Assembly (NCBI GenBank): GCA_016926155.1 | Contig: JAFGPC010000163.1 | Coordinates: forward strand, 1 to 64,000 | Source: Sedimentisphaerales bacterium | GTDB taxonomy: Bacteria; Planctomycetota; Phycisphaerae; Sedimentisphaerales; Anaerohalosphaeraceae | Reading direction: 5' to 3' | Length of the DNA stretch: 64,000 bases | In this document: positions 1 through 64,000 of the stretch, one piece after another | How the letters are laid out: each line of letters begins with the position of its first letter | Position numbering within the stretch: position 1 is the stretch's first letter | Translations under genes and position numbers: made by a program | The notes under the pieces: generated by a model | Seen by the model: only the letters and a program-made list of their open reading frames with translations | Database searches by the model: none | What the model was told of the DNA's origin: nothing

Positions 1-1
1 C

Positions 2-97
2 AGTTGCCAAATCAAAGATCTGAATGACGATGGAAAGATCGACCTGTTGGATCTGGCGGAATTAGCCAAGACTTGGCAGTTACATACGGGAATCTAA
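2..97 (+). CDS. C-terminal end of a secreted protein with a dockerin-type repeat (partial)
   Basis: The reading frame enters from the left edge and stops with TAA at 95-97. The last 31 residues contain DLNDDGKIDLLDLAELAKTW, a dockerin/EF-hand-like pattern in which Asp/Asn residues spaced along the loop would bind calcium and a short helix with a Trp follows. Such repeats commonly close large secreted proteins in Phycisphaerae. Only this tail is visible, so the catalytic or adhesive part of the protein cannot be named. Confidence 0.7.
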   Translation, partial: SCQIKDLNDDGKIDLLDLAELAKTWQLHTGI

Positions 98-137
98 AGG
101 GATGGAGAAAACGCGCCTGAATACGGGAGAAGATAGC

Positions 138-422
138 ATGTATCGTACCAAGCTGACGAAAATTAAGATGCTGATTGTGCTGGTGACCTTTGGACTGGGA
201 GCTATGATTACCTATGGGAATCTGGTTTCGGCTCAGACCAGCGATGAGGAACTTTTGAACGTAACCGGAACGATGGGTTTTCTGGATCCTTTTACTCTGT
301 CAACCTTGACAATGGATCCTCCTGGCGATTCGCGGTCCACAACACCGATTCTGACGTTGCGCCAATGGGTACATGTTCCTTATCGTCCACCAGTGCGAAG
401 TCCTTATCAACCGGGCATATAA
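138..422 (+). CDS. small exported protein of unknown function
   Basis: This is a 94-residue protein. I chose the ATG at 138 because GGGAGA lies just upstream and the protein then begins with a basic N-terminus (MYRTKLTKIK), a hydrophobic core of about 18 residues and a likely signal peptidase I site after VSA. An in-frame ATG at 102 has no proper ribosome binding site. The mature part is short and ends in a proline- and tyrosine-rich tail. I do not recognise a family. It sits directly before the polysaccharide export genes, so an envelope or polysaccharide-linked role is possible but unproven. Confidence 0.5.
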   Translation: MYRTKLTKIKMLIVLVTFGLGAMITYGNLVSAQTSDEELLNVTGTMGFLDPFTLSTLTMDPPGDSRSTTPILTLRQWVHVPYRPPVRSPYQPGI

Positions 423-550
423 CGGTTCAATGAACCTTCTTTGGAAGAATAATATGTAACCAGCGTTCCATGGACTGGATTGCATAATTCGGTCATTGAC
501 TCGCTATGGCTTCAGGGGATGGGAGCCGTAGACGGGGAAAGGAGAATCAA

Positions 551-1642
551 GTGAACTTCGCAAGAAGATCCACCAGGCAACTTTGTTGTCTGGGGGGGGT
601 AGTGATTGCTTTTTTGTTTTTGAGCAGCGGTTGCAGCGATAACGTGCAAGTATCGACAGAAGAGCAATTAAAAGAATTTCTTCAGGCCGGCCCACTAGCA
701 CCACAGGTTGATGTAGATGCACTGAATTGCGCTCGCATTATTACCGGCGAGTATCGTCTGGTTCAAGGGGATCTGCTGGAATTACAGATACCTGCCGTAT
801 TGCATACTACAAGCCCATCCAGTAAACCGATTACACCGGGTACGTCCGGGCCTCATCTTTGTCGAGTTCAGGATGATGGAATGATCACTCTTCCCGTTAT
901 CGGCGCGATTGCCGCCGAAGATAAAACCATCTCAGAGATTGAGAAGGCGGTAACAGATGCCTATTATCCCCTATACCTGACCTGGCGGCCGGCAATTGTG
1001 ACGCGAGTGATAGAACCCAGGACCTTTAAGGTTTCTATCACCGGCGCTGTTGAAAAGCCCGGGCTTTACGAATTACGTCACGACCAGATGACTTTGGTCT
1101 CGGTGATTATGGAAGCGGGGGGGATTGTCGAAGACGGTGCCGCTGTGATCCGAATTGATCAAGCGCAAACCGAATCGCCTTTAGTATTGCCGGTCAAGGG
1201 CCTGAATATTCCTTTCAGCGATGTAGTTCTGGCTGAAGGGGCTCAGGTGGAAGTGGAGGGTTTGAATCCGGAGGTCTTCACCGTAGTAGGTTTGGTCAAT
1301 CATCCGGGGGCATACCCGTATCCGGCCAATGTGCGCTATACTCTGATGCAGGCGCTGGCTTTCGCCGGAGGTGTGAATGACATTGCCAATCCTCGCTTTG
1401 TCCGCGTGTATCGATGCAAAACCGACGGAGAACTGGTGGATGCCACTTTTGCTCTGAAGGGCACACATCCGGCCGCCGCTCCAAATGTACTGCTCAAACC
1501 CGGTGATGTTGTGGCGGTGGAGCAAACGCCTCGAACCCATGCCAATCTTCTTATGGCAGAAATGCTTCAACTTCGCATCGGTGCAACGGCACTCGGGACC
1601 TACACCCACTGGGAAGGTAAAGATTTCCGTGATCCTGACTAA
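551..1642 (+). CDS. polysaccharide export lipoprotein, Wza/GumB-like (Poly_export and SLBB domains)
   Basis: The outer-membrane export channel component of a Wzx/Wzy-type exopolysaccharide system. The protein is 363 residues from a GTG at 551, which has GGAGA about 6 bases upstream; an in-frame ATG at 506 would add 15 residues and spoil the signal peptide. The N-terminus has Arg residues, a hydrophobic stretch and a lipobox ending at Cys28 (LSSGC), so it is probably a lipoprotein. A Poly_export domain follows (GEYRLVQGDLLELQIP and the conserved DGMITLPVIG), then two SLBB-type segments (VSITGAVEKPGLYEL and TVVGLVNHPGAYPYP). The Wzc-like kinase gene follows 29 bp downstream, as expected for a Wza-Wzc pair. 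Confidence 0.9.
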   Translation: MNFARRSTRQLCCLGGVVIAFLFLSSGCSDNVQVSTEEQLKEFLQAGPLAPQVDVDALNCARIITGEYRLVQGDLLELQIPAVLHTTSPSSKPITPGTSGPHLCRVQDDGMITLPVIGAIAAEDKTISEIEKAVTDAYYPLYLTWRPAIVTRVIEPRTFKVSITGAVEKPGLYELRHDQMTLVSVIMEAGGIVEDGAAVIRIDQAQTESPLVLPVKGLNIPFSDVVLAEGAQVEVEGLNPEVFTVVGLVNHPGAYPYPANVRYTLMQALAFAGGVNDIANPRFVRVYRCKTDGELVDATFALKGTHPAAAPNVLLKPGDVVAVEQTPRTHANLLMAEMLQLRIGATALGTYTHWEGKDFRDPD

Positions 1643-1671
1643 TTAAGAATAATCTTGGGTGGTGAATTATC

Positions 1672-3867
1672 ATGAGTCAATTTGCAAGTCATGAGAACGT
1701 ACCAGGGTTAAATCAGGAGGAATTACCCGGCGAACGAGGCAAAGGAATCGCGATTCCGGAAAGTCTGTTTCGCATTGCCTGGCGAAACCGGTGGATGATC
1801 CTGGTTTGTGTGCTAGTGAGCCTGGTCGGCGGATTTCTGTATATTCAGAGCGCCACGCCTATCTTCAGTAGCTCCTCGCGCATCTACGTGGAACAAAGCG
1901 GCCCACGGATTATCAGCGAAGTGGAAGGGGTAATGACACAATCCAAAAATTATCTCTTCACTCAGGCCGAATTGTTACGTTCCACTCCTATTCTGATGGC
2001 AACACTGGAAAAAGAAGGAGTGTCACAAATGCGGAGCCTGGCCCAAGCGGATAATCTTATCGCATATCTCAAGAAGGAGGTGGGAGTTACAGTGGGTAAA
2101 AAAGACGATATCATTACCGTTGTCTTTGAATCTCCCTATCCGGCCGAAGCCGCTCATCTGGTCAATACGCTGGTCGATTCCTATGTGACTTACCAAGCCA
2201 GTCGAAAAAAAACAACCTCCGGTGAGGTTCTCAAAATTCTGCAAAAAGAAAAAGTGCGGATTAACACGGAACTCAATGACAAGCTCAAGGCCATAGTGGA
2301 CTTTAAAAAGGAACATGATGCCCTGGCATTCGAGAATCGCAATGGCAACATTATTTTGGATCGACTGGCCAGTCTTTCCCAGGCAGTAACGGAAGCGCAA
2401 TTGGCAACAATCGAGGCCAAGAGCTCCTTTGAAACAGTTCGCCAGATGGTCACGGACCCGGCTAAAGTGGAACAGTGGACTCAGGCGGAACGGGCCAAAG
2501 GAGTCTACGTATCAATGGACAATGAAAAGGTTCGTCTGCTTAACGAACTGGACCGTTTTACCCTGGAGATGGCAGATCTACGGGCGGAGGTAACAGAGGA
2601 CTACCCCGCCGTAAACGTGCTGCAAGACAAAATTGACCATATCAAGGGTAAAATCCGCGAGTTGGAAACCCGCTTCGCCCAAACCCAACTGGCAATTGCC
2701 GAACAAAATTTTAAGGCGGCTGAAATGCGGGAGAAGGAGATTACCGATTACTTCGAACAGCAACGACTAGCCGCAATCGACTTGAATGAACAGCTAGCTC
2801 AGTACGAATTGCTGGACTCGGATTGGCAACAGACCCGAAAATTGTCGGATATGCTGGACGACCGAATCAAGGAGCTGAATGTTACTGAAGATGTCGGCGC
2901 TTTAAATATCAGTATTTTGGAAGTAGCCCGTCCGGAAGATAAACCCAGCAAGCCCAAAAAAGCACAGGTTATGGCGATTGCTTTGGTCCTGGGCCTCATA
3001 ACGGGGACAGGCGCCTCGATTTTCCGGGAATCCATGGATCATCGGCTTCGTTCCGCCGAAGAGATTAACATGATTCTCGGCACTCCCATTCTGGGAACGA
3101 TCCCGTCAATGGGCAGTAAGCAACAGGCCAGCGATCGCAGTTTGATGGTTCATCAGGATTCTTCCTCCACAGTGGCCGAAGCGTATCGTACCGTTCGAAC
3201 GGCAATCTTCTTCGGGATTCCAGAGGGACAGGCAAAGACGATCCTGGTCACCTCCCCTACCAGTGGAGACGGCAAATCCACCCTGGCCTGTAATCTGGCA
3301 ATCGCCATGGCGCAGGCCGGTCAAAAAACTCTCCTGGTGGACTGCGATCTGCGTAAACGTACGATCGATACGCTTCTCAACCTGCCGGGAGAAAACGGCT
3401 TGTCGAACTGGATCGCGGGCCAGATTCCATTTGAGAAGGCGATCCAAAAAACCCAGGCGAAAGGCCTGGATCTATTGGCCGCCGGTTTGGAAGTGCCCAA
3501 TCCTTCGGAACTTCTGAACAGTACTGTCTTTACCCAAAAGTTGAAGGAGTTGACCAGTCAGTATGACCGGATTCTGATCGACTCCCCACCAGTCCTTCCA
3601 GTAACCGATTCGCGGATTCTGGCAGCACTGTGCGATGTAACGGTTATGGTTCTGCGCGCCGGTAAATCGACGCGGAATATGGCGATCCACGCCCGTGAAA
3701 GTCTGGACGCCGTAGGAGCACGCCTATTAGGAGTGGTAGTCAACGATGTGCACCAACGAGGCAACGGTTACGGTTATTACTCGCGCTATGGAGATCACTA
3801 CGGGTATGGCTATGGATATGGGTATGGGTATGGACGGAATCGCAAGGAAAAAAAGGCGGCGAGTTAA
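1672..3867 (+). CDS. polysaccharide co-polymerase fused to BY-family tyrosine kinase (Wzc/GumC-CapB type)
   Basis: A 731-residue inner-membrane protein that sets polysaccharide chain length and autophosphorylates on tyrosine. A Wzz-type first membrane segment lies near residues 42-58, a long coiled-coil periplasmic region fills about 70-430, and a second membrane segment near 436-455 precedes the cytoplasmic BY-kinase. The kinase shows Walker A (TSGDGKST, about 530-537), Walker A' (VDCDLR, about 556-561) and Walker B (ILIDSPP, about 634-640). The last 32 residues are a tyrosine cluster with alternating Tyr-Gly, the usual autophosphorylation tail. The PHP phosphatase gene downstream is the expected antagonist. 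Confidence 0.93.
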   Translation: MSQFASHENVPGLNQEELPGERGKGIAIPESLFRIAWRNRWMILVCVLVSLVGGFLYIQSATPIFSSSSRIYVEQSGPRIISEVEGVMTQSKNYLFTQAELLRSTPILMATLEKEGVSQMRSLAQADNLIAYLKKEVGVTVGKKDDIITVVFESPYPAEAAHLVNTLVDSYVTYQASRKKTTSGEVLKILQKEKVRINTELNDKLKAIVDFKKEHDALAFENRNGNIILDRLASLSQAVTEAQLATIEAKSSFETVRQMVTDPAKVEQWTQAERAKGVYVSMDNEKVRLLNELDRFTLEMADLRAEVTEDYPAVNVLQDKIDHIKGKIRELETRFAQTQLAIAEQNFKAAEMREKEITDYFEQQRLAAIDLNEQLAQYELLDSDWQQTRKLSDMLDDRIKELNVTEDVGALNISILEVARPEDKPSKPKKAQVMAIALVLGLITGTGASIFRESMDHRLRSAEEINMILGTPILGTIPSMGSKQQASDRSLMVHQDSSSTVAEAYRTVRTAIFFGIPEGQAKTILVTSPTSGDGKSTLACNLAIAMAQAGQKTLLVDCDLRKRTIDTLLNLPGENGLSNWIAGQIPFEKAIQKTQAKGLDLLAAGLEVPNPSELLNSTVFTQKLKELTSQYDRILIDSPPVLPVTDSRILAALCDVTVMVLRAGKSTRNMAIHARESLDAVGARLLGVVVNDVHQRGNGYGYYSRYGDHYGYGYGYGYGYGRNRKEKKAAS

Positions 3868-3914
3868 TCCATGAGGTCGTGTTTTACACGGGGAGTGAGG
3901 TAAAGGAAGGAGCC

Positions 3915-4046
3915 GTGGAACAAAGATTCAGGATGAATGAGAGATATGCAACTGAGGGGGACGGAGTGTGCGCAGAGGACAACAATTTTTACCCGGTAAA
4001 CGATGGAGCAGGATTTATACAACCAAGGGCCATGTGGATTTGTTGA
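3915..4046 (+). CDS. possible small ORF between the kinase and phosphatase genes
   Basis: A 43-codon frame starts at a GTG (3915) directly after a purine-rich AAAGGAAGGAG stretch and ends at TGA 4044-4046, overlapping the first 44 bases of the phosphatase gene in another frame. The phosphatase start has no strong ribosome binding site of its own, so translation of this ORF could couple to it. The peptide is acidic, with no signal peptide and no family I recognise. The ribosome-binding-like stretch is the only positive evidence. Confidence 0.25.
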   Translation: MEQRFRMNERYATEGDGVCAEDNNFYPVNDGAGFIQPRAMWIC

Positions 4047-4770
4047 TATTCATTGCCATTGTCTTCCGGGACTGGATGACGGGCCAGAAGACATGCCCCA
4101 GGCCCTGCAATTATGTCGAGCGCTCATTGCCGATGGGATTGTTACTGTTGTGGCAACTCCGCATATGCTCAGCCCGGTATCGGATATCACAGATGTGAAA
4201 CATATATATACTATGGCCGACGCCCTGAGAAACGCATTACAGGATGAAGGATTGGAACTAACTGTGCTGGTCGGAGCGGAAGTGACATTGAGCGACCAAA
4301 TCTTCAAATGGCTGGACAAGAATCAACTGCCCACCTTAAATAACGGTCCTTATCTGTTACTGGAACTGCCTTCTTCCATGGTAATGGATATTTCGCCGGT
4401 TCTGGAGCAATTCAAAGAGCGAGGGATGGATTGTATCCTGGCTCATCCGGAACGATTGGGCTATTTACAGAACACCCCTGGCATGCTCCGAAAATGGACA
4501 CAGTTGGGCGCCTGCTTACAAATCAGCGCCGCCAGCCTTGTGACCGGCAGCCGATGGTTTTCCCGCACTCGATCTCTGGCGTGGAAACTGGTGCAGGAAG
4601 GATATGCCACAGTCGTTGCCAGCGATGCTCATGACGCTGATGTTCGTGGACCAATGATTCGTAAGGCATTCCATGCCCTTGTCAAACGACTCGGTTTGGC
4701 GCAAGCCGTTCAATTATGTGTGGAAAATCCAAAGCGGCTGCTTGAAGGAGACAGCCCGGTTCCTTTGTAG
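4003..4770 (+). CDS. PHP-type tyrosine-protein phosphatase, CpsB/CapC/YwqE family
   Basis: A 255-residue metal-dependent phosphatase of the PHP superfamily that removes phosphate from BY-kinases and so regulates polymer synthesis. The metal-binding motif DIHCHCLPGLDDGP lies at residues 15-28 (His17 and His19). ATPHM and GAEVTLSD, LAHPERLGY and ASDAHD supply further expected ligands. The length matches CpsB/CapC (about 240-260). A stop codon lies just upstream in frame, so ATG 4003 is the earliest start. Its position right after the Wzc-like kinase supports the assignment. Confidence 0.88.
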   Translation: MEQDLYNQGPCGFVDIHCHCLPGLDDGPEDMPQALQLCRALIADGIVTVVATPHMLSPVSDITDVKHIYTMADALRNALQDEGLELTVLVGAEVTLSDQIFKWLDKNQLPTLNNGPYLLLELPSSMVMDISPVLEQFKERGMDCILAHPERLGYLQNTPGMLRKWTQLGACLQISAASLVTGSRWFSRTRSLAWKLVQEGYATVVASDAHDADVRGPMIRKAFHALVKRLGLAQAVQLCVENPKRLLEGDSPVPL

Positions 4771-4810
4771 GCTCCAATGTAAAATATATCGAAGAAACTG
4801 TGAATTGACT

Positions 4811-7408
4811 ATGGATGACAGATATCCTGGATTGAAACTTCCTATGACCCGATGGGATTGGGGCATCGAAGGGCTGCTGTATGCATTACTGGCATTTATG
4901 CCGTTTGCCTTCGGCGCCGTCCAGGCCTGGAGCGAACAGGTTGTTATCTTATTGACAACGGCTATTACATTCTGCTTGCTGGCTAAGGCAGTAACCTATC
5001 GCCACTGGCAGTTTCTCTGGACATGGGCTTATATTCCGATTGTGATATTCCTGGCAATCCCGATCCTACAGATGTTGCAATTGCCCATCGAAATAATTCG
5101 TACCATTTCTCCCAACACGGCAATGATCAAGGCCGAATTGATGGAAGGCCTGCCGGGAGCGGAGCGAATGCTGCATTCCATAACTTTAAGTTTCTATCCG
5201 CACGCCACAGCAGCCCAATTCCGAATCCTTCTGGCCATCACGTGTGTCTTCTTCGTGGTGGCCCATGTTTTTCGACGTCGATCCCAGATTAAGCGGCTCC
5301 TTCTGGCCGTAACTATTATCGGCGCCGCTGTAGCCTTATTGGCCGTTACCCAAGTAGTAACCGGTGCGGAAAAGATTTACTGGCAGGTTCCGGTTCCGCG
5401 GAATGCCGCCGTTTCGGGACCCTTTGTCAACGCCAGTCACTATGCCCAATTTATGAATCTTTCGATTGGAGCGGGTTTGGCTTTTCTTTTAGTAATGCTG
5501 CATGAAGCCTTTACCGGGCGTAAACTGACGGTCCCGACAACCCTGGAATTTATCGAGTCAGATATTGGAAAACGATCCTGGCTGCTGGTTGGATTTCTGA
5601 TCATAGCGGCGGCCAGTATTTTTCTTTCGTTGTCCCGCGGGGGGATGATTAGCACCTTGATCGCCGCCACGCTTACCACTGTTTTAGTGACTTCCCGCCA
5701 CTCCGTACGCGGCAAAGGGTGGTTGATATGCCTGATGGCGCTGGGGGCTTTTATTTGCGTTCTCTATATCGGCTTTGAGAGCGTATATGATCGATTGGCA
5801 GCTCTGCGGGACCTGCAAAAAGCGCAGGGTGGTCGCGTACAGATCCTCAAGGATGTTGTCCTGGCCTGGACTAAATATCCGGTTCTCGGAACCGGACTCG
5901 GCACGCATGAAGTGGTCTATCCCATGTTTGACCGTGCTACCGTTCCGACGCTGGCGGCCCATGCAGAAAATGAATATGCCCAGGCCGCCGAAGAGACAGG
6001 ATTTGTCGGCGTATCGGCCCTTGTGTTGCTGGGGGCAGTGGTCTGGCGACGATATTTCCGATGTATCTATACTGCCCAGGTTCCGATCCGTTCGGCAGCC
6101 TACGGACTGGGATTCGGACTGATTGCAATCTTGATCCACAGCTTGAGCGATTTCGGACAACACCTGCCGGCTAATGCTACACTAACGGCAATCTTCTGTG
6201 GGCTCTTGATTGCCTTATCCGATCCGGGTCGATCCCAGAGGGGGACTGCATCGGGTTCCGATAGTAAGCATCGCATCGGAATAGCGGTGTTGATGTTAAT
6301 GGTAGGGATGGGGACATGGAACACGTTCCAGGCCAATAACGCTCGGCTGGCCGAAAAGAACTGGAATCACGTCCAGAGAATTGCATCCTCTCTGGAAGCC
6401 AAGGATTGGCAGGGAAATGATTTTGAGTACGTCGATCTGATCTGTAATGCCGCCGAGGCATCCCGACTGGAACCGACCAATGTCCATTACGCGTACTGGC
6501 TGAATGTCTATCGATGGAAATCGGTCAATCGATACCTTACCGAAGGAACGGCCTCGACGATCCCGCCACAAACCCGGGATGTGGTGGAAAAACTGATTGC
6601 AGAGTTCCAGAAAGTGACTTTGTTATGTCCTACTTACGGACCCGCTTATTGCGTGCTGGGACAACTGGAGCAATTCCAGCAATTTACTCTGAGTAAGCAA
6701 GAAGAACCGGTATTCGGAGAAGACCCGGGATCAACCAATATTCGGAAAGGATACCTTCTTGCACCGGGTGACCCAACCGTTTGTTTTGTAGCCGGCTTAC
6801 AGGAAGCCAATGAAGCGGTCCGTCAAGCTCTGTCCGTTAACCATCACTCCGCCGATCCGAATGAGATGATTATAATAAATAACAGCGACAAACTGGCGGC
6901 GTCCCAGGAAAAGTTTGCGCGCGCAATCAAGCTGGACGAGAAATTGTTTCGGGAAATCGCCGTCATATGCGTGCAAAAGCTGTCCCGGCCGGATTTAGCG
7001 ATTTCACTGGCACAAGATAATCCCTGGCGGTTAAGCTATCTTGTAGGTGTTCTATCCGAACAGGTTGATAACAGCACGATGATACAACAACTCAAAGCCG
7101 AAATAACTACTCAGCTTCAGAAGATGTCTAAACAGGAGAATGTTTCAATCTATGTCATTCTGGCATTGGCTCGAATCTATGCAGATCAGGGTGATTGCGA
7201 TCAAGCGATACAATATTACCATCAAGCACTGGTCCGCGATTATGGACAGGTCACATGGCGAATGGAACTGGCTCGATTGCTGGCTCGCACCGGGCAGGTA
7301 GATCAGGCTTTGCATGAAGCCAGAATCTGCCTGCGTCTGCGAAGTAATTATGGGCCTGCCGTAAAACTGATCGAAAATCTGTCTGTTACATTGCCAAATA
7401 CAAATTAG
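4811..7408 (+). CDS. O-antigen ligase/polymerase family membrane protein with C-terminal TPR region
   Basis: An 865-residue protein from ATG 4811; the open frame extends back to 4673 but that part overlaps the phosphatase gene. The first ~480 residues contain about ten to twelve hydrophobic segments with a Wzy_C (O-antigen ligase) region, including ILKDVVLAWTKYPVLGTGLG and an AAHAENEYAQAAEETGF loop typical of the family. The remaining ~370 residues are soluble and helical, ending in TPR-like repeats (for example YVILALARIYADQGDCDQAI). The family joins or polymerises polyprenol-linked glycans in the periplasm. A second ligase-like gene lies at 16519, so which one is polymerase and which ligase cannot be told from sequence. 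Confidence 0.85.
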   Translation: MDDRYPGLKLPMTRWDWGIEGLLYALLAFMPFAFGAVQAWSEQVVILLTTAITFCLLAKAVTYRHWQFLWTWAYIPIVIFLAIPILQMLQLPIEIIRTISPNTAMIKAELMEGLPGAERMLHSITLSFYPHATAAQFRILLAITCVFFVVAHVFRRRSQIKRLLLAVTIIGAAVALLAVTQVVTGAEKIYWQVPVPRNAAVSGPFVNASHYAQFMNLSIGAGLAFLLVMLHEAFTGRKLTVPTTLEFIESDIGKRSWLLVGFLIIAAASIFLSLSRGGMISTLIAATLTTVLVTSRHSVRGKGWLICLMALGAFICVLYIGFESVYDRLAALRDLQKAQGGRVQILKDVVLAWTKYPVLGTGLGTHEVVYPMFDRATVPTLAAHAENEYAQAAEETGFVGVSALVLLGAVVWRRYFRCIYTAQVPIRSAAYGLGFGLIAILIHSLSDFGQHLPANATLTAIFCGLLIALSDPGRSQRGTASGSDSKHRIGIAVLMLMVGMGTWNTFQANNARLAEKNWNHVQRIASSLEAKDWQGNDFEYVDLICNAAEASRLEPTNVHYAYWLNVYRWKSVNRYLTEGTASTIPPQTRDVVEKLIAEFQKVTLLCPTYGPAYCVLGQLEQFQQFTLSKQEEPVFGEDPGSTNIRKGYLLAPGDPTVCFVAGLQEANEAVRQALSVNHHSADPNEMIIINNSDKLAASQEKFARAIKLDEKLFREIAVICVQKLSRPDLAISLAQDNPWRLSYLVGVLSEQVDNSTMIQQLKAEITTQLQKMSKQENVSIYVILALARIYADQGDCDQAIQYYHQALVRDYGQVTWRMELARLLARTGQVDQALHEARICLRLRSNYGPAVKLIENLSVTLPNTN

Positions 7409-7423
7409 CTTCTTTATCATTCC

Positions 7424-8893
7424 ATGAAGACATATCTGTTCACATTTTGTGGTGCTTTTTTATTGGCTCTCGGCTTTACTCCTCTGGTGATGCTTCTGGC
7501 ATATCGATTCCAATGGGTTGACATGCCTGGCCTGCGAAAGATTCATCGCCAACCGGTGGCGCGACTGGGCGGTATTGCGGTTTTTCTGGCCACATTAGTT
7601 GTTGTTTTCTCGATTCTTTTCTTACCCAACGCCATAGGCGCCTCCTTTCGTGAGATACAATCCAAAGTTCTGATCCTGCTGGGTTGTGGAGTTGTTATAT
7701 TCCTACTAGGCTTATGGGATGATATTCGAGGATTGTCCGCAGGTCATAAGCTCCTGGGCCAGATATTGGCAACGGTGGTGCTGTGCTCGGCTGGAATTCG
7801 TATTAAAACATTCGGCGTCGAAGGATTGTTCCTGCTCAATTTCGGTGTGGAGATGCAATGGCTTCTAACCCTGATATGGGTGATTGGTGTTACCAATGCA
7901 GTGAACTTGATCGATGGGCTGGATGGCTTGGCGGCCGGAATTGCGGCTATTGCCTGTGGCGTGATGGCCGCTCTGGCGGTTTTTACCGAGCTGCGTGTTT
8001 TGGCAGTACTCATGTTGGCCCTGATGGGCGCATTGATTGGCTTTCTTGTTTACAATTTCAATCCCGCCAAGATTTTTATTGGGGATTGCGGTTCTTTGTT
8101 TCTTGGATTTATGCTGGCCGGTTCTTCGATGATGTGTGCGGCCAAATCACATGCGTTGGTAGGTCTGGCATTACCGCTTCTGGCGCTGGGCGTACCGATC
8201 TTCGACACCTTATTGGCCATGTTACGACGATTCCTGCAGCGTCGCGGGATTATGTCTCCGGATCGTGATCATTTTCACCATCGACTCCTTGCGCTGGGTT
8301 TCAAACAACACCACGTCGCCATTATCGCATACGGAATCACCGGCTTAATTTCCACCATGGGCCTGTTTTTGTTGGCAACCCGAAGCATTGGATCCGTTTT
8401 AGTCGCCTTGAGTTGCCTGGTACTGCTGACTCTTGTGTTTCATCTGGCCGGTTCACTACAGCTTCATGAGGCAATGGAAGGAATCCGGAAACAGACCGCC
8501 ATACGTCGAGAGCAAAGGGCCGAAAGGCGAAGCTTCGATCATGCACAATTGCATTTCCGCGAAATTAAAACATTTGATGAATGGTGGCAGGCAATATGTC
8601 AATCTGCCGTCCTGCTGGAATTGTCGTCTTTGTCTTTACCGTTAACACGACGGGATGGATCACATTATGCCCTACACTGGACATCTCCAATGCAGGATAA
8701 AATGAAAAGCCATCCCATTCGTATGGCTATCCCGATTCGAGACAGGCGGACGGATTCTTCGTTACAGGTAGACATTGAGATCACACCCAACGGTTCCCTG
8801 GAATCCGCCGGCCGGCGGGCCGCACTGTTCACCCGACTGGTCGAGGAAAACGGCGTAGAATTGCTCAATCAAACAGAAATTGAATTGTCATAA
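7424..8893 (+). CDS. WecA/MraY-type polyprenyl-phosphate sugar-1-phosphate transferase with C-terminal extension
   Basis: A 489-residue protein of the PNPT family, which transfers a sugar-1-phosphate from a UDP-sugar to undecaprenyl phosphate and starts glycan assembly on the inner membrane. About eleven hydrophobic segments occupy the first ~345 residues. Diagnostic motifs are KIHRQPVARLGG, FLLGLWDDIRGL, NLIDGLDGLAAG (catalytic Asp-rich loop), KIFIGDCGSLFLG and SPDRDHFHHRLLALG. An unusual soluble tail of about 140 residues follows, not part of ordinary WecA. The gene starts 15 bp after the ligase gene. It is the likely initiating transferase of this locus; no WbaP-type transferase is present in the window. 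Confidence 0.9.
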   Translation: MKTYLFTFCGAFLLALGFTPLVMLLAYRFQWVDMPGLRKIHRQPVARLGGIAVFLATLVVVFSILFLPNAIGASFREIQSKVLILLGCGVVIFLLGLWDDIRGLSAGHKLLGQILATVVLCSAGIRIKTFGVEGLFLLNFGVEMQWLLTLIWVIGVTNAVNLIDGLDGLAAGIAAIACGVMAALAVFTELRVLAVLMLALMGALIGFLVYNFNPAKIFIGDCGSLFLGFMLAGSSMMCAAKSHALVGLALPLLALGVPIFDTLLAMLRRFLQRRGIMSPDRDHFHHRLLALGFKQHHVAIIAYGITGLISTMGLFLLATRSIGSVLVALSCLVLLTLVFHLAGSLQLHEAMEGIRKQTAIRREQRAERRSFDHAQLHFREIKTFDEWWQAICQSAVLLELSSLSLPLTRRDGSHYALHWTSPMQDKMKSHPIRMAIPIRDRRTDSSLQVDIEITPNGSLESAGRRAALFTRLVEENGVELLNQTEIELS

Positions 8894-8973
8894 GATGAAA
8901 TGACGACTGAACAGAATGTAAAGAATTATCAAATAGAAATGCGAATCTTAATACTTTTCTCATCCCTGAAAAA

Positions 8974-10236
8974 ATGACACGACCCGGTTGGATAAAAGCG
9001 TTTATTGTCATTTGTGATCAGGCTTTTCGCAGCGGAACGACGTTATTAACAGGAGTAATTGTCGCTCGAACCTGTACGATCTCCGATCACGGCCTGTTTG
9101 TTGTTGGTTTCACGGCTATTCTATTGGCGAGCAGTTTGCAAGAAACAGTAATCGCCACTCCTCTTTATGTGTTATTGCATGGGAAATCGAACGACCAGAG
9201 ACCGTCTTACCAACGCTCGGTAACTCTTATACAGACTTTGATCGCCTTGTCGGGGGCCCTTGTGATATTCATCATAGGACTTCTCGGATACTTCGGTCAG
9301 AGCCAAACTGCTTCCCTCTTCCTGCCGGCTGCCCCGGTAACCTTTGTTATAATGATGCGCGATTATATCCGACAACATGCCTTTGCGGCTCTACGTCCAA
9401 GCAGAGCGCTTCTGATTGACGGGATGATTGCATTCATACAGCTTGGCCTGCTGACAATCTTGGCATATCGAAGCATGCTCAGCGGCAGTCGCGCCCTTTT
9501 GATAATGGGATTGGCGGCCACGGTTGTCTGTATCATCCCATACTTAATAATGCTCCGGCCGGGTCGTTCAATGGATTGGAATGTTTTTAAAATCACTTTT
9601 CGCGAACACTTTGAATTCGGTCAATGGCGTATCTTGTCCTATATTGTAATCTGGATCGGTTTGCAGAGTTATCCATTCTATCTGATTCGACTGGCCGGTC
9701 AGGAAGAGGCTTCCTATTATGGAGCTTCTCTTCGCATCGCCCTTATCTTCAGCCCTATCATGGCCGGGCTGGTCAATTTTGTTTTACCATTGCTCTCGCA
9801 ACGAATCTCAACACGCGGGGCTTCGGCCTGTCGAAGAATCGTTGTACGTCTATCCCTGGCAGTCATTGCTTTGCTCTCTTTGGTAGTTCTTTTCGTATTG
9901 TTGTTTGGTTCAAGCATTCTGGGATGGCTATACGGCTCACAATATGCTCACACAGACAATATTCTGCGTCTGCTTGTAATCGCCGCCGCTATTCATAATT
10001 CGGCATTCTGTATTGGTCTTGGTTTTCTCGCCGAACGCAGGCCCTGGCTGGACTTTCAGGGATACGGCCTAGCCTTGGTCGCCTCTTTGCCGGTAGGTCT
10101 GTATTGTAGCATCCACTACGGCGCCCAGGGGGCCGCTTGGGGATATCTCCTGTGTACAGTGACAGTAACGATCTATCGCTGGTGGATTTTTTTGCGACAA
10201 CCCCTTTCCGTAAAACCGGCGGTGAATCCATCCTGA
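8974..10236 (+). CDS. Wzx-like oligosaccharide flippase (MATE/MOP superfamily)
   Basis: A 420-residue, almost wholly hydrophobic protein with about twelve predicted membrane segments, the size and pattern of polysaccharide flippases. It starts with IVICDQAFRSGTTLLTGVIVAR, a typical first helix of this family. It would move lipid-linked repeat units across the inner membrane. The stop codon overlaps the start of the next gene (TGATG), so translation of the two is probably coupled. Assignment rests on topology and context rather than a signature motif. Confidence 0.8.
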   Translation: MTRPGWIKAFIVICDQAFRSGTTLLTGVIVARTCTISDHGLFVVGFTAILLASSLQETVIATPLYVLLHGKSNDQRPSYQRSVTLIQTLIALSGALVIFIIGLLGYFGQSQTASLFLPAAPVTFVIMMRDYIRQHAFAALRPSRALLIDGMIAFIQLGLLTILAYRSMLSGSRALLIMGLAATVVCIIPYLIMLRPGRSMDWNVFKITFREHFEFGQWRILSYIVIWIGLQSYPFYLIRLAGQEEASYYGASLRIALIFSPIMAGLVNFVLPLLSQRISTRGASACRRIVVRLSLAVIALLSLVVLFVLLFGSSILGWLYGSQYAHTDNILRLLVIAAAIHNSAFCIGLGFLAERRPWLDFQGYGLALVASLPVGLYCSIHYGAQGAAWGYLLCTVTVTIYRWWIFLRQPLSVKPAVNPS

Positions 10237-12992
10237 TGAATCCAACAATAATGGAACAACACGTTACGAAGGAAACAAGCCCCGATGTAGAGAGCAGAAT
10301 TCTGCAAACCCTGTTTGACCGGCTCAATCAGAACTCTATTCGATATTGTGTACTTCGCAATTATGCTTCTCTGCCATACACTCTGGACGGCAGCGATATA
10401 GATATGCTTATTGATCCGTTCGATATGAATCGTGCCGCGTCTGTGATCGAATCGGTTGTTCGCGAATTCCATGGAAAACGTATTTGTGATTACGCTGTTC
10501 ATACCCATATCGTACGGTACTGTGGATATGTAGAAGGGGCCTGGTGGTCGCTCCCGATCGATCTTTTTTCTGATCTGGAATACCGCGGCCTTCCCTACTT
10601 CGATGCACAGGAAGTATTACATCGTGCCCGATTGCATAACGACGTCCGTATCGCTTCGGCAGAAGATGCCTGCTTTATCATATTTCTAAAAGATCTTCTT
10701 TTTAACGACCGGGCCCGAAATGGTATTACAGAAAAAGCATATCCGGCGTACAGACAGAATGAACAGGTATATAAGCCTCTGCTGGAAAACATATTTGGAA
10801 AACGGTCTACGGAATTTCTAATCCTCTGCTTGTCAGGAAAAAACGAAATTTATACCCGGCGATCTCTCGCACATCGCTTACGAAGATCGCTGAGCATTCG
10901 CAGCCTTCAGAGAAAGCCGCTATGGACATTGAGGTGTCGTTGTTCTAATATGATACAGAGACTTGGACGACTATTCCGTCGTCCGGGTTTCTGGGTGGTC
11001 GTTCTTGGCACCGATGGCAGCGGGAAAAGCACCATTCTCGACGGAATCGAGCCAGTGATGGAATCCGCTTTGCATAATCGGATCCAACACGGTCATATCC
11101 GTCCCCACTGGTTGCCAAGTCTGGCCCGGTTATTCGGTCAACCAGAACAGCAAGGACCTGTCTCCAATCCCCATGAAAGCCGCCCTTCGGGATTCTTAGG
11201 TTCTTTGTTTCGCCTGGTGTATTATTCCTTGGATTACACACTCGGATATTGGGGCAGGGTGTATCCTTCCCTGGTCAAAAGACCTGCATTATACGTTTTT
11301 GATCGCTATTACTATGATTTTATTCTGGATCCGCGCCGTGTCCGGCTGGCCTTGCCGGGATGGATTACCCGCATCATGGGAGCCATGATCCCAAAACCGG
11401 ATTTGATTCTCTGTTTGGGAGCCGATGCGGAACAGATTCATGCCCGAAAACCGGAGCTGCCCCCAAAGGAGATAGATAGGCAGGTCCATTCTCTGAAACG
11501 ATTCTGCGCTGCACATAAGCGAGCCTTCTGGATTGATACGGGAGGTTCAATCGAACAGTCTTTAGATCAGGCCCTGGAGGCAATCACCTCTGCAATGGCC
11601 TCAAGATATCCAATGAGGCAAGTTTCAGGAACCGATACGTTCTGGAAGATTCTTCTGCCTCATCCATCCTTCGACGGGATTTTGACACATGAAATTGAAC
11701 AAGAGGTCCTTGACGGACTGAAGCATTGTTATGATATTGTCGATGCGACGCCGCGCCGACCACAATATCATATGCTGGTAACGGGATCAAACCATCGAAA
11801 AGAGCAAATCTGGTTGCCTTTACTTGATCGCATACGAAAGGATGGATACTTTGTCTTTACCGGTCGATACCCGGGCAAGAGATTGCTCCGAAAAGCCGGT
11901 TTAACGGTTATGTCACGTTATGCAGGTTTGCCGGCACATCGGCCGCGGCTTTTTATACCGTTGCAATCAGCTCAAGGCACAAATAGAGGATTATTATTTC
12001 ATGTACCGGGCAGCCGCAAATTACGATTCACCTGGAGTATAGTCAGGTTTCTTGCTCGACTTGGAATCCAAAAACCCTTACACCATTACACGATTACGTT
12101 GTGTTCGAGAAACCGCTGTACCCGGCAACCAAATGACCTAATCGCATTTCTCAGCAAATGTCTGGGATATCCTATTGGCGATCTTGTATTGTATGGCGGA
12201 TCGGATACGCCGCAGAGAAAAACGACGGTTTTGGCTTTGGCAACTGACGATGGACAGGATGTTGTTGTTAAAATCGCCGATACCGATATGGCCAAAAAAG
12301 CCCTTAAACAAGAGACAGATGCACTGCGAAAACTGGCTGATTCCCCTCTTACCGGGCAAGTACCAAAATTACTCTTCGAGGATCATTGGCGGGAGTACAC
12401 TTTACAGGTTCAGCAAAAATGTCCGCTGCCATCGAGAAGACAGATACCTACGCTCACTCCGATTCATACGGCCTTTCTAGTAAAGTTAACGGAACAGGGA
12501 AAACAAACAATCCCGATTGCTCAGACCTCGGTATGGAAACAAATTCAAGACGCCTTTGACAATAGGAACGGCCCGGTTTCTCTATCCGTACAACAACTTC
12601 TTACCCGGGTGCTGTCGGATGGCTTTGCCCACTCCCCAGTGATTTGTCACCGTATCCATGGGGATTTTGCCCCTTGGAACATCCGGCTGCATCGCGAAAA
12701 AATCATGGTCTATGACTGGGAAGACAGTGAACCGAAAGGCGTTGCATTTACGGATACTTTTCATTTTCTGTTCCGGCAGGCATGGCTTGTCGGCCCCTGG
12801 CCGGGTGCAGATGCTATGATTCGAAAGATGCGGGCCACCGCCGAATTACTGGCTGAAAAAGCCGAAATCGACAGAATCATGATCGACAGGGCCCTGCCTC
12901 TCTGGGCGCTGGCGCAGTTCCTGCATGCGCCATCCAATCCGATTGTCCAGATCATTACCTTTCTGGGAGACGAGTTTGTCGCGAAGACTTAA
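10236..12992 (+). CDS. multidomain protein: nucleotidyltransferase-like, thymidylate-kinase-like P-loop and APH-like kinase
   Basis: A 918-residue protein from ATG 10236, which overlaps the flippase stop by one base. The N-terminal ~200 residues resemble a minimal nucleotidyltransferase (GSDIDML, from residue 52). A P-loop kinase follows with Walker A GTDGSGKST at 258-266 and a DRYYYDF motif further on, like thymidylate kinases. Residues about 490-640 are a less clear domain that vaguely recalls a methyltransferase fold. The C-terminal ~270 residues are an aminoglycoside-phosphotransferase/choline-kinase-like kinase with Lys679 (VVVKIA), HGDFAPWN starting at His808 and a DWE metal motif at Asp827. 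The key residues look intact. No function is known to me for the combination; its place suggests phosphorylation or activation of a sugar, polyol or lipid carrier for the polysaccharide. Confidence 0.8.
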   Translation: MNPTIMEQHVTKETSPDVESRILQTLFDRLNQNSIRYCVLRNYASLPYTLDGSDIDMLIDPFDMNRAASVIESVVREFHGKRICDYAVHTHIVRYCGYVEGAWWSLPIDLFSDLEYRGLPYFDAQEVLHRARLHNDVRIASAEDACFIIFLKDLLFNDRARNGITEKAYPAYRQNEQVYKPLLENIFGKRSTEFLILCLSGKNEIYTRRSLAHRLRRSLSIRSLQRKPLWTLRCRCSNMIQRLGRLFRRPGFWVVVLGTDGSGKSTILDGIEPVMESALHNRIQHGHIRPHWLPSLARLFGQPEQQGPVSNPHESRPSGFLGSLFRLVYYSLDYTLGYWGRVYPSLVKRPALYVFDRYYYDFILDPRRVRLALPGWITRIMGAMIPKPDLILCLGADAEQIHARKPELPPKEIDRQVHSLKRFCAAHKRAFWIDTGGSIEQSLDQALEAITSAMASRYPMRQVSGTDTFWKILLPHPSFDGILTHEIEQEVLDGLKHCYDIVDATPRRPQYHMLVTGSNHRKEQIWLPLLDRIRKDGYFVFTGRYPGKRLLRKAGLTVMSRYAGLPAHRPRLFIPLQSAQGTNRGLLFHVPGSRKLRFTWSIVRFLARLGIQKPLHHYTITLCSRNRCTRQPNDLIAFLSKCLGYPIGDLVLYGGSDTPQRKTTVLALATDDGQDVVVKIADTDMAKKALKQETDALRKLADSPLTGQVPKLLFEDHWREYTLQVQQKCPLPSRRQIPTLTPIHTAFLVKLTEQGKQTIPIAQTSVWKQIQDAFDNRNGPVSLSVQQLLTRVLSDGFAHSPVICHRIHGDFAPWNIRLHREKIMVYDWEDSEPKGVAFTDTFHFLFRQAWLVGPWPGADAMIRKMRATAELLAEKAEIDRIMIDRALPLWALAQFLHAPSNPIVQIITFLGDEFVAKT

Positions 12993-14202
12993 AATTCTGA
13001 TCTCGGCCTACGCCTGTGAACCGGATACAGGCTCCGAGCCGGAAGTGGGATGGCAATGGACACGGCAAATTGCCGGATTTTCCGATGTATGGTTGGTGAC
13101 AAGAACCAGCAACAGACAGGCTATCGAAATGGTCCTGAAAAAAAATCCGATCGATGGCCTTACTGTTATTTATTTTGATCTTCCGAAAAGTCTTCGATTC
13201 TGGAAGAAAGGGCATCGGGGATTATATCTGTATTACAGCATTTGGCAATATCTCATCTTCTGTAAAGTCCGTAAACTTCACAAGCAAATTCATTTTGATA
13301 TCGTACATCATCTGACGTATGGAAACATGCTGATGCCTATGTTTTTGTCCCATATGGACGCCCCTCTGGTCTGGGGGCCAATTGGGGGAGGTGAGTTGGT
13401 TCCAAAGGAGTTCCGAAAATCCTTGTCCTTTCGAGGAAGATTTCATGAATATTGTAAAGACCTTGCTCTGGCCGGCATGCGTTTTAATCCACTGATTTGC
13501 CATCCCAAAAATACCGATGCAATTATTGCTAAAACGAAAGAGACGGCACATCGTCTTGGCTTAACATCACAAGAAAATATCACAATTACTACGGACGTCG
13601 GTGCAGAGGAAGAAAGGATTATAGCGGAACGCAATCTTCCGACGGATGAAATCCGTTTTCTTTGTGTAGGCCGATTGCTGTATTGGAGAGGTTTCGATCT
13701 TGCTATTCAGGGATTTGCCCATGCAACGAAACAGATACCCGGCATGCATCTGTCCATCATCGGAGACGGACCGGAAAAAAAACGCTTGCAGAATATCGTG
13801 GCTTATCATGCCATAGCGGATCGTGTTTCATTCGAAGGAACTGTATCTCGTGTAGAATTGAAAAAACACATGGCTGTAAGCACAGCGTTATTGAATTCCT
13901 GCTTAAGGGAGGGGGGTGTCACCATATTTCACGAAGCGTTGAATTTCGGATTACCTGTGATTTCCCTGGATGTCGGAGGAGCGACGAATCTAATTGACAG
14001 CGAATGCGGCATTAAAATAAATCGCGGCACTCCAAAACAGGTCATTCGAGATATCGCCGGGGCTATCGCTTCTTTGGCAGAAAATCCTCTACAAGGACAA
14101 AGGCTGGCCCGTGAGGGAAGAAAACGATTACTGGAAGAGTGCCGATGGGACCAAAAGGGGAAGTTAGTAAATCGTGTATATCAAAGGGTTTTAAAATTAT
14201 AA
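12976..14202 (+). CDS. glycosyltransferase family 4 (GT-B fold)
   Basis: A 408-residue glycosyltransferase. I chose a TTG at 12976 because GGGAGA lies 5 bases upstream and the protein then opens with the family's usual [18 protein letters not shown] segment; it overlaps the end of the previous gene by 17 bases. The C-terminal half carries the nucleotide-sugar binding half of the GT-B fold ([19 protein letters not shown] and the [17 protein letters not shown] loop with the E-x7-E pattern). The donor and acceptor sugars cannot be predicted. It probably adds one sugar to the lipid-linked repeat unit on the cytoplasmic side. Confidence 0.88.
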
Positions 14203-14248
14203 ACGATACATACATGTCTCGATCATAAAAAAGGAAATAAATAACTTT

Positions 14249-14842
14249 ATGCATGAGACAGATAAATACTCGCAACCGTTAATTCCGTCGTATTCCCGCC
14301 TTTGGAATTATATGCGCCGACACAGTGTCAGGTCCATTTGGATATTTTTATATTATACAATCGCAATTCGTCTTCCCGGACCGGGAATGCCCTTGGGACG
14401 ATCCGGCCATTGGTTCCGCAAAGTTCTGGTAAAGAAGTTGTTTAAAAAATGCGGAAAAGGAATCCGTGTAGCGCCGTTAGTCCGATTCGGCGCAGGCAAT
14501 CGCATTTCGTTGGGCGAAAACTCCAATCTCGGAAGGAATTGCTGGATCCTTGGAGATGTCGATATCGGTGACAATGTGGTCATGGGACCCGATGTAATCA
14601 TAATTTCTCAAAATCATGAATTTCAAGACGTCACTGTTCCCATGGTCCAACAGGGCCATCAACCATCCCGGCCGATTTGTGTCGGCAGCGATGTGTGGAT
14701 CGGGACACGGGCCATTCTCTTGCCCGGAGTCCATATAGGAGATCACGCTATTGTTGGTGCTGGAAGCGTTGTGACAAAGAATGTGCCCGAATCGGCGATC
14801 GTAGGCGGATCACCCGCACGTATATTGAAGTACCGTAAATGA
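14249..14842 (+). CDS. hexapeptide-repeat acyltransferase (WcaF/CysE-like left-handed beta-helix)
   Basis: A 197-residue protein whose C-terminal ~130 residues have the repeating [LIV]-G-x-x-x-x pattern of the left-handed beta-helix fold ([22 protein letters not shown], then the [16 protein letters not shown] turn) and the ending [21 protein letters not shown] that marks acetyltransferases of the WcaF/maltose acetyltransferase type. A QNHEF segment supplies the likely catalytic His. The N-terminal ~50 residues are basic with one hydrophobic stretch. It would O-acetylate a sugar of the polymer. Confidence 0.88.
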
Positions 14843-14921
14843 AATCGGGAATATTTCTCTCTCTCTTTGCAAGTTCAATAGGAATACAACAGAAAATCGA
14901 TAAAACCATGGGAATTATTCC

Positions 14922-15707
14922 ATGGCAAGGATAGGTGTAATGCGGAAAAAGATATTGCAGGATTTACAAATTTTTATTGACGACTACTCCTTTCCCCAAA
15001 GTCCGTCTATTCTTGAAGCCGGCTGCGGTTCCCGAAGTCATGTGACTTTTCCCTCGACTTCTCGGATCGTCGGCATCGATATTTCCGAAAAGCAACTGGT
15101 CCGAAATGATGCGCTGGATGAGCGGATTTGCGGGGATATCCAAGAACACGATTTTCCCCCCCATTCTTTTGACGTCATTATTTGTTGGGATGTGCTGGAA
15201 CACCTGAAAGAGCCGACCCGAGCCCTGGATCGATTTTACACAGCCATCCGTCCAAATGGCCTGATCATTCTCGGATTGCCCAATGTATTATCGCTGTGGG
15301 GCCTGATCACCAAGATTTCGCCCCACTGGTTTCATGTGTGGTTCTATCGAACCGTATTCAAGAAAAAAGAGGCCGGTCTGGACGATAACAGCCCATTTCC
15401 CACGTTTCTACGATGGAGTCTTTCTCCCGACTCCGTAAAACGTTCCGCGCAAAACCGCGGACTATCAGTAGCCTTGTATCGCGAATACGATCCTCTGCTG
15501 GAGTCGGTTCACAAAAGAAAGAAAGGAATATCGTTTCTATACGTTATTCTGGCAAACCTACTGCGACTGTTATCCTTGGGCAAGCTGGGAGGCACGGATA
15601 ATAGCGGATATCTTGTCGTCTTTCGTAAAACCAATTCAATCTGCGATAATGAGTGTTATTTATATTCTAGGGTGACAATAGAAGATAATGTGGGCGGTCG
15701 GAAATGA
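14922..15707 (+). CDS. class I SAM-dependent methyltransferase
   Basis: A 261-residue methyltransferase with the SAM-binding motif I ILEAGCGSRSHV, an acidic motif after strand 2 (IVGIDIS), and the post-motif FDVIICWDVLEHLKEP. It ends in a variable tail of about 100 residues that may contact the membrane or glycan. A second ATG at 14940 has an AAGGATAGG stretch 8 bases upstream and may be the true start. The next methyltransferase gene starts inside its stop codon (4-base overlap), so the two are likely translated together. The target is probably a sugar of the repeat unit. Confidence 0.83.
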   Translation: MARIGVMRKKILQDLQIFIDDYSFPQSPSILEAGCGSRSHVTFPSTSRIVGIDISEKQLVRNDALDERICGDIQEHDFPPHSFDVIICWDVLEHLKEPTRALDRFYTAIRPNGLIILGLPNVLSLWGLITKISPHWFHVWFYRTVFKKKEAGLDDNSPFPTFLRWSLSPDSVKRSAQNRGLSVALYREYDPLLESVHKRKKGISFLYVILANLLRLLSLGKLGGTDNSGYLVVFRKTNSICDNECYLYSRVTIEDNVGGRK

Positions 15708-16432
15708 AGGTGCTGAACCTTGGTTGTGGTGTGAAAGTCAGTCATCATCCGGATGTAACCAACATTGACTGGTCAATATACCTTCGTATTCGGCGTAATC
15801 CAATCTTACGGGCTTTAACTCCTATTTTTGTGCGCGGCTACCGTTTGCATAATCTACAGTCTTTACCTGGCAATATTATGGTTTGGAACCTATCCAAAGG
15901 AATTCCATTCACGTCAAATTCTGTCGATGCCGTCTATCACAGTCATCTACTGGAACATCTGGATCGTGATATTGCGGAGGTTTTCCTCAAAGAGATTTAT
16001 CGTGTCCTCAAACCCGGAGGAATCCAGAGGATTGTCGTACCGGATTTCGAAATGTTATGCCGACGATACCTGCAGCATATCCACGAATGCGAAATATGTG
16101 CGGATGAAATTGATGGGCATGACCATTTCATAGGAGATATTCTTGAACAATGCGTTCGGAAAGAATCATCCAAGAAATCCCCCCAGCGTCCTTTACAGCG
16201 ATGGATCGAAAAAATACTGTTGGGGGACGCACGCCGAAGAGGGGAAACACATCAATGGATGTACGACCGCTTCAATTTACATTCCTCTCTTCATGATGCA
16301 GGCTTTTCCGGAGTTTATCTTCAGAACTATAATACCAGTCTGATCCCGAGTTGGGATGAATACGGACTCGATTTGAATACAAATCAAAAACAATACAAGC
16401 CTGGTTCTCTGTATATGGAAGCAATCAAGTAG
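15704..16432 (+). CDS. SAM-dependent methyltransferase, predicted SAM methyltransferase of capsule clusters
   Basis: A 242-residue protein starting MKVLNLGCGVKVS, a motif I typical of methyltransferases in glycan clusters, with YHSHLLEHLDRDIAEVFLKEIYRVLKPGG as the motif II/III region and RIVVPDFE after it. It has an insertion around residues 125-185 with two Cys (HECEIC). It overlaps the preceding methyltransferase by four bases. The acceptor is unknown, but sugar methylation in the exopolysaccharide fits the context. Confidence 0.85.
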   Translation: MKVLNLGCGVKVSHHPDVTNIDWSIYLRIRRNPILRALTPIFVRGYRLHNLQSLPGNIMVWNLSKGIPFTSNSVDAVYHSHLLEHLDRDIAEVFLKEIYRVLKPGGIQRIVVPDFEMLCRRYLQHIHECEICADEIDGHDHFIGDILEQCVRKESSKKSPQRPLQRWIEKILLGDARRRGETHQWMYDRFNLHSSLHDAGFSGVYLQNYNTSLIPSWDEYGLDLNTNQKQYKPGSLYMEAIK

Positions 16433-16518
16433 CTTCCTATGCGGATTGGGATAATCCGAAGATTGCCGTTTTACAAAAGCATATCAAACCGACTTCCAAA
16501 CAAAACTGAAAATCTCGC

Positions 16519-17799
16519 ATGAGAACAAGACACCCTATTGTCAATTGCTTGCTTGATTCGGGTTGGCCGGGCATACTTTTATTAAGCTGGCCTATTTTAC
16601 TTCTGTTCGTGTCCCGTGAACGCGATATGGAGGCGTATAGCAATCTGGATGAAGCGGCTTATGCCCAAATCGCCTTTCTTGCCGTCTGTGGTCTATATCT
16701 TCTTTTCGACCAACAACTTTATTGGATGGATAACCTGAAGATATTTTTCCGGCGACCCATTCTGTGGGCAACAGTATATGGATTCATTTGTCTGTTGAGC
16801 TCGTTCTGGTCTTCCCATTGGCAATTGACGTTATACCGAAGTGTTGAAAGTATGATTATGCTGTTACTGTTGGGGCGACTTGTACAGCACATGGATCTGA
16901 ATTTTGAAAAACTGCTCGACTGGACGATTCTCTGGGCCATTGTTATGATGATCTTCAAAGGGGGGACCTCTATCCTTTTTAATACAGACAAGTCCAATAT
17001 ATTTATGATGTTACGCGGTTTCAGCAATCTGACTTTAGGCCCCGTCATCATCCCGATTTTGTTTCTTTCCCGCAGACGCATAATTACAGTATGTTTATTG
17101 ATTCTTGGTCTATTGTCTCTGTCCCACAAGTTTTATCTCGGCCTTGGAGCAGGTTTTATAGCCATGGCCCTCTTTTGCCCTGAAGAGAGGACGATGCGCA
17201 ATGTTGGTGTTTTCGTAATTTTCGGAATCACTCTTCTTCTGTCGGCTTTTGGCACAACCAAACTGATTTCTTATGCCTCCTTCACAAAGACAGAAGAAGA
17301 CATTCTAAGCGGCAGTGGACGTACTTATCTCTATTCCGAATATTATCATAAAATCAAAATGTCACCCTATCTTGGATATGGATATGTCGAAGGAGAACAC
17401 GTTGAAGTGCCTGAACTGGGTTTTATAGCCCCATCCGCCCACAATTCCATTCTATCCGGTTTGATGACAGGGGGAATACCTGGAGGGATTATGGTTTTTG
17501 CCTTTTTTTGGGACCTGATTGGTTTGAGCCATCGTCGCATCATTCATCCCAGAGTTCGATCGTCCTTGTTCGGCGGAGCAATAATGACTCTGATTGTTTC
17601 CCTTTTGGGACCGGGCTTCGGTTCTCGTGTAAACGGCGGTTGGATTTCCACCATCATTCTGGGCATGCTCGTAATCATTGCAACTTATCGAGGAAGTGAA
17701 TATTCGAATCCTAATCATACACAATCGATACGGTATCTACAGCGGGGAAGAGTCCGTAGTAGATGCGCAGGAACAGCTACTGCGCGATCACGGTCATGA
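16519..17799 (+). CDS. O-antigen polymerase/ligase-like membrane protein (Wzy type)
   Basis: A 426-residue protein with about ten hydrophobic segments and a Wzy_C-like periplasmic loop (GSGRTYLYSEYYHKIKMSP, then PSAHNSILSG) that carries the conserved Arg and His of O-antigen ligases. It probably polymerises repeat units. Its last ~35 residues are read through sequence that encodes the N-terminus of the downstream glycosyltransferase in another frame: the overlap is about 104 bases, and the final residues (Arg/Ser/Thr-rich) look non-native. Either a long real overlap or loss of the original stop by a small indel explains this. Confidence 0.82.
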   Translation: MRTRHPIVNCLLDSGWPGILLLSWPILLLFVSRERDMEAYSNLDEAAYAQIAFLAVCGLYLLFDQQLYWMDNLKIFFRRPILWATVYGFICLLSSFWSSHWQLTLYRSVESMIMLLLLGRLVQHMDLNFEKLLDWTILWAIVMMIFKGGTSILFNTDKSNIFMMLRGFSNLTLGPVIIPILFLSRRRIITVCLLILGLLSLSHKFYLGLGAGFIAMALFCPEERTMRNVGVFVIFGITLLLSAFGTTKLISYASFTKTEEDILSGSGRTYLYSEYYHKIKMSPYLGYGYVEGEHVEVPELGFIAPSAHNSILSGLMTGGIPGGIMVFAFFWDLIGLSHRRIIHPRVRSSLFGGAIMTLIVSLLGPGFGSRVNGGWISTIILGMLVIIATYRGSEYSNPNHTQSIRYLQRGRVRSRCAGTATARSRS

Positions 17800-19702
17800 C
17801 GTGTTCCGATTCGAACGGAGCAGCACCGAAATCGAAGTTATGCGCTTTGGAAAACTGCTTGCGCTTCTAAGCGGAATTTTTAATCCCTATGCGCGGCGAA
17901 AGATACACCGTCTATTAAAGAAATACCAGCCGGACGTGGTGCATATTCATAACTTGTACCCATTGATCTCGCCATCTGTGCTAAGTCCCTGTCGCCGGGC
18001 AGGCGTGCCGGTTGTGATGACGGTTCATAATTATCGACTTGTCTGTCCCAATGGATTACATCAAGTCAAAGGAAAGATCTGCGAGCGGTGTTGTGGAGGC
18101 AGGGAGTACTGGTGTTTTTTAAATAATTGTATGGGTAGCCGGGCCAAAAGTCTGGGATATTTTCTGCGAAACTGGTCGGCCCGACTATTGGGAGCATACC
18201 GGAAGAACGTCACTGTTTATGCTTGTCTCACTCAGTTTCAGAAAAATCGCTTAATCATGGAAGGATTTCCCGCAGAGCGTATTCGTGTCATTCCCAATAT
18301 GATCCCAACCGTGCCCACAGAAATCAGTGAAGGCAAATACATTGGATTTGCAGGGCGATTAAATCATGAAAAAGGCATCAAGACATTAATTGAGTGTGCC
18401 AAACAGACCCCGGAGATTCCATATAAAGCCGCCGGCAGCGGTTCCAATTTATCGGAGCTTGCCGCCGAGGTGCCGGCAAACTTCCAATTTCTGGGACAAC
18501 TCCGGCCGGAACAAATGAAAGATTTCTATCGAAACTGTCGTTTTCTTGTACTGCCCAGTGAGTGGTTCGAAGGACTTCCAATGGTCCTTCTGGAAGCTAT
18601 GGCACACGGAAAGCCGCTAATCGCCTCTCAGTTGGGTGGAATACCGGAAATTGTGGAAGAGGGCAAAACCGGATTATTATTCGAGCCAGGAAAGTCAAAA
18701 AAATTGGCGGAAAAAATAAAAGCTCTATGGGAAAATCCGGATGCATGTCGTTCTATGGGACAGGCCGGAAGACAAAAAGCCAGAAAAGAATATTCATACC
18801 AGAGACATTACGAACGATTATCGCAAGTTTATGAGGAGGCAATTTCTCTCGGATCCGGCGGTATAAGGATTCGCGCAAAAGAAAATACAAACAAAAGAAA
18901 AATTATTCAATCTATCACGGAAGAGAACTGGGCACATTCGAGTAAGTCGATTTCACCCAATGCCATTCTGGGAGTCAGATTCAACTTGACCAATGCCGAC
19001 CAAGCAGTACAGATGGTCTTGCAGTGGAGGCAGCAAGGACGGAAAGAAATGGTGATGTTCGCACCTCCCCATAGCGTATTGATCGCGAGACGGGATCAAC
19101 GTATGCGAGCCGCTTTAGCCAAAGCCGCTCTTGTTCTGCCGGATGGCGCCGGGATCATTCTTGCAGCCAAAATTCTGGGGTATAACCACCTTGGTCGAGT
19201 GACCGGTCCTAATTTTATGTTGGAGTTATGCGATAAGGGACGTCAGGCCGATCTAAAACATTACTTTTACGGAGGCGCCCCGGGTGTCGCGAAAAAACTC
19301 ATCGACGTCCTTAGTAACAAATACCCCGGCTTACATGTGGCAGGCCATTTTTGTCCACCTTTCCGAGAATTGACTGCCTCCGAAGATAAGCAAGTGATTC
19401 AAACCATTAATCATGCTCAACCGGATGTATTATGGATAGGGCTAGGAGCCCCAAAACAGGAAAAATGGATGCTGGATCACTTTGAAACAATTCAGGCGAC
19501 AGCTATGCTGGGTGTTGGAGCCGCTTTTGATTTTCATTCCGGTCAGGTCAAATGGGCGCCTCCCCTGGTCCGATCGCTCGGCCTGGAATGGGCGTGGCGA
19601 TTGGGACACCAGCCAAGACGAATGGTAAAGCGAAATCTGGACAGCCCTCGCTTTATATATCATGTTCTCCAACAGCGTATCTCTGCCAGGAATATCTCCT
19701 GA
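17696..19702 (+). CDS. bifunctional glycosyltransferase: GT4 fused to GT26 (WecG/TagA/CpsF)
   Basis: A 668-residue protein in two parts. Residues 1 to ~385 are a GT4 enzyme (start MNIRILIIHNRYG, GGIPEIVEEGKTGLLF in the donor half, PSEWFEGLPMVLLEAM with the family E-x7-E pattern). Residues ~420-668 are a WecG/TagA/CpsF enzyme with the conserved VLPDGAGIILAAKILG, GPNFMLELC, YFYGGAPGVAKKL, WIGLGAPKQEKWM and GVGAAFDFHSG blocks. GT26 enzymes transfer ManNAc, ManNAcA or related sugars to lipid-linked GlcNAc. I chose GTG 17696 because it fits the family N-terminus; the AGGA before it is closer than usual, so the start is not certain (TTG 17678 is an alternative). Confidence 0.85.
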   Translation: MNIRILIIHNRYGIYSGEESVVDAQEQLLRDHGHDVFRFERSSTEIEVMRFGKLLALLSGIFNPYARRKIHRLLKKYQPDVVHIHNLYPLISPSVLSPCRRAGVPVVMTVHNYRLVCPNGLHQVKGKICERCCGGREYWCFLNNCMGSRAKSLGYFLRNWSARLLGAYRKNVTVYACLTQFQKNRLIMEGFPAERIRVIPNMIPTVPTEISEGKYIGFAGRLNHEKGIKTLIECAKQTPEIPYKAAGSGSNLSELAAEVPANFQFLGQLRPEQMKDFYRNCRFLVLPSEWFEGLPMVLLEAMAHGKPLIASQLGGIPEIVEEGKTGLLFEPGKSKKLAEKIKALWENPDACRSMGQAGRQKARKEYSYQRHYERLSQVYEEAISLGSGGIRIRAKENTNKRKIIQSITEENWAHSSKSISPNAILGVRFNLTNADQAVQMVLQWRQQGRKEMVMFAPPHSVLIARRDQRMRAALAKAALVLPDGAGIILAAKILGYNHLGRVTGPNFMLELCDKGRQADLKHYFYGGAPGVAKKLIDVLSNKYPGLHVAGHFCPPFRELTASEDKQVIQTINHAQPDVLWIGLGAPKQEKWMLDHFETIQATAMLGVGAAFDFHSGQVKWAPPLVRSLGLEWAWRLGHQPRRMVKRNLDSPRFIYHVLQQRISARNIS

Positions 19703-19726
19703 CAGAATAAAATCGTATGTTTAAAA

Positions 19727-19794
19727 GGCGTCATCAGGCTCCAAGGGTCCTTTCGCGAAGTTCAACTCATGGATGCCTAATCCCCGATGACGCC
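19727..19794 (+). ncRNA. candidate structured RNA hairpin (3'-UTR element or small RNA)
   Basis: A perfect 9-bp inverted repeat pairs GGCGTCATC (19727-19735) with GATGACGCC (19786-19794). Inside it AGGCTCC (19736-19742) can pair with GGATGCCT (19771-19778) with one bulged base, giving a stem of about 16 bp. The inner loop has TTCGCGAA, itself a palindrome. GGGTCC at 19745-19750 could instead pair with GGACCC in the left arm of the following terminator (19804-19809), an arrangement like an attenuator. No known riboswitch is recognised. It is a structural prediction by eye. Confidence 0.45.
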
Positions 19795-19801
19795 CTAAGG
19801 A

Positions 19802-19840
19802 GGGGACCCGTTAAGGGTCCCCTTTCTATTTTTCTTTCTT
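19802..19840 (+). terminator. intrinsic terminator at the end of the polysaccharide locus
   Basis: GGGGACCC (19802-19809) pairs with GGGTCCCC (19815-19822) around a five-base loop, and the RNA continues in a T-rich run to 19840. Flanking AAGGA and TTT lengthen the stem by a few pairs. It separates the polysaccharide genes from obgE. Confidence 0.85.
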
Positions 19841-19950
19841 ACCAAATACACACATATTATCTCCCCTTTCATCTTCTACGATGAGTCGGTTATATCTGTT
19901 CCCGGCAAGGTCTTTCTCTAATTTCTTCTCTTCCACTCAGTAAATAATTC

Positions 19951-19979
19951 TGTTCATAGAGATGAAGCCCTGCTACAAT
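19951..19979 (+). promoter_or_regulatory. candidate extended -10 promoter for obgE-coaX
   Basis: A TGC-TACAAT extended -10 element (19971-19979) lies 17 bases after TGTTCA, a weak -35. Transcription would start near 19986, about 55 bases before obgE. The -10 is good and the -35 poor. Confidence 0.4.
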
Positions 19980-20013
19980 TATTCGTTTGTTTAAGTGGCT
20001 CGCTTCCACATAG

Positions 20014-21914
<1,901 letters not shown>

Positions 21915-21955
21915 TGAGGCCAATTAGGTTACCAAGTGTCCGGAGGGAGCACTAT

Positions 21956-22003
21956 ATGGATAGACAAGAGGGGTTTTTGCGCGCGTGGAGGGGCAGGGAT
22001 TGA
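21956..22003 (+). CDS. possible 15-residue leader peptide before the efflux operon
   Basis: A 15-codon ORF (ATG 21956 to TGA 22003) sits after GGAGG with about 10 bases spacing, in a stretch otherwise without genes and 73 bases before the TolC-like gene. The peptide is Arg/Gly-rich. Only the ribosome binding site speaks for it. Confidence 0.2.
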   Translation: MDRQEGFLRAWRGRD

Positions 22004-22076
22004 AATACTCCTGCAGAAATGATAGACTACGCCGTTTAAATCAGGCAAATGAAGAAGTGTAAGGAATTCGTTTTTC

Positions 22077-23957
22077 ATGGAAATATGCAGCGTAGAGAAG
22101 ACAGGTATGACAAACCATTGGATACGTCGGTTTAAGTTTCTATTGTTATTTCTATTTCCGCTATATCTACTTTTGATGGTAGGTTGTCGAAGTCCCAAGG
22201 AATATCGTATCGAAGCGGATAATGTGGCCTATAATGTAATCACATCCAGCCAGAATGAAGCTCTGGGACGTATCGAGCCGTTCAGCATCGAAAGACCAAG
22301 TACTATCCTTCGTCGTCGCCTCCTCGAAAACCAGAACCTGCACACCTCCGGCCCATGGTCCTATGGCAGCGACAAACTGGACAAGATCGATTTCTGGCCG
22401 GAAGATGATTATCCTCCCCAGACAGATCTGGATCCGACAGTTATTCTCGAACAGGCAAAGCCTGTCAAGCTGACGCTGTTTGAGGCCTTGCAGATTGGAG
22501 CACAAAATAGTTTTACGTATCAATCTCAGAAGGAATCCGTCTTCCGGGCTGCCTTAGCCCTGGACCTGGAACGGAACGAGTTTCGTCATATCTTCGGTCA
22601 ACGTCTTCAGAGTCGTCTGGTTCGGGACATGCAAGGGCAGGAAACGACGACAGCAACACAAAGCTCCGATACTAGTTGGTCCAAAGTCATGGAAAACGGC
22701 GCCGCATTTTCGGCCTCCTTAGCTGTGGATATTATTAATCTTCTAACCCAGGGAACCACTTCCACATATGGTTTAATTGGAGATGCTTCTGTGTCTGTTC
22801 CTCTGCTGCGGGGTTCAGGGAGGCACATTATACGGGAACCGCTAACACAGGCAGAACGAGATGTACTCTATCAAATTTGGACATTTGAACGATATAAACG
22901 AACGTTTGCGGTGGATATAGCCACCGAATATCTTGCCGTGCTGCGTCAATTGGACCAGGTCAATAATGCCGAAGCCAATTATCGGCGGAATGTTTTGTCA
23001 TCTCGAACATCCCGAAGGTTGGCAGATGCAGGCGAGCTGAAAGAAATTGAAGTCGATCAGGCGGTCCAATCAGAACTGGATGCACGTCAGGGATGGATCA
23101 CGGCCAAGCAGGGATACGAAAGGCAATTGGACGATTTTAAGAATTTACTGGGATTGCCCGTCGATGCCAACATCGAACTGGATCGAGGAGAATTGGATCG
23201 ATTAGCCCAATATGCTTCAAAGAATCTGATCAACCTGGAGGAATCAACATATGATCCGAACAATGCGGTTCCTGCAGATGCACCTATCGTCCTGGTGGAA
23301 CCAAGTATGGAAAGGGCAGGTCCGTATGAAATTGATCGAGATCTGGCTATACGGTTGGCATTTGAACATCGACTGGATTTACACGTAGCACAGGGAGAGG
23401 TATACGATGCTCAGAGAGAGGTAGTCATCCGGGCGGATGCATTGGGTGCGGAGTTAACCTTGTTTGGAGGGGTAAACACAAGCTCGACCGACGAGGTGGA
23501 CTTGTCGTTGAATGAAGGAGAATATACGACGTTATTGACTCTGAATTTACCAGTAGAACGAACGGCGGAACGAAACGCCTACCGTAACAGTCTAATCTCT
23601 CTAGAACAAACGATTCGAACCGTGCAGACCTTAGAGGATCGCATTAAACTCGACGTGCGAAATCGGCTTCGTAATCTCCTCTCTTTGAGAGAATCATTAC
23701 AAATCAATGCTCTGGCCGTCCAAGTGGCCGAAAAGCGGGTTCGCAGCGTGGGAATGTTTTTTCTGGCAGGCGATGCGCAGACCCGTGATTTGCTGGAAGC
23801 TCAGGATGCCTTGTTGCGGGCTCAGAATTCGTTGACTGCCGCCGTCGTGAGTTATCGAGTAGCGGAACTGGAGTTGCAAAGAGATATTGGACTGCTGCAG
23901 GTCAATGAAAAAGGTCTGTGGCAGGAATTTAATCCGAAGGAATATAAAGATGGCTAA
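22077..23957 (+). CDS. TolC-family outer membrane efflux channel (probable lipoprotein)
   Basis: A 626-residue OEP family protein. The region from about 135 is built of the alternating helical repeats of TolC-type channels (for example NRLRNLLSLRESLQINALAVQVAEKRV). It probably inserts in the outer membrane and joins the periplasmic adaptor encoded downstream. A hydrophobic segment ends in LLLMVGC, a probable lipobox. The start is uncertain: ATG 22077 has AAGGA about 11 bases upstream, while ATG 22107 gives a cleaner signal peptide (TNHWIRRFKFLLLFL). The next gene starts 8 bases before its stop. Confidence 0.88.
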   Translation: MEICSVEKTGMTNHWIRRFKFLLLFLFPLYLLLMVGCRSPKEYRIEADNVAYNVITSSQNEALGRIEPFSIERPSTILRRRLLENQNLHTSGPWSYGSDKLDKIDFWPEDDYPPQTDLDPTVILEQAKPVKLTLFEALQIGAQNSFTYQSQKESVFRAALALDLERNEFRHIFGQRLQSRLVRDMQGQETTTATQSSDTSWSKVMENGAAFSASLAVDIINLLTQGTTSTYGLIGDASVSVPLLRGSGRHIIREPLTQAERDVLYQIWTFERYKRTFAVDIATEYLAVLRQLDQVNNAEANYRRNVLSSRTSRRLADAGELKEIEVDQAVQSELDARQGWITAKQGYERQLDDFKNLLGLPVDANIELDRGELDRLAQYASKNLINLEESTYDPNNAVPADAPIVLVEPSMERAGPYEIDRDLAIRLAFEHRLDLHVAQGEVYDAQREVVIRADALGAELTLFGGVNTSSTDEVDLSLNEGEYTTLLTLNLPVERTAERNAYRNSLISLEQTIRTVQTLEDRIKLDVRNRLRNLLSLRESLQINALAVQVAEKRVRSVGMFFLAGDAQTRDLLEAQDALLRAQNSLTAAVVSYRVAELELQRDIGLLQVNEKGLWQEFNPKEYKDG

Positions 23958-25818
23958 GAAACGAAAAAGACTGATCGGGGCATTACTTATTGCAGGACTA
24001 ATCATCATCGTTGGAACCGTAACGGCCATGATGTACGGAGCGGACGCCGCTGATGGAAGCAGCGACATGCCCACCTTTATTGTCCAGCGCGGTCCTTTGA
24101 CCATCAGCATTGATGTGTCAGGTACGATCAAGGCACAGGACATGGAAGTGATCAAGAATGAGGTGGAAGGGCGAACAATCATCATTTCGCTGATCGAAGA
24201 AGGCGCCCATGTCGAGAAGGGAGATGTCCTGGCCGTGTTGGATTCAAGCGATCTGGAGGATCAACTCCTGAATCAGCAGATCGCCGTGCAAAGCGCTGAA
24301 ACGGCGCTGGTCAGCGCTACAGAAAACCTTGCTGTCGGAGAAAACCAGGCCAAGGCCGATATTGAGTTATCGGAACTAACCCTGCAATTTGCCAAACAGG
24401 ACCTCCAGAAATACATCGACGACGAGGGTGAATACCAGACCGAACTGACGGATGCCAAAAGCCAGATTGCAGTCAAACAAGAAGCGGCCCAACAGGCGAA
24501 AGATCGATATGAATGGTCTCAAAAACTTTTCGCTGAAAAATACATATCGGAAACCGAACTCAAAGCGGATGAGTTAACCTGGCAAAAAGCGGAATTGGAT
24601 GTCACATTAGCCCGGAACAGGCTTAAATTATTACAGGATTTTACCTATAAACGCAATCTGGCTCAATATGAAAGTGATGTCAGCCAGGCGGAGATGGCTC
24701 TGGAAAGGACCAAACGTAAAGCGTCCGCGAATGTAGTTCAGTATAAAGCAGAGTTATTGGCCGCGGAGGAAAAACTCAAACGACAAAAGATGCTTCTGAA
24801 CAAGCTGGAACAAAATATCTCAAAAACAACTATTAAGGCGCCTGCCGGTGGTATGGTCGTGTATGCCACCAGTAACCGGGGTGGCGGACCTCGGGGAAAT
24901 CAGGAACCGTTGGATGTGGGGCAGGAAGTGTATGAACGGCAGGAATTGATTCATCTTCCGACGAGTAATAAAGTCAAGGCCGAAGTCAAGATCCACGAAT
25001 CCAGTCTGGAAAAGGTAGAAGTAGGTTTACCAGTCGTAGTAACTGTGGATTCTGTAAAAGACAGGGTGTTTCAAGGAAAGGTTTCCAAGATCGCGCTGCT
25101 GCCGGACGCAACAATGGCCTGGTTGAATCCGGATCTAAAAGTCTATTTAACCGAGATCAACCTGGAAGGAGATGGAGATGGGCTGCGCACAGGCATGAGC
25201 TGTCGAGCCAGTATCATCGTCCAGGAATATGCAGATGTAACATTCGCGCCGGTTCATTCGGTAGTTCGCGTGGGAAATCAGCCAACCGTGTATGTTTTGG
25301 AAGGGGGAAAGATGAAACCACGGTCGGTGGAAATCGGACTGGATAATAATCGAATGGTACATATTACCAAGGGGCTGGAAGAAGGTGAGAAGGTAGTATT
25401 AAATCCGCCGCTTGGAGATACAGAAACCGAAGATCTCCAAAATCGTTTGCAGGAAATACGACAACAGGGATTTCCGGAAGGAGCAGTACCTTCGGAGAAT
25501 CGCGATTCAGGAGCTTTTCCGACTGGTTCAGGATCCCGACAGCGTTCAAATCGCATGGGTGAAGGTTCCAGTCCAAGCCAAGGGGGAACACCAAGTGGCG
25601 CTGAACGACCACAGGGATTCAGACCTGGCAGCAGAGGTCAGGATCAGGATCAGGGACCAGGACAAGGTGGAGCTCCGACCGGGGAAGGTCGAAGGTTTCA
25701 GGGGCAAAGACCATCTGGAATGAGGCCGGAAGGCGGAACCGAACGGAGCCAGAGGCCGGCCGGGACAAGGGAACGATCGCAACAACCTCCATCGGGTACA
25801 GAGAATCCCAATCCATAA
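23950..25818 (+). CDS. periplasmic adaptor protein of an ABC efflux pump (MacA/HlyD-like)
   Basis: A 622-residue membrane fusion protein starting at ATG 23950, with GAAGGA 8 bases upstream. The N-terminus has a basic start and one membrane segment. A lipoyl/barrel-sandwich half-motif (GRTIIISLIEEGAHVEKGDV) is followed by an alpha-helical hairpin of about 190 residues, the second half-motif (TTIKAPAGGMVVY), a beta-barrel and a membrane-proximal domain. The last ~95 residues are a low-complexity Gly/Gln/Arg/Pro/Ser tail not found in ordinary MacA. It should link the inner-membrane permease to the TolC-like channel. Confidence 0.9.
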   Translation: MAKKRKRLIGALLIAGLIIIVGTVTAMMYGADAADGSSDMPTFIVQRGPLTISIDVSGTIKAQDMEVIKNEVEGRTIIISLIEEGAHVEKGDVLAVLDSSDLEDQLLNQQIAVQSAETALVSATENLAVGENQAKADIELSELTLQFAKQDLQKYIDDEGEYQTELTDAKSQIAVKQEAAQQAKDRYEWSQKLFAEKYISETELKADELTWQKAELDVTLARNRLKLLQDFTYKRNLAQYESDVSQAEMALERTKRKASANVVQYKAELLAAEEKLKRQKMLLNKLEQNISKTTIKAPAGGMVVYATSNRGGGPRGNQEPLDVGQEVYERQELIHLPTSNKVKAEVKIHESSLEKVEVGLPVVVTVDSVKDRVFQGKVSKIALLPDATMAWLNPDLKVYLTEINLEGDGDGLRTGMSCRASIIVQEYADVTFAPVHSVVRVGNQPTVYVLEGGKMKPRSVEIGLDNNRMVHITKGLEEGEKVVLNPPLGDTETEDLQNRLQEIRQQGFPEGAVPSENRDSGAFPTGSGSRQRSNRMGEGSSPSQGGTPSGAERPQGFRPGSRGQDQDQGPGQGGAPTGEGRRFQGQRPSGMRPEGGTERSQRPAGTRERSQQPPSGTENPNP

Positions 25819-25883
25819 TTTCTTTCGGATGTAACACGATATATAATAAAAAAAGATTGGCCTAACGGAAGCAGTGACAAGAT

Positions 25884-26600
25884 ATGGCACGTACAACCGA
25901 TCCATCAAGTCAACGAAACGGACAGGTGATTCATCTGGGAAAGGTTTACAAGATCTACCAGATGGGCACGCAGCAGGTCCATGCCCTGGCAGGTGTGGAT
26001 GTAACGTTTCGAGAAGGTGAGTTCTGGGCGATCATGGGCCCCAGCGGATCGGGGAAAAGTACCATGCTCAACATCCTTGGGTGTCTGGACCGCGTGACGT
26101 CCGGCACATATATCCTGGAAGGAAACGATGTCAGTACTATGGACGACGATGAACTAAGCGATGTTCGTCTGCGCCACCTTGGTTTTATCTTCCAGAGTTT
26201 TAATCTATTGGCACAATTGAACGTACAGCGGAATATCGAATTGCCGTTGTACTATCTGGGTTGGGAGGCGAGCCGCAGCGCCGCTCGCGCTGTGGAACTG
26301 GCCGAGCTTGTCGGCCTGGGGGACCGTCTGGACCACAAACCGACCGAACTGTCCGGCGGACAGATGCAGCGCGTTGCCATTGCCCGTGCGCTGGCCAACG
26401 ATCCGCAGATTTTACTGGCCGACGAACCGACGGGCAATCTGGATACCGCCACAGGAGAGCAGATTCTTCGTCTGCTGCTGGACCTGAACGAACAGGGCAA
26501 GACGATTATTATGGTTACTCACGAACCCGATATTGCCAAGTGGGCCCCCATGAGACTGCATATGCGGGACGGGTATATTGAGCGGATCGAGGAAGATTGA
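25884..26600 (+). CDS. ABC transporter ATP-binding subunit, MacB/LolD type
   Basis: A 238-residue ATPase with Walker [11 protein letters not shown]-loop [12 protein letters not shown], signature [15 protein letters not shown], Walker [13 protein letters not shown] and the H-loop MVTHEPDIA. This is the MacB/LolD/FtsE branch, which powers transfer of substrates from the periplasm or inner membrane. It lies 65 bp after the adaptor gene, and its TGA overlaps the ATG of the permease gene. Confidence 0.95.
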
Positions 26601-27868
26601 TGCGCCAGACCAGAATTGTTCGAAATATTTTTCTGGGCATTGAAAACCTGCTCCTGCATAAACTTCGCTCATTTCTTACAACGCTGGGTGTGGTGTTTGG
26701 TGTTGGATCTGTGGTGGCCATGTTGTCTGTGGGAGAAGGCGCCAGTAAAGAAGCGCTGGATCAGATCCGCAAGGTCGGCAGCAATAATATCATCATTCGT
26801 TCCATAAAGTCGGTCGAGGAGGAAAGCCTGAGCACAACACGATCTTTTATGAGCATGTATGGATTGACATATGCCGATCAACAGCGTATCGAGGAAACTT
26901 TCAACACCGTCAACCAAGTGGTTCCTGTAAAACTGGTTCGCAAGGATGCCTGGTTGGGGGAACGATCCATGGAAATGCGTGTGGTGGGAACAACACCGGC
27001 ATGGTTCAATCTGGTCCACCGGGAGACTATCGCCGGGCGAGTCTTACTACAGGAGGATTTGCGGAATCGCACGGGTGTGGTGGTCCTGACCGAATTCGGC
27101 GCCCGTAAGCTGCTGGCGACGGAGAATACCGTTGGGCAGATCCTGCGGGTGGGAAGCGAGTATTTTGAGATTGTCGGCATTGTCAAGAGCGAGGGGGGGA
27201 TGGCAGGAAATATCCAGATGCCTGACGAACAGATCGATGCCTATATTCCTATTGCAGTCGCCAAGGAGCGATACGGCGATGTTATGACGCGTAATACTGC
27301 AGGCTCTTTCATCCGGGAAATGGTCGAGCTGCACCAGATGATCGTGCAGGTGGACAATATGGATCACGTCGAATCAACCGCTGCGGGTATCGAATCGATA
27401 CTTAAACGATTTCATAAAAAAGAAGATTATCGAATCAGCGTTCCTCTAGCGCTCCTGCGACAGGCAGAGGCGACCAAACGCACATTTAATATCGTGCTGG
27501 GTTCGATTGCCTGTATCAGTCTGCTGGTCGGCGGGATCGGGATTATGAATATCATGCTGGCATCGGTAACGGAACGGACACGTGAGATTGGCATCCGTCG
27601 CGCCATTGGCGCGCGGCGCAGACAGATCATCAGCCAGTTTCTGATCGAGACGATTGTGCTTTCAACACTCGGCGGACTGATCGGGATCGGTGTGGGACTG
27701 TTTATTCCCTGGCTGATCACGCTGTTTTCGGAGATGCCGACAATCGTAACACTAAAAAGCGTGTTACTGAGCGTGTGCATCAGTATCAGCATTGGTGTTC
27801 TTTTTGGTCTTTACCCGGCCGTTCGGGCCGCTCAGGTCGATCCTATTATTGCTTTACGGCATGAATAA
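26600..27868 (+). CDS. ABC transporter permease, MacB/FtsX family (copy 1)
   Basis: A 422-residue protein with the MacB layout: one N-terminal membrane segment (LRSFLTTLGVVFGVGSVVAML), a periplasmic MacB_PCD domain of about 210 residues, then three C-terminal segments with ERTREIGIRRAIGA, the conserved FtsX-type coupling loop. ATG 26600 overlaps the ATPase stop, with GAGGAAG upstream. It is an almost full-length paralogue of the next gene. Confidence 0.94.
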   Translation: MRQTRIVRNIFLGIENLLLHKLRSFLTTLGVVFGVGSVVAMLSVGEGASKEALDQIRKVGSNNIIIRSIKSVEEESLSTTRSFMSMYGLTYADQQRIEETFNTVNQVVPVKLVRKDAWLGERSMEMRVVGTTPAWFNLVHRETIAGRVLLQEDLRNRTGVVVLTEFGARKLLATENTVGQILRVGSEYFEIVGIVKSEGGMAGNIQMPDEQIDAYIPIAVAKERYGDVMTRNTAGSFIREMVELHQMIVQVDNMDHVESTAAGIESILKRFHKKEDYRISVPLALLRQAEATKRTFNIVLGSIACISLLVGGIGIMNIMLASVTERTREIGIRRAIGARRRQIISQFLIETIVLSTLGGLIGIGVGLFIPWLITLFSEMPTIVTLKSVLLSVCISISIGVLFGLYPAVRAAQVDPIIALRHE

Positions 27869-28052
27869 CCTTTTGATTTCACCATATATTCTCCATATAG
27901 GTCCAAGATTTTTACCATCTGTGTCCTTTTTCCCGTTTGAACCATTGAACAAATACATGAAAGGAATATGATAGTTTTGTTATTCATTGGTCTAAATGAT
28001 CGTATTGTCCGCACACGGGGGATGGTCGGACCGTAAGCAGCGAAGGTGTTTC

Positions 28053-29321
28053 ATGGCACAGGCTCGAATTACACGAAATATACTATTGGGGATTGAAAAC
28101 CTTCTATTGCATAAACTGCGCTCTTTTTTAACCACGCTCGGGGTGGTTTTCGGGGTAGGTTCGGTAGTGGCTATGCTCTCTGTAGGAGAAGGTGCCAGCA
28201 AAGAGGCTCTCGATCAGATCCGCAAGATCGGCAGCAATAACATTATCATTCGTTCCATGAAGTCTGTCGAGGAAGAAAGCCAGAGCACAACTCACTCGCA
28301 CATGAGCATTTATGGACTAACCTACGACGATGAACAACGGATCCGTGAAACATTTCCCGACATCCGTCAGGTGGTGCCTGTCAAGCTGGTCCGCAAAGAC
28401 GCCTGGCTGGGGGAACGATCCATGGAACTGCGTGTAGTGGGAACAACCCCGGCATGGTTCAATCTGATCCAACGAGAGATTATTGCCGGTCGCGTGTTGT
28501 TGCCCAATGATATGTACAATCGAACCGGAGTAGTAGTTCTAACCGAGTTTGGAGCAAGAAAGTTGCTGGCAACCGAAAATACGGTGGGCAAGACCTTGCG
28601 AGTCGGCAGCGAATATTTCGAGATCATTGGGATTGTCAAAAGTGAGCAGGGACTTGCCGGCAATATTCAAATGCCGGATGAGGAAATTGACGCCTATATT
28701 CCCATCGAGGTAGCGCAGGAACGCTTTGGGGATATCACGACACGCCGTACGGCTGGTTCATTCGAACGCGAGATGGTCGAACTGCATCAGATGGTACTTC
28801 AGGTCGAGAGCATGGAACGTGTAGAATCCACGGCGGCTGGAATTGAGGCCATGTTGAAACGGTTTCATACAAAGGAAGATTACAAAGTCAGCGTTCCTCT
28901 GGCGCTGCTGCGTCAGGCCGAAGCGACCAAACGCACATTTAATATTGTGTTGGGCTCCATTGCCTGTATCAGCCTGCTGGTTGGTGGGATCGGGATCATG
29001 AACATCATGCTGGCCTCGGTTACCGAACGAACCCGTGAAATCGGCATTCGACGAGCTATCGGAGCCAGACGAAGCCAGATTATCAGCCAGTTCCTGATTG
29101 AGACGGTCGTTTTATCTACTCTCGGTGGATTGATTGGGATCGGAATGGGCTTATTAATCCCTTGGCTGATTACCATATTTGCCGGAATGCCAACAATTGT
29201 AACGTTAAAAAGCGTACTTCTCAGTGTCGGGATCAGCCTCAGCATTGGCGTCATATTTGGACTATATCCTGCTGTCCGGGCAGCTCAAGTCGATCCCATT
29301 ATTGCCTTACGGCATGAATAA
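28053..29321 (+). CDS. ABC transporter permease, MacB/FtsX family (copy 2, tandem paralogue)
   Basis: A 422-residue protein, exactly the length of copy 1 and identical over long stretches (the C-terminal ~150 residues differ at few positions). Differences cluster in the periplasmic domain (for example the segment after SVEEES and the YGDVMTR versus FGDITTR region). I chose ATG 28053 because GAAGG lies about 8 bases upstream; the frame extends back to 27996 without support. Both copies look intact. The two may form a heterodimer or act with the ATPase as alternative permeases. Confidence 0.93.
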   Translation: MAQARITRNILLGIENLLLHKLRSFLTTLGVVFGVGSVVAMLSVGEGASKEALDQIRKIGSNNIIIRSMKSVEEESQSTTHSHMSIYGLTYDDEQRIRETFPDIRQVVPVKLVRKDAWLGERSMELRVVGTTPAWFNLIQREIIAGRVLLPNDMYNRTGVVVLTEFGARKLLATENTVGKTLRVGSEYFEIIGIVKSEQGLAGNIQMPDEEIDAYIPIEVAQERFGDITTRRTAGSFEREMVELHQMVLQVESMERVESTAAGIEAMLKRFHTKEDYKVSVPLALLRQAEATKRTFNIVLGSIACISLLVGGIGIMNIMLASVTERTREIGIRRAIGARRSQIISQFLIETVVLSTLGGLIGIGMGLLIPWLITIFAGMPTIVTLKSVLLSVGISLSIGVIFGLYPAVRAAQVDPIIALRHE

Positions 29322-29445
29322 TCCAGTTTTTTCTTACTAATAGCCAACTCTTCTTCCGTATGTTTTTCTGAAATTATCAGTATATTCCCCCACGAACGTT
29401 GCCCTTTTCAATCTAGTATAAATAACAACGGTATCCTAGGTAATT

Positions 29446-29497
29446 GTGCCCGCCGACTTAACTCGTCCTCCTCTACTGTGCGGGCACCTTATTTTTT
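29446..29497 (+). terminator. terminator-like hairpin after the efflux operon, with a CU-rich loop
   Basis: GTGCCCGC (29446-29453) pairs with GCGGGCAC (29480-29487) and is followed by CTTATTTTTTA. The loop of 26 bases is unusually long and contains TCCTCCTCT, complementary to a Shine-Dalgarno sequence. It may end the efflux transcript or be the 3' end of a small RNA. Confidence 0.6.
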
Positions 29498-29539
29498 ACA
29501 CGACCGATTTTTTTTATCAAACTTCATAAAAGGGCAAAT

Positions 29540-30322
29540 TCATATTTCCTTCAAACCTGGATATAGTAATTGAATTCTCTTTTCCATAGCGGCCTTTTGC
29601 CATTCTGGCGAAGGTTCCGTATCCGTAACGATAAAATCCAATTCATCAATATCTGCGATTTTATACAATGCCGGATTATCAAACTTGGTGTGATCGCCCA
29701 CGAAGACGACTTGAGCCGCCTGACGCAAAACCATCCGGGTAAAGGTCACGGTCGCCACGTCCGCCCCACTGATCCCACCGGTAATGCTTATATCATCGGC
29801 CCCCGTAAAGGCCTTAAAACCGCCAAGCTGGGAAATCGTCGCTTCGGCGGCTGGACCGATCATATCCATTCGTTCCGGACGGTACAGACCACCGGTTACA
29901 ATGATTTTGTGACGTATCTGCTCATGGAGCCGACTCATTAGGTGCAGCGAGTTCACGATAACCGTAAGCCCTTTTTTTGCCATAAGATATGGTATAATTT
30001 CAAAGCAAGTACTGCCTGCTTCAAGATAAATGATATCTTCATCTTCAATGAGGGTAGAAGCAAGTTGACCGATGTTTTTTTTAGCGGTTACATTTCGGGT
30101 ATGACGAAAGCGAACGGACATGTTCATATCAGGTAGATCTGTCAGGACCGCCCCTCCGTAAGTCTTTTTCAAAAGTCCGTTTTGTTCCAGATAATCCAGG
30201 TCTCTTCGTATTGTAACTTCTGTAACAGTAAAGGTTTGTGCTACTTGAGCCACGCGGATTCGTCCGTTGTTGCGAAGTTCATTCAGGATATATTCTCGTC
30301 TTTGTTGTGCTTGTAATCCCAT
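29540..30322 (-). CDS. DeoR-family transcriptional regulator
   Basis: A 260-residue repressor with the DeoR-type helix-turn-helix at the N-terminus (RREYILNELRNNGRIRVAQVA, then VTEVTIRRDLDYLEQNGLLKKTYGGA) and the DeoR sensor domain, with LEAGSTCFEI and ITGGISGADVATVTF where such proteins bind a phosphorylated sugar or related metabolite. It is transcribed away from the E1-E2 operon across a 244-bp shared region, so it probably controls that operon and its own gene. The inducer cannot be told from sequence. Confidence 0.9.
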   Translation of the reverse strand: MGLQAQQRREYILNELRNNGRIRVAQVAQTFTVTEVTIRRDLDYLEQNGLLKKTYGGAVLTDLPDMNMSVRFRHTRNVTAKKNIGQLASTLIEDEDIIYLEAGSTCFEIIPYLMAKKGLTVIVNSLHLMSRLHEQIRHKIIVTGGLYRPERMDMIGPAAEATISQLGGFKAFTGADDISITGGISGADVATVTFTRMVLRQAAQVVFVGDHTKFDNPALYKIADIDELDFIVTDTEPSPEWQKAAMEKRIQLLYPGLKEI

Positions 30323-30566
30323 TGCTTGTCCGGGCCCTGTCGTATAGGAATTTCCCTCTTTTGAGCTTGTTTTCCTGAGTCATATACTATAGAAATAGTC
30401 AAATTAGGCAAGCAGAAAAGTTTGTTTTCTTTCGTTTTATTTTTATTTAAATGATTAACGAACTGTTTGTGTACCGATTTTGTTTGCTTATCCGGATTTG
30501 TTTTGATAGCATATGGAGTAAACTATAGAGGGCTGAAGTGTAATTGCAATCAAAGGAGTATCCAAA
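30323..30566. promoter_or_regulatory. shared control region between deoR-type gene and the E1-E2 operon
   Basis: The region holds repeated TTTGTTT elements (30421-30428, 30479-30486 and 30497-30504), the type of T-rich half-site many DeoR proteins bind. A possible E1 promoter is TTTGAT at about 30502 with TATAGA 16 bases later, and AAGGAG precedes the GTG of the E1 gene at 30567. Confidence 0.35.
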
Positions 30567-32804
30567 GTGAGTCTGCAAGTTGAAGACATGCGTAATAAAG
30601 CCGTTCCCAAACTCGGTTCGTTGATTAAACAGCGAACCATTACACTGGACAATGCAAAAGACTGGCTTCGCACGATTTACGAAATACGGTTTTTTGAGGA
30701 TAAGGTGTTCGAACTCCTTGGTCAGAATCTGATCAAAGGCGCTTCCCATCTCTATGCCGGCCAGGAAGCCGTCGCTACGGGCGCGTGTGCCGCTATTCAG
30801 ATCGGAGATGTAATCGGATCCACTCATCGGGGCCATGGTCATTGTGGAGCCATCGGAAACAAGTACGCCAAAGATGATCAGGCCCGACAAACACATTGGA
30901 ACCGCATGATGGCCGAACTAATGGGTCGTGAAACCGGGTATTGCAGCGGAAGAGGCGGTTCGATGCATATTGCCGATGTTATGAATGGCAATCTTGGTTC
31001 TACAGGGATTGTCGGAGGCAACATTCCCAATGCCGTAGGTGCAGCACTGGCAGAAAAGTACAAGGCCAACAATGCGGTGGTAGTATCCTTCTTCGGAGAC
31101 GGCTCAACAAACACCGGGGCCTTTCATGAATCCATGAATATGGCCTCCGTTCTTAAAGTGCCATTGGTCGCAATTATTGAAAATAATCTATACGGGATGA
31201 GCGTCCCCTTCTTCGGCAGCCCGGTCGAAGGGGCCGGGTGTGCAGCCAATATTGAACACATCGCCCAGCGTTCCGCTGCCTATGGAGTGCCTGCAAGAAT
31301 TATTGACGGCCAGGATGTAGTAGCTGTTTTTCTTACGGTACGGGAAGCGGCGGACTACGCCCGTAAGAATCGACAGATGTGTATGATTGAGGCCAAGACC
31401 TACCGCTGGTACGGTCACAGCCGAAGCGATCCCCGTGTATATCGCACCAAAGAAGAGGAGAAGGCCTGGAAAGAAAGGGATCCGATTACTGTTCTGAGCA
31501 AGAAATTGCTGGAAGAACAACTCTGTACTCAGCAGGAGCTGGACGCCGTTCGCGACAAGGCGGAAGCTACGATTGAATCCGCCACTCAATTTGGACTCGA
31601 CAGTGCCTGGCCCGATCCGGCTGACGTGACTAAGGACGTTTATGTCGCCGAATCATATCCTGATACCCTGGTTACCAATGAGAAAAATGCATCGTCTCAG
31701 GCCATGAAAGCCACCGAGGCTTTTGAAACGGCGGTGAAAACGTTGACAGGCCAGACCAAAAAAGAGATTACGGAAAAAGCCAAAGAGAAGATTCGTTCCG
31801 AATTCGGCATGAATGTCCTATTAATGAAGGAAGCCTTGATCGAAGCCCAGGCTGAAGAAATGCGTCGCGACAAGAACGTCATTCTCGAAGGCGAAGACGT
31901 CGGCATTTACGGTGGAGCCTATGGCGCTACCAAAGGTCTGCTGCAGGAATTCGGCACCAAGCGTGTCATCGATACGGCCATTTCCGAAGCCGCGATTGTC
32001 GGGGCTGCCGTGGGTGCGGCCTTGCGCGGTCTGCGCCCCATTGCCGAATTGATGTATGTGGATTTTATTACGATCTCAATGGATCAGCTCATGCATAACG
32101 GGGCTTTCAACCGTTATATGTTCGGGGGCCATGCCAAAGTTCCCATGGTTGTTCGGACGGAAGGAGGAGTGGGTCGTTGTATTGCCGCTCATCACAGCAA
32201 GTCTCTGGAACCCTGGCTGGTTAATGTACCCGGACTGTATGTCGTTATGCCCTCTACACCGTATGATGCCAAGGGCTTGTTAAAGGCTGCAATTCGCAGC
32301 GACAACCCCGTGGTATTCATTGAGCATAAGGCCACCTACGGCCAGATGGGTGCGGTTCCGACCGAAGAATATATCATCCCACTGGGAGTAGCGGACATTA
32401 AACGCCCCGGAAAAGACGTAACCATTGTCACCTACAGTCGACAGACAATGTTCTGCCTGGCCGCCGCAAAAGAACTGGCTGAGAAACACGGCATCGACGC
32501 CGAAATTATCGATCTGCGAACGATCAAACCAATGGATATCAATACGGTAGCCGCTTCAGTAAAGAAAACCGGACGGTTGATGACCGTAGCCGAAAGTTTC
32601 TGCATGTGTGGTACAGGGCCAGAAATTGTGCGTCGCCTGATCGAATATAAATTCGACGACGGGCACACAGGATTCGATTATCTCGACGCACCACCCGTAA
32701 ATCTGGCGGCTGCCGACGTGCCTCCACCGATGAGCGAACCGTTGGAGAACGCCAGCATCCCGACACCCGACAAAATCGTTGCGGCTGTTAAGGCAATGAT
32801 GTAA
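30567..32804 (+). CDS. fused E1 alpha/beta subunit of a 2-oxoacid (pyruvate/acetoin-type) dehydrogenase
   Basis: A 745-residue protein that joins both thiamine-diphosphate E1 subunits in one chain. The alpha part (about 30-365) has GAAHRGHGH-like SAHRGHGHCG region (SGHRGHG at SSTHRGHGHCGAIG), the ThDP motif starting GDGSTNTGAFHESMNM and ending ENNLYGM. A linker of about 40 residues (about 365-420) joins the beta part, with EGEDVGIYGGAYGATKGLL, DTAISEAAIVGAAVGAALRG and the transketolase C-terminal domain. The GTG start has a strong AAGGAG 9 bases upstream. It decarboxylates the oxoacid and passes the acyl group to E2. Confidence 0.9.
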   Translation: MSLQVEDMRNKAVPKLGSLIKQRTITLDNAKDWLRTIYEIRFFEDKVFELLGQNLIKGASHLYAGQEAVATGACAAIQIGDVIGSTHRGHGHCGAIGNKYAKDDQARQTHWNRMMAELMGRETGYCSGRGGSMHIADVMNGNLGSTGIVGGNIPNAVGAALAEKYKANNAVVVSFFGDGSTNTGAFHESMNMASVLKVPLVAIIENNLYGMSVPFFGSPVEGAGCAANIEHIAQRSAAYGVPARIIDGQDVVAVFLTVREAADYARKNRQMCMIEAKTYRWYGHSRSDPRVYRTKEEEKAWKERDPITVLSKKLLEEQLCTQQELDAVRDKAEATIESATQFGLDSAWPDPADVTKDVYVAESYPDTLVTNEKNASSQAMKATEAFETAVKTLTGQTKKEITEKAKEKIRSEFGMNVLLMKEALIEAQAEEMRRDKNVILEGEDVGIYGGAYGATKGLLQEFGTKRVIDTAISEAAIVGAAVGAALRGLRPIAELMYVDFITISMDQLMHNGAFNRYMFGGHAKVPMVVRTEGGVGRCIAAHHSKSLEPWLVNVPGLYVVMPSTPYDAKGLLKAAIRSDNPVVFIEHKATYGQMGAVPTEEYIIPLGVADIKRPGKDVTIVTYSRQTMFCLAAAKELAEKHGIDAEIIDLRTIKPMDINTVAASVKKTGRLMTVAESFCMCGTGPEIVRRLIEYKFDDGHTGFDYLDAPPVNLAAADVPPPMSEPLENASIPTPDKIVAAVKAMM

Positions 32805-32848
32805 AAAAACAGGCGAGGAAACTCATATTCATACTGGAGTGATTTCAG

Positions 32849-34480
32849 ATGCCGAAGGAAGTACGATTACCGCAGCTTGGACAGACGATGGAGGAAGGCA
32901 CCATCGTTACCTCGCTGGTCAAGGTTGGCGATAAGGTCAGTAAGGGCGATGTCCTGTTTGAGATCGAAACGGATAAGGCGACTCTCGAGATGGAATCCCC
33001 GGCAGAAGGCTACGTACGTAAGATTCTAATCGATGTCGGCCAGACGGTGGCGGTAGGAACGCCGGTGCTAATCCTTGGCGAGCAGAATGAGGAAATCTCG
33101 CAGACTTATATCGACTCCTTGTCCGGGTTGCAGACTTCCGCTGCCTCAACACCTGCAGTGGAGACACCGCCTGTACCCTCGTCTTCCACTCCTGCTCCTT
33201 CTACACCAGCGCAACAATCCTCCCCGAGTCCTGCGACCGGCACAGCAGAATTACCAGAAGGAAGTCGTGTTATCAGTCTTCCCCAGCTAGGACAGACGAT
33301 GGAAGAAGGCACCATTGTAACGACGCTGATTAAGATTGGGGACGAAGTTAAGAAGGGTGATGTTCTATTCGAGATCGAGACGGACAAGGCAACCCTGGAG
33401 ATGGAATCCCCGGCAGCTGGATTTGTAAAAGTCATCCTTGTCGAAGTCGGACAAACACTCCCGATTAATACTCCGATTCTGATCCTTGCCGCCAAGGATG
33501 TTGAAATCTCGCAAGCCTGTATCGAATCCATCAAATCCGGCGGGGCGGCACCCGTTATCAAGCCGACAGAAGCTTCTGCACCAACCACAGCGCAATCCGT
33601 GGAAGCTCCTGCGGAAAGACCTATCCCCACAGGCGGGCGCGTATTTGCCTCACCGCGTGCCAAGATGGTCGCTGCCCAGCTTGGTGTGGACCTGACACGT
33701 ATCAGCCCCTCCCCCAGCGCTGTGCGGATCACCGAAGCCGATGTCCGCAAGGCTGCACAAACAGGAACCGCATCCACTGCAGCAGCGCCGGCAAAATATG
33801 GCCCCGGACAGCGAATTGCGATTAATCGATTACAGCGAATCGTTGCTGAAAAAATGCTGCTGAGTAAGCAGACGATTCCCTGTTTCTATCTGAATATCCA
33901 GGTAGATATGACCGAACTGGTTAAGATTCGGACCAAACTGAATAAAAGCGGCGATGTCAAGATTTCCTTCAACGACTTCATTATTAAAGCCGTTGCGATG
34001 GGTCTACAACACTATCCGATTATGACCGGCCATCTTGACGGTGATTACATTCAACTGGCAGATACCATTGATATTGGTCTGGCCATTTCCACCGAACAGG
34101 GTCTGGTGGCGCCGATTGTGAAAGATGTGGGTACAAAAACGCTCCGTGAAATCGCCGTATATTGTAAGGGATTGATCGACCGGACTCGTGCCGACAAGCT
34201 TTCTCTGGACGACCTGACGGGCGGATGCATCACCGTCTCCAATCTCGGCGGTTTTGGGATCGACTCCTTCATTCCGATTGTTGTGCCGGGACAGACCAGC
34301 ATACTGGGTGTCGGCAGGATCAACGATGTCTGTCTGCCGATGGATGGAAACATCATGGTACGAAAAGTGATGAACCTCAATTTGTCGGTCGATCACAAGG
34401 TCGCTAACGGAGCCGATGCCGCCCAATTCCTCGACTTCGTCAAAAAGACACTCGAACACACCGATAATTTTACCACGTAA
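32849..34480 (+). CDS. E2 dihydrolipoyl acyltransferase with two lipoyl domains
   Basis: A 543-residue E2 core protein. Two lipoyl domains, each with ETDKATLEMESP, place the lipoylated lysines at Lys43 and Lys180. Pro/Ala/Ser/Thr-rich linkers (about 90-135 and 225-260) flank them. A peripheral subunit-binding domain (ASPRAKMVAAQLGVDLTRIS) and the acyltransferase catalytic domain follow. In the catalytic HxxxDG motif the sequence reads HKVANG (His516, Asn520), so the usual Asp is Asn. No E3 gene is present in the window. It likely accepts the acyl group from E1 and passes it to CoA. Confidence 0.92.
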   Translation: MPKEVRLPQLGQTMEEGTIVTSLVKVGDKVSKGDVLFEIETDKATLEMESPAEGYVRKILIDVGQTVAVGTPVLILGEQNEEISQTYIDSLSGLQTSAASTPAVETPPVPSSSTPAPSTPAQQSSPSPATGTAELPEGSRVISLPQLGQTMEEGTIVTTLIKIGDEVKKGDVLFEIETDKATLEMESPAAGFVKVILVEVGQTLPINTPILILAAKDVEISQACIESIKSGGAAPVIKPTEASAPTTAQSVEAPAERPIPTGGRVFASPRAKMVAAQLGVDLTRISPSPSAVRITEADVRKAAQTGTASTAAAPAKYGPGQRIAINRLQRIVAEKMLLSKQTIPCFYLNIQVDMTELVKIRTKLNKSGDVKISFNDFIIKAVAMGLQHYPIMTGHLDGDYIQLADTIDIGLAISTEQGLVAPIVKDVGTKTLREIAVYCKGLIDRTRADKLSLDDLTGGCITVSNLGGFGIDSFIPIVVPGQTSILGVGRINDVCLPMDGNIMVRKVMNLNLSVDHKVANGADAAQFLDFVKKTLEHTDNFTT

Positions 34481-34513
34481 ATTCTGGCAGAATTGAAAAT
34501 ACAGTTCTCTATA

Positions 34514-35974
34514 TCAGTGTTTGATATGAGGACCGTAGAGGTGTTTTCCCAGACGAGCGGCCTGAATGGCTTCCTGTGTGTCCTGTGGGGCTCCGGGATC
34601 ACCTTGAAGGGCCATCCACCGATCCAGTTCAGAACGCAAAGATGCCTTGATCTTTGAAAAGGATGGATCATCCACGAGGTTTATCATCTCATAAGGATCC
34701 TTCGCCGTATCATATAGTTCCTCCGCAGGACGATGCATATACCGCTTGACAAGGTTGTAGGTATGGGAATCGTTCCAGGCATCTCGGATCCATGTGGCCC
34801 AGTAGGGATTGTTGAGCTTGCCGTCACCGGACCAGCCCATGAGATGTTTTTCAATGTAGATTTCATCGGGGGTCAGATTTCGAATGTATCGAAATCGTCC
34901 GTCGCTGACAGTGCGAACAGGATAGGCGGGGCCTTCAGGAATGTTGTTGTGAGTCCCGTATACATATTTACGATGTACCGATTCTGAATTCAGAAGGACG
35001 GGAAGAAAACTTGTCCCGTCATAATGGTGTGTCGTCGGCTTTCCGCCTGCAGCGTCAACAAGAGTGGGCAGAACATCCGCATATTGAACCATAGCATCGG
35101 TTTGTTTGCCGGGGGGTATCCGGCCGGGCCAGCGCGCTATCAGAGCCGTATGGAGGCCAGTATCCCAATTGGTCCATTTGCAGCCGGGAAATTGGGCGCC
35201 TTGCTCGGAAGTGAACAGGACGAGAGTATCGTTGGCTTTACCCGTGCTCTCGAGAACCGCCAGAATCTCTCCAACCTGTGTGTCCATATAGGTAATTTCG
35301 GCAAGATACCGTGCATAGGCCTGCCGGGTGGTCGGCGTGTCTGCAATATTGGGAGGCAGCTTGATTTTCTCCGGTGGGTATTTTGCAGGATCACCCATAA
35401 CCCAAGGAACGTGCGGTTCGACGAGCGCTACCACAAGGCAGAAGGACTGGTCTGTGGATCGGTCCATGAAACGACGGATACCGGTCACATCATGCGGTCG
35501 TGTAGGATCACGGACGCAGTTTGGATCAAAGCCGGGGATCTTTTCGAACGGAAATGTATTATCAGGCAGGACATGGACTTTGCCTGTAAGACCAACGCGA
35601 TAACCGAGGTCGCCCAAATGATGGGGCATGGTAGTGATATCGGGACGGCTTGCCGAGTGGTTCCAGGTACAGCCGTTGGACATGGGGTAAAGACCGGAAT
35701 AAAGTTCAGCACGACACGGTTGACACATGGCCGAACCAAGGTAGGCCCGGTTAAAAACCAGGCCCTGAGAAGCAAGCTTGTCAAGATTGGGGGTGATGGC
35801 GTTCTGGCCGCCATACACAGGCAAGTCGTTGTAAGTGCAATCGTCGGCCATGACAATGAGAAAGTTTGGCCTTTTCTTATCGGCCAACTGCGCCCCTTTT
35901 AAAAGGCCCGTTCCGAGTAATGTTGTGGTGACTGTGAATCCGGTGAAGCCCAGGAAATTCCGCCTGCTTAGCAT
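34514..35974 (-). CDS. Cys-type sulfatase (arylsulfatase A superfamily), Tat-exported
   Basis: A 486-residue sulfatase. The N-terminus has the twin-arginine motif SRRNFLGF and a hydrophobic core, so Tat export is likely. The catalytic-site signature is MCQPCRAELYSG (C-x-P-x-R), whose Cys84 is converted to formylglycine. Metal ligands are seen in VMADDCTYND and the SEQG region. I chose the ATG at 35974 since AGGAG lies 8 bases before it. Likely substrate is a sulfated polysaccharide; Planctomycetota often carry many such enzymes. No carbohydrate-degradation partner is next to it. Confidence 0.92.
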   Translation of the reverse strand: MLSRRNFLGFTGFTVTTTLLGTGLLKGAQLADKKRPNFLIVMADDCTYNDLPVYGGQNAITPNLDKLASQGLVFNRAYLGSAMCQPCRAELYSGLYPMSNGCTWNHSASRPDITTMPHHLGDLGYRVGLTGKVHVLPDNTFPFEKIPGFDPNCVRDPTRPHDVTGIRRFMDRSTDQSFCLVVALVEPHVPWVMGDPAKYPPEKIKLPPNIADTPTTRQAYARYLAEITYMDTQVGEILAVLESTGKANDTLVLFTSEQGAQFPGCKWTNWDTGLHTALIARWPGRIPPGKQTDAMVQYADVLPTLVDAAGGKPTTHHYDGTSFLPVLLNSESVHRKYVYGTHNNIPEGPAYPVRTVSDGRFRYIRNLTPDEIYIEKHLMGWSGDGKLNNPYWATWIRDAWNDSHTYNLVKRYMHRPAEELYDTAKDPYEMINLVDDPSFSKIKASLRSELDRWMALQGDPGAPQDTQEAIQAARLGKHLYGPHIKH

Positions 35975-36013
35975 ATTCATTGCTCCTATACGATGTCACA
36001 ACCTACGCAATTC

Positions 36014-36041
36014 ATTATATCAAATTCGTACCAGATAAAAA
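36014..36041 (-). promoter_or_regulatory. candidate promoter of the sulfatase gene
   Basis: On the minus strand a perfect TATAAT (36014-36019) lies 16 bases after TTTTTA (36036-36041), with transcription predicted near 36007 and a leader of about 33 bases. The -35 is weak. Confidence 0.4.
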
Positions 36042-36224
36042 GTCTATGCCTTTTATGAGGCTTATCCGAGCTTATCGCCCGATCATGGCGATGCCGCCGA
36101 AATACGTTTCAGGGGTGCTGCCTAAGGTGATTTTTGTCATGAACCGGATGACAATTAAAAAATCTATATTATCCAGACGTAACACAGACAGTGAAAGTCT
36201 GTGATGTGTAAGCGTAAAGCGCAT

Positions 36225-36265
36225 AAAAAACGTCCCGGCGGGTGAATAGTTCTTAACCGGGACGT
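36225..36265 (-). terminator. intrinsic terminator of the hsp20-degP transcript
   Basis: On the minus strand ACGTCCCGG pairs with CCGGGACGT (36257-36265 and 36230-36238) and is followed by a run of six T. It lies 25 bases after the degP stop. Confidence 0.85.
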
Positions 36266-36290
36266 GTTCTTATGCGGCCCGTAAATACGT

Positions 36291-37709
36291 CTATTTCAAC
36301 GGCAGCAATACATACTGCGTGTAATATTCGGTCTGTATTCTCAACAGAACTTTGTCAGTCGCTTTGGAGATTGCGTCATTAAATTCCTTGACGGTGCCGA
36401 CTGGTTTGCGATTTACACTCAAAATCAACATGCCCGGGCGAATCCCAACCTCATAGGCGCTGGAATCCGGCTCCACCTCGGCCACAATAACTCCTGATCC
36501 AGCCTTGTAATCGAATTCCCGGGCCAGCTTTTCATCAAGCTCCTGGACCTGAATCCCAAGTTTGGTTTCGACCACTGCAACTTCAGGTACATCTTCAAAG
36601 GAGCCTATCTTCGCCTTAACCGTGATTTTCTTCCCTTCCCGCCAAATCACAAGATTCACTGTAGAACCAGGCGCGGTCATGCCAACGGCGTTACGGAATG
36701 AGTTCCAGTCGCGTACTTCTTTACCATCATATTCAAGCACTATATCATCCGGCTGCAAACCAGCTTTATCCGCCGGAGAATCCGGTATGACAGAAGCGAT
36801 TAATGCGCCGTGATTGTTCTTCAATCCGAATTCCTCGGCCAGTTCTGGTGTCAGGCCAAATCGATTGGGCCCTACACCCATATAGCCTCGTTCGACCTTG
36901 CCGGAATTGACCAGCTGGTCTTTGATGAATTTGGCCATATTGATCGGGATGGCAAAACCAATGCCCATATAACCACCACTTTGGCTGTAAATCGCCGTAT
37001 TCATACCGATGGCCTTACCGTCGAGATTGAGCAGCGGCCCCCCGCTATTGCCCGGATTGATAGCCGCATCGGTCTGGATGAAATCCTCATACCCTTCGGC
37101 ATCTTCCAGAATTCCAACAGCCCGGCCCTTGGCGCTGACGACACCGACTGTTACAGTCTGGGCCAAACGGAACGGATTACCGACTGCAATGACCCATTCG
37201 CCGATCTCCAGACTATCCGAATCGCCCAATTCGATCACGGGAAGGTTGTCCCCATCCACTTTAATGAGAGCAATATCACTCTTAGGATCAGCCCCGATGA
37301 GCTTGGCCTCGAATTCCCGACCGTCATTGAGGGTTACCATGATTTTATCAGACTGACCGGCAACGTGATTGTTCGTCAAAATATAACCGTCTGAACTGAT
37401 AATAAAACCGGATCCCTGCCCCCGCTGAATCTGTTTTTCAGAAGGTCTTTGAAAACGAGGGCCGAAAAAACGTTGAAAAAATTCATCTTCAAAAGGAGAC
37501 CCATATCCATATGGATTGCGAACCTCCACCGTACGTTCAACATACACCGATACCACGGCAGGGATAACTTTCTTGGCTACGGCTGTAAAGGCTTTGGAAG
37601 TCTGGCGGAGTGTCTGTAATCCATCTTCCGCACAAAGTGGGCTTGCCGCAATGCTCATCGCCAGTGCAACGACGATTATCCAAATACCTATTGTTTTTTT
37701 TCTTTTCAT
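36291..37709 (-). CDS. DegP/HtrA-family periplasmic serine protease (Do)
   Basis: A 472-residue protease-chaperone. I chose ATG 37709, which has AAAGGAC 7 bases before it and gives a basic signal peptide (cleaved near SPLCA). The trypsin-like triad is His115 (LTNNHV), Asp145 (DPKSDIALI) and Ser222 (NPGNSGGPL), and two PDZ domains follow (GYMGVGPNRFGL and ETKLGIQVQEL regions). It degrades or refolds misfolded envelope proteins. It lies 83 bp downstream of the hsp20 gene on the same strand, so both are probably one transcript. Confidence 0.95.
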   Translation of the reverse strand: MKRKKTIGIWIIVVALAMSIAASPLCAEDGLQTLRQTSKAFTAVAKKVIPAVVSVYVERTVEVRNPYGYGSPFEDEFFQRFFGPRFQRPSEKQIQRGQGSGFIISSDGYILTNNHVAGQSDKIMVTLNDGREFEAKLIGADPKSDIALIKVDGDNLPVIELGDSDSLEIGEWVIAVGNPFRLAQTVTVGVVSAKGRAVGILEDAEGYEDFIQTDAAINPGNSGGPLLNLDGKAIGMNTAIYSQSGGYMGIGFAIPINMAKFIKDQLVNSGKVERGYMGVGPNRFGLTPELAEEFGLKNNHGALIASVIPDSPADKAGLQPDDIVLEYDGKEVRDWNSFRNAVGMTAPGSTVNLVIWREGKKITVKAKIGSFEDVPEVAVVETKLGIQVQELDEKLAREFDYKAGSGVIVAEVEPDSSAYEVGIRPGMLILSVNRKPVGTVKEFNDAISKATDKVLLRIQTEYYTQYVLLPLK

Positions 37710-37747
37710 GCGTCTGTCCTTTCTGTCTTGTCTGCGGATCCACAATA

Positions 37748-37774
37748 ACAAGCCCGGTACCGTACCGGACTTGT
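37748..37774 (-). other. intercistronic hairpin between hsp20 and degP
   Basis: ACAAG, a mismatch and CCGGTA pair with TACCGG, a mismatch and CTTGT around three bases. There is no clear T run after it, so a partial terminator or RNA-processing site is as likely as an ending. Confidence 0.35.
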
Positions 37775-37792
37775 TGAAGTGGGCCCCATACT

Positions 37793-38284
37793 TTACTCAC
37801 CCTGGATTGTTATAGTTTTTACCTGTTTTTTTTCGGGATGAAGCTTTGGAATCTTAACTTTAAGCATGCCTTTCTTGTAACGGGCGTCAATCCTGTCCGA
37901 ATTAACCTCGGCCGGCAGTTTGATCATTCGTTTAAACGCCCCATAATGACTTTCACGTTGGTAGAAATCTCTTTCTTCATGGGCGTAATCTTCTTTTTTT
38001 TCTCCCCTGAGGATTAAATGGTCTTGCCGGAGAATCAATTCGATGTCTTTTTCGACCATGCCGGGAAGTTCTGTATTGACATAGACATATTTTCTGTCTT
38101 CAGTTACATCCACATTGGGCGTAAACACTTTGGACATTGGTTCGAATGGTTCCAGCCAAGAACCACCGAAGAAATCGCTAAACAGCTCCCTGTGTATCCG
38201 TTCCATCCAATTCATTGGATTGTCTTGCCGTCGTAACAATTGTTCTTGCTTTTTGTGAATGGGAAGCCATTTTGACAAAACCAT
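37793..38284 (-). CDS. small heat shock protein, Hsp20/alpha-crystallin family
   Basis: A 163-residue chaperone. The ATG at 38284 has an excellent AAGGAGG 8 bases upstream. The alpha-crystallin domain spans about residues 60-155 (TPNVDVTEDRKYVYVNTELPG, then FKRMIKLPAEVNSDRIDARYKKGMLKVKIPK). It binds unfolding proteins in the cytoplasm. Pairing with degP on one transcript points to a stress role for the operon. A sigma-54-like element lies about 80 bases upstream. Confidence 0.93.
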   Translation of the reverse strand: MVLSKWLPIHKKQEQLLRRQDNPMNWMERIHRELFSDFFGGSWLEPFEPMSKVFTPNVDVTEDRKYVYVNTELPGMVEKDIELILRQDHLILRGEKKEDYAHEERDFYQRESHYGAFKRMIKLPAEVNSDRIDARYKKGMLKVKIPKLHPEKKQVKTITIQGE

Positions 38285-38364
38285 AAAAAACACCTCCTTT
38301 CACATCTCTCTTCTACTTCTACTACTTACGTTGTTCAATGTCCATTGTGCCATAAATCTTATTT

Positions 38365-38380
38365 AACAAAACGCGTGCCA
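38365..38380 (-). promoter_or_regulatory. possible sigma-54-type promoter upstream of hsp20
   Basis: On the minus strand CTGGCACG-CGTT-TTGT resembles the -24/-12 consensus TGGCACG-N4-TTGC, with one mismatch in the -12 part. It lies about 80 bases upstream of the hsp20 start. No CIRCE repeat was found here. Confidence 0.3.
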
Positions 38381-38498
38381 GACTTTACAAAACAACCCTA
38401 ACTGTTTATAAACGCTTTACTTATCGTAGACGCACAGAGATTCATTTTCTTACACAGACTCTGCCAAATCTGCAGGTTTTTCCCATATGACAGGGAAT

Positions 38499-38532
38499 AA
38501 AAAAGCCCGATATATCTTTTATCGGGCTTTTT
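38499..38532 (-). terminator. terminator after ftsH
   Basis: AAAAAAGCCCGAT (38499-38511) pairs with ATCGGGCTTTTT (38521-38532). The hairpin is symmetric, with T or A runs on both sides, and ends the ftsH transcript on the minus strand 29 bases after its stop. Confidence 0.85.
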
Positions 38533-38561
38533 GGAATAACTTTATTATCAACGAATCTGGC

Positions 38562-40604
38562 TTACGTCTGGTCGGTCGGTTCGGCAGTTTCCGGAGGATT
38601 CGGCCGAGCTGGTTCAGTTGCGCCATTACCTAACTGTTTGGAATCATTCGTTTGCTTGGGCATTTCGTCCGTGTTCTGTTTGCTTTTTTGCTGTTCCAGG
38701 GCCAGGAGCTCTCCTACGGTTGGTTTGTCGAGGGCGCCTCCATTCAGAATTGTTTTAACATCTTCAGCATCAAGAGTCTCATATTTGATCAACGCCTTGG
38801 CCAACTCATCGAGTTGTGCCTTATTCTCGGAAATGATTTGTCGAGCCATTCCATATCCCTGCTCGATCAGACGCTTTACTTCCTGATCGATTAATTCGGC
38901 CGTCCGCTGAGAATATTCCGTACCCGGACCAAAATAATATTCTTTCGCCGGATCACCGGAATAATTGATCGGTCCCATTTCTTCGCCCATACCCCAAGTC
39001 ATGACCATCTCACGGGCCAGTCTCGTGGCCTGCTGGATGTCGGATTGGGCGCCGCTGCTGATATCGTCGCAAAACAGCTCTTCAGCGATCCGACCGGCAA
39101 AACAGACCTGCAATAAAGCCATACAGTACCGTTTGGTGTAATAGGTCCGATCTTTCTCCGGGAGGGCAAATGTAGCGCCCCCCATGGGACCTCGAGGGAT
39201 AATGCTGACTTTATGAAGCGGATCAGCGTCTTTAAGCAGTGCCTGAACCAGGGCATGGCCTGCTTCATGATAGGCGGTGAGTTTCTTGTCATTCTCATCG
39301 ATCATGCGGCTTCGTTTGGCGCGGCCCCATCGGACTTTGTCGCGGGCTTCTTCCATGTCCGACATTTCCACGAAGTCTTTATCGGCCATGCTGGCGCTGA
39401 TGGCGGCTTCGTTGATCAGCGCTTCCAACTCAGCCCCGCTGAACATGGGCGTGCCTCGAGCCAGACGTTCAAAGTCCACATTTGGACCAATCTTGATCTT
39501 GCGAGAGTGCACTTCCAGAATTTTGACGCGCCCTTTCAGATCGGGCAGCGGCACAACCACCTGCCGGTCAAACCGTCCCGGGCGGGTCAGGGCGTGATCC
39601 AGGATATCGGCACGGTTGGTCGCGGCAATCACAATCACCTGATCATCCGTATCAAAACCGTCCATCTCTACAAGAATAGCGTTAAGGGTCTGCTCTCGCT
39701 CGTCGTGACCACCGCTGACAAATCCGGGCCCGCGTTTTTTGCCGATTGCATCGATTTCATCGAGGAAAATGATGCAGGGGGCATTTTCCTTGGCCTGTTT
39801 AAACAGGTCGCGAACCCGGCTGGCGCCCACACCTACAAACATTTCAACAAAATCACTACCGGCAATACTGAAGAACGGAACTTCCGCTTCCCCGGCAATA
39901 GCTTTAGCCAGAAGAGTTTTACCACATCCAGGAGGTCCAACGAGCAAAACACCACGCGGAATTCGCCCTCCGATCTTTTTAAACTTTTTTGGATTTTTCA
40001 GAAACTCGATGGTTTCGGCAACTTCTTCCTTGGCCTCTTCAATACCCGCTACGTTCTCAAATGTAATTTTTGTTTCCTTGCCGCGGAGTTTATGCTTGCT
40101 GCGGCCGAAGTTCATCAACATACCCCCGCCCCCGGCTCGCATATTCCGGATGACGATAAAATAGATGAATCCAACGATCAGCAACAAAGGGATCAGCTGC
40201 CATAGAAACGGCGTCCAGTTATCCGGTGCCGAGTAATCCACTTCCACTTTTTTTTCGCCAAGCCATGTAACGAAATCCTTGGGTAATGTGTCAGGATCAT
40301 AATTTAACTGGAAAACTTCCGGAGCATCTGCAGGACGATTGTTGAGGGCTTCTTTGGAATACTTCCCCACAATCTTGCGTTTGGGGGCCTGAAACTCAAC
40401 GCTTTCGACCTGTCCCTTTTCGATCGCATCTTTAAATTCCGTATAACTGATCTTTTCCACGTTGCCCGTCTGGGCCCAATAGGAAAAGATAACAATCAAA
40501 AGGATACCGAGAATCAGCCAGCCCAAAGGACTGCGGTTATACCGTTGCAAAGGGCTTCGTCCAAGCCCTTTGGGTTTTTGTTCCTGTTGCGGATTTGTGC
40601 TCAT
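38562..40604 (-). CDS. ftsH: ATP-dependent zinc metalloprotease FtsH
   Basis: A 680-residue membrane-bound AAA+ protease that removes misfolded membrane proteins and some regulators. Two membrane segments (about 29-43 and 135-152) flank a periplasmic domain. The AAA module has Walker A GPPGCGKT (223-230), Walker B IIFLDEID (278-285) and the SRH region RPGRFDRQ. The zinc site is HEAGH (446-450), with a later Asp. The C-terminal ~50 residues are an acidic, Asn/Gln/Pro-rich tail. Length is normal. Confidence 0.97.
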
Positions 40605-40697
40605 GGACCTCTATTTCAGTTGAACTTGTTTATGTCGATTTGATAATACTGAATCGTTTCTGGATTTATCATGACGTAACAGAAAAACACCCCCGGC

Positions 40698-41237
40698 TTA
40701 CCATGCCACTTCCATAAGTTCTACCACGCGAGCCGCCGCTCGATTCACGGCGACATCAGCGGCATAGTCGAAACTCTGATTCAATTGCGTTGAATAACTG
40801 GCTGAAGCCATTACTTGTTCATTGTTAATCATCAGGTCCCCGGTTCTCAGATTTTTCCAGCTTACCGAAACAACCGCCGTTGTTTCCAACTCCAGGGGGA
40901 CTCCTTCATATCGTTCCCAGGCCAGAACGCCGGCGTAGATGGATAGCTGTCCACTCAACACCGAATCGGCTAGATCCCGATCGGAAATGATCTTATACGG
41001 GGTTTGCGCTTCAATTCGTTTGCAGACGGCATCTGTCAGATCATACTCATGGCCGCGGCGATAGCTCTGGCTGTCAAACATTTCCACATACACTGTGGAA
41101 ACAGAATCTGGATATAACCATTGGTTACTATAGGAATCCAGTCCGCCAATATCGCATCCCGTCAACAGAACCATCACTATTGTCGCCGGGGCTAACCATA
41201 AGGTTAAATTCATTATCGATCTATTGATACGTTTCAT
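40698..41237 (-). CDS. LptE-like lipoprotein of the outer membrane LPS-assembly complex
   Basis: A 179-residue protein. The ATG at 41237 has GAGG about 9 bases upstream and gives a signal peptide ending in VLLTGC, a lipobox. The mature part begins GGLDSYSNQWLYPDSVSTVYVEMF, with two beta-rich halves and a central helix (LTDAVCKRIEAQTPYKI), the pattern of the LptE/RlpB family. It would plug the LptD channel, whose gene (partial) lies at the right end of the window. It starts 44 bases after the BamD-like gene stops, in one probable operon. Confidence 0.7.
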   Translation of the reverse strand: MKRINRSIMNLTLWLAPATIVMVLLTGCDIGGLDSYSNQWLYPDSVSTVYVEMFDSQSYRRGHEYDLTDAVCKRIEAQTPYKIISDRDLADSVLSGQLSIYAGVLAWERYEGVPLELETTAVVSVSWKNLRTGDLMINNEQVMASASYSTQLNQSFDYAADVAVNRAAARVVELMEVAW

Positions 41238-41281
41238 TTTACGTTGCCTCGATACCAAGATCGGCTGCTTTTCCATCGATT

Positions 41282-42397
41282 TTAACGTTCCGTCGATTCT
41301 TTTTTCCCGGCCTCGAGCAGATCTGCGAGTCCAAACCAACTATCCAAAAATCCCTCGGTGACCTCAAAAAACTTACGTGAGGTTTTTGTTTTCCGTTCCA
41401 GCGTCTGCCGCACTATCGACCCGGCCGGTTGTACTTTCACGCCGGCCATCCGGGCAGCGTTCGTATCCGGCCATTTATCCACCACCGTCCGATAATAATA
41501 GCTTGCAGCTTCCAGGTTTCCGACCTTCTCATAATATTCACCCGTCGTGTACTGTTTATACGCCAACTGCTCCCGAATCAGGTCAAGCTTTTGCTGGATT
41601 TCTCGTTGCTCAGAATCCTCCGGGTAACGTAACTGGTAATTCTGGTAATAGCTGCGGGCGCTGATCAGACTGGCATGGTCATAGAAAGGACCACGGTAGG
41701 CCGAATGGAGGCTTTGTGCCATCTTCAGAAGAGCGGTTTGCCCCATTTCGCCGGTCGGCCAGCGATTGGAGATTTCCGCCCATGTTTCATAGGCATCCAG
41801 GTATTCGTTGCGTTTTTCGAAGCTCTGAGCCAGAGTAATCAAGGCTCGTTTGGCGATGGGTGCATCACCGGCTCGGTCGGCAACCCGGCGCATGATCTTA
41901 TCACCTTCCTCATATGCCGAGAGATTGAGCACCCTTAAAACCTGCCTTTTCTGACCGTTAAGATAGGCTGTACCAATTGAAAATTCCCGTTCCATTGCCG
42001 ATTCATACAGCCAGCTATCGGGCCATTTGTCCATAAAATCATCATAGTGACGGATCGCCTCGACCCATTTATTCTGGCCAAACAACACCTCTGCTTCTAA
42101 ATAAGCATCTAGATCCTCCCCAGCGATCCCCGGAAAATCTGCTTTGAGTAGCTCCAGAGCCTTCAGAGCTGCGTCCACTTCGCCGGCATTGATCAGCCTT
42201 TTAAAGGCTGCCACACGTTCCAGAAACCGTCCATACGCTGTTTGCCCCAGTGGCTGCCAAGAACCATCGGGGCGCAGGTGAAGGGTTTGGCTCTGTGCAG
42301 GTGCCGTCGTCTCGGCCTCCTGAGCCTGGATGCCTGTTCCTGCCCAAATAGCCCAAATTAAAACTATAAAACAACACTGTATCCCTCGAACATGCAT
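41282..42397 (-). CDS. BamD/YfiO-like outer-membrane assembly protein with TPR repeats
   Basis: A 371-residue protein with a signal peptide (ATG 42397, AAGGA 7 bases upstream) and no lipobox Cys at the usual place. The mature part consists of TPR-like helical pairs (GEVDAALKALELLKADFPG, FGQNKWVEAIRHYDDFMDKWP, KNEYLDAYETWAEISNRWP), ending with a YfiO/BamD-type stretch (YYEKVGNLEAASYYYRTVVDKWP). It may help fold outer-membrane proteins or transport lipoproteins. BamD is the closest family I recognise, but the lack of a clear lipobox leaves other TPR proteins possible. Confidence 0.7.
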   Translation of the reverse strand: MHVRGIQCCFIVLIWAIWAGTGIQAQEAETTAPAQSQTLHLRPDGSWQPLGQTAYGRFLERVAAFKRLINAGEVDAALKALELLKADFPGIAGEDLDAYLEAEVLFGQNKWVEAIRHYDDFMDKWPDSWLYESAMEREFSIGTAYLNGQKRQVLRVLNLSAYEEGDKIMRRVADRAGDAPIAKRALITLAQSFEKRNEYLDAYETWAEISNRWPTGEMGQTALLKMAQSLHSAYRGPFYDHASLISARSYYQNYQLRYPEDSEQREIQQKLDLIREQLAYKQYTTGEYYEKVGNLEAASYYYRTVVDKWPDTNAARMAGVKVQPAGSIVRQTLERKTKTSRKFFEVTEGFLDSWFGLADLLEAGKKESTER

Positions 42398-42437
42398 GAG
42401 CAAATCCTTCCAGCCCAATAATACAAAAAACCACCCT

Positions 42438-42465
42438 ATTATACTATTGTATAAAGAGTCTGCAA
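42438..42465 (-). promoter_or_regulatory. promoter of the bamD-like/lptE operon
   Basis: On the minus strand TTGCAG (42460-42465) and TATAAT (42438-42443) are separated by 16 bases. The transcript would start near 42431, giving a leader of about 35 bases. Confidence 0.55.
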
Positions 42466-42674
42466 ACCTCTTTGGCGTGATTCTGTATTTTGCGGATTGG
42501 GCAAAAAATGGTTCTCATCCCCAATGAGTCCTTTATTTCATCAGTTTACTCACTTCTGGCGGGTTGTAATTAAAGGCTGATTTTGCTATTTTAGAGAGAA
42601 AGGCGTTTTGCTTACGAAAAAAGAGAGATTTCATGCCATAGGACGGCTAATTTTAAAATGATCGGAGAGGTGAT

Positions 42675-45383
42675 ATGTATAAATTGATTATCGGAATCGT
42701 CGGGCTGATTTGTGTCTCCGTGGGGCCTCTTTATGCCGACGAAAACAACCAAAAAGAGGCGGATAAGAAATCCGAAAGCCAACAAAAGGAACTCAAGCTG
42801 GAAGATCTGATCCCGGACAAGAGCCCTTTTGGCCCATCCGCGAGCAGAATGAAATTCAATCATGACGGCACCTATGCGGCGTACTTATACAGGCCGTATA
42901 AGGAACGACGGCACGGAAACGACTTGTATCTCTTCAACACGCAGACGAAGGAAAGCATACGCATCACAATGGCCTCTGTGATGGCCGAATTCCAGGACTC
43001 TACACGGAAGGTCATTGAGGACCGAAAGAAGAAGGCGAAAAACAAATTATCGGAGAAGAAAAAAGAAAAGGGTAAGGAAACCGAACAAGAAAAAAAGGAA
43101 AACCAAAAAGAGCAGAATGACAAAGACACGGAAGTCGACAAGAAAGAAGAATCTGTAGACTCCTTCTCTCCTGACGAAGATGAAGATCAAAACGAAGGGG
43201 AGAAAAAAAATGAATCACAGAAAGAGACAAACAAAGAGGAAGAGCAGGACGATCAGGAACGCGAGTTCATGGAGCGGGGTGATTGGGTTAGCGACAAAGA
43301 CGCCGACGACGAAAAGGCTCCTCGCTATGGTGGGATCAGTACTTTTGTCTGGTCTCCTGTGTCACACGAGTTGTTGTATATCTCGGAGGGGGATATCTAT
43401 CGGTACAAACTCGAAGACAAGTCAATTACCCGATTGACACATACACACGACAATGAATCTTCCGTGAAGTGGCTTCCCAACGCTAAAGGGTACCTGTTTC
43501 GCAGAGGCAGCGCCTTGATGCGGATTGTATTTGGAGAGGATACCAAACGGCAGCTCGACCCTACATTTCCTAAGGGCGACAGCCTGGCAGACTATGAACT
43601 CAGTCCCGATGGACGAAAGATCGCGTTTCTGACCAGTAAACAGACCAAAGCCCCACAGAGCAGCAAGGTCGAGATCGCCAGTTACCGTGATCGTCTTATG
43701 AAGGCCCGGGAAGTGACACGTCAAGTATCCGACGATGAATTGGGAGAATACGAAATACGTGTCTATGTCTACCAACTCAGCGATAAGCTTGATGAGAATG
43801 ACAAGCTGAGCGAGGTATTCGTTGGCAAAAAAACGTTACCCAGCGACGAAGTACGGGCTTTGACCTGGTCTCCCGACTCACAACACCTGGCATTTCTCGT
43901 TTATGAACAGGATTCGGCTCTGATTAAGATCTTCGAGGCACGACTGGAAGAACAAACAGATAAGGAAAACAACAAAAAAGACCAAAAAGAAAATGAAGAG
44001 GGCACTGACAAGGAAAAAGATGCCGAATCGGATGACGAAAAAGAACCCGATCTGAAAGCCAAAGAAGTCTTCCGCTTCCTGCATTACGGCGGGCCCAACA
44101 CCCCTAGAATGATGGAGATGTTCTATCTGGCAGACAACCATCACATTGTATACATGAGCGAACAGACCGGCTTTCGTCACATGCACGTTCTCAATCCGCT
44201 TTACGAGAGTACCCGGCCCCTAACCCAGGGATCTTTTGAGGTTTATCCCATCGAGATCAGCAAGGACCGTAAGTGGATTTTCGTCAGCGCTACCAAAGAA
44301 CACCCCTCTCGCACCGACATTTACAAGGTCTCCACAAAATCGGGTAAGATGGTTCGCCTGACACAAGATATGGGTGTACATAGTGATCCGGCCGTCAGTC
44401 CGGACGGAACCAGGGTCCTATGCAATCTAGCCAGTTATGATTTTCTCAAAGAGCTGATTTACCTTGACACGGAGAAAAAAGAACACAAGGTACTTACCGA
44501 TTCCCACCCGCAAAAAGCCAAAGAGTTCGCTGAGCCCAAACCGACATTCTTTGATTACAAAAATCGACACGGTCATACAATTTACGGTATGGGTTTTAAG
44601 CCGGAGGGCTGGAAAAAAGGCGACAAGCGGCCATGTCTGATCTATTTCTACGGGGGACCTCTCGGAACACGCAAACAGGTTGTTCAGGCCTCCTATAGCG
44701 AATATGTCTACGCTTTCCCCTATTATATGGCCCAAAAGCACGGCTATATCGCAGTTGCGATTGATCCACGAGGCAATAGTGGCTATGCGGGTGTATTCGA
44801 AAAAGCTAATTTCGGCCAGGTAGGCGAGCCTCAGGTCGAGGACCTTGTGGACGGTGTGGATTACCTCGTGAAGAAATGGGGTGTCGATCCGAAGCGTGTG
44901 GCAATCCATGGCTGGAGCTTTGGCGGCTTTCAAACACAGATGTGCATGTACACCGAGCCGAATGTATTTGCCGCCGGTATTGCCGGGGCCGGTCCAACCG
45001 AATGGGAAAATTATAATTCCTGGTACACACGGCATGCCATTGGAGAAAGTGAGCCGGGCAAGGCCACGCTGAAGGAATTCTCCCTTGTACCGTTGGCCAA
45101 GAACCTCAAAGGGTATCTGCTTCTGGTGCACGGGATGGAAGACGATAACGTTCTGTACCAGGATACGGTTAAGGTCTACCGCGAGCTATTGAAGGCGGGC
45201 AAGGAAACCCTTGTCGATCTGTTCCTGGATCCAACCGGCGGTCATGGACTGGGCGGCGATATCAAAAAAATCGGCCGATACCGTAAGTATGAACAATTCC
45301 TTCTTCGGACCATTGGGGAGTACAATCCAGACCGGGAAGATCCCCAACATGGCGATAAGTCGAAAAAGCAAGAGAATAAGTAG
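42675..45383 (+). CDS. S9-family prolyl oligopeptidase-like serine peptidase with charged inserts
   Basis: A 902-residue exported peptidase starting after GGAGAGG, with a signal peptide (cleaved near LYADE). A beta-propeller region comes first and an alpha/beta hydrolase domain last, with catalytic Ser748 (GWSFGG), Asp823 (HGMEDDNV) and His857 (GGHGLG). Two highly charged Lys/Glu/Asp/Gln/Asn segments (about residues 115-215 and 420-465) interrupt the propeller and look disordered. Homologues act on short peptides or acyl-peptides in the periplasm. An ordinary S9 member has about 650-750 residues, so the inserts explain the extra length. Confidence 0.9.
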   Translation: MYKLIIGIVGLICVSVGPLYADENNQKEADKKSESQQKELKLEDLIPDKSPFGPSASRMKFNHDGTYAAYLYRPYKERRHGNDLYLFNTQTKESIRITMASVMAEFQDSTRKVIEDRKKKAKNKLSEKKKEKGKETEQEKKENQKEQNDKDTEVDKKEESVDSFSPDEDEDQNEGEKKNESQKETNKEEEQDDQEREFMERGDWVSDKDADDEKAPRYGGISTFVWSPVSHELLYISEGDIYRYKLEDKSITRLTHTHDNESSVKWLPNAKGYLFRRGSALMRIVFGEDTKRQLDPTFPKGDSLADYELSPDGRKIAFLTSKQTKAPQSSKVEIASYRDRLMKAREVTRQVSDDELGEYEIRVYVYQLSDKLDENDKLSEVFVGKKTLPSDEVRALTWSPDSQHLAFLVYEQDSALIKIFEARLEEQTDKENNKKDQKENEEGTDKEKDAESDDEKEPDLKAKEVFRFLHYGGPNTPRMMEMFYLADNHHIVYMSEQTGFRHMHVLNPLYESTRPLTQGSFEVYPIEISKDRKWIFVSATKEHPSRTDIYKVSTKSGKMVRLTQDMGVHSDPAVSPDGTRVLCNLASYDFLKELIYLDTEKKEHKVLTDSHPQKAKEFAEPKPTFFDYKNRHGHTIYGMGFKPEGWKKGDKRPCLIYFYGGPLGTRKQVVQASYSEYVYAFPYYMAQKHGYIAVAIDPRGNSGYAGVFEKANFGQVGEPQVEDLVDGVDYLVKKWGVDPKRVAIHGWSFGGFQTQMCMYTEPNVFAAGIAGAGPTEWENYNSWYTRHAIGESEPGKATLKEFSLVPLAKNLKGYLLLVHGMEDDNVLYQDTVKVYRELLKAGKETLVDLFLDPTGGHGLGGDIKKIGRYRKYEQFLLRTIGEYNPDREDPQHGDKSKKQENK

Positions 45384-45469
45384 AATTTAGATTTTTTTTC
45401 TGTTTTATTACAAAAAATATTACGTCTGGTTGCGATTCAGAACTCGAGACCTTGCAGGAAAGGAAGTGG

Positions 45470-46063
45470 ATGACGGGCTGGCTGTTTCCAAACGGACAAG
45501 ACAGGATAACAACCCGCAAAATGCTGGCCGCCCAGATGATTATTGTAGGGGTTGTTGTTCTGATTGTCTTCCTGGGTGTGAAGTTTCAACACAAACGCCA
45601 GATTCGTCTGGCTGTATATACCTGTACAGATGGAGGTTACAGTATTCTTTTCCCGGAACCTCCCGTTGAGTTATGTCGATTGGCCATCGCTCCGGACGGG
45701 CCGATCCGTTTTTTTGTCATTCAGCAGCGAACCGAGGATTTTTTTTGTACGATAGAATACGGCGATTATCCTTTGGAATATTCTAAAGAGACACCTGGCG
45801 ATGTCATTCTGGATTCTATACGGGATGAAATAATAAAGAGTAACAAAGGAATACTGCAGTTTGAGACACGTTTTTTACTCAACAATCTGCCGGCAAGACG
45901 CCTCCAGATTTACATTGAAGAGGCCACGATTCATGCCCTGCTGATCCTGTCTGGCCGGCGACAGTATCAAGTGATTATAGTTACTGCAACGGATGAAAGA
46001 CAATATGAGCAGGCAGATGATATTCTGCAATCCATGCAGATCACTCCTCCGAAGGGAACTTGA
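45470..46063 (+). CDS. hypothetical membrane-anchored protein
   Basis: A 197-residue protein with an ATG at 45470 preceded by AAGGA. A hydrophobic segment near residues 20-45 (MIIVGVVVLIVFLG) anchors it; the rest, about 150 residues, is soluble and probably periplasmic, with mixed alpha/beta character. I do not recognise a family. It lies 86 bp after the S9 peptidase gene on the same strand, so it may be cotranscribed and share its role. Confidence 0.65.
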   Translation: MTGWLFPNGQDRITTRKMLAAQMIIVGVVVLIVFLGVKFQHKRQIRLAVYTCTDGGYSILFPEPPVELCRLAIAPDGPIRFFVIQQRTEDFFCTIEYGDYPLEYSKETPGDVILDSIRDEIIKSNKGILQFETRFLLNNLPARRLQIYIEEATIHALLILSGRRQYQVIIVTATDERQYEQADDILQSMQITPPKGT

Positions 46064-46102
46064 GAGTTATCTAAAAAATAGGTCTGTCTGAAATCACCGA
46101 AA

Positions 46103-46837
46103 TTATGGAATCCGACCCATACTATTACCAGACGAGGCCGCCGAAGAAGTCGGTGTCGGGAGTGGCTGACTGGGCGCTGAAGACGGAGGCGTTGAGCCAG
46201 ATTCCTTTTTAGGTCGGGGAGCCTGAATAATCACACCCATTTTTCCCAATTCACGGGCGACATCCGGCTGATACCGGTTGAGAGAAAAGCTTCGTCGTAA
46301 AAATTCTTCCGCTCGAATCTGATCACCCTTCTGGAGATAATAGAATCCCAACTCTCTGTGCACCTGCGCCGAATTCGGAGCAATCCGCAAGCCATGCTCG
46401 AAACACTGTAATGCATACTCGTCCAGCATTTCGGTCTGGAAGGCTTTACCCAGAAACATAAGGTCCCGGATATCTGTTGCCTCTTTCATAAAACGGTCAG
46501 CGATAATCTGTGCGCGAGGCCCATTTCCTGCATCTTTAATGCTGCGGACCAGGGCCGCTTTGGCCGGCCAGTGATTGGGAGCAAATCGGATGGCAACTTC
46601 AAAATGGAACTGGGCCTTGTTCCACTGTCCCTCGGAGTGAAAAATCTTACCCAACTCATAGTGGGCCTGGGGGCTTTCATACCGGTTTGCAATTTGCTCT
46701 TCCAGCATGATCCTGTACGCGGCGTTTTTCAGGGGCGGAGAAGCAGGGCTTTCCGGCGGGATTGCTTGTGGATTGTCGCATCCTGCCAGCCAGATGGCCA
46801 ATGCCATGATCATCGTGATTTTCAGCTTCCTTGTCAT
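46103..46837 (-). CDS. TPR-repeat lipoprotein
   Basis: A 244-residue protein. ATG 46837 is preceded by GGGAGG and starts a signal peptide ending in a lipobox (WLAGC). Five TPR-like repeats follow (SPQAHYELGKIFHSEGQWNK, DEYALQCFEHGLRIAPNSAQ, HRELGFYYLQKGDQIRAEEF). The C-terminal end is Pro/Ser/Thr-rich and probably flexible. It should be attached to a membrane and hold partner proteins. It runs towards the preceding gene and both end within 40 bases of each other. The family is uncertain. Confidence 0.72.
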   Translation of the reverse strand: MTRKLKITMIMALAIWLAGCDNPQAIPPESPASPPLKNAAYRIMLEEQIANRYESPQAHYELGKIFHSEGQWNKAQFHFEVAIRFAPNHWPAKAALVRSIKDAGNGPRAQIIADRFMKEATDIRDLMFLGKAFQTEMLDEYALQCFEHGLRIAPNSAQVHRELGFYYLQKGDQIRAEEFLRRSFSLNRYQPDVARELGKMGVIIQAPRPKKESGSTPPSSAPSQPLPTPTSSAASSGNSMGRIP

Positions 46838-47010
46838 TTCAGCCTCCCTTCCGAGACTCCGATCTCCTATCGGCTTTGTTGGGCAACATTCCCACGGGGC
46901 ATTTTGCCAACGAATGCTACAGGTTTCAAGCAAAAAAACGCTCTTCTTCCGACAAAAAGACAATCCCACCTCGAGCATTTGTCGGCCCTTATGTCCTATT
47001 AAGGCAGAGT

Positions 47011-49823
<2,813 letters not shown>

Positions 49824-49859
49824 TTTTCCCTCCCGTTCCATGGAGTGGATGTAATCCTG

Positions 49860-50960
49860 TCAAAGATTCACCGGCATGACAATATATAGAAAATCCTTTC
49901 CGCTTTTAATCATGCCCGGTCTGTCCGGCTCTCCCAATTGCAATTCGAAAATGTCTGATTTAATCACACGAAGCACGTCGATGAGAAACTGGGGATTAAA
50001 TCCAACCTCGATTGGCGCACCTTTGTAGTCAATCGCCATATCAATCTGAGCATCCCCAGTTTCAGGCGCCCGGCTGGAAAATACCATTGTTCCTTCATTA
50101 AGCGAAATTCGGATTCCTTTACTATCTTCATTGGCCAGTAAAGCGGCTCGCCTCACAGCACTCAGGGCCGCATCCGTTTTTAGGCTCAACTTTTTGTCGT
50201 AATCCTTAGGAATAATATCTTCATATTTTGGGAAATTCCCTTCCACTAAATTGGAGCTGATTACAACCTGTTCACAGGCCAGGACAATTTGATTATCCAC
50301 AAAACGAATCGCAACCAGAGCGGATTCATCCCCGCCGATCCGATCCAACAATCCCATCGTTTTGGCCGGTACAATCACTCGACCGTCCGGCAGGGAACCG
50401 CCTGCTGATTGTAAAGACGCTACAACTTTGGCCAATCGCCTCCCATCCGTGGCTACCAATATCAGCTTCTTTCCGTTGACTTCCCACAAAACCCCGTTCA
50501 GTGCGTAGCGAGTGCTCTCACGGGCCGCTGAAAAGAGGCTGTATTCAATGCTTTCCTGCAGCTTGCCCAATGTGATCTCCAGATCGGCATCCCCTTCAAA
50601 GCCAGGAACGTGCGGAAACTGACCCGGATCATGCCCATAAATTGTAAAATGGCTATCAGCACCTTTGATATGCACGGTTGCTTCAGCAGCTTCCATTACA
50701 ACCACTTCGTCGATACTCTCACGAATAATAGAAGCGATTTTATCAGCAGGAACAACAAAATCACCTTCTGCTTCCACGTCTACCTGTGTTACACGATAAT
50801 TAATCCCCACTTCCAGGTCCGTGGCGCAAAGCCGAACCGCGTCCCTTTCCGCCGTAATCCGGAGACAACGAAGGATTTCCTTTGGCGTTCTGGCCGGAAT
50901 TATACTAGTAACCAGATTCAAAGCCTCCTGAAAGGCGGCTCGATTAAACTTGACCTTCAT
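49860..50960 (-). CDS. dnaN: DNA polymerase III sliding clamp (beta subunit)
   Basis: A 366-residue ring protein with three domains of about 120 residues. It begins MKVKFNRAAFQEALNLV and ends IVMPVNL, the usual DnaN ends; LSAVRRAALLANEDSKGIRI and GAPIEVGFNPQFLIDVL lie in the third domain. It holds polymerase on DNA. The next upstream stretch (50961-51449) carries DnaA boxes. The dnaA gene is not in the window. Confidence 0.96.
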   Translation of the reverse strand: MKVKFNRAAFQEALNLVTSIIPARTPKEILRCLRITAERDAVRLCATDLEVGINYRVTQVDVEAEGDFVVPADKIASIIRESIDEVVVMEAAEATVHIKGADSHFTIYGHDPGQFPHVPGFEGDADLEITLGKLQESIEYSLFSAARESTRYALNGVLWEVNGKKLILVATDGRRLAKVVASLQSAGGSLPDGRVIVPAKTMGLLDRIGGDESALVAIRFVDNQIVLACEQVVISSNLVEGNFPKYEDIIPKDYDKKLSLKTDAALSAVRRAALLANEDSKGIRISLNEGTMVFSSRAPETGDAQIDMAIDYKGAPIEVGFNPQFLIDVLRVIKSDIFELQLGEPDRPGMIKSGKDFLYIVMPVNL

Positions 50961-51237
50961 GTCCGCTTTGCTCCAATCCTTTTAGCTGCACGTTTTTTCC
51001 CAGAATATTTCAGGCTGATAATGTACCTTAAAAAACATAGTTTGGAAAGTGTTTTTAATGGGATAAACGCATTTTTTATCAACGTGTAAGAAGGAGAGAT
51101 CATTCACTATAAGATATAAGAGAATTTCTCTTAGTAATTGAAATATAGCCTGTGAACTTGTTGGATTCTAATTATAAAGCAACGACTGAAGTAACTGTTA
51201 TTAAAGGGTTTATACAACAAGACAAGGCAGATTGAAA

Positions 51238-51246
51238 TGTGGATAA
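51238..51246 (-). promoter_or_regulatory. DnaA box 1
   Basis: The sequence TGTGGATAA is the exact reverse complement of the consensus box TTATCCACA. Confidence 0.65.
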
Positions 51247-51360
51247 CCCGTTGGATTCATTGTGTTGTGCGAGTCCATATTGTCAGAAATATAAAGGACG
51301 GCACCGATAACGGAGTATGCCCCAAAGAGAACGTACGGATGAAACAGGAAACATCACAGT

Positions 51361-51369
51361 TTTTCCACA
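51361..51369 (+). promoter_or_regulatory. DnaA box 2
   Basis: TTTTCCACA matches TTWTNCACA and lies 115 bases from box 1, in the opposite orientation. Confidence 0.5.
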
Positions 51370-51449
51370 ATTATTTTTGTAGAATTGCAGTTCCTGAGCT
51401 GCCGATTTTATCATGCAAGGCCCCTGATATGTATATTTGGGGCAACAAG

Positions 51450-53396
51450 TTATTTCTCGCGTAGATCATATGCCTGATAAAGAATTTTGAGATCATTATT
51501 TTTCAGATCGAATCGCTTTTGGAGTTCGTCTAATAATTCCGGGTTTTTATAGATCCTTTCTTGGCCGAAATCTTCCCTTATTTCGGCGATATGCTCTTCC
51601 AGATCGATAATCATTTCTTCCAATTGCTCCGTACTATATTTATTAAGATGTCGCAGTTCAGATGGAGTGGACCTTTGTGGTTCCACTTTGACAGATTGAG
51701 GCTTGCTTATCTGCCGGCTTGCCTTTTCCGAAGTGCCTTTTCTTTCCAGTAGAAGCTCTGTGTATCTTGTATAAGGACGTTCTGCAATAATGAATTCTGT
51801 TTTTCCCGGACAAATCTGCCCTAGTGAATCCATACCAATCACTAATAATCGGTCTGCTACACGATCCAGGAAAAAACGATCATGACTTACCAGGATAATT
51901 GTGCCTTGATATTCCACCAATGCCTGTTCGAGAACTTCGCGGCTGTCAATGTCAAGGTGGTTCGTTGGTTCGTCAAGCACGAGAATATCCGGTCGGCCGA
52001 GTACAAGCTTGCATAACATCAAACGGTTCTGCTGACCTCCGCTTAAGTCTCCAGTGATTTTGAAAACATCCTCTTCAGTAAACTTAAATGCACCCAGCCG
52101 GGCCCGAAGCTGTTCCTGCGTCAAGTCCCCTCGTATCGAAGAAACTTCTTCAAGAACAGTCCGCGATGCATTCAGGGTGGCGCCCTGCTGGTCCAGATAA
52201 CCAACGGATAGTGTCGGCCCTATACGAATCATGCCCTGTGACGGCTCTATCTGACCTAATGCCAATTTAATAAAAGTACTCTTTCCAGTCCCATTGGGAC
52301 CTGTGATTCCCAGCCTTTCCCCAGCCAGAAGATCTAGCGTAAGCCTGTCAAAAAGAGTCAGGTTGCCAAACGACTTACCCAGGTTTTCACAGCGAAGGAC
52401 AAGATCACTTCGTGTTCGCGCATTGTCAAACCGGAAGGAAATCGTCTTTTTTTCCATGGCGATCTCCAGGAAATCCGGATTCGTCTTCAGTAGTTTCTCA
52501 AGCCGCGTTGCCCGCCCTCTTGCTGTTTTCCGCATGCCTTCCTGCTGCTTGTTGCGGGCAATGAAATCACGGGTACGTTCGACAAATTCAACACGTCGCA
52601 CATGCTCGCGCTGCTGTTGCAGTCGAATGGTCTGACGGGAAGTCACATAAGTACTGTAATTGCCTTTCCAGACGGTGGCCTTTTGCGAGGCAATTTCTAC
52701 GATTTTGCAGGCAACTCGATCCAGAAGATATCGATCATGACTTACCACGACGGCAGCCCCGTCGTAGTTACGAAGGTAACGTTCCAGCCATTCGGTTCCA
52801 TTCAGATCGAGGTGATTGGTTGGCTCATCAAGAAGTAAAAGGTCGGTTTCCAACATCAATACCTGAGCCAGACCGAGACGAGACAATTGCCCTCCGCTTA
52901 AAGATTGCACTTTTTCCTGATGCAGATTTTCTCCGAATCCGAGACCAGCCAGTGTGGTTTTGATACGGGCTTCATAAGCATATCCGCCGGCAACCTCAAA
53001 CTCACGGCAGAGGCGGTCATACTCCTGCATCTTCTTTTGCAACTCCGTTCCGGTAAGCCTTTCAAGTCCGTTGGCAGCCTCATGAATTCTATTTTGAAGA
53101 GACAGAATAGATTCAACGCCTGCGTGCATAACCTCCATAACGGATTTGTTCGGATCAAAAGTGGGTTCCTGCGATAAATATCCGATCCGCAATCCCTTCT
53201 GTCTTACAATATGGCCAATATCCGGATTGAGCAGGCCCAGGACCAAGTGAAGTAACGTTGTCTTGCCCGAGCCGTTGGGACCGACCATTCCCACCTTTTC
53301 GCCCGGATGCAAACGGAGCGAAAGATCCTGGAAGACGGAATCCGAGCCGAAAGAAACACAAATATCCTGTAATGTAACAATAGCCATAGTATTCAT
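51450..53396 (-). CDS. ABC-F family ATPase (Uup/EttA type, translation factor)
   Basis: A 648-residue soluble protein with two ATP-binding cassettes and no membrane segment. Cassette one has GPNGSGKTTL, LSGGQLSRLGLAQ and LLLDEPTNHLD; cassette two has GPNGTGKSTF, LSGGQQNRLMLCK and LVLDEPTNHLD. A linker with GKSFGN and an Arg/Lys-rich coiled-coil lie between them, and a basic coiled-coil tail ends the protein. ABC-F proteins act on ribosomes. M1 could also be the ATG at 53387, nine bases in. Confidence 0.92.
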   Translation of the reverse strand: MNTMAIVTLQDICVSFGSDSVFQDLSLRLHPGEKVGMVGPNGSGKTTLLHLVLGLLNPDIGHIVRQKGLRIGYLSQEPTFDPNKSVMEVMHAGVESILSLQNRIHEAANGLERLTGTELQKKMQEYDRLCREFEVAGGYAYEARIKTTLAGLGFGENLHQEKVQSLSGGQLSRLGLAQVLMLETDLLLLDEPTNHLDLNGTEWLERYLRNYDGAAVVVSHDRYLLDRVACKIVEIASQKATVWKGNYSTYVTSRQTIRLQQQREHVRRVEFVERTRDFIARNKQQEGMRKTARGRATRLEKLLKTNPDFLEIAMEKKTISFRFDNARTRSDLVLRCENLGKSFGNLTLFDRLTLDLLAGERLGITGPNGTGKSTFIKLALGQIEPSQGMIRIGPTLSVGYLDQQGATLNASRTVLEEVSSIRGDLTQEQLRARLGAFKFTEEDVFKITGDLSGGQQNRLMLCKLVLGRPDILVLDEPTNHLDIDSREVLEQALVEYQGTIILVSHDRFFLDRVADRLLVIGMDSLGQICPGKTEFIIAERPYTRYTELLLERKGTSEKASRQISKPQSVKVEPQRSTPSELRHLNKYSTEQLEEMIIDLEEHIAEIREDFGQERIYKNPELLDELQKRFDLKNNDLKILYQAYDLREK

Positions 53397-53532
53397 CAGT
53401 GAACCATTTTTTGGCCGTTAATTCAACGTTACATTACCCGAAATACGGTCCTTTATTTGGAGAATTTGACCGTTAATCATATAGGAAAGTCACAAAAAGG
53501 CAGTTTTAGAGGCCAACAAACAAGTTTTTGAA

Positions 53533-53561
53533 TTGACAGCGAACATTAAATGCCTTACAAT
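53533..53561 (+). promoter_or_regulatory. sigma-70-type promoter of the lipoprotein-cdaA-ybbR operon
   Basis: TTGACA (53533-53538), a 17-base spacer and TACAAT (53556-53561) match the consensus at 11 of 12 positions. Transcription would start near 53568, about 75 bases before the lipoprotein gene. Confidence 0.75.
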
Positions 53562-53642
53562 TAAAATTCGCCGTGCAAGGGGTTAGATTATGCGCGCTGC
53601 ATGGCTCAAGACATAAGATGCTGTTGATTCATTGAGGATAAT

Positions 53643-53870
53643 ATGAAAAAAATGAATGTCGCCGCATGGGTCCGATCCTTGTTAGTTGTGTGCGCGTTGT
53701 TGCTGGTTGGGGGATGCCGCTTGGACGGAACCCCGGAAGAAACCGCCGATGAAGTGGCAAGCCGCCATAAGCACATCCTCTGGAACGACATGAAACAGGT
53801 GCAATCGGATGTCGATGCTATTTTTATGTTGGATAAGCCGACCAAGCTGTCCGACCGGATAGTTCGCTAG
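53643..53870 (+). CDS. small lipoprotein of unknown function
   Basis: A 75-residue protein with GAGGA before its ATG and a lipoprotein signal peptide ending at a lipobox VGGC. The mature ~50 residues are hydrophilic and helical (DEVASRHKHILWNDMKQVQS). It lies 85 bp before the diadenylate cyclase gene under one promoter. No family is recognised. A 7-bp hairpin AGCCCGA/TCGGGCT (53869-53912) separates the two genes. Confidence 0.7.
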   Translation: MKKMNVAAWVRSLLVVCALLLVGGCRLDGTPEETADEVASRHKHILWNDMKQVQSDVDAIFMLDKPTKLSDRIVR

Positions 53871-53955
53871 CCCGACTCCCAATATATGCCGGACAACAAA
53901 GAGTATCGGGCTTCGAATCCAGTAGGTTTCACTCAAAGGGACAGGAGTGTAAGCG

Positions 53956-54816
53956 TTGGACGCCATCTTTGACTATTTGTACTCCATGGAGCCGCGTGAA
54001 CTTCTGATCGTTTGTTTTGAACTGCTTTTCATCGGCATTTTTGTCTATATCATTCTTTCCTTTCTTGAAGGCACACGAGGCGAGCGACTGTTTCGCGGCA
54101 TTATCTTTATCCTCTTGGCCGGCAAGGTCATTCTTAACCTTGTCGTGGAACGTTTCGACATGGCCCGTGTTGCCTACCTTTATAACTGGTTCCTGTTTGG
54201 GATTTTAATTATAGCCATCGTGGCCTTCCAGCCCGAGATCCGCAGAGCCCTGATTCGACTGGGCCAAGCGCGATTTTTATCCAGCTCCCCACAGCAGCTT
54301 TCACGCAGTGTTGAAGAGATTATCGCGGCTGTCAGTGATCTGGCCTCTACCAAAACCGGGGCTATTATCGTTGTCGAGCAGCAGGTGGGTCTGGGCGAAT
54401 TTATCGAAACCGGCGAGCGCATCGATGCCAAGGTCACTGCTGAGCTGCTGCGCACCATTTTTTACCCCGGCACGCCCCTGCACGATATGGCGGTCGTCAT
54501 TCAGGCTGACCGGGTTGTGGCCGCACGGGTGCAATTGCCCCTGGCCGAAAGTGGCTCCTTTCGGGGTGGTCAGCTCGGTTCGCGACATCGTGCCGCGATC
54601 GGTGTTTCTTCCAGCTCGGACGCCATCGTTATCGTTGTTAGCGAGGAAACGGGAATCATCTCCATCGCCGTAGACGGAAATCTCATCCGCAACGTATCGG
54701 AAGAACAATTGCGAAAACGCCTGACCACGGCCGTCGTAGAGGCCGGCCCTCTTATAGAACGTCGTTCGGAATCCGAAGTAGCGGCGCCCGTTCTAAAGAA
54801 AGCAAAGAAGGCCTGA
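53956..54816 (+). CDS. membrane-bound diadenylate cyclase, CdaA-type (c-di-AMP synthase)
   Basis: A 286-residue protein beginning with a TTG (AGGAG 8 bases upstream). Three hydrophobic segments lie in the first ~95 residues, then a DAC (DisA_N) domain. The RHR motif is intact (SRHRAA, Arg210-His211-Arg212), and the DGA motif reads HDMAVVI (Asp177-Met178-Ala179). The enzyme joins two ATP into c-di-AMP, a signal for osmolyte and envelope control. The ybbR/cdaR-like gene follows directly, as in the Firmicute cdaA-cdaR pair. Confidence 0.9.
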   Translation: MDAIFDYLYSMEPRELLIVCFELLFIGIFVYIILSFLEGTRGERLFRGIIFILLAGKVILNLVVERFDMARVAYLYNWFLFGILIIAIVAFQPEIRRALIRLGQARFLSSSPQQLSRSVEEIIAAVSDLASTKTGAIIVVEQQVGLGEFIETGERIDAKVTAELLRTIFYPGTPLHDMAVVIQADRVVAARVQLPLAESGSFRGGQLGSRHRAAIGVSSSSDAIVIVVSEETGIISIAVDGNLIRNVSEEQLRKRLTTAVVEAGPLIERRSESEVAAPVLKKAKKA

Positions 54817-55860
54817 ATGGACAAGAACCTTGCCGTCGACAAGATAAAGAAACTGGCCGTTGTGGCCTTCCTGACACTGTTGATATGGGCGTATGCCTAT
54901 CTGGCGTTGGAAGAAACCGTCCAGCGGACCGGATTGCTGGCGATTGACACGACCCCACCCCAGTATATGGTTACTTTTATCGATCGGGACGGGCCAGTGA
55001 ACCTGGATCTCATCCTTAAAGGGTCCGCATCACGGGTTGCCGAATTCAAAAAACGCTGGCGTCTTGCCCCCGAAGATCCCGACAAGGAAAACCTGGATTT
55101 CTATTATGACATCGTCCGGGAAAATGCTGCCGATGTCGGCCCACATACAATTGATGTGTTTGAGTTTCTTCGACAGAGTGAAAAGCTTAAGGATCTTGGC
55201 CTGACCGTCGTATCGTGCAGTCCGGAGACGATCGATATACAAGTGCAGCATCTTGTAGAAAAAGAGTTGGTCATTCAGGTTCGCAACATCCGCGGCCAGA
55301 CGGTCCCACATGAAACGATTGATCCGGCTCTGGTGCGGATGCATGTCCTGCCGGACTATGAAGGCCCCGCCATTGTAACGCTGACCGACCAGCAGATCGA
55401 GCAGGCGCGTCGCGTCGCCCAAAAGGCCAGGCCATATATTCTTTTGGGTGCTGGCCGCATTGAGGCCGAAATGCAGGTTAATATCACGTTACCGTCGGTC
55501 GAGGAGACCTTGAAAATCCGTCCGTTCCAGCCCAGTCGCATCGGCTATCTGATGAGCCCTACGTTGCAGGGCCGATTTGACGTCCAGTTGATCAATCCGG
55601 ACGAGCTGCGGAGCAGCACCAGCATTAAGGCGTCCGACGCGGCGATGGATGCCTATGAAAAGGCCCTGTTCCATATCTATATTCTAGTTCGCGATGAGGA
55701 TCTCAGCGCCGATCCACAGGAAGGCGTGACCCGGGCCGTGATTTATAACTTCCCCAGCGAATATATCCGCAGCGGCGAAATCATGCTCAATCAGGATCCC
55801 CGACAGGCCCGGTTTCGACTGGTTCCCCTGCCCGAAGCGCGTCCCTCCGGCGGTCCCTAA
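54817..55860 (+). CDS. YbbR/CdaR-like membrane-anchored regulator
   Basis: A 347-residue protein starting directly at the end of the cyclase gene, so translation may be coupled. One membrane segment lies near residues 12-30 (VVAFLTLLIWAYAYLAL), and the rest is an extracytoplasmic beta-rich region that resembles YbbR-type repeats, with segments such as VIQVRNIRGQTVPHETIDP. In Firmicutes CdaR modulates the cyclase. The sequence is diverged, so membership rests mainly on topology and on adjacency to cdaA. Confidence 0.7.
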   Translation: MDKNLAVDKIKKLAVVAFLTLLIWAYAYLALEETVQRTGLLAIDTTPPQYMVTFIDRDGPVNLDLILKGSASRVAEFKKRWRLAPEDPDKENLDFYYDIVRENAADVGPHTIDVFEFLRQSEKLKDLGLTVVSCSPETIDIQVQHLVEKELVIQVRNIRGQTVPHETIDPALVRMHVLPDYEGPAIVTLTDQQIEQARRVAQKARPYILLGAGRIEAEMQVNITLPSVEETLKIRPFQPSRIGYLMSPTLQGRFDVQLINPDELRSSTSIKASDAAMDAYEKALFHIYILVRDEDLSADPQEGVTRAVIYNFPSEYIRSGEIMLNQDPRQARFRLVPLPEARPSGGP

Positions 55861-55884
55861 CCGGGCACCGACTCGTCCGGATAT

Positions 55885-56721
55885 TTACTCCCGTGTCAGG
55901 GGCACAAACCGTACCGGCATTTTCGATTCACGCGTAATGCTTCCGTCGGCCTGTTTGGATACCAGGATAAGCTCCTGCAAACCCCACTGATCGCCCACAG
56001 GGATAATCATCCGCCCACCGACGACAAGTTGATCCAGCAGCGGCCGAGGAATATGGTCCGGCGCACAGGTCACGATGATCGCATCGAACGGAGCGATATC
56101 CGGCAGGCCCTTGTAACCGTCCCCGGTCCGTGCGTCGATCCGGTTGTAGCCGTATTGATGAAAGATTTGTTTTGCCCGCCGGGCCAGCGGCTCGACGATT
56201 TCGATGGTGTAAACATGCGGCGTGAACTCGTATAAGACCGCTGCCTGATAGCCCGATCCGGTACCGATTTCCAGCACCTTATCGTCTGGTTCAAGTTTCA
56301 GTACGTCGGTCATGTACGCCACGATAAACGGTTGCGAGATTGTCTGTCCATAGCCGATCAGAAGAGGCTGGTCCTGATACGCCCGCGACTGATTCGAAGG
56401 AAGGATGAACCAGTGCCGCGGCACGTTTCGCATCGCCTTCAGCACGGTCGGGCTCTCCAGACCATAGACCTGCTGTATTTGATCGACCATGGCAGCTCGT
56501 TCCCGGGCCCGCTCATCGGATCGCGGACGAAACCAGGACGTGTCGTTTGGCTCAGTACCTGTGGCGGATGGCCTGGCGGCGGGGGGGCTGTCGGAGTTGT
56601 CGGGTGGTACCATTTCCGTACCTGTACGGTCACACCCGGCAAGCAGCGCCGTGGCAAACACAAACGCCATCGCCCTTACTCCCCTGCTCCCCGACCGGCG
56701 GTTTCCGGACAGGCGACTCAT
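55885..56721 (-). CDS. protein-L-isoaspartate O-methyltransferase with a lipoprotein signal
   Basis: A 278-residue protein. The ATG at 56721 (GAGGGG 7 bases before) gives a signal peptide ending in LLAGC, a lipobox, followed by a Pro/Ser-rich spacer. From about residue 70 it is a PCMT: SAM motif KVLEIGTGSGYQAAVLYE, with PRHWFILPSNQSRAYQDQPLLIGYGQTIS in the N-terminal part and DAIIVTCAPDHIPRPLLDQL. PCMT repairs isoaspartyl residues using SAM, usually in the cytoplasm. The predicted lipidation and export would need SAM outside the cytoplasm. Confidence 0.9.
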   Translation of the reverse strand: MSRLSGNRRSGSRGVRAMAFVFATALLAGCDRTGTEMVPPDNSDSPPAARPSATGTEPNDTSWFRPRSDERARERAAMVDQIQQVYGLESPTVLKAMRNVPRHWFILPSNQSRAYQDQPLLIGYGQTISQPFIVAYMTDVLKLEPDDKVLEIGTGSGYQAAVLYEFTPHVYTIEIVEPLARRAKQIFHQYGYNRIDARTGDGYKGLPDIAPFDAIIVTCAPDHIPRPLLDQLVVGGRMIIPVGDQWGLQELILVSKQADGSITRESKMPVRFVPLTRE

Positions 56722-57070
56722 GCTATGTCCCCTCAAAAGCCTGAATCAAAAACAAAATTGTACCCCCGCTCGCTATCCTTGTCACGTCAAAGTTTTAACG
56801 ATCCTATGACAGGCTCTAACGTCGTCTTGGGCGTTTTCGGACCACATAGTATATACCGCATTTCGAATTCGACATACTGCGTATAACATTTGACATTTAG
56901 CTTGCAGCCTATGTCGTCATGTAATTCATATAGAATTAATTGGGGTAGAAAATGAACACAAGTAAATAGTGGCTTCGATAACGCCGATAAGTATCGGTAA
57001 AACTACTGATTTTGCGGACTAAGCGGGACGGTACTGGCCGCCCATACAGGATATAGTGGGGCAAAGTCGA
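56722..57070. other. intergenic region between PCMT and isomerase genes
   Basis: These 349 bases contain no convincing gene. A perfect palindrome CCGATA-AG-TATCGG lies at 56984-56997, about 75 bases before the isomerase gene, and could be an operator. A TTGACA near 56889 has no matching -10. Confidence 0.4.
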
Positions 57071-57871
57071 ATGCGTATACGATATGTTGTGTCAACGATG
57101 GTTTTCTGGTGGCGCGAGCACCATCTCTCGCTGGAGCAGGAGTGCGAATATTTACGCAACCTCGGCTACGGCGTGGAGCTATGGCCGACAATCAAGGGGC
57201 ACTTCGAATGCCGCTATGACCGTCGCAACTGGTCCCGCCTGCAGCAGGCCACCGACAATATGCTCGTCGCCCTCAACAGCCGCACGGACGGGCCGACCCT
57301 TGCTGACTGGGCAGAACAGATCGAATGTGCCAAGCTTCTGAAAGCCCCGATCGTGGTGGATCTCAAGGCCCTGTGCGTCTCGGAGGAACTGGGGATTGCC
57401 GACTGGGGCTTTGCCACCGAGGTCGTCAAGCTGGCCGAGCAGAACGGTGTGATCCTGTGCGTTGAAACAGGTAACCTGGCGACGGTCTCTCAATTGGGCG
57501 AGCGTTTTCCTTCGATCAAGTTTTGCCTCGATACCGGATATGCTCATATCGATTCGAAAAACAGCTTCCGGGACTATATCGACCGGCTTATCGACCGCAC
57601 GACATATCTGCATCTGACGGACAATTACGGACGGATCGACGATCACGAGCCGCCGGGGGTTCGCGGCGGGATGCCCCGGGAGAACTGGGATTATCTGCTC
57701 GAGCGGCTCAGCCGGAATGGACACGATGTAATCGGTTCGCTGGAGATGTTTCCCTGCATGCCCGGCACAATGATCCGGCAGGCGGGTAAGTTTCTCTTTG
57801 ATGTGCTCGGATGGCCCCAGAGGCCTGAAAAGAAGCCCGGCTACGACGAATACGCCTATCGCCCGATTTGA
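57071..57871 (+). CDS. sugar phosphate isomerase/epimerase-like TIM-barrel protein (AP endonuclease 2 family)
   Basis: A 266-residue protein of the xylose isomerase-like TIM-barrel superfamily. The metal-binding residues look present: Glu in CVETGNL, Asp and His in CLDTGYAHID, His in YLHLTDN, and Glu in GSLEMFP. Starts at ATG 57071 or GTG 57056. It converts or epimerises an unknown sugar or polyol. Its neighbours give no pathway clue. Confidence 0.82.
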   Translation: MRIRYVVSTMVFWWREHHLSLEQECEYLRNLGYGVELWPTIKGHFECRYDRRNWSRLQQATDNMLVALNSRTDGPTLADWAEQIECAKLLKAPIVVDLKALCVSEELGIADWGFATEVVKLAEQNGVILCVETGNLATVSQLGERFPSIKFCLDTGYAHIDSKNSFRDYIDRLIDRTTYLHLTDNYGRIDDHEPPGVRGGMPRENWDYLLERLSRNGHDVIGSLEMFPCMPGTMIRQAGKFLFDVLGWPQRPEKKPGYDEYAYRPI

Positions 57872-57894
57872 TCATGTCAGGTTAACCATGTGCC

Positions 57895-59025
57895 TTACAG
57901 CCCGGCCAGCAGCAGAATCACATCCAGAATGAACAGGACCACGATGGCCGTTTCCAGGACCACCATCCACAGATTGGTTCGTTCCTGTTGAAGCCGCTGA
58001 TACAGAATCGCCAGCGTACCGAGCTTATTTTCCAAAACGTGGTGCCATTCCGCCAAATGGAAGCGGTTGGAAAGGCTGCGATAGACCCGGGCCAGATGCC
58101 AGTCGCCGAAGAATTTGGTGATGTTGACCAGCTCGTCCATCAACCGGGCCATGTCGATATGGATTTCCTGCAGCTTGAGCAACACTCCCTTGCGAGGCCG
58201 CAGCTTCCATCGTCCGACATCCCGGTAGGCCTGATCCAGCGCCGCATCCAGCATCTGGTCATACGTCCGCAATTCGACCAACTGAACATTGGCCAGTTCG
58301 GCGATATGGACAATGTCGTCCAGGTACTCCCCGCCTTCTACAATCAGGGCGGCATCCCAGTCGATCACGATCAGATCGGAACCGAAATAGCTAACGCGAT
58401 GACGAACGGTCTCGTCGATTTCCTGTTGGGCCAGGCGGTGCAAATCCTCTTCCTGCCGCAGCAGACCTGCAAGGGCGGGTGAATTCTTGTGGAGCCACTG
58501 TTCGGCGTCGGTCGGGTCGTCTTCGGCGGGCAGGTGATCAATGCAAAACATCGTATACGCTTCGGTTTCTGTGATCGTGGCCGGCTGAATGCATCGATTC
58601 CGGATGTCTTGCTGAATTTCCCCGGCCAGTCGGACGGCTTCCTGCTCAAGAGGCACCCCGGCGATCTCCAGATCATGGAAACGGATCAGGTCTTCCAGAC
58701 TTTCGGCGTTAAAGGGGATACGGAATTGGAGACTCAGAGAACCGATGGAAAAGATCTTAGCTGTTCGGGAAACCGAGATGGTTCCTTCCGAGGTGGAGAA
58801 CTCCTTTTCGGGTAGCCGAACCATTGTCGGACTGTAAAAAAACATCTGTCGGGGGCTGCGCTTACTGGGAAGCATGGAGTAATCGGTGGTTTTCATTCCC
58901 AGCACCTGCTCCACACGTTTGGAGATCATTTCATAGGCAATGTCGAAGGAGTATAGATAGACAATATAGCCATGGTACTTACCGGTTGCAGGAGTAGTGT
59001 TGTTATGGTTTTCCGTATTTGTCAC
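57895..59025 (-). CDS. RMD1/YagE family protein (DUF155)
   Basis: A 376-residue protein. The C-terminal half has the DUF155 pattern: VSYFGSDLIVIDWDAAL, LANVQLVELRTYDQML, and a membrane segment at the end (VVLETAIVVLFILDVILLL). The N-terminal ~170 residues form an alpha/beta region. RMD1 members are linked to microtubules or membranes in eukaryotes, and their role in bacteria is unknown. It is probably anchored in the inner membrane by its C-terminus. Confidence 0.78.
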   Translation of the reverse strand: MTNTENHNNTTPATGKYHGYIVYLYSFDIAYEMISKRVEQVLGMKTTDYSMLPSKRSPRQMFFYSPTMVRLPEKEFSTSEGTISVSRTAKIFSIGSLSLQFRIPFNAESLEDLIRFHDLEIAGVPLEQEAVRLAGEIQQDIRNRCIQPATITETEAYTMFCIDHLPAEDDPTDAEQWLHKNSPALAGLLRQEEDLHRLAQQEIDETVRHRVSYFGSDLIVIDWDAALIVEGGEYLDDIVHIAELANVQLVELRTYDQMLDAALDQAYRDVGRWKLRPRKGVLLKLQEIHIDMARLMDELVNITKFFGDWHLARVYRSLSNRFHLAEWHHVLENKLGTLAILYQRLQQERTNLWMVVLETAIVVLFILDVILLLAGL

Positions 59026-59082
59026 TTCCTTACCTCCTCGATTGTAAAGCCATTGTATAAGCGCCCGACAACGTCGTTACAT

Positions 59083-59280
59083 TTACCTCGATTCCTGAAT
59101 AGCCTGGATGAGTTTTTTGTTTCGCAGATCGGCCATGTGATTGTTGACAACAAAAAGAGCGTGGATCAGACCCGGGATATACAGGAATAATGTAAGGATC
59201 AGGTTAAGGAGGGTTTGAATAGGTTTTCCGCATAACAGGACAGCCAGTGGCGGGCACAGTATTGCAATCAAGTATCGCAT
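59083..59280 (-). CDS. Pmp3/YqaE-type small membrane protein (UPF0057)
   Basis: A 65-residue protein with two hydrophobic segments and the Pmp3 signature (ILCPPLAVLLCGKPIQTLLN, then LFLYIPGLIHALFVV). Homologues influence membrane potential or stress tolerance. GGAAGGAAAG precedes the ATG. Confidence 0.88.
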   Translation of the reverse strand: MRYLIAILCPPLAVLLCGKPIQTLLNLILTLFLYIPGLIHALFVVNNHMADLRNKKLIQAIQESR

Positions 59281-59341
59281 AACCGGATCTTTCCTTCCAA
59301 AACATTATTGCAGACTATTGTCGTCATTGTCGTATCGGGTG

Positions 59342-60673
59342 TCAATGTTCAGGATTGAGAAAGAAAGCCCCGGCGACGGCGGCCGTTGCAAGGCAGGCCA
59401 GTGTCGCGGCCAGCAAGACACGGGGCGCAACGACAGCCAGGTCGGCTTTACGCCGGGGAACCAGTGCGGCAATACCGCCGACAAAGATTGCCAGCGAAGC
59501 GACATGAGCAAATCCGCATAGGGCATACGCGATTACCACGGCAGACCGTGGGTGGGTAAGGCTACCGGCTTTCAAGCATTCGGCAAGTTGCGTATAGGCG
59601 GGAATCTCCGTCGCAATCAGGCGTGTGCCGAGCATCTCACCGGCCAGTCGGGCATCGTCGGGTGGAACGCCGATCATAATCGCTACCGGGTAGAATACGT
59701 AGCTCAGTAAAGCGGAGATGGGCGAATCCACCTCGGAAGGATCTATCAGATGCAGCACGCCGCCCAGCCAGGTCAGAACCATATCCAAAAGGGCCAGGAT
59801 ACCGAGAAACGCGATCAACAGGGCAACGATTCCAACGACCAGTTTGACACCGGCCATGGCGCCGTTGATGATCGCTTCAATGGCGCTGGATTCCCGTTCG
59901 TAGTGAAATTCGGCCGGCCTTCCCATCGTGATGGGGGAGCCGTCTTCGGGAACCAGAATTTTGCTGAAAACAATTGCCGCCGGCGCTGAAAGGATCGAAG
60001 CGCTGATCAGGTGCCCGGCGATAGTGGGAAAAGTATCCTTAAGAAACAGGACATATAGTCCCATGGTTGTTGAAGCGACGGTTGCCAGGCCGGCGGTAAG
60101 AATCGTACAGAATTCCGAACGGGTCATCTGAAGCAGATAAGGCCGTACTGCCGTGGAGGATTCGATCCCGACAAAAATATTGCTTGCCGCACACAAGGCT
60201 TCGGCGCCGCTGATCCGCATGACTCGAGTAAAGACCCATGCGAATGCACGGATGATCCATTGCATGATGCCGATGTAATACAACAGGCCCATTAAGGCAG
60301 CGAAGAAAATGACCAGAGGAAATGCCTGAGTTGCCAGGATAAATCCGATTGAGGCATTACCCGCATCATCAACCTGGCCAGGCCCCAGAGCCAGCGGGCC
60401 GAAGACAAAACGTTGTCCTTCGGTGGCGACTTCGAGGAGTCGCAGAACCAGATCGTTGAGCTTGAGAAAGAGAGTGTGGCTTCCCGGCGCTAAAAAGACA
60501 ATGGCTCCCAGTGCCAGTTGCAATCCAAGACCCGTGACAATGCATCGTATGTTTTGCCTGCGGCGGTTTGCTGAAAAAAGCCAGGCGATCGCAAGCAGCC
60601 CGAACAAACCCATAAAGCTGACCAGATTATACCTGTCCACGTCAAAATCCTTTTTATGTGTTATAGATTTCAT
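59342..60673 (-). CDS. NupC-type nucleoside transporter (CNT family)
   Basis: A 443-residue inner-membrane protein with about ten hydrophobic segments. It shows CNT motifs: GIMQWIIRAFAWVF, SGAEALCAASNIFVG, the EIPAYTQL region and HPRSAVVIAYALCGFAH. It imports nucleosides with a cation. AGAGGA precedes ATG 60673. It lies next to and divergent from the LexA-like regulator. Confidence 0.94.
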   Translation of the reverse strand: MKSITHKKDFDVDRYNLVSFMGLFGLLAIAWLFSANRRRQNIRCIVTGLGLQLALGAIVFLAPGSHTLFLKLNDLVLRLLEVATEGQRFVFGPLALGPGQVDDAGNASIGFILATQAFPLVIFFAALMGLLYYIGIMQWIIRAFAWVFTRVMRISGAEALCAASNIFVGIESSTAVRPYLLQMTRSEFCTILTAGLATVASTTMGLYVLFLKDTFPTIAGHLISASILSAPAAIVFSKILVPEDGSPITMGRPAEFHYERESSAIEAIINGAMAGVKLVVGIVALLIAFLGILALLDMVLTWLGGVLHLIDPSEVDSPISALLSYVFYPVAIMIGVPPDDARLAGEMLGTRLIATEIPAYTQLAECLKAGSLTHPRSAVVIAYALCGFAHVASLAIFVGGIAALVPRRKADLAVVAPRVLLAATLACLATAAVAGAFFLNPEH

Positions 60674-60819
60674 CGTAATGATCCTCTAGAGAAAAGCAAA
60701 GGGTATTCATTCCGGCATACGGGAAAGGATATAGAGCCGGTTAGCAGACAGATAAAGTCTATAATTTGATCTGCAATTCCTGGTGTAGATGTATTTGTTC
60801 TTTGTTTATCAAAAAATTC

Positions 60820-60847
60820 TTGACGTTATTCGATATTGTGCTAGGAT
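60820..60847 (+). promoter_or_regulatory. candidate promoter of the XRE/S24 regulator, possibly leaderless
   Basis: TTGACG (60820-60825), a 16-base spacer and TAGGAT (60842-60847) suggest a start near 60854, which is the ATG itself. The -10 is only 4 of 6 matches. Confidence 0.35.
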
Positions 60848-60853
60848 TCGGGC

Positions 60854-61630
60854 ATGAGTCTGGGACAAATCATACGAGATCGGCGCGAAGAGCTTGGCTT
60901 GACATTGGATGAGGTGGCCGCGAGGATAGGTTTTTCCAAGCCTTACTTGTCCACCGTGGAGACGGGAAGAGTTAGAAATCCTCCCAGTGATGGATGTTTG
61001 TATAAGCTGGAACAGGCCTTGCAGTTTGAATCCGGCCTTCTTCAACATATTGCCCATCTAGAGCGGATGCCCGCAGATATCAAGCAGAATGTCGAGGCTG
61101 TTGAAGCTGAAAATCGTCATTTACGAGAAATTATCAAAAAGATCAGTGAAAAGAAAGTCTCCTCCGAGCAGATTGACGACCTGTTAGGCAGGGAAAGTTT
61201 TGATCTGGGAACAACCGAGCAAAAACTGAGTCCGGGTCGGTTTGTACCGATTATCAATCGGGCTTCCGCCGGTCAGCTCATGGACTTTGACGATCTTGGG
61301 TATCCAGTTGGTTTTGCCGACGATTACGTTCGATGTCCGGGCCTGCATGATCCCAACGCCTTTGCCGTTCGTGTGTTCGGCGATTCCATGGAACCCAGAT
61401 TTCGGGAGGGGGACCTTGTGATATTTTCCCCGGCATCGGAGGTTCACAGCGGGGACGATTGTTTTATCCGTCTGACCTTGCCTCATGAGAGTACGTTCAA
61501 GCGGGTTTATTTTGAGTCAGACAATCAAGTGCGGCTTCAGCCCCATAACCAAAAATACGCCCCAACCATGGTAGATGGCAAGCGAATCAACGGAATCTAT
61601 CGTGCCGTATTGCGATACGAGCAGCTTTGA
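60854..61630 (+). CDS. XRE-family repressor with LexA/CI-type S24 self-cleaving domain
   Basis: A 258-residue regulator. Residues 1-60 are an XRE helix-turn-helix (LTLDEVAARIGFSKPYLSTVE). Residues about 128-258 are an S24 peptidase domain with the catalytic Ser178 (FGDSMEP) and Lys216 (TFKRVYF) dyad and a probable Ala139-Gly140 cleavage site (RASAGQLM). Such proteins cut themselves after RecA or similar stimulus and then free target genes. No phage genes lie nearby, so a resident stress regulator is more likely than a prophage remnant. Confidence 0.9.
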   Translation: MSLGQIIRDRREELGLTLDEVAARIGFSKPYLSTVETGRVRNPPSDGCLYKLEQALQFESGLLQHIAHLERMPADIKQNVEAVEAENRHLREIIKKISEKKVSSEQIDDLLGRESFDLGTTEQKLSPGRFVPIINRASAGQLMDFDDLGYPVGFADDYVRCPGLHDPNAFAVRVFGDSMEPRFREGDLVIFSPASEVHSGDDCFIRLTLPHESTFKRVYFESDNQVRLQPHNQKYAPTMVDGKRINGIYRAVLRYEQL

Positions 61631-61642
61631 TGATTTGAATTT

Positions 61643-61659
61643 GAGGATCTTTTATCCTC
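61643..61659 (+). other. short hairpin after the S24 regulator gene
   Basis: GAGGAT and ATCCTC flank a CTTTT loop, 13 bases after the stop codon. There is no T run, so it is a weak candidate terminator. Confidence 0.3.
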
Positions 61660-61699
61660 TGAAATCCCTGAACTTTGGCCTGGATTGCGGTGTTTTTGG

Positions 61700-61728
61700 C
61701 TGGCAATGTCGTTCAACCCGGTTATAAT
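61700..61728 (+). promoter_or_regulatory. candidate promoter of the lptD-like gene
   Basis: CTGGCA (61700-61705), a 17-base spacer and a perfect TATAAT (61723-61728). It would give a leader of about 160 bases before the ATG at 61896. Confidence 0.5.
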
Positions 61729-61895
61729 CTTGCCTCTGAATCGTCGGACTGTCTGAATCACTGTTCCAGGGTGGCGGTAAACATCCTGCGGTGTTTCCAT
61801 TGGCGGCCGCGGATGGAGCCGGGTCCAGAACCCGCCCAACGCTGTCCTTATGAATAGCGATAGATAAAACGCAGCCTCATACAAGGTGTGCAACA

Positions 61896-64000
61896 ATGCA
61901 AAGGGTAGCTCACACAATTGTGATACTTGTAATCGCAACGGTTTGTCCGCTTGTCTGGGCACAGTCCGAACTCGGAGCCGCCTTTGTTGGCCAGGACCTG
62001 CATCTGACGGGCAATAAACTGGCCATGGATAAAGAACCGGCCCCGGGCGGCCGTCATACGCTGGTTTATGAAGACGGTTTTACCATGACCATCGGATCAA
62101 ATGAACTATCCAGCGACAGGGCGGTTGTTTGGATTGAGACGATGATTTCTGAGTTTCGCGGGCGTATTAAGGTTCACCACGAGACCCTGATCTACCTGAA
62201 TGGGAATGTCTGGGCAAAACGAGGCCCTACCGGAATGAGTTCGGGAATGGATGTCGTCATTATAAATCAAGGGGAGTCGCTGATTGTCAAGCTTCCCATA
62301 AGCGGAGAGATCTTTACGACGGCATTGCAGCGAACGGAAGCGACGTCGATAGAATTGGAGGCGATGGCCATTGTCCAACAGGCTATCTCGGCAGTCTCTC
62401 CAATCAAAAGTGAGCCGGAGATTCGAGAGACAGCCAGGGTGCCGCAATACCCCCAGCCGGACAGACCGGATTATGAATCACCTAAAACCGCCAAGCCGTG
62501 GCGAATCAGCGACATGGTTCAGCCGGATGATGGGACAGGTACGGTGCCGAGACCGAGTCGCGATAAAACAAGAAAAAAGGAATTTGAGTATCCTGTCAAT
62601 TTTGCAGATCTTTGGGAACCAGCCCCGGTTGTGGAAAGTACCCAGTTGGATGACGGTTCAAGAATCACGACAATCATCGGTCGGTTTTATCTCTGGCAGC
62701 AGCGAGATGAAGAGGTCGCTATGCTGGAGTTTCAAGCCGACAATGCTGTCGTCTTTCATGGGGCCCAAATCGAGCAGGACCAGCAGCGTGCCGGAGGAGG
62801 AATGTTTTCCACCGGCTCGGTCGATGCGCTTTATCTTCAGGGCAATATCGTAATGACTGAAGGACAACGCACGGTTCGAGCCGATGAGATTTATTATGAT
62901 TTTCGGGAGAATCAGGCCCTGGCGGTCAATGCCGAGATGCGCAACTTTGATGCCAGGCGAGGCTTACCTATCTATATTCGCGCCCGGCAGCTTCGTCAAG
63001 TCTCGGAAACCGTTTTTGAAGCCGAGGAGATTTCTCTTACCACCAGCGAGTTTTATCTGCCGCAGATTTCAATGACTGCTTCCCGGCTGGTTCTGACGGA
63101 CACCACTAACGTGGACGCTCGGACAAGAGGCGGCACCAATAAAAGCAGTTATGATGGTGTACTGTACGATGTAGGGATGCGAATCGGCGAACTACAGGTT
63201 TTTGCCTGGCCGGAAATTCGCACCAACTTTGAACGTCCGGATGTTCCGATTCGTCGGGTCCGTGTGGGGGACGATTCGGATATGGGCTTTACGATTGAAA
63301 CGCGCTGGTATTTGGCCCGATTGCTTGGCAAGGTCGAACCGCCCGGTGTGGACAGCACATTAGCCGTCGATTATTTTAGCGACCGTGGTCCGGGGGCCGG
63401 TGTGGATATTGAATACGAAGGGGACGATTATTACGGAGATATTATCGGATATGTCATGAAGGATCGCGGCACTGATGATCTGGGCCGGGTAGCGGATCGA
63501 AGGAATCTCGATCCACAGGAAGATGTTCGAGGCCGTTTCCGATTCCGTCATCGTCAATATCTGCCCCATGACTGGCAACTTACCGTCGAGTCGAGCTACG
63601 CCTCGGATAAGAACTTCCTCGAATGGATGTATCGCACCGAATTTAATGTAGGCAAAGAACAGGAAACCCTCGTCCATCTCAAGCGAATTACAGACAACTG
63701 GGGATTCGCATTTCTCACCAAGTGGCGTATCAATGATTATGTTACCCAGACGGAAGAATTACCCTCGGTTGAATATCACTTAAAAGGAGCTTCCTTTTGG
63801 GATCATCGCCTGACGTATTACAGCGATACACAGGTCAGCCGCTTTCGTGACCGATTGGCCGGTTACCTGAATAATCCGACATTTGACGAAAGCTTTTACA
63901 CCTTCGGCTCGACCCGGCATGAGGTGGATATGCCGATCTTATGGGATACGATTAAGGCCGTTCCTTATGTGGCGACAACATACGGATATGAAGATCAGGA
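61896..64000 (+). CDS. LptD/OstA-like outer membrane LPS-assembly protein (partial, runs off the right edge)
   Basis: The frame stays open for 701 codons to the window end. The ATG at 61896 follows AAGG and starts a signal peptide (MQRVAHTIVILVIATVCPLVWA). Residues to about 350 resemble an OstA/LptA-like N-terminal region (DALYLQGNIVMTEGQRTVRA), and a beta-barrel-like LptD region follows with alternating aromatic strands (DHRLTYYSDTQ). LptD passes lipopolysaccharide to the cell surface together with LptE. An additional 150-200-residue segment before the OstA part is not recognised. The product is cut off before its end. Confidence 0.75.
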   Translation, partial: MQRVAHTIVILVIATVCPLVWAQSELGAAFVGQDLHLTGNKLAMDKEPAPGGRHTLVYEDGFTMTIGSNELSSDRAVVWIETMISEFRGRIKVHHETLIYLNGNVWAKRGPTGMSSGMDVVIINQGESLIVKLPISGEIFTTALQRTEATSIELEAMAIVQQAISAVSPIKSEPEIRETARVPQYPQPDRPDYESPKTAKPWRISDMVQPDDGTGTVPRPSRDKTRKKEFEYPVNFADLWEPAPVVESTQLDDGSRITTIIGRFYLWQQRDEEVAMLEFQADNAVVFHGAQIEQDQQRAGGGMFSTGSVDALYLQGNIVMTEGQRTVRADEIYYDFRENQALAVNAEMRNFDARRGLPIYIRARQLRQVSETVFEAEEISLTTSEFYLPQISMTASRLVLTDTTNVDARTRGGTNKSSYDGVLYDVGMRIGELQVFAWPEIRTNFERPDVPIRRVRVGDDSDMGFTIETRWYLARLLGKVEPPGVDSTLAVDYFSDRGPGAGVDIEYEGDDYYGDIIGYVMKDRGTDDLGRVADRRNLDPQEDVRGRFRFRHRQYLPHDWQLTVESSYASDKNFLEWMYRTEFNVGKEQETLVHLKRITDNWGFAFLTKWRINDYVTQTEELPSVEYHLKGASFWDHRLTYYSDTQVSRFRDRLAGYLNNPTFDESFYTFGSTRHEVDMPILWDTIKAVPYVATTYGYEDQ

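Follow-up and report, generated by a model that had tools for sequence, protein, structure and literature searches.

LicA is the kinase of phosphocholine decoration in the lic pathway (LicA, LicC, LicD) of pneumococcus and Haemophilus, and WbdD of E. coli O9a serves O-antigens exported by ABC transporters. In the lic pathway the gatekeeper TacF, a MOP flippase, reads a modification made beforehand (PMC13385700, PMC4364537). Here we describe a three-part unit from a 64,000-nucleotide stretch of a Sedimentisphaerales bacterium (contig JAFGPC010000163.1; the whole stretch is referred to as the window), composed of a distant pol-beta-type nucleotidyltransferase (NT), a thymidylate-kinase-fold P-loop kinase (TK) and an APH/choline-kinase-like kinase (APH). 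By analogy, our best reading is that the unit would work like the pneumococcal Lic/TacF pathway without being a member of it. Both involve a transferase of the nucleotidyltransferase fold and a kinase of the same fold, LicA being the best solved match of the APH profile (4r77, E 1.3e-4). They differ in several respects: by Pfam NT is not LicD (with E values up to 10, PF04991 matched neither NT nor NT proteins that stand alone), the loci examined contained no recognisable LicC, nothing in the lic pathway corresponds to TK, and choline is not indicated as the substrate.

In the window, the three modules are encoded by a single gene whose translation runs for 918 residues without a stop (Table 1). 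The motifs GSDID (D54, D56), GTDGSGKST (258-266), HGDFAPWN (808-815) and DWE (827-829) led the first-pass annotation to propose three nucleotide-using modules with intact motifs in a polysaccharide locus. Both proposals held: the motifs are not chance matches, the catalytic residues being conserved in about 80-97 relatives, and the locus has an initiating transferase, a flippase, a polymerase, a Wzc-type protein and an exporter in one operon-like run, as in Wzx/Wzy-dependent loci. We likewise found no database family that spans the chain, and the literature searched contained no described function for the NT, TK and APH combination, in agreement with what had been supposed; on thymidylate kinase in a glycan context it offered nothing relevant. 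In the Pfam search of the whole chain only APH scored above the cut-off, and Pfam, NCBIfam and a single-sequence PDB search together returned only APH and a weak P-loop, recognition of NT and TK requiring profiles, AlphaFold models and Foldseek.

Table 1. Features of the polysaccharide locus and of the fused protein, in positions of the window.
Feature	Position	Strand	Remarks
Export protein (Poly_export/SLBB) and Wzc-type chain-length/tyrosine-kinase-like ATPase	506..3867	+	
Wzy/O-antigen-ligase domain with C-terminal TPRs	4673..7408	+	
WecA-type initiating phosphoglycosyl transferase	7424..8893	+	
Wzx-type polysaccharide flippase	8974..10236	+	Translationally coupled to fused protein; homologues fused to NT-TK or TK elsewhere
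Fused protein NT-TK-(accessory)-APH, 918 residues	10236..12992	+	Start codon overlaps flippase stop (TGATG)
NT, distant pol-beta-type nucleotidyltransferase	10236..10835	+	D54/D56 at 10395-10403; third acid D109 at 10560-10562; AlphaFold helix/strand order
TK, thymidylate-kinase-fold P-loop kinase	10983..11603	+	Walker A 11007-11033; DRYYYD 11301-11318; RKPEL lid motif 11445-11459
Junction of the two halves	11604..11621 (or 11601-11621)	+	Vestigial ATGA overlap at 11613-11616
Accessory alpha/beta region, residues ~463-645	11622..12170	+	Core RYAGLPxxRPRLFIPL; not a recognisable methyltransferase
APH/choline-kinase-like kinase	12168..12989	+	K679; E693; HGDFAPWN 12657-12680; DWE 12714-12722; D840
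GT4 glycosyltransferase (GT4a)	12925..14202	+	Overlaps 3' end of fused gene; recurrent neighbour of unit
GT4 fused to WecG/TagA/CpsF glycosyltransferase	17678..19702	+	Recurrent in related loci

According to PMC11646218, three conserved acids define catalysis in the nucleotidyltransferase fold. NT carries the three carboxylates of the pol-beta superfamily (a DxD and a later Asp), and they are kept in its 93 relatives (D54 98%, D56 98%, D109 91%). Direct Pfam matches to NT were not found, and searches of its profile against the PDB gave only sub-significant matches, such as the putative nucleotidyltransferase TM1012 (E 1.2). Comparison with members of the PF14907/PF10706 type by hhalign gave probabilities of 95-96%, with the DxD and the third Asp aligned, compared with less than 1% for unrelated controls. 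The AlphaFold model of NT is confident and its helix/strand order fits, the Foldseek matches listed being all TMPK. NT differs from the PF14907/PF10706-type enzymes in being fused to a kinase and in the replacement of the GG/GS motif before the DxD (LRNY in the window; LHGY, LRNA or VGR in relatives), and because of this replacement it is not certain that its catalysis would be of the classical kind.

TK has the TMPK fold with P-loop, DR and lid motifs, and its residues G261, K264, R357, D361, D365, R404 and E407 are kept in 98-100% of 97 relatives. It shares with thymidylate kinase (TIGR00041, PF02223) the fold, the P-loop Asp, the DR motif and the lid RK motif with its Arg. Since the thymine-recognition pocket SSxAYQ has become DxxxDPxR (DFILDPRR in the window) and a canonical tmk scores above cut-off elsewhere in the host genome, we judge that TK is not a thymidylate kinase.

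APH belongs by its residues to the APH/choline-kinase type: among 79 relatives, K679 is kept in 94%, E693 in 99%, H808, D810 and N815 in 100% and D827 in 99%, with H808/D810/N815/D827/E829/D840 taken together at 99-100%. PF01636 scored above its cut-off here and was found in 35 of 38 relatives, and the module matched APH(3')-Ia by Foldseek (E 1.7e-6). It differs from the rest of the PF01636 aminoglycoside phosphotransferase/choline kinase family in its N-terminal accessory region, its association with NT-TK and its glycan rather than resistance context. The annotation had further suggested a methyltransferase-like module at residues 490-640. A class I SAM methyltransferase was not supported there: the only motif-search match for SAM motif I (GxGxG) in 80 middle regions was not a SAM motif, and no methyltransferase Pfam family appeared in the middle region of 38 members. 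The judgement rests on these Pfam and motif tests, the methyltransferase profile for hhalign having been built with one homologue only. What precedes the kinase is an accessory alpha/beta region.

The fused gene represents one of the states of a conserved three-part unit, whose members occur together across many bacterial phyla, fused or side by side and in differing orders. Most relatives encode NT-TK and APH in two genes that lie next to each other; the search for split homologues that the annotation had recommended was thus fruitful. NT-TK-APH fusions were found in the window and in loci L040, L063 and L123, the opposite order APH-NT-TK in nine Bacteroidota loci, and partial fusions in L132 (TK-APH) and L112 (APH-NT). 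On a quick tree, the NT-TK-APH fusion required four changes, of which strongly supported branches force no fewer than three, so that these fusions arose at least three times independently. For the tree and for neighbour clustering, one copy was dropped of each locus duplicating a searched genome (L056=G104, L058=G647, L064=G256, L096=G237, L129=G299).

Among 19 fully flanked loci ascertained by TK alone, a same-strand APH lay within 8 kb in 15 and was adjacent in 9, and 4 had NT-TK with no detectable APH. When 392 Planctomycetota genomes were searched with the NT-TK profile only, APH was present at the matching locus in 10 of the 11 genomes having NT and TK there. The unit is also fused to neighbouring functions: flippase-NT-TK in L035, L036 and L038, a MatE-type flippase-TK in L102, GT4 enzymes in L084, L097 and L109, and acetyltransferases in other members, while APH of L099 has an apparent flippase-like N-terminus, read from sequence only. 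The three modules are not strictly obligatory, because a small clade has TK without NT or APH, followed instead by an AlkP-superfamily (phosphodiesterase-like) protein (L217, L223), and L116 has TK-APH without a detected NT. No specific sugar-biosynthesis gene was common to all loci, and viral contigs contained no relatives.

As a tentative explanation, to which we give slightly less than an even chance, the unit would carry out cytoplasmic phosphoryl and nucleotidyl transfer in Wzx/Wzy assembly, placing a phosphorylated substituent on the lipid-linked repeat before Wzx flipping. APH would phosphorylate a hydroxyl group on a small alcohol, a sugar or a residue of the glycan; TK would phosphorylate a phosphate monoester, either the APH product or the nucleotide released later; and NT, through its three metal-binding acids, would move a nucleotidyl or phospho-X group. 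The outcome would be a lipid-linked repeat, or a donor used by the adjacent GT4, that bears a phosphorylated substituent by the time the flippase moves the repeat to the other side of the membrane. What we infer is that the three modules share a substrate, the sequence of their steps, and the phosphate substituent as product. The earlier suggestion, in which a carrier, sugar or polyol is first phosphorylated and afterwards activated, may hold and comes close to this explanation. In weighing it, we counted in favour the recurrent arrangements and fusions, the near-invariant catalytic residues, the match of APH to LicA, and the fact that TK has the P-loop Asp, DR motif and lid Arg of TMPK while the thymine pocket is not kept; counted against it were the replaced GG/GS motif, the TK loci devoid of NT and APH, the loci with TK-APH or NT-TK in which the third module was not detected, and the lack of a shared sugar-biosynthesis gene.

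A rather unlikely alternative, but the one that survives best, is that APH and NT make a nucleotide-activated block, TK recycles NMP to NDP, and GT4 uses the product with no decoration of the repeat. A kinase and a nucleotidyltransferase are the usual donor-activation pair, and an NMP-kinase fold suits recycling. Moreover, GT4a adjoins the unit in many loci, sits between NT and TK in L048 and L049, and GT4 is fused to NT-TK in L084 and L097 and to APH in L109. However, the flippase fusions suggest action near the flipping step, and the known NDP-sugar pyrophosphorylases have other folds.

The single chain itself could be an artefact of sequencing or assembly, two overlapping genes having been joined by a false indel. 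ATGA is the usual overlap of two adjacent genes, and it survives as a vestige at the junction; the closest relative, L054 (44% identical), encodes the two parts as separate genes with a 5-base overlap. A single indel thus separates the fusion in the window from a gene pair, and this fusion may be of recent origin or reflect a consensus error of the assembly. Against an artefact, which we consider improbable, stand the independent fusions in three other loci and the reverse-order fusions in Bacteroidota. In any case, an artefact would leave the three-enzyme unit unchanged.

TK as a local thymidylate kinase with accessory domains, supplying dTDP/dTTP for dTDP-sugars, would agree with the TMPK fold and with the rml genes that adjoin a relative on a Leisingera plasmid. 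We regard it as very unlikely, given that D361, D365 and R368 of the altered pocket are present in 98-99% of the 97 relatives, that the genome has its canonical tmk, and that APH and NT are left unexplained. Equally improbable is a regulatory or defence role, in which NT and the kinases, in the manner of AbiEii/MenT-type nucleotidyltransferases paired with kinase antitoxins, would modify protein or tRNA and merely lie near glycan genes; NT is distantly closest to PF10706/PF14907-type enzymes, but the fusions to flippase, GT4 and acetyltransferase, and a glycan-locus placement consistent across phyla, argue against it. Finally, a chain terminator like WbdD, capping the non-reducing end with methyl phosphate, is hardly credible: a kinase in a glycan locus again follows an alpha/beta region, here recalling a degenerate methyltransferase core, but this region has neither SAM-binding motif nor methyltransferase family, the locus looks Wzx/Wzy rather than of the WbdD export route, and NT and TK are extra.

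Returning to phosphorylation of the repeat before flipping, a bolder and more doubtful form of this explanation is a widely transferred new pathway, in which NT, a repurposed thymidylate kinase and a choline-kinase-like enzyme would act sequentially on one intermediate to build a phospho-linked, possibly diphosphate or nucleotidyl, substituent required by the flippase. If the main explanation is right, many surface polysaccharides across bacterial phyla, those of Bacteroidota and Clostridia from the gut among them, would bear overlooked phosphate chemistry, and the enzymes responsible would be among those now labelled 'hypothetical protein' and 'phosphotransferase'. The repeated fusions offer a concrete, testable enzyme, one polypeptide with three active sites, as well as a rule by which many genes could be named.

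Translation of window positions 10236-12992 gave a stop-free frame of 918 residues, whose ATG overlaps the stop of the flippase gene (tccTGATGaa) and whose 3' end is overlapped by a downstream GT4 glycosyltransferase gene, GT4a. Genes for an exporter, a Wzc-type protein, CpsB, a Wzy protein with TPRs, a WecA-type transferase and the flippase precede it, and GT4a, a hexapeptide transferase, two methyltransferases, a second Wzy-type protein and a GT4-WecG fusion follow. The parts of this last fusion (GT4 and WecG/TagA/CpsF glycosyltransferase) are adjoining separate genes in many related loci. The two Wzy_C-type proteins, one with a TPR tail, may represent either a polymerase plus a ligase or two polymers. 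Each half of the fused protein is single copy in the host genome, and NCBI labels the parts 'hypothetical protein' or 'phosphotransferase'.

Features of the window, the fused protein and related loci (L-numbers)
Feature	Locus	Position	Strand
Fused gene	window	10236-12992	+
NT, nucleotidyltransferase-like	fused protein	residues 1-200
TK, thymidylate-kinase (TMPK) fold	fused protein	about residues 250-456
Middle region	fused protein	residues 463-645
APH-like kinase	fused protein	about residues 645-918
ATGA overlap	window	11613-11616
Flippase (Wzx)	window	8974-10236	+
GT4a	window	12925-14202	+
Wzy_C-type proteins	window	4673-7408; 16519-17799
GT4-WecG fusion	window	17678-19702
TK-divergent kinase	L042	4145-5743
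Stand-alone NT	L088; L108; L127	9625-10467; 9269-10198; 9337-10185
NT-TK, GT4a, APH	L055	7944-12456
Acyltransferase fused to NT-TK	L094; L119	7908-9824; 7260-9122
GT4, TK, AlkP-superfamily	L217; L223	7546-9685; 7539-9650

A TK profile of 41 relatives (PF02223 in 35, TIGR00041 in 33) matched thymidylate kinases of the PDB (best 7.5e-13), and an AlphaFold model of residues 1-462 (pLDDT 90) matched TMPK structures. TK retains the P-loop Asp, DR motif and RK(x)E lid but has DxxxDPxR (D361/D365/R368 in 98-99% of 97 relatives) in place of the thymine-recognition SSxAYQ, which the host genome's own tmk carries. TK thus has the TMPK fold but, judging by this replacement, a different acceptor.

NT matched no Pfam family. 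hhalign gave a probability of 95-96% for a match to PF10706/PF14907-type nucleotidyltransferases, and 1% or less for the TK and APH controls. The match aligns the three acids D54, D56 and D109, which are kept in 91-98% of 93 relatives. In the predicted model the order of helices and strands is compatible with a nucleotidyltransferase; the GG/GS motif is not retained. A second, stand-alone NT protein directly follows NT-TK in some gut Clostridia. PF01636 was found in 35 of 38 APH relatives; Foldseek matched the region to APH(3')-Ia, and the APH profile matched ACAD11 and the choline kinase LicA best. At L042, TK is fused to a different, divergent kinase (GDFTLSN / VDPG motifs) in place of the usual APH, possibly a non-orthologous replacement.

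The methyltransferase-like fourth module tentatively suggested in the first-pass annotation was rejected: the middle region has no SAM motif in 80 relatives and no methyltransferase family match in 38, and is not a recognisable methyltransferase. In the predicted model the region is alpha/beta, perhaps what is left of a Rossmann-type domain that has degenerated.

The survey covered 80 loci, drawn from about 85,000 scanned species genomes, together with Planctomycetota genomes. Most often, NT-TK and APH were encoded by adjacent genes. The window's order of fusion recurs in L040, L063 and L123, and the NT-TK tree (a quick tree) needs four changes for such fusions, of which strongly supported branches force three or more. 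APH-NT-TK fusions (nine Bacteroidota loci) cluster apart on it; TK-APH (L132) and APH-NT (L112) also occur. Two motifs, P-loop and HGDF, together served as seeds for the scan, and its ranking used the match to the whole chain, which biases the co-occurrence counts. Among loci reached via TK only, with full flanks, 15 of 19 had APH no more than 8 kb away and in the same orientation. An NT-TK-only profile matched 17 other genomes among 392 Planctomycetota, and APH was present at the matching locus in 10 of the 11 where it holds both NT and TK. NT, TK and APH form a real, recurrent three-enzyme unit of glycan loci, undescribed in the open-access papers searched. The ATGA overlap is kept where L054 has two overlapping genes, so the window's fusion may have arisen recently or through an error of assembly; the unit is independent of whether it is genuine.

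The unit's patchiness (18 of the 392 Planctomycetota genomes), its scatter over phyla and the window's closest relative, a Desulfobacteraceae sequence (44%), suggest transfer between lineages. NT-TK, GT4a and APH also lie on a Jingweiarchaeum (Nanobdellota) MAG contig (L055; 36% identity), which may reflect transfer to archaea or contamination.

Further fusions link the unit to flipping and glycosyl-transfer steps: flippase-NT-TK (three genomes), MatE-type flippase-TK, NT-TK-GT4 (twice) and APH-GT4. The APH of L099 appears to have a flippase-like N-terminus, judging by its sequence only. About half of the loci have GT4a, and in L048/L049 it separates NT from TK. NT-TK is also fused twice to an acetyltransferase, of the hexapeptide-repeat acyltransferase type.

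The three active sites are conserved and recurrently associated with each other and with Wzx/GT4. We propose a function analogous to the LicA/LicD/TacF pathway, in which the product of the LicA kinase ends up on the glycan and a MOP flippase monitors it (PMC4364537, PMC13385700). APH would phosphorylate a hydroxyl, TK would phosphorylate a phosphate monoester (the APH product, or a nucleotide for recycling), and NT would move a nucleotidyl or phospho-X group before the repeat is flipped. Unlike that pathway, the unit tested negative for LicD membership, no LicC was recognised in the loci examined, and TK is an extra component.

TK may be the core of the unit, with NT and APH as partners, because TK-APH occurs without NT in L116 and, in some relatives, TK lacks NT and APH and instead neighbours an AlkP-superfamily (phosphodiesterase-like) protein. 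In the TK-only clade (L217, L223), GT4 and TK are followed by such a protein, resembling phosphodiesterase/nucleotide pyrophosphatase, without NT or APH. This clade may reveal the phosphate chemistry of TK.
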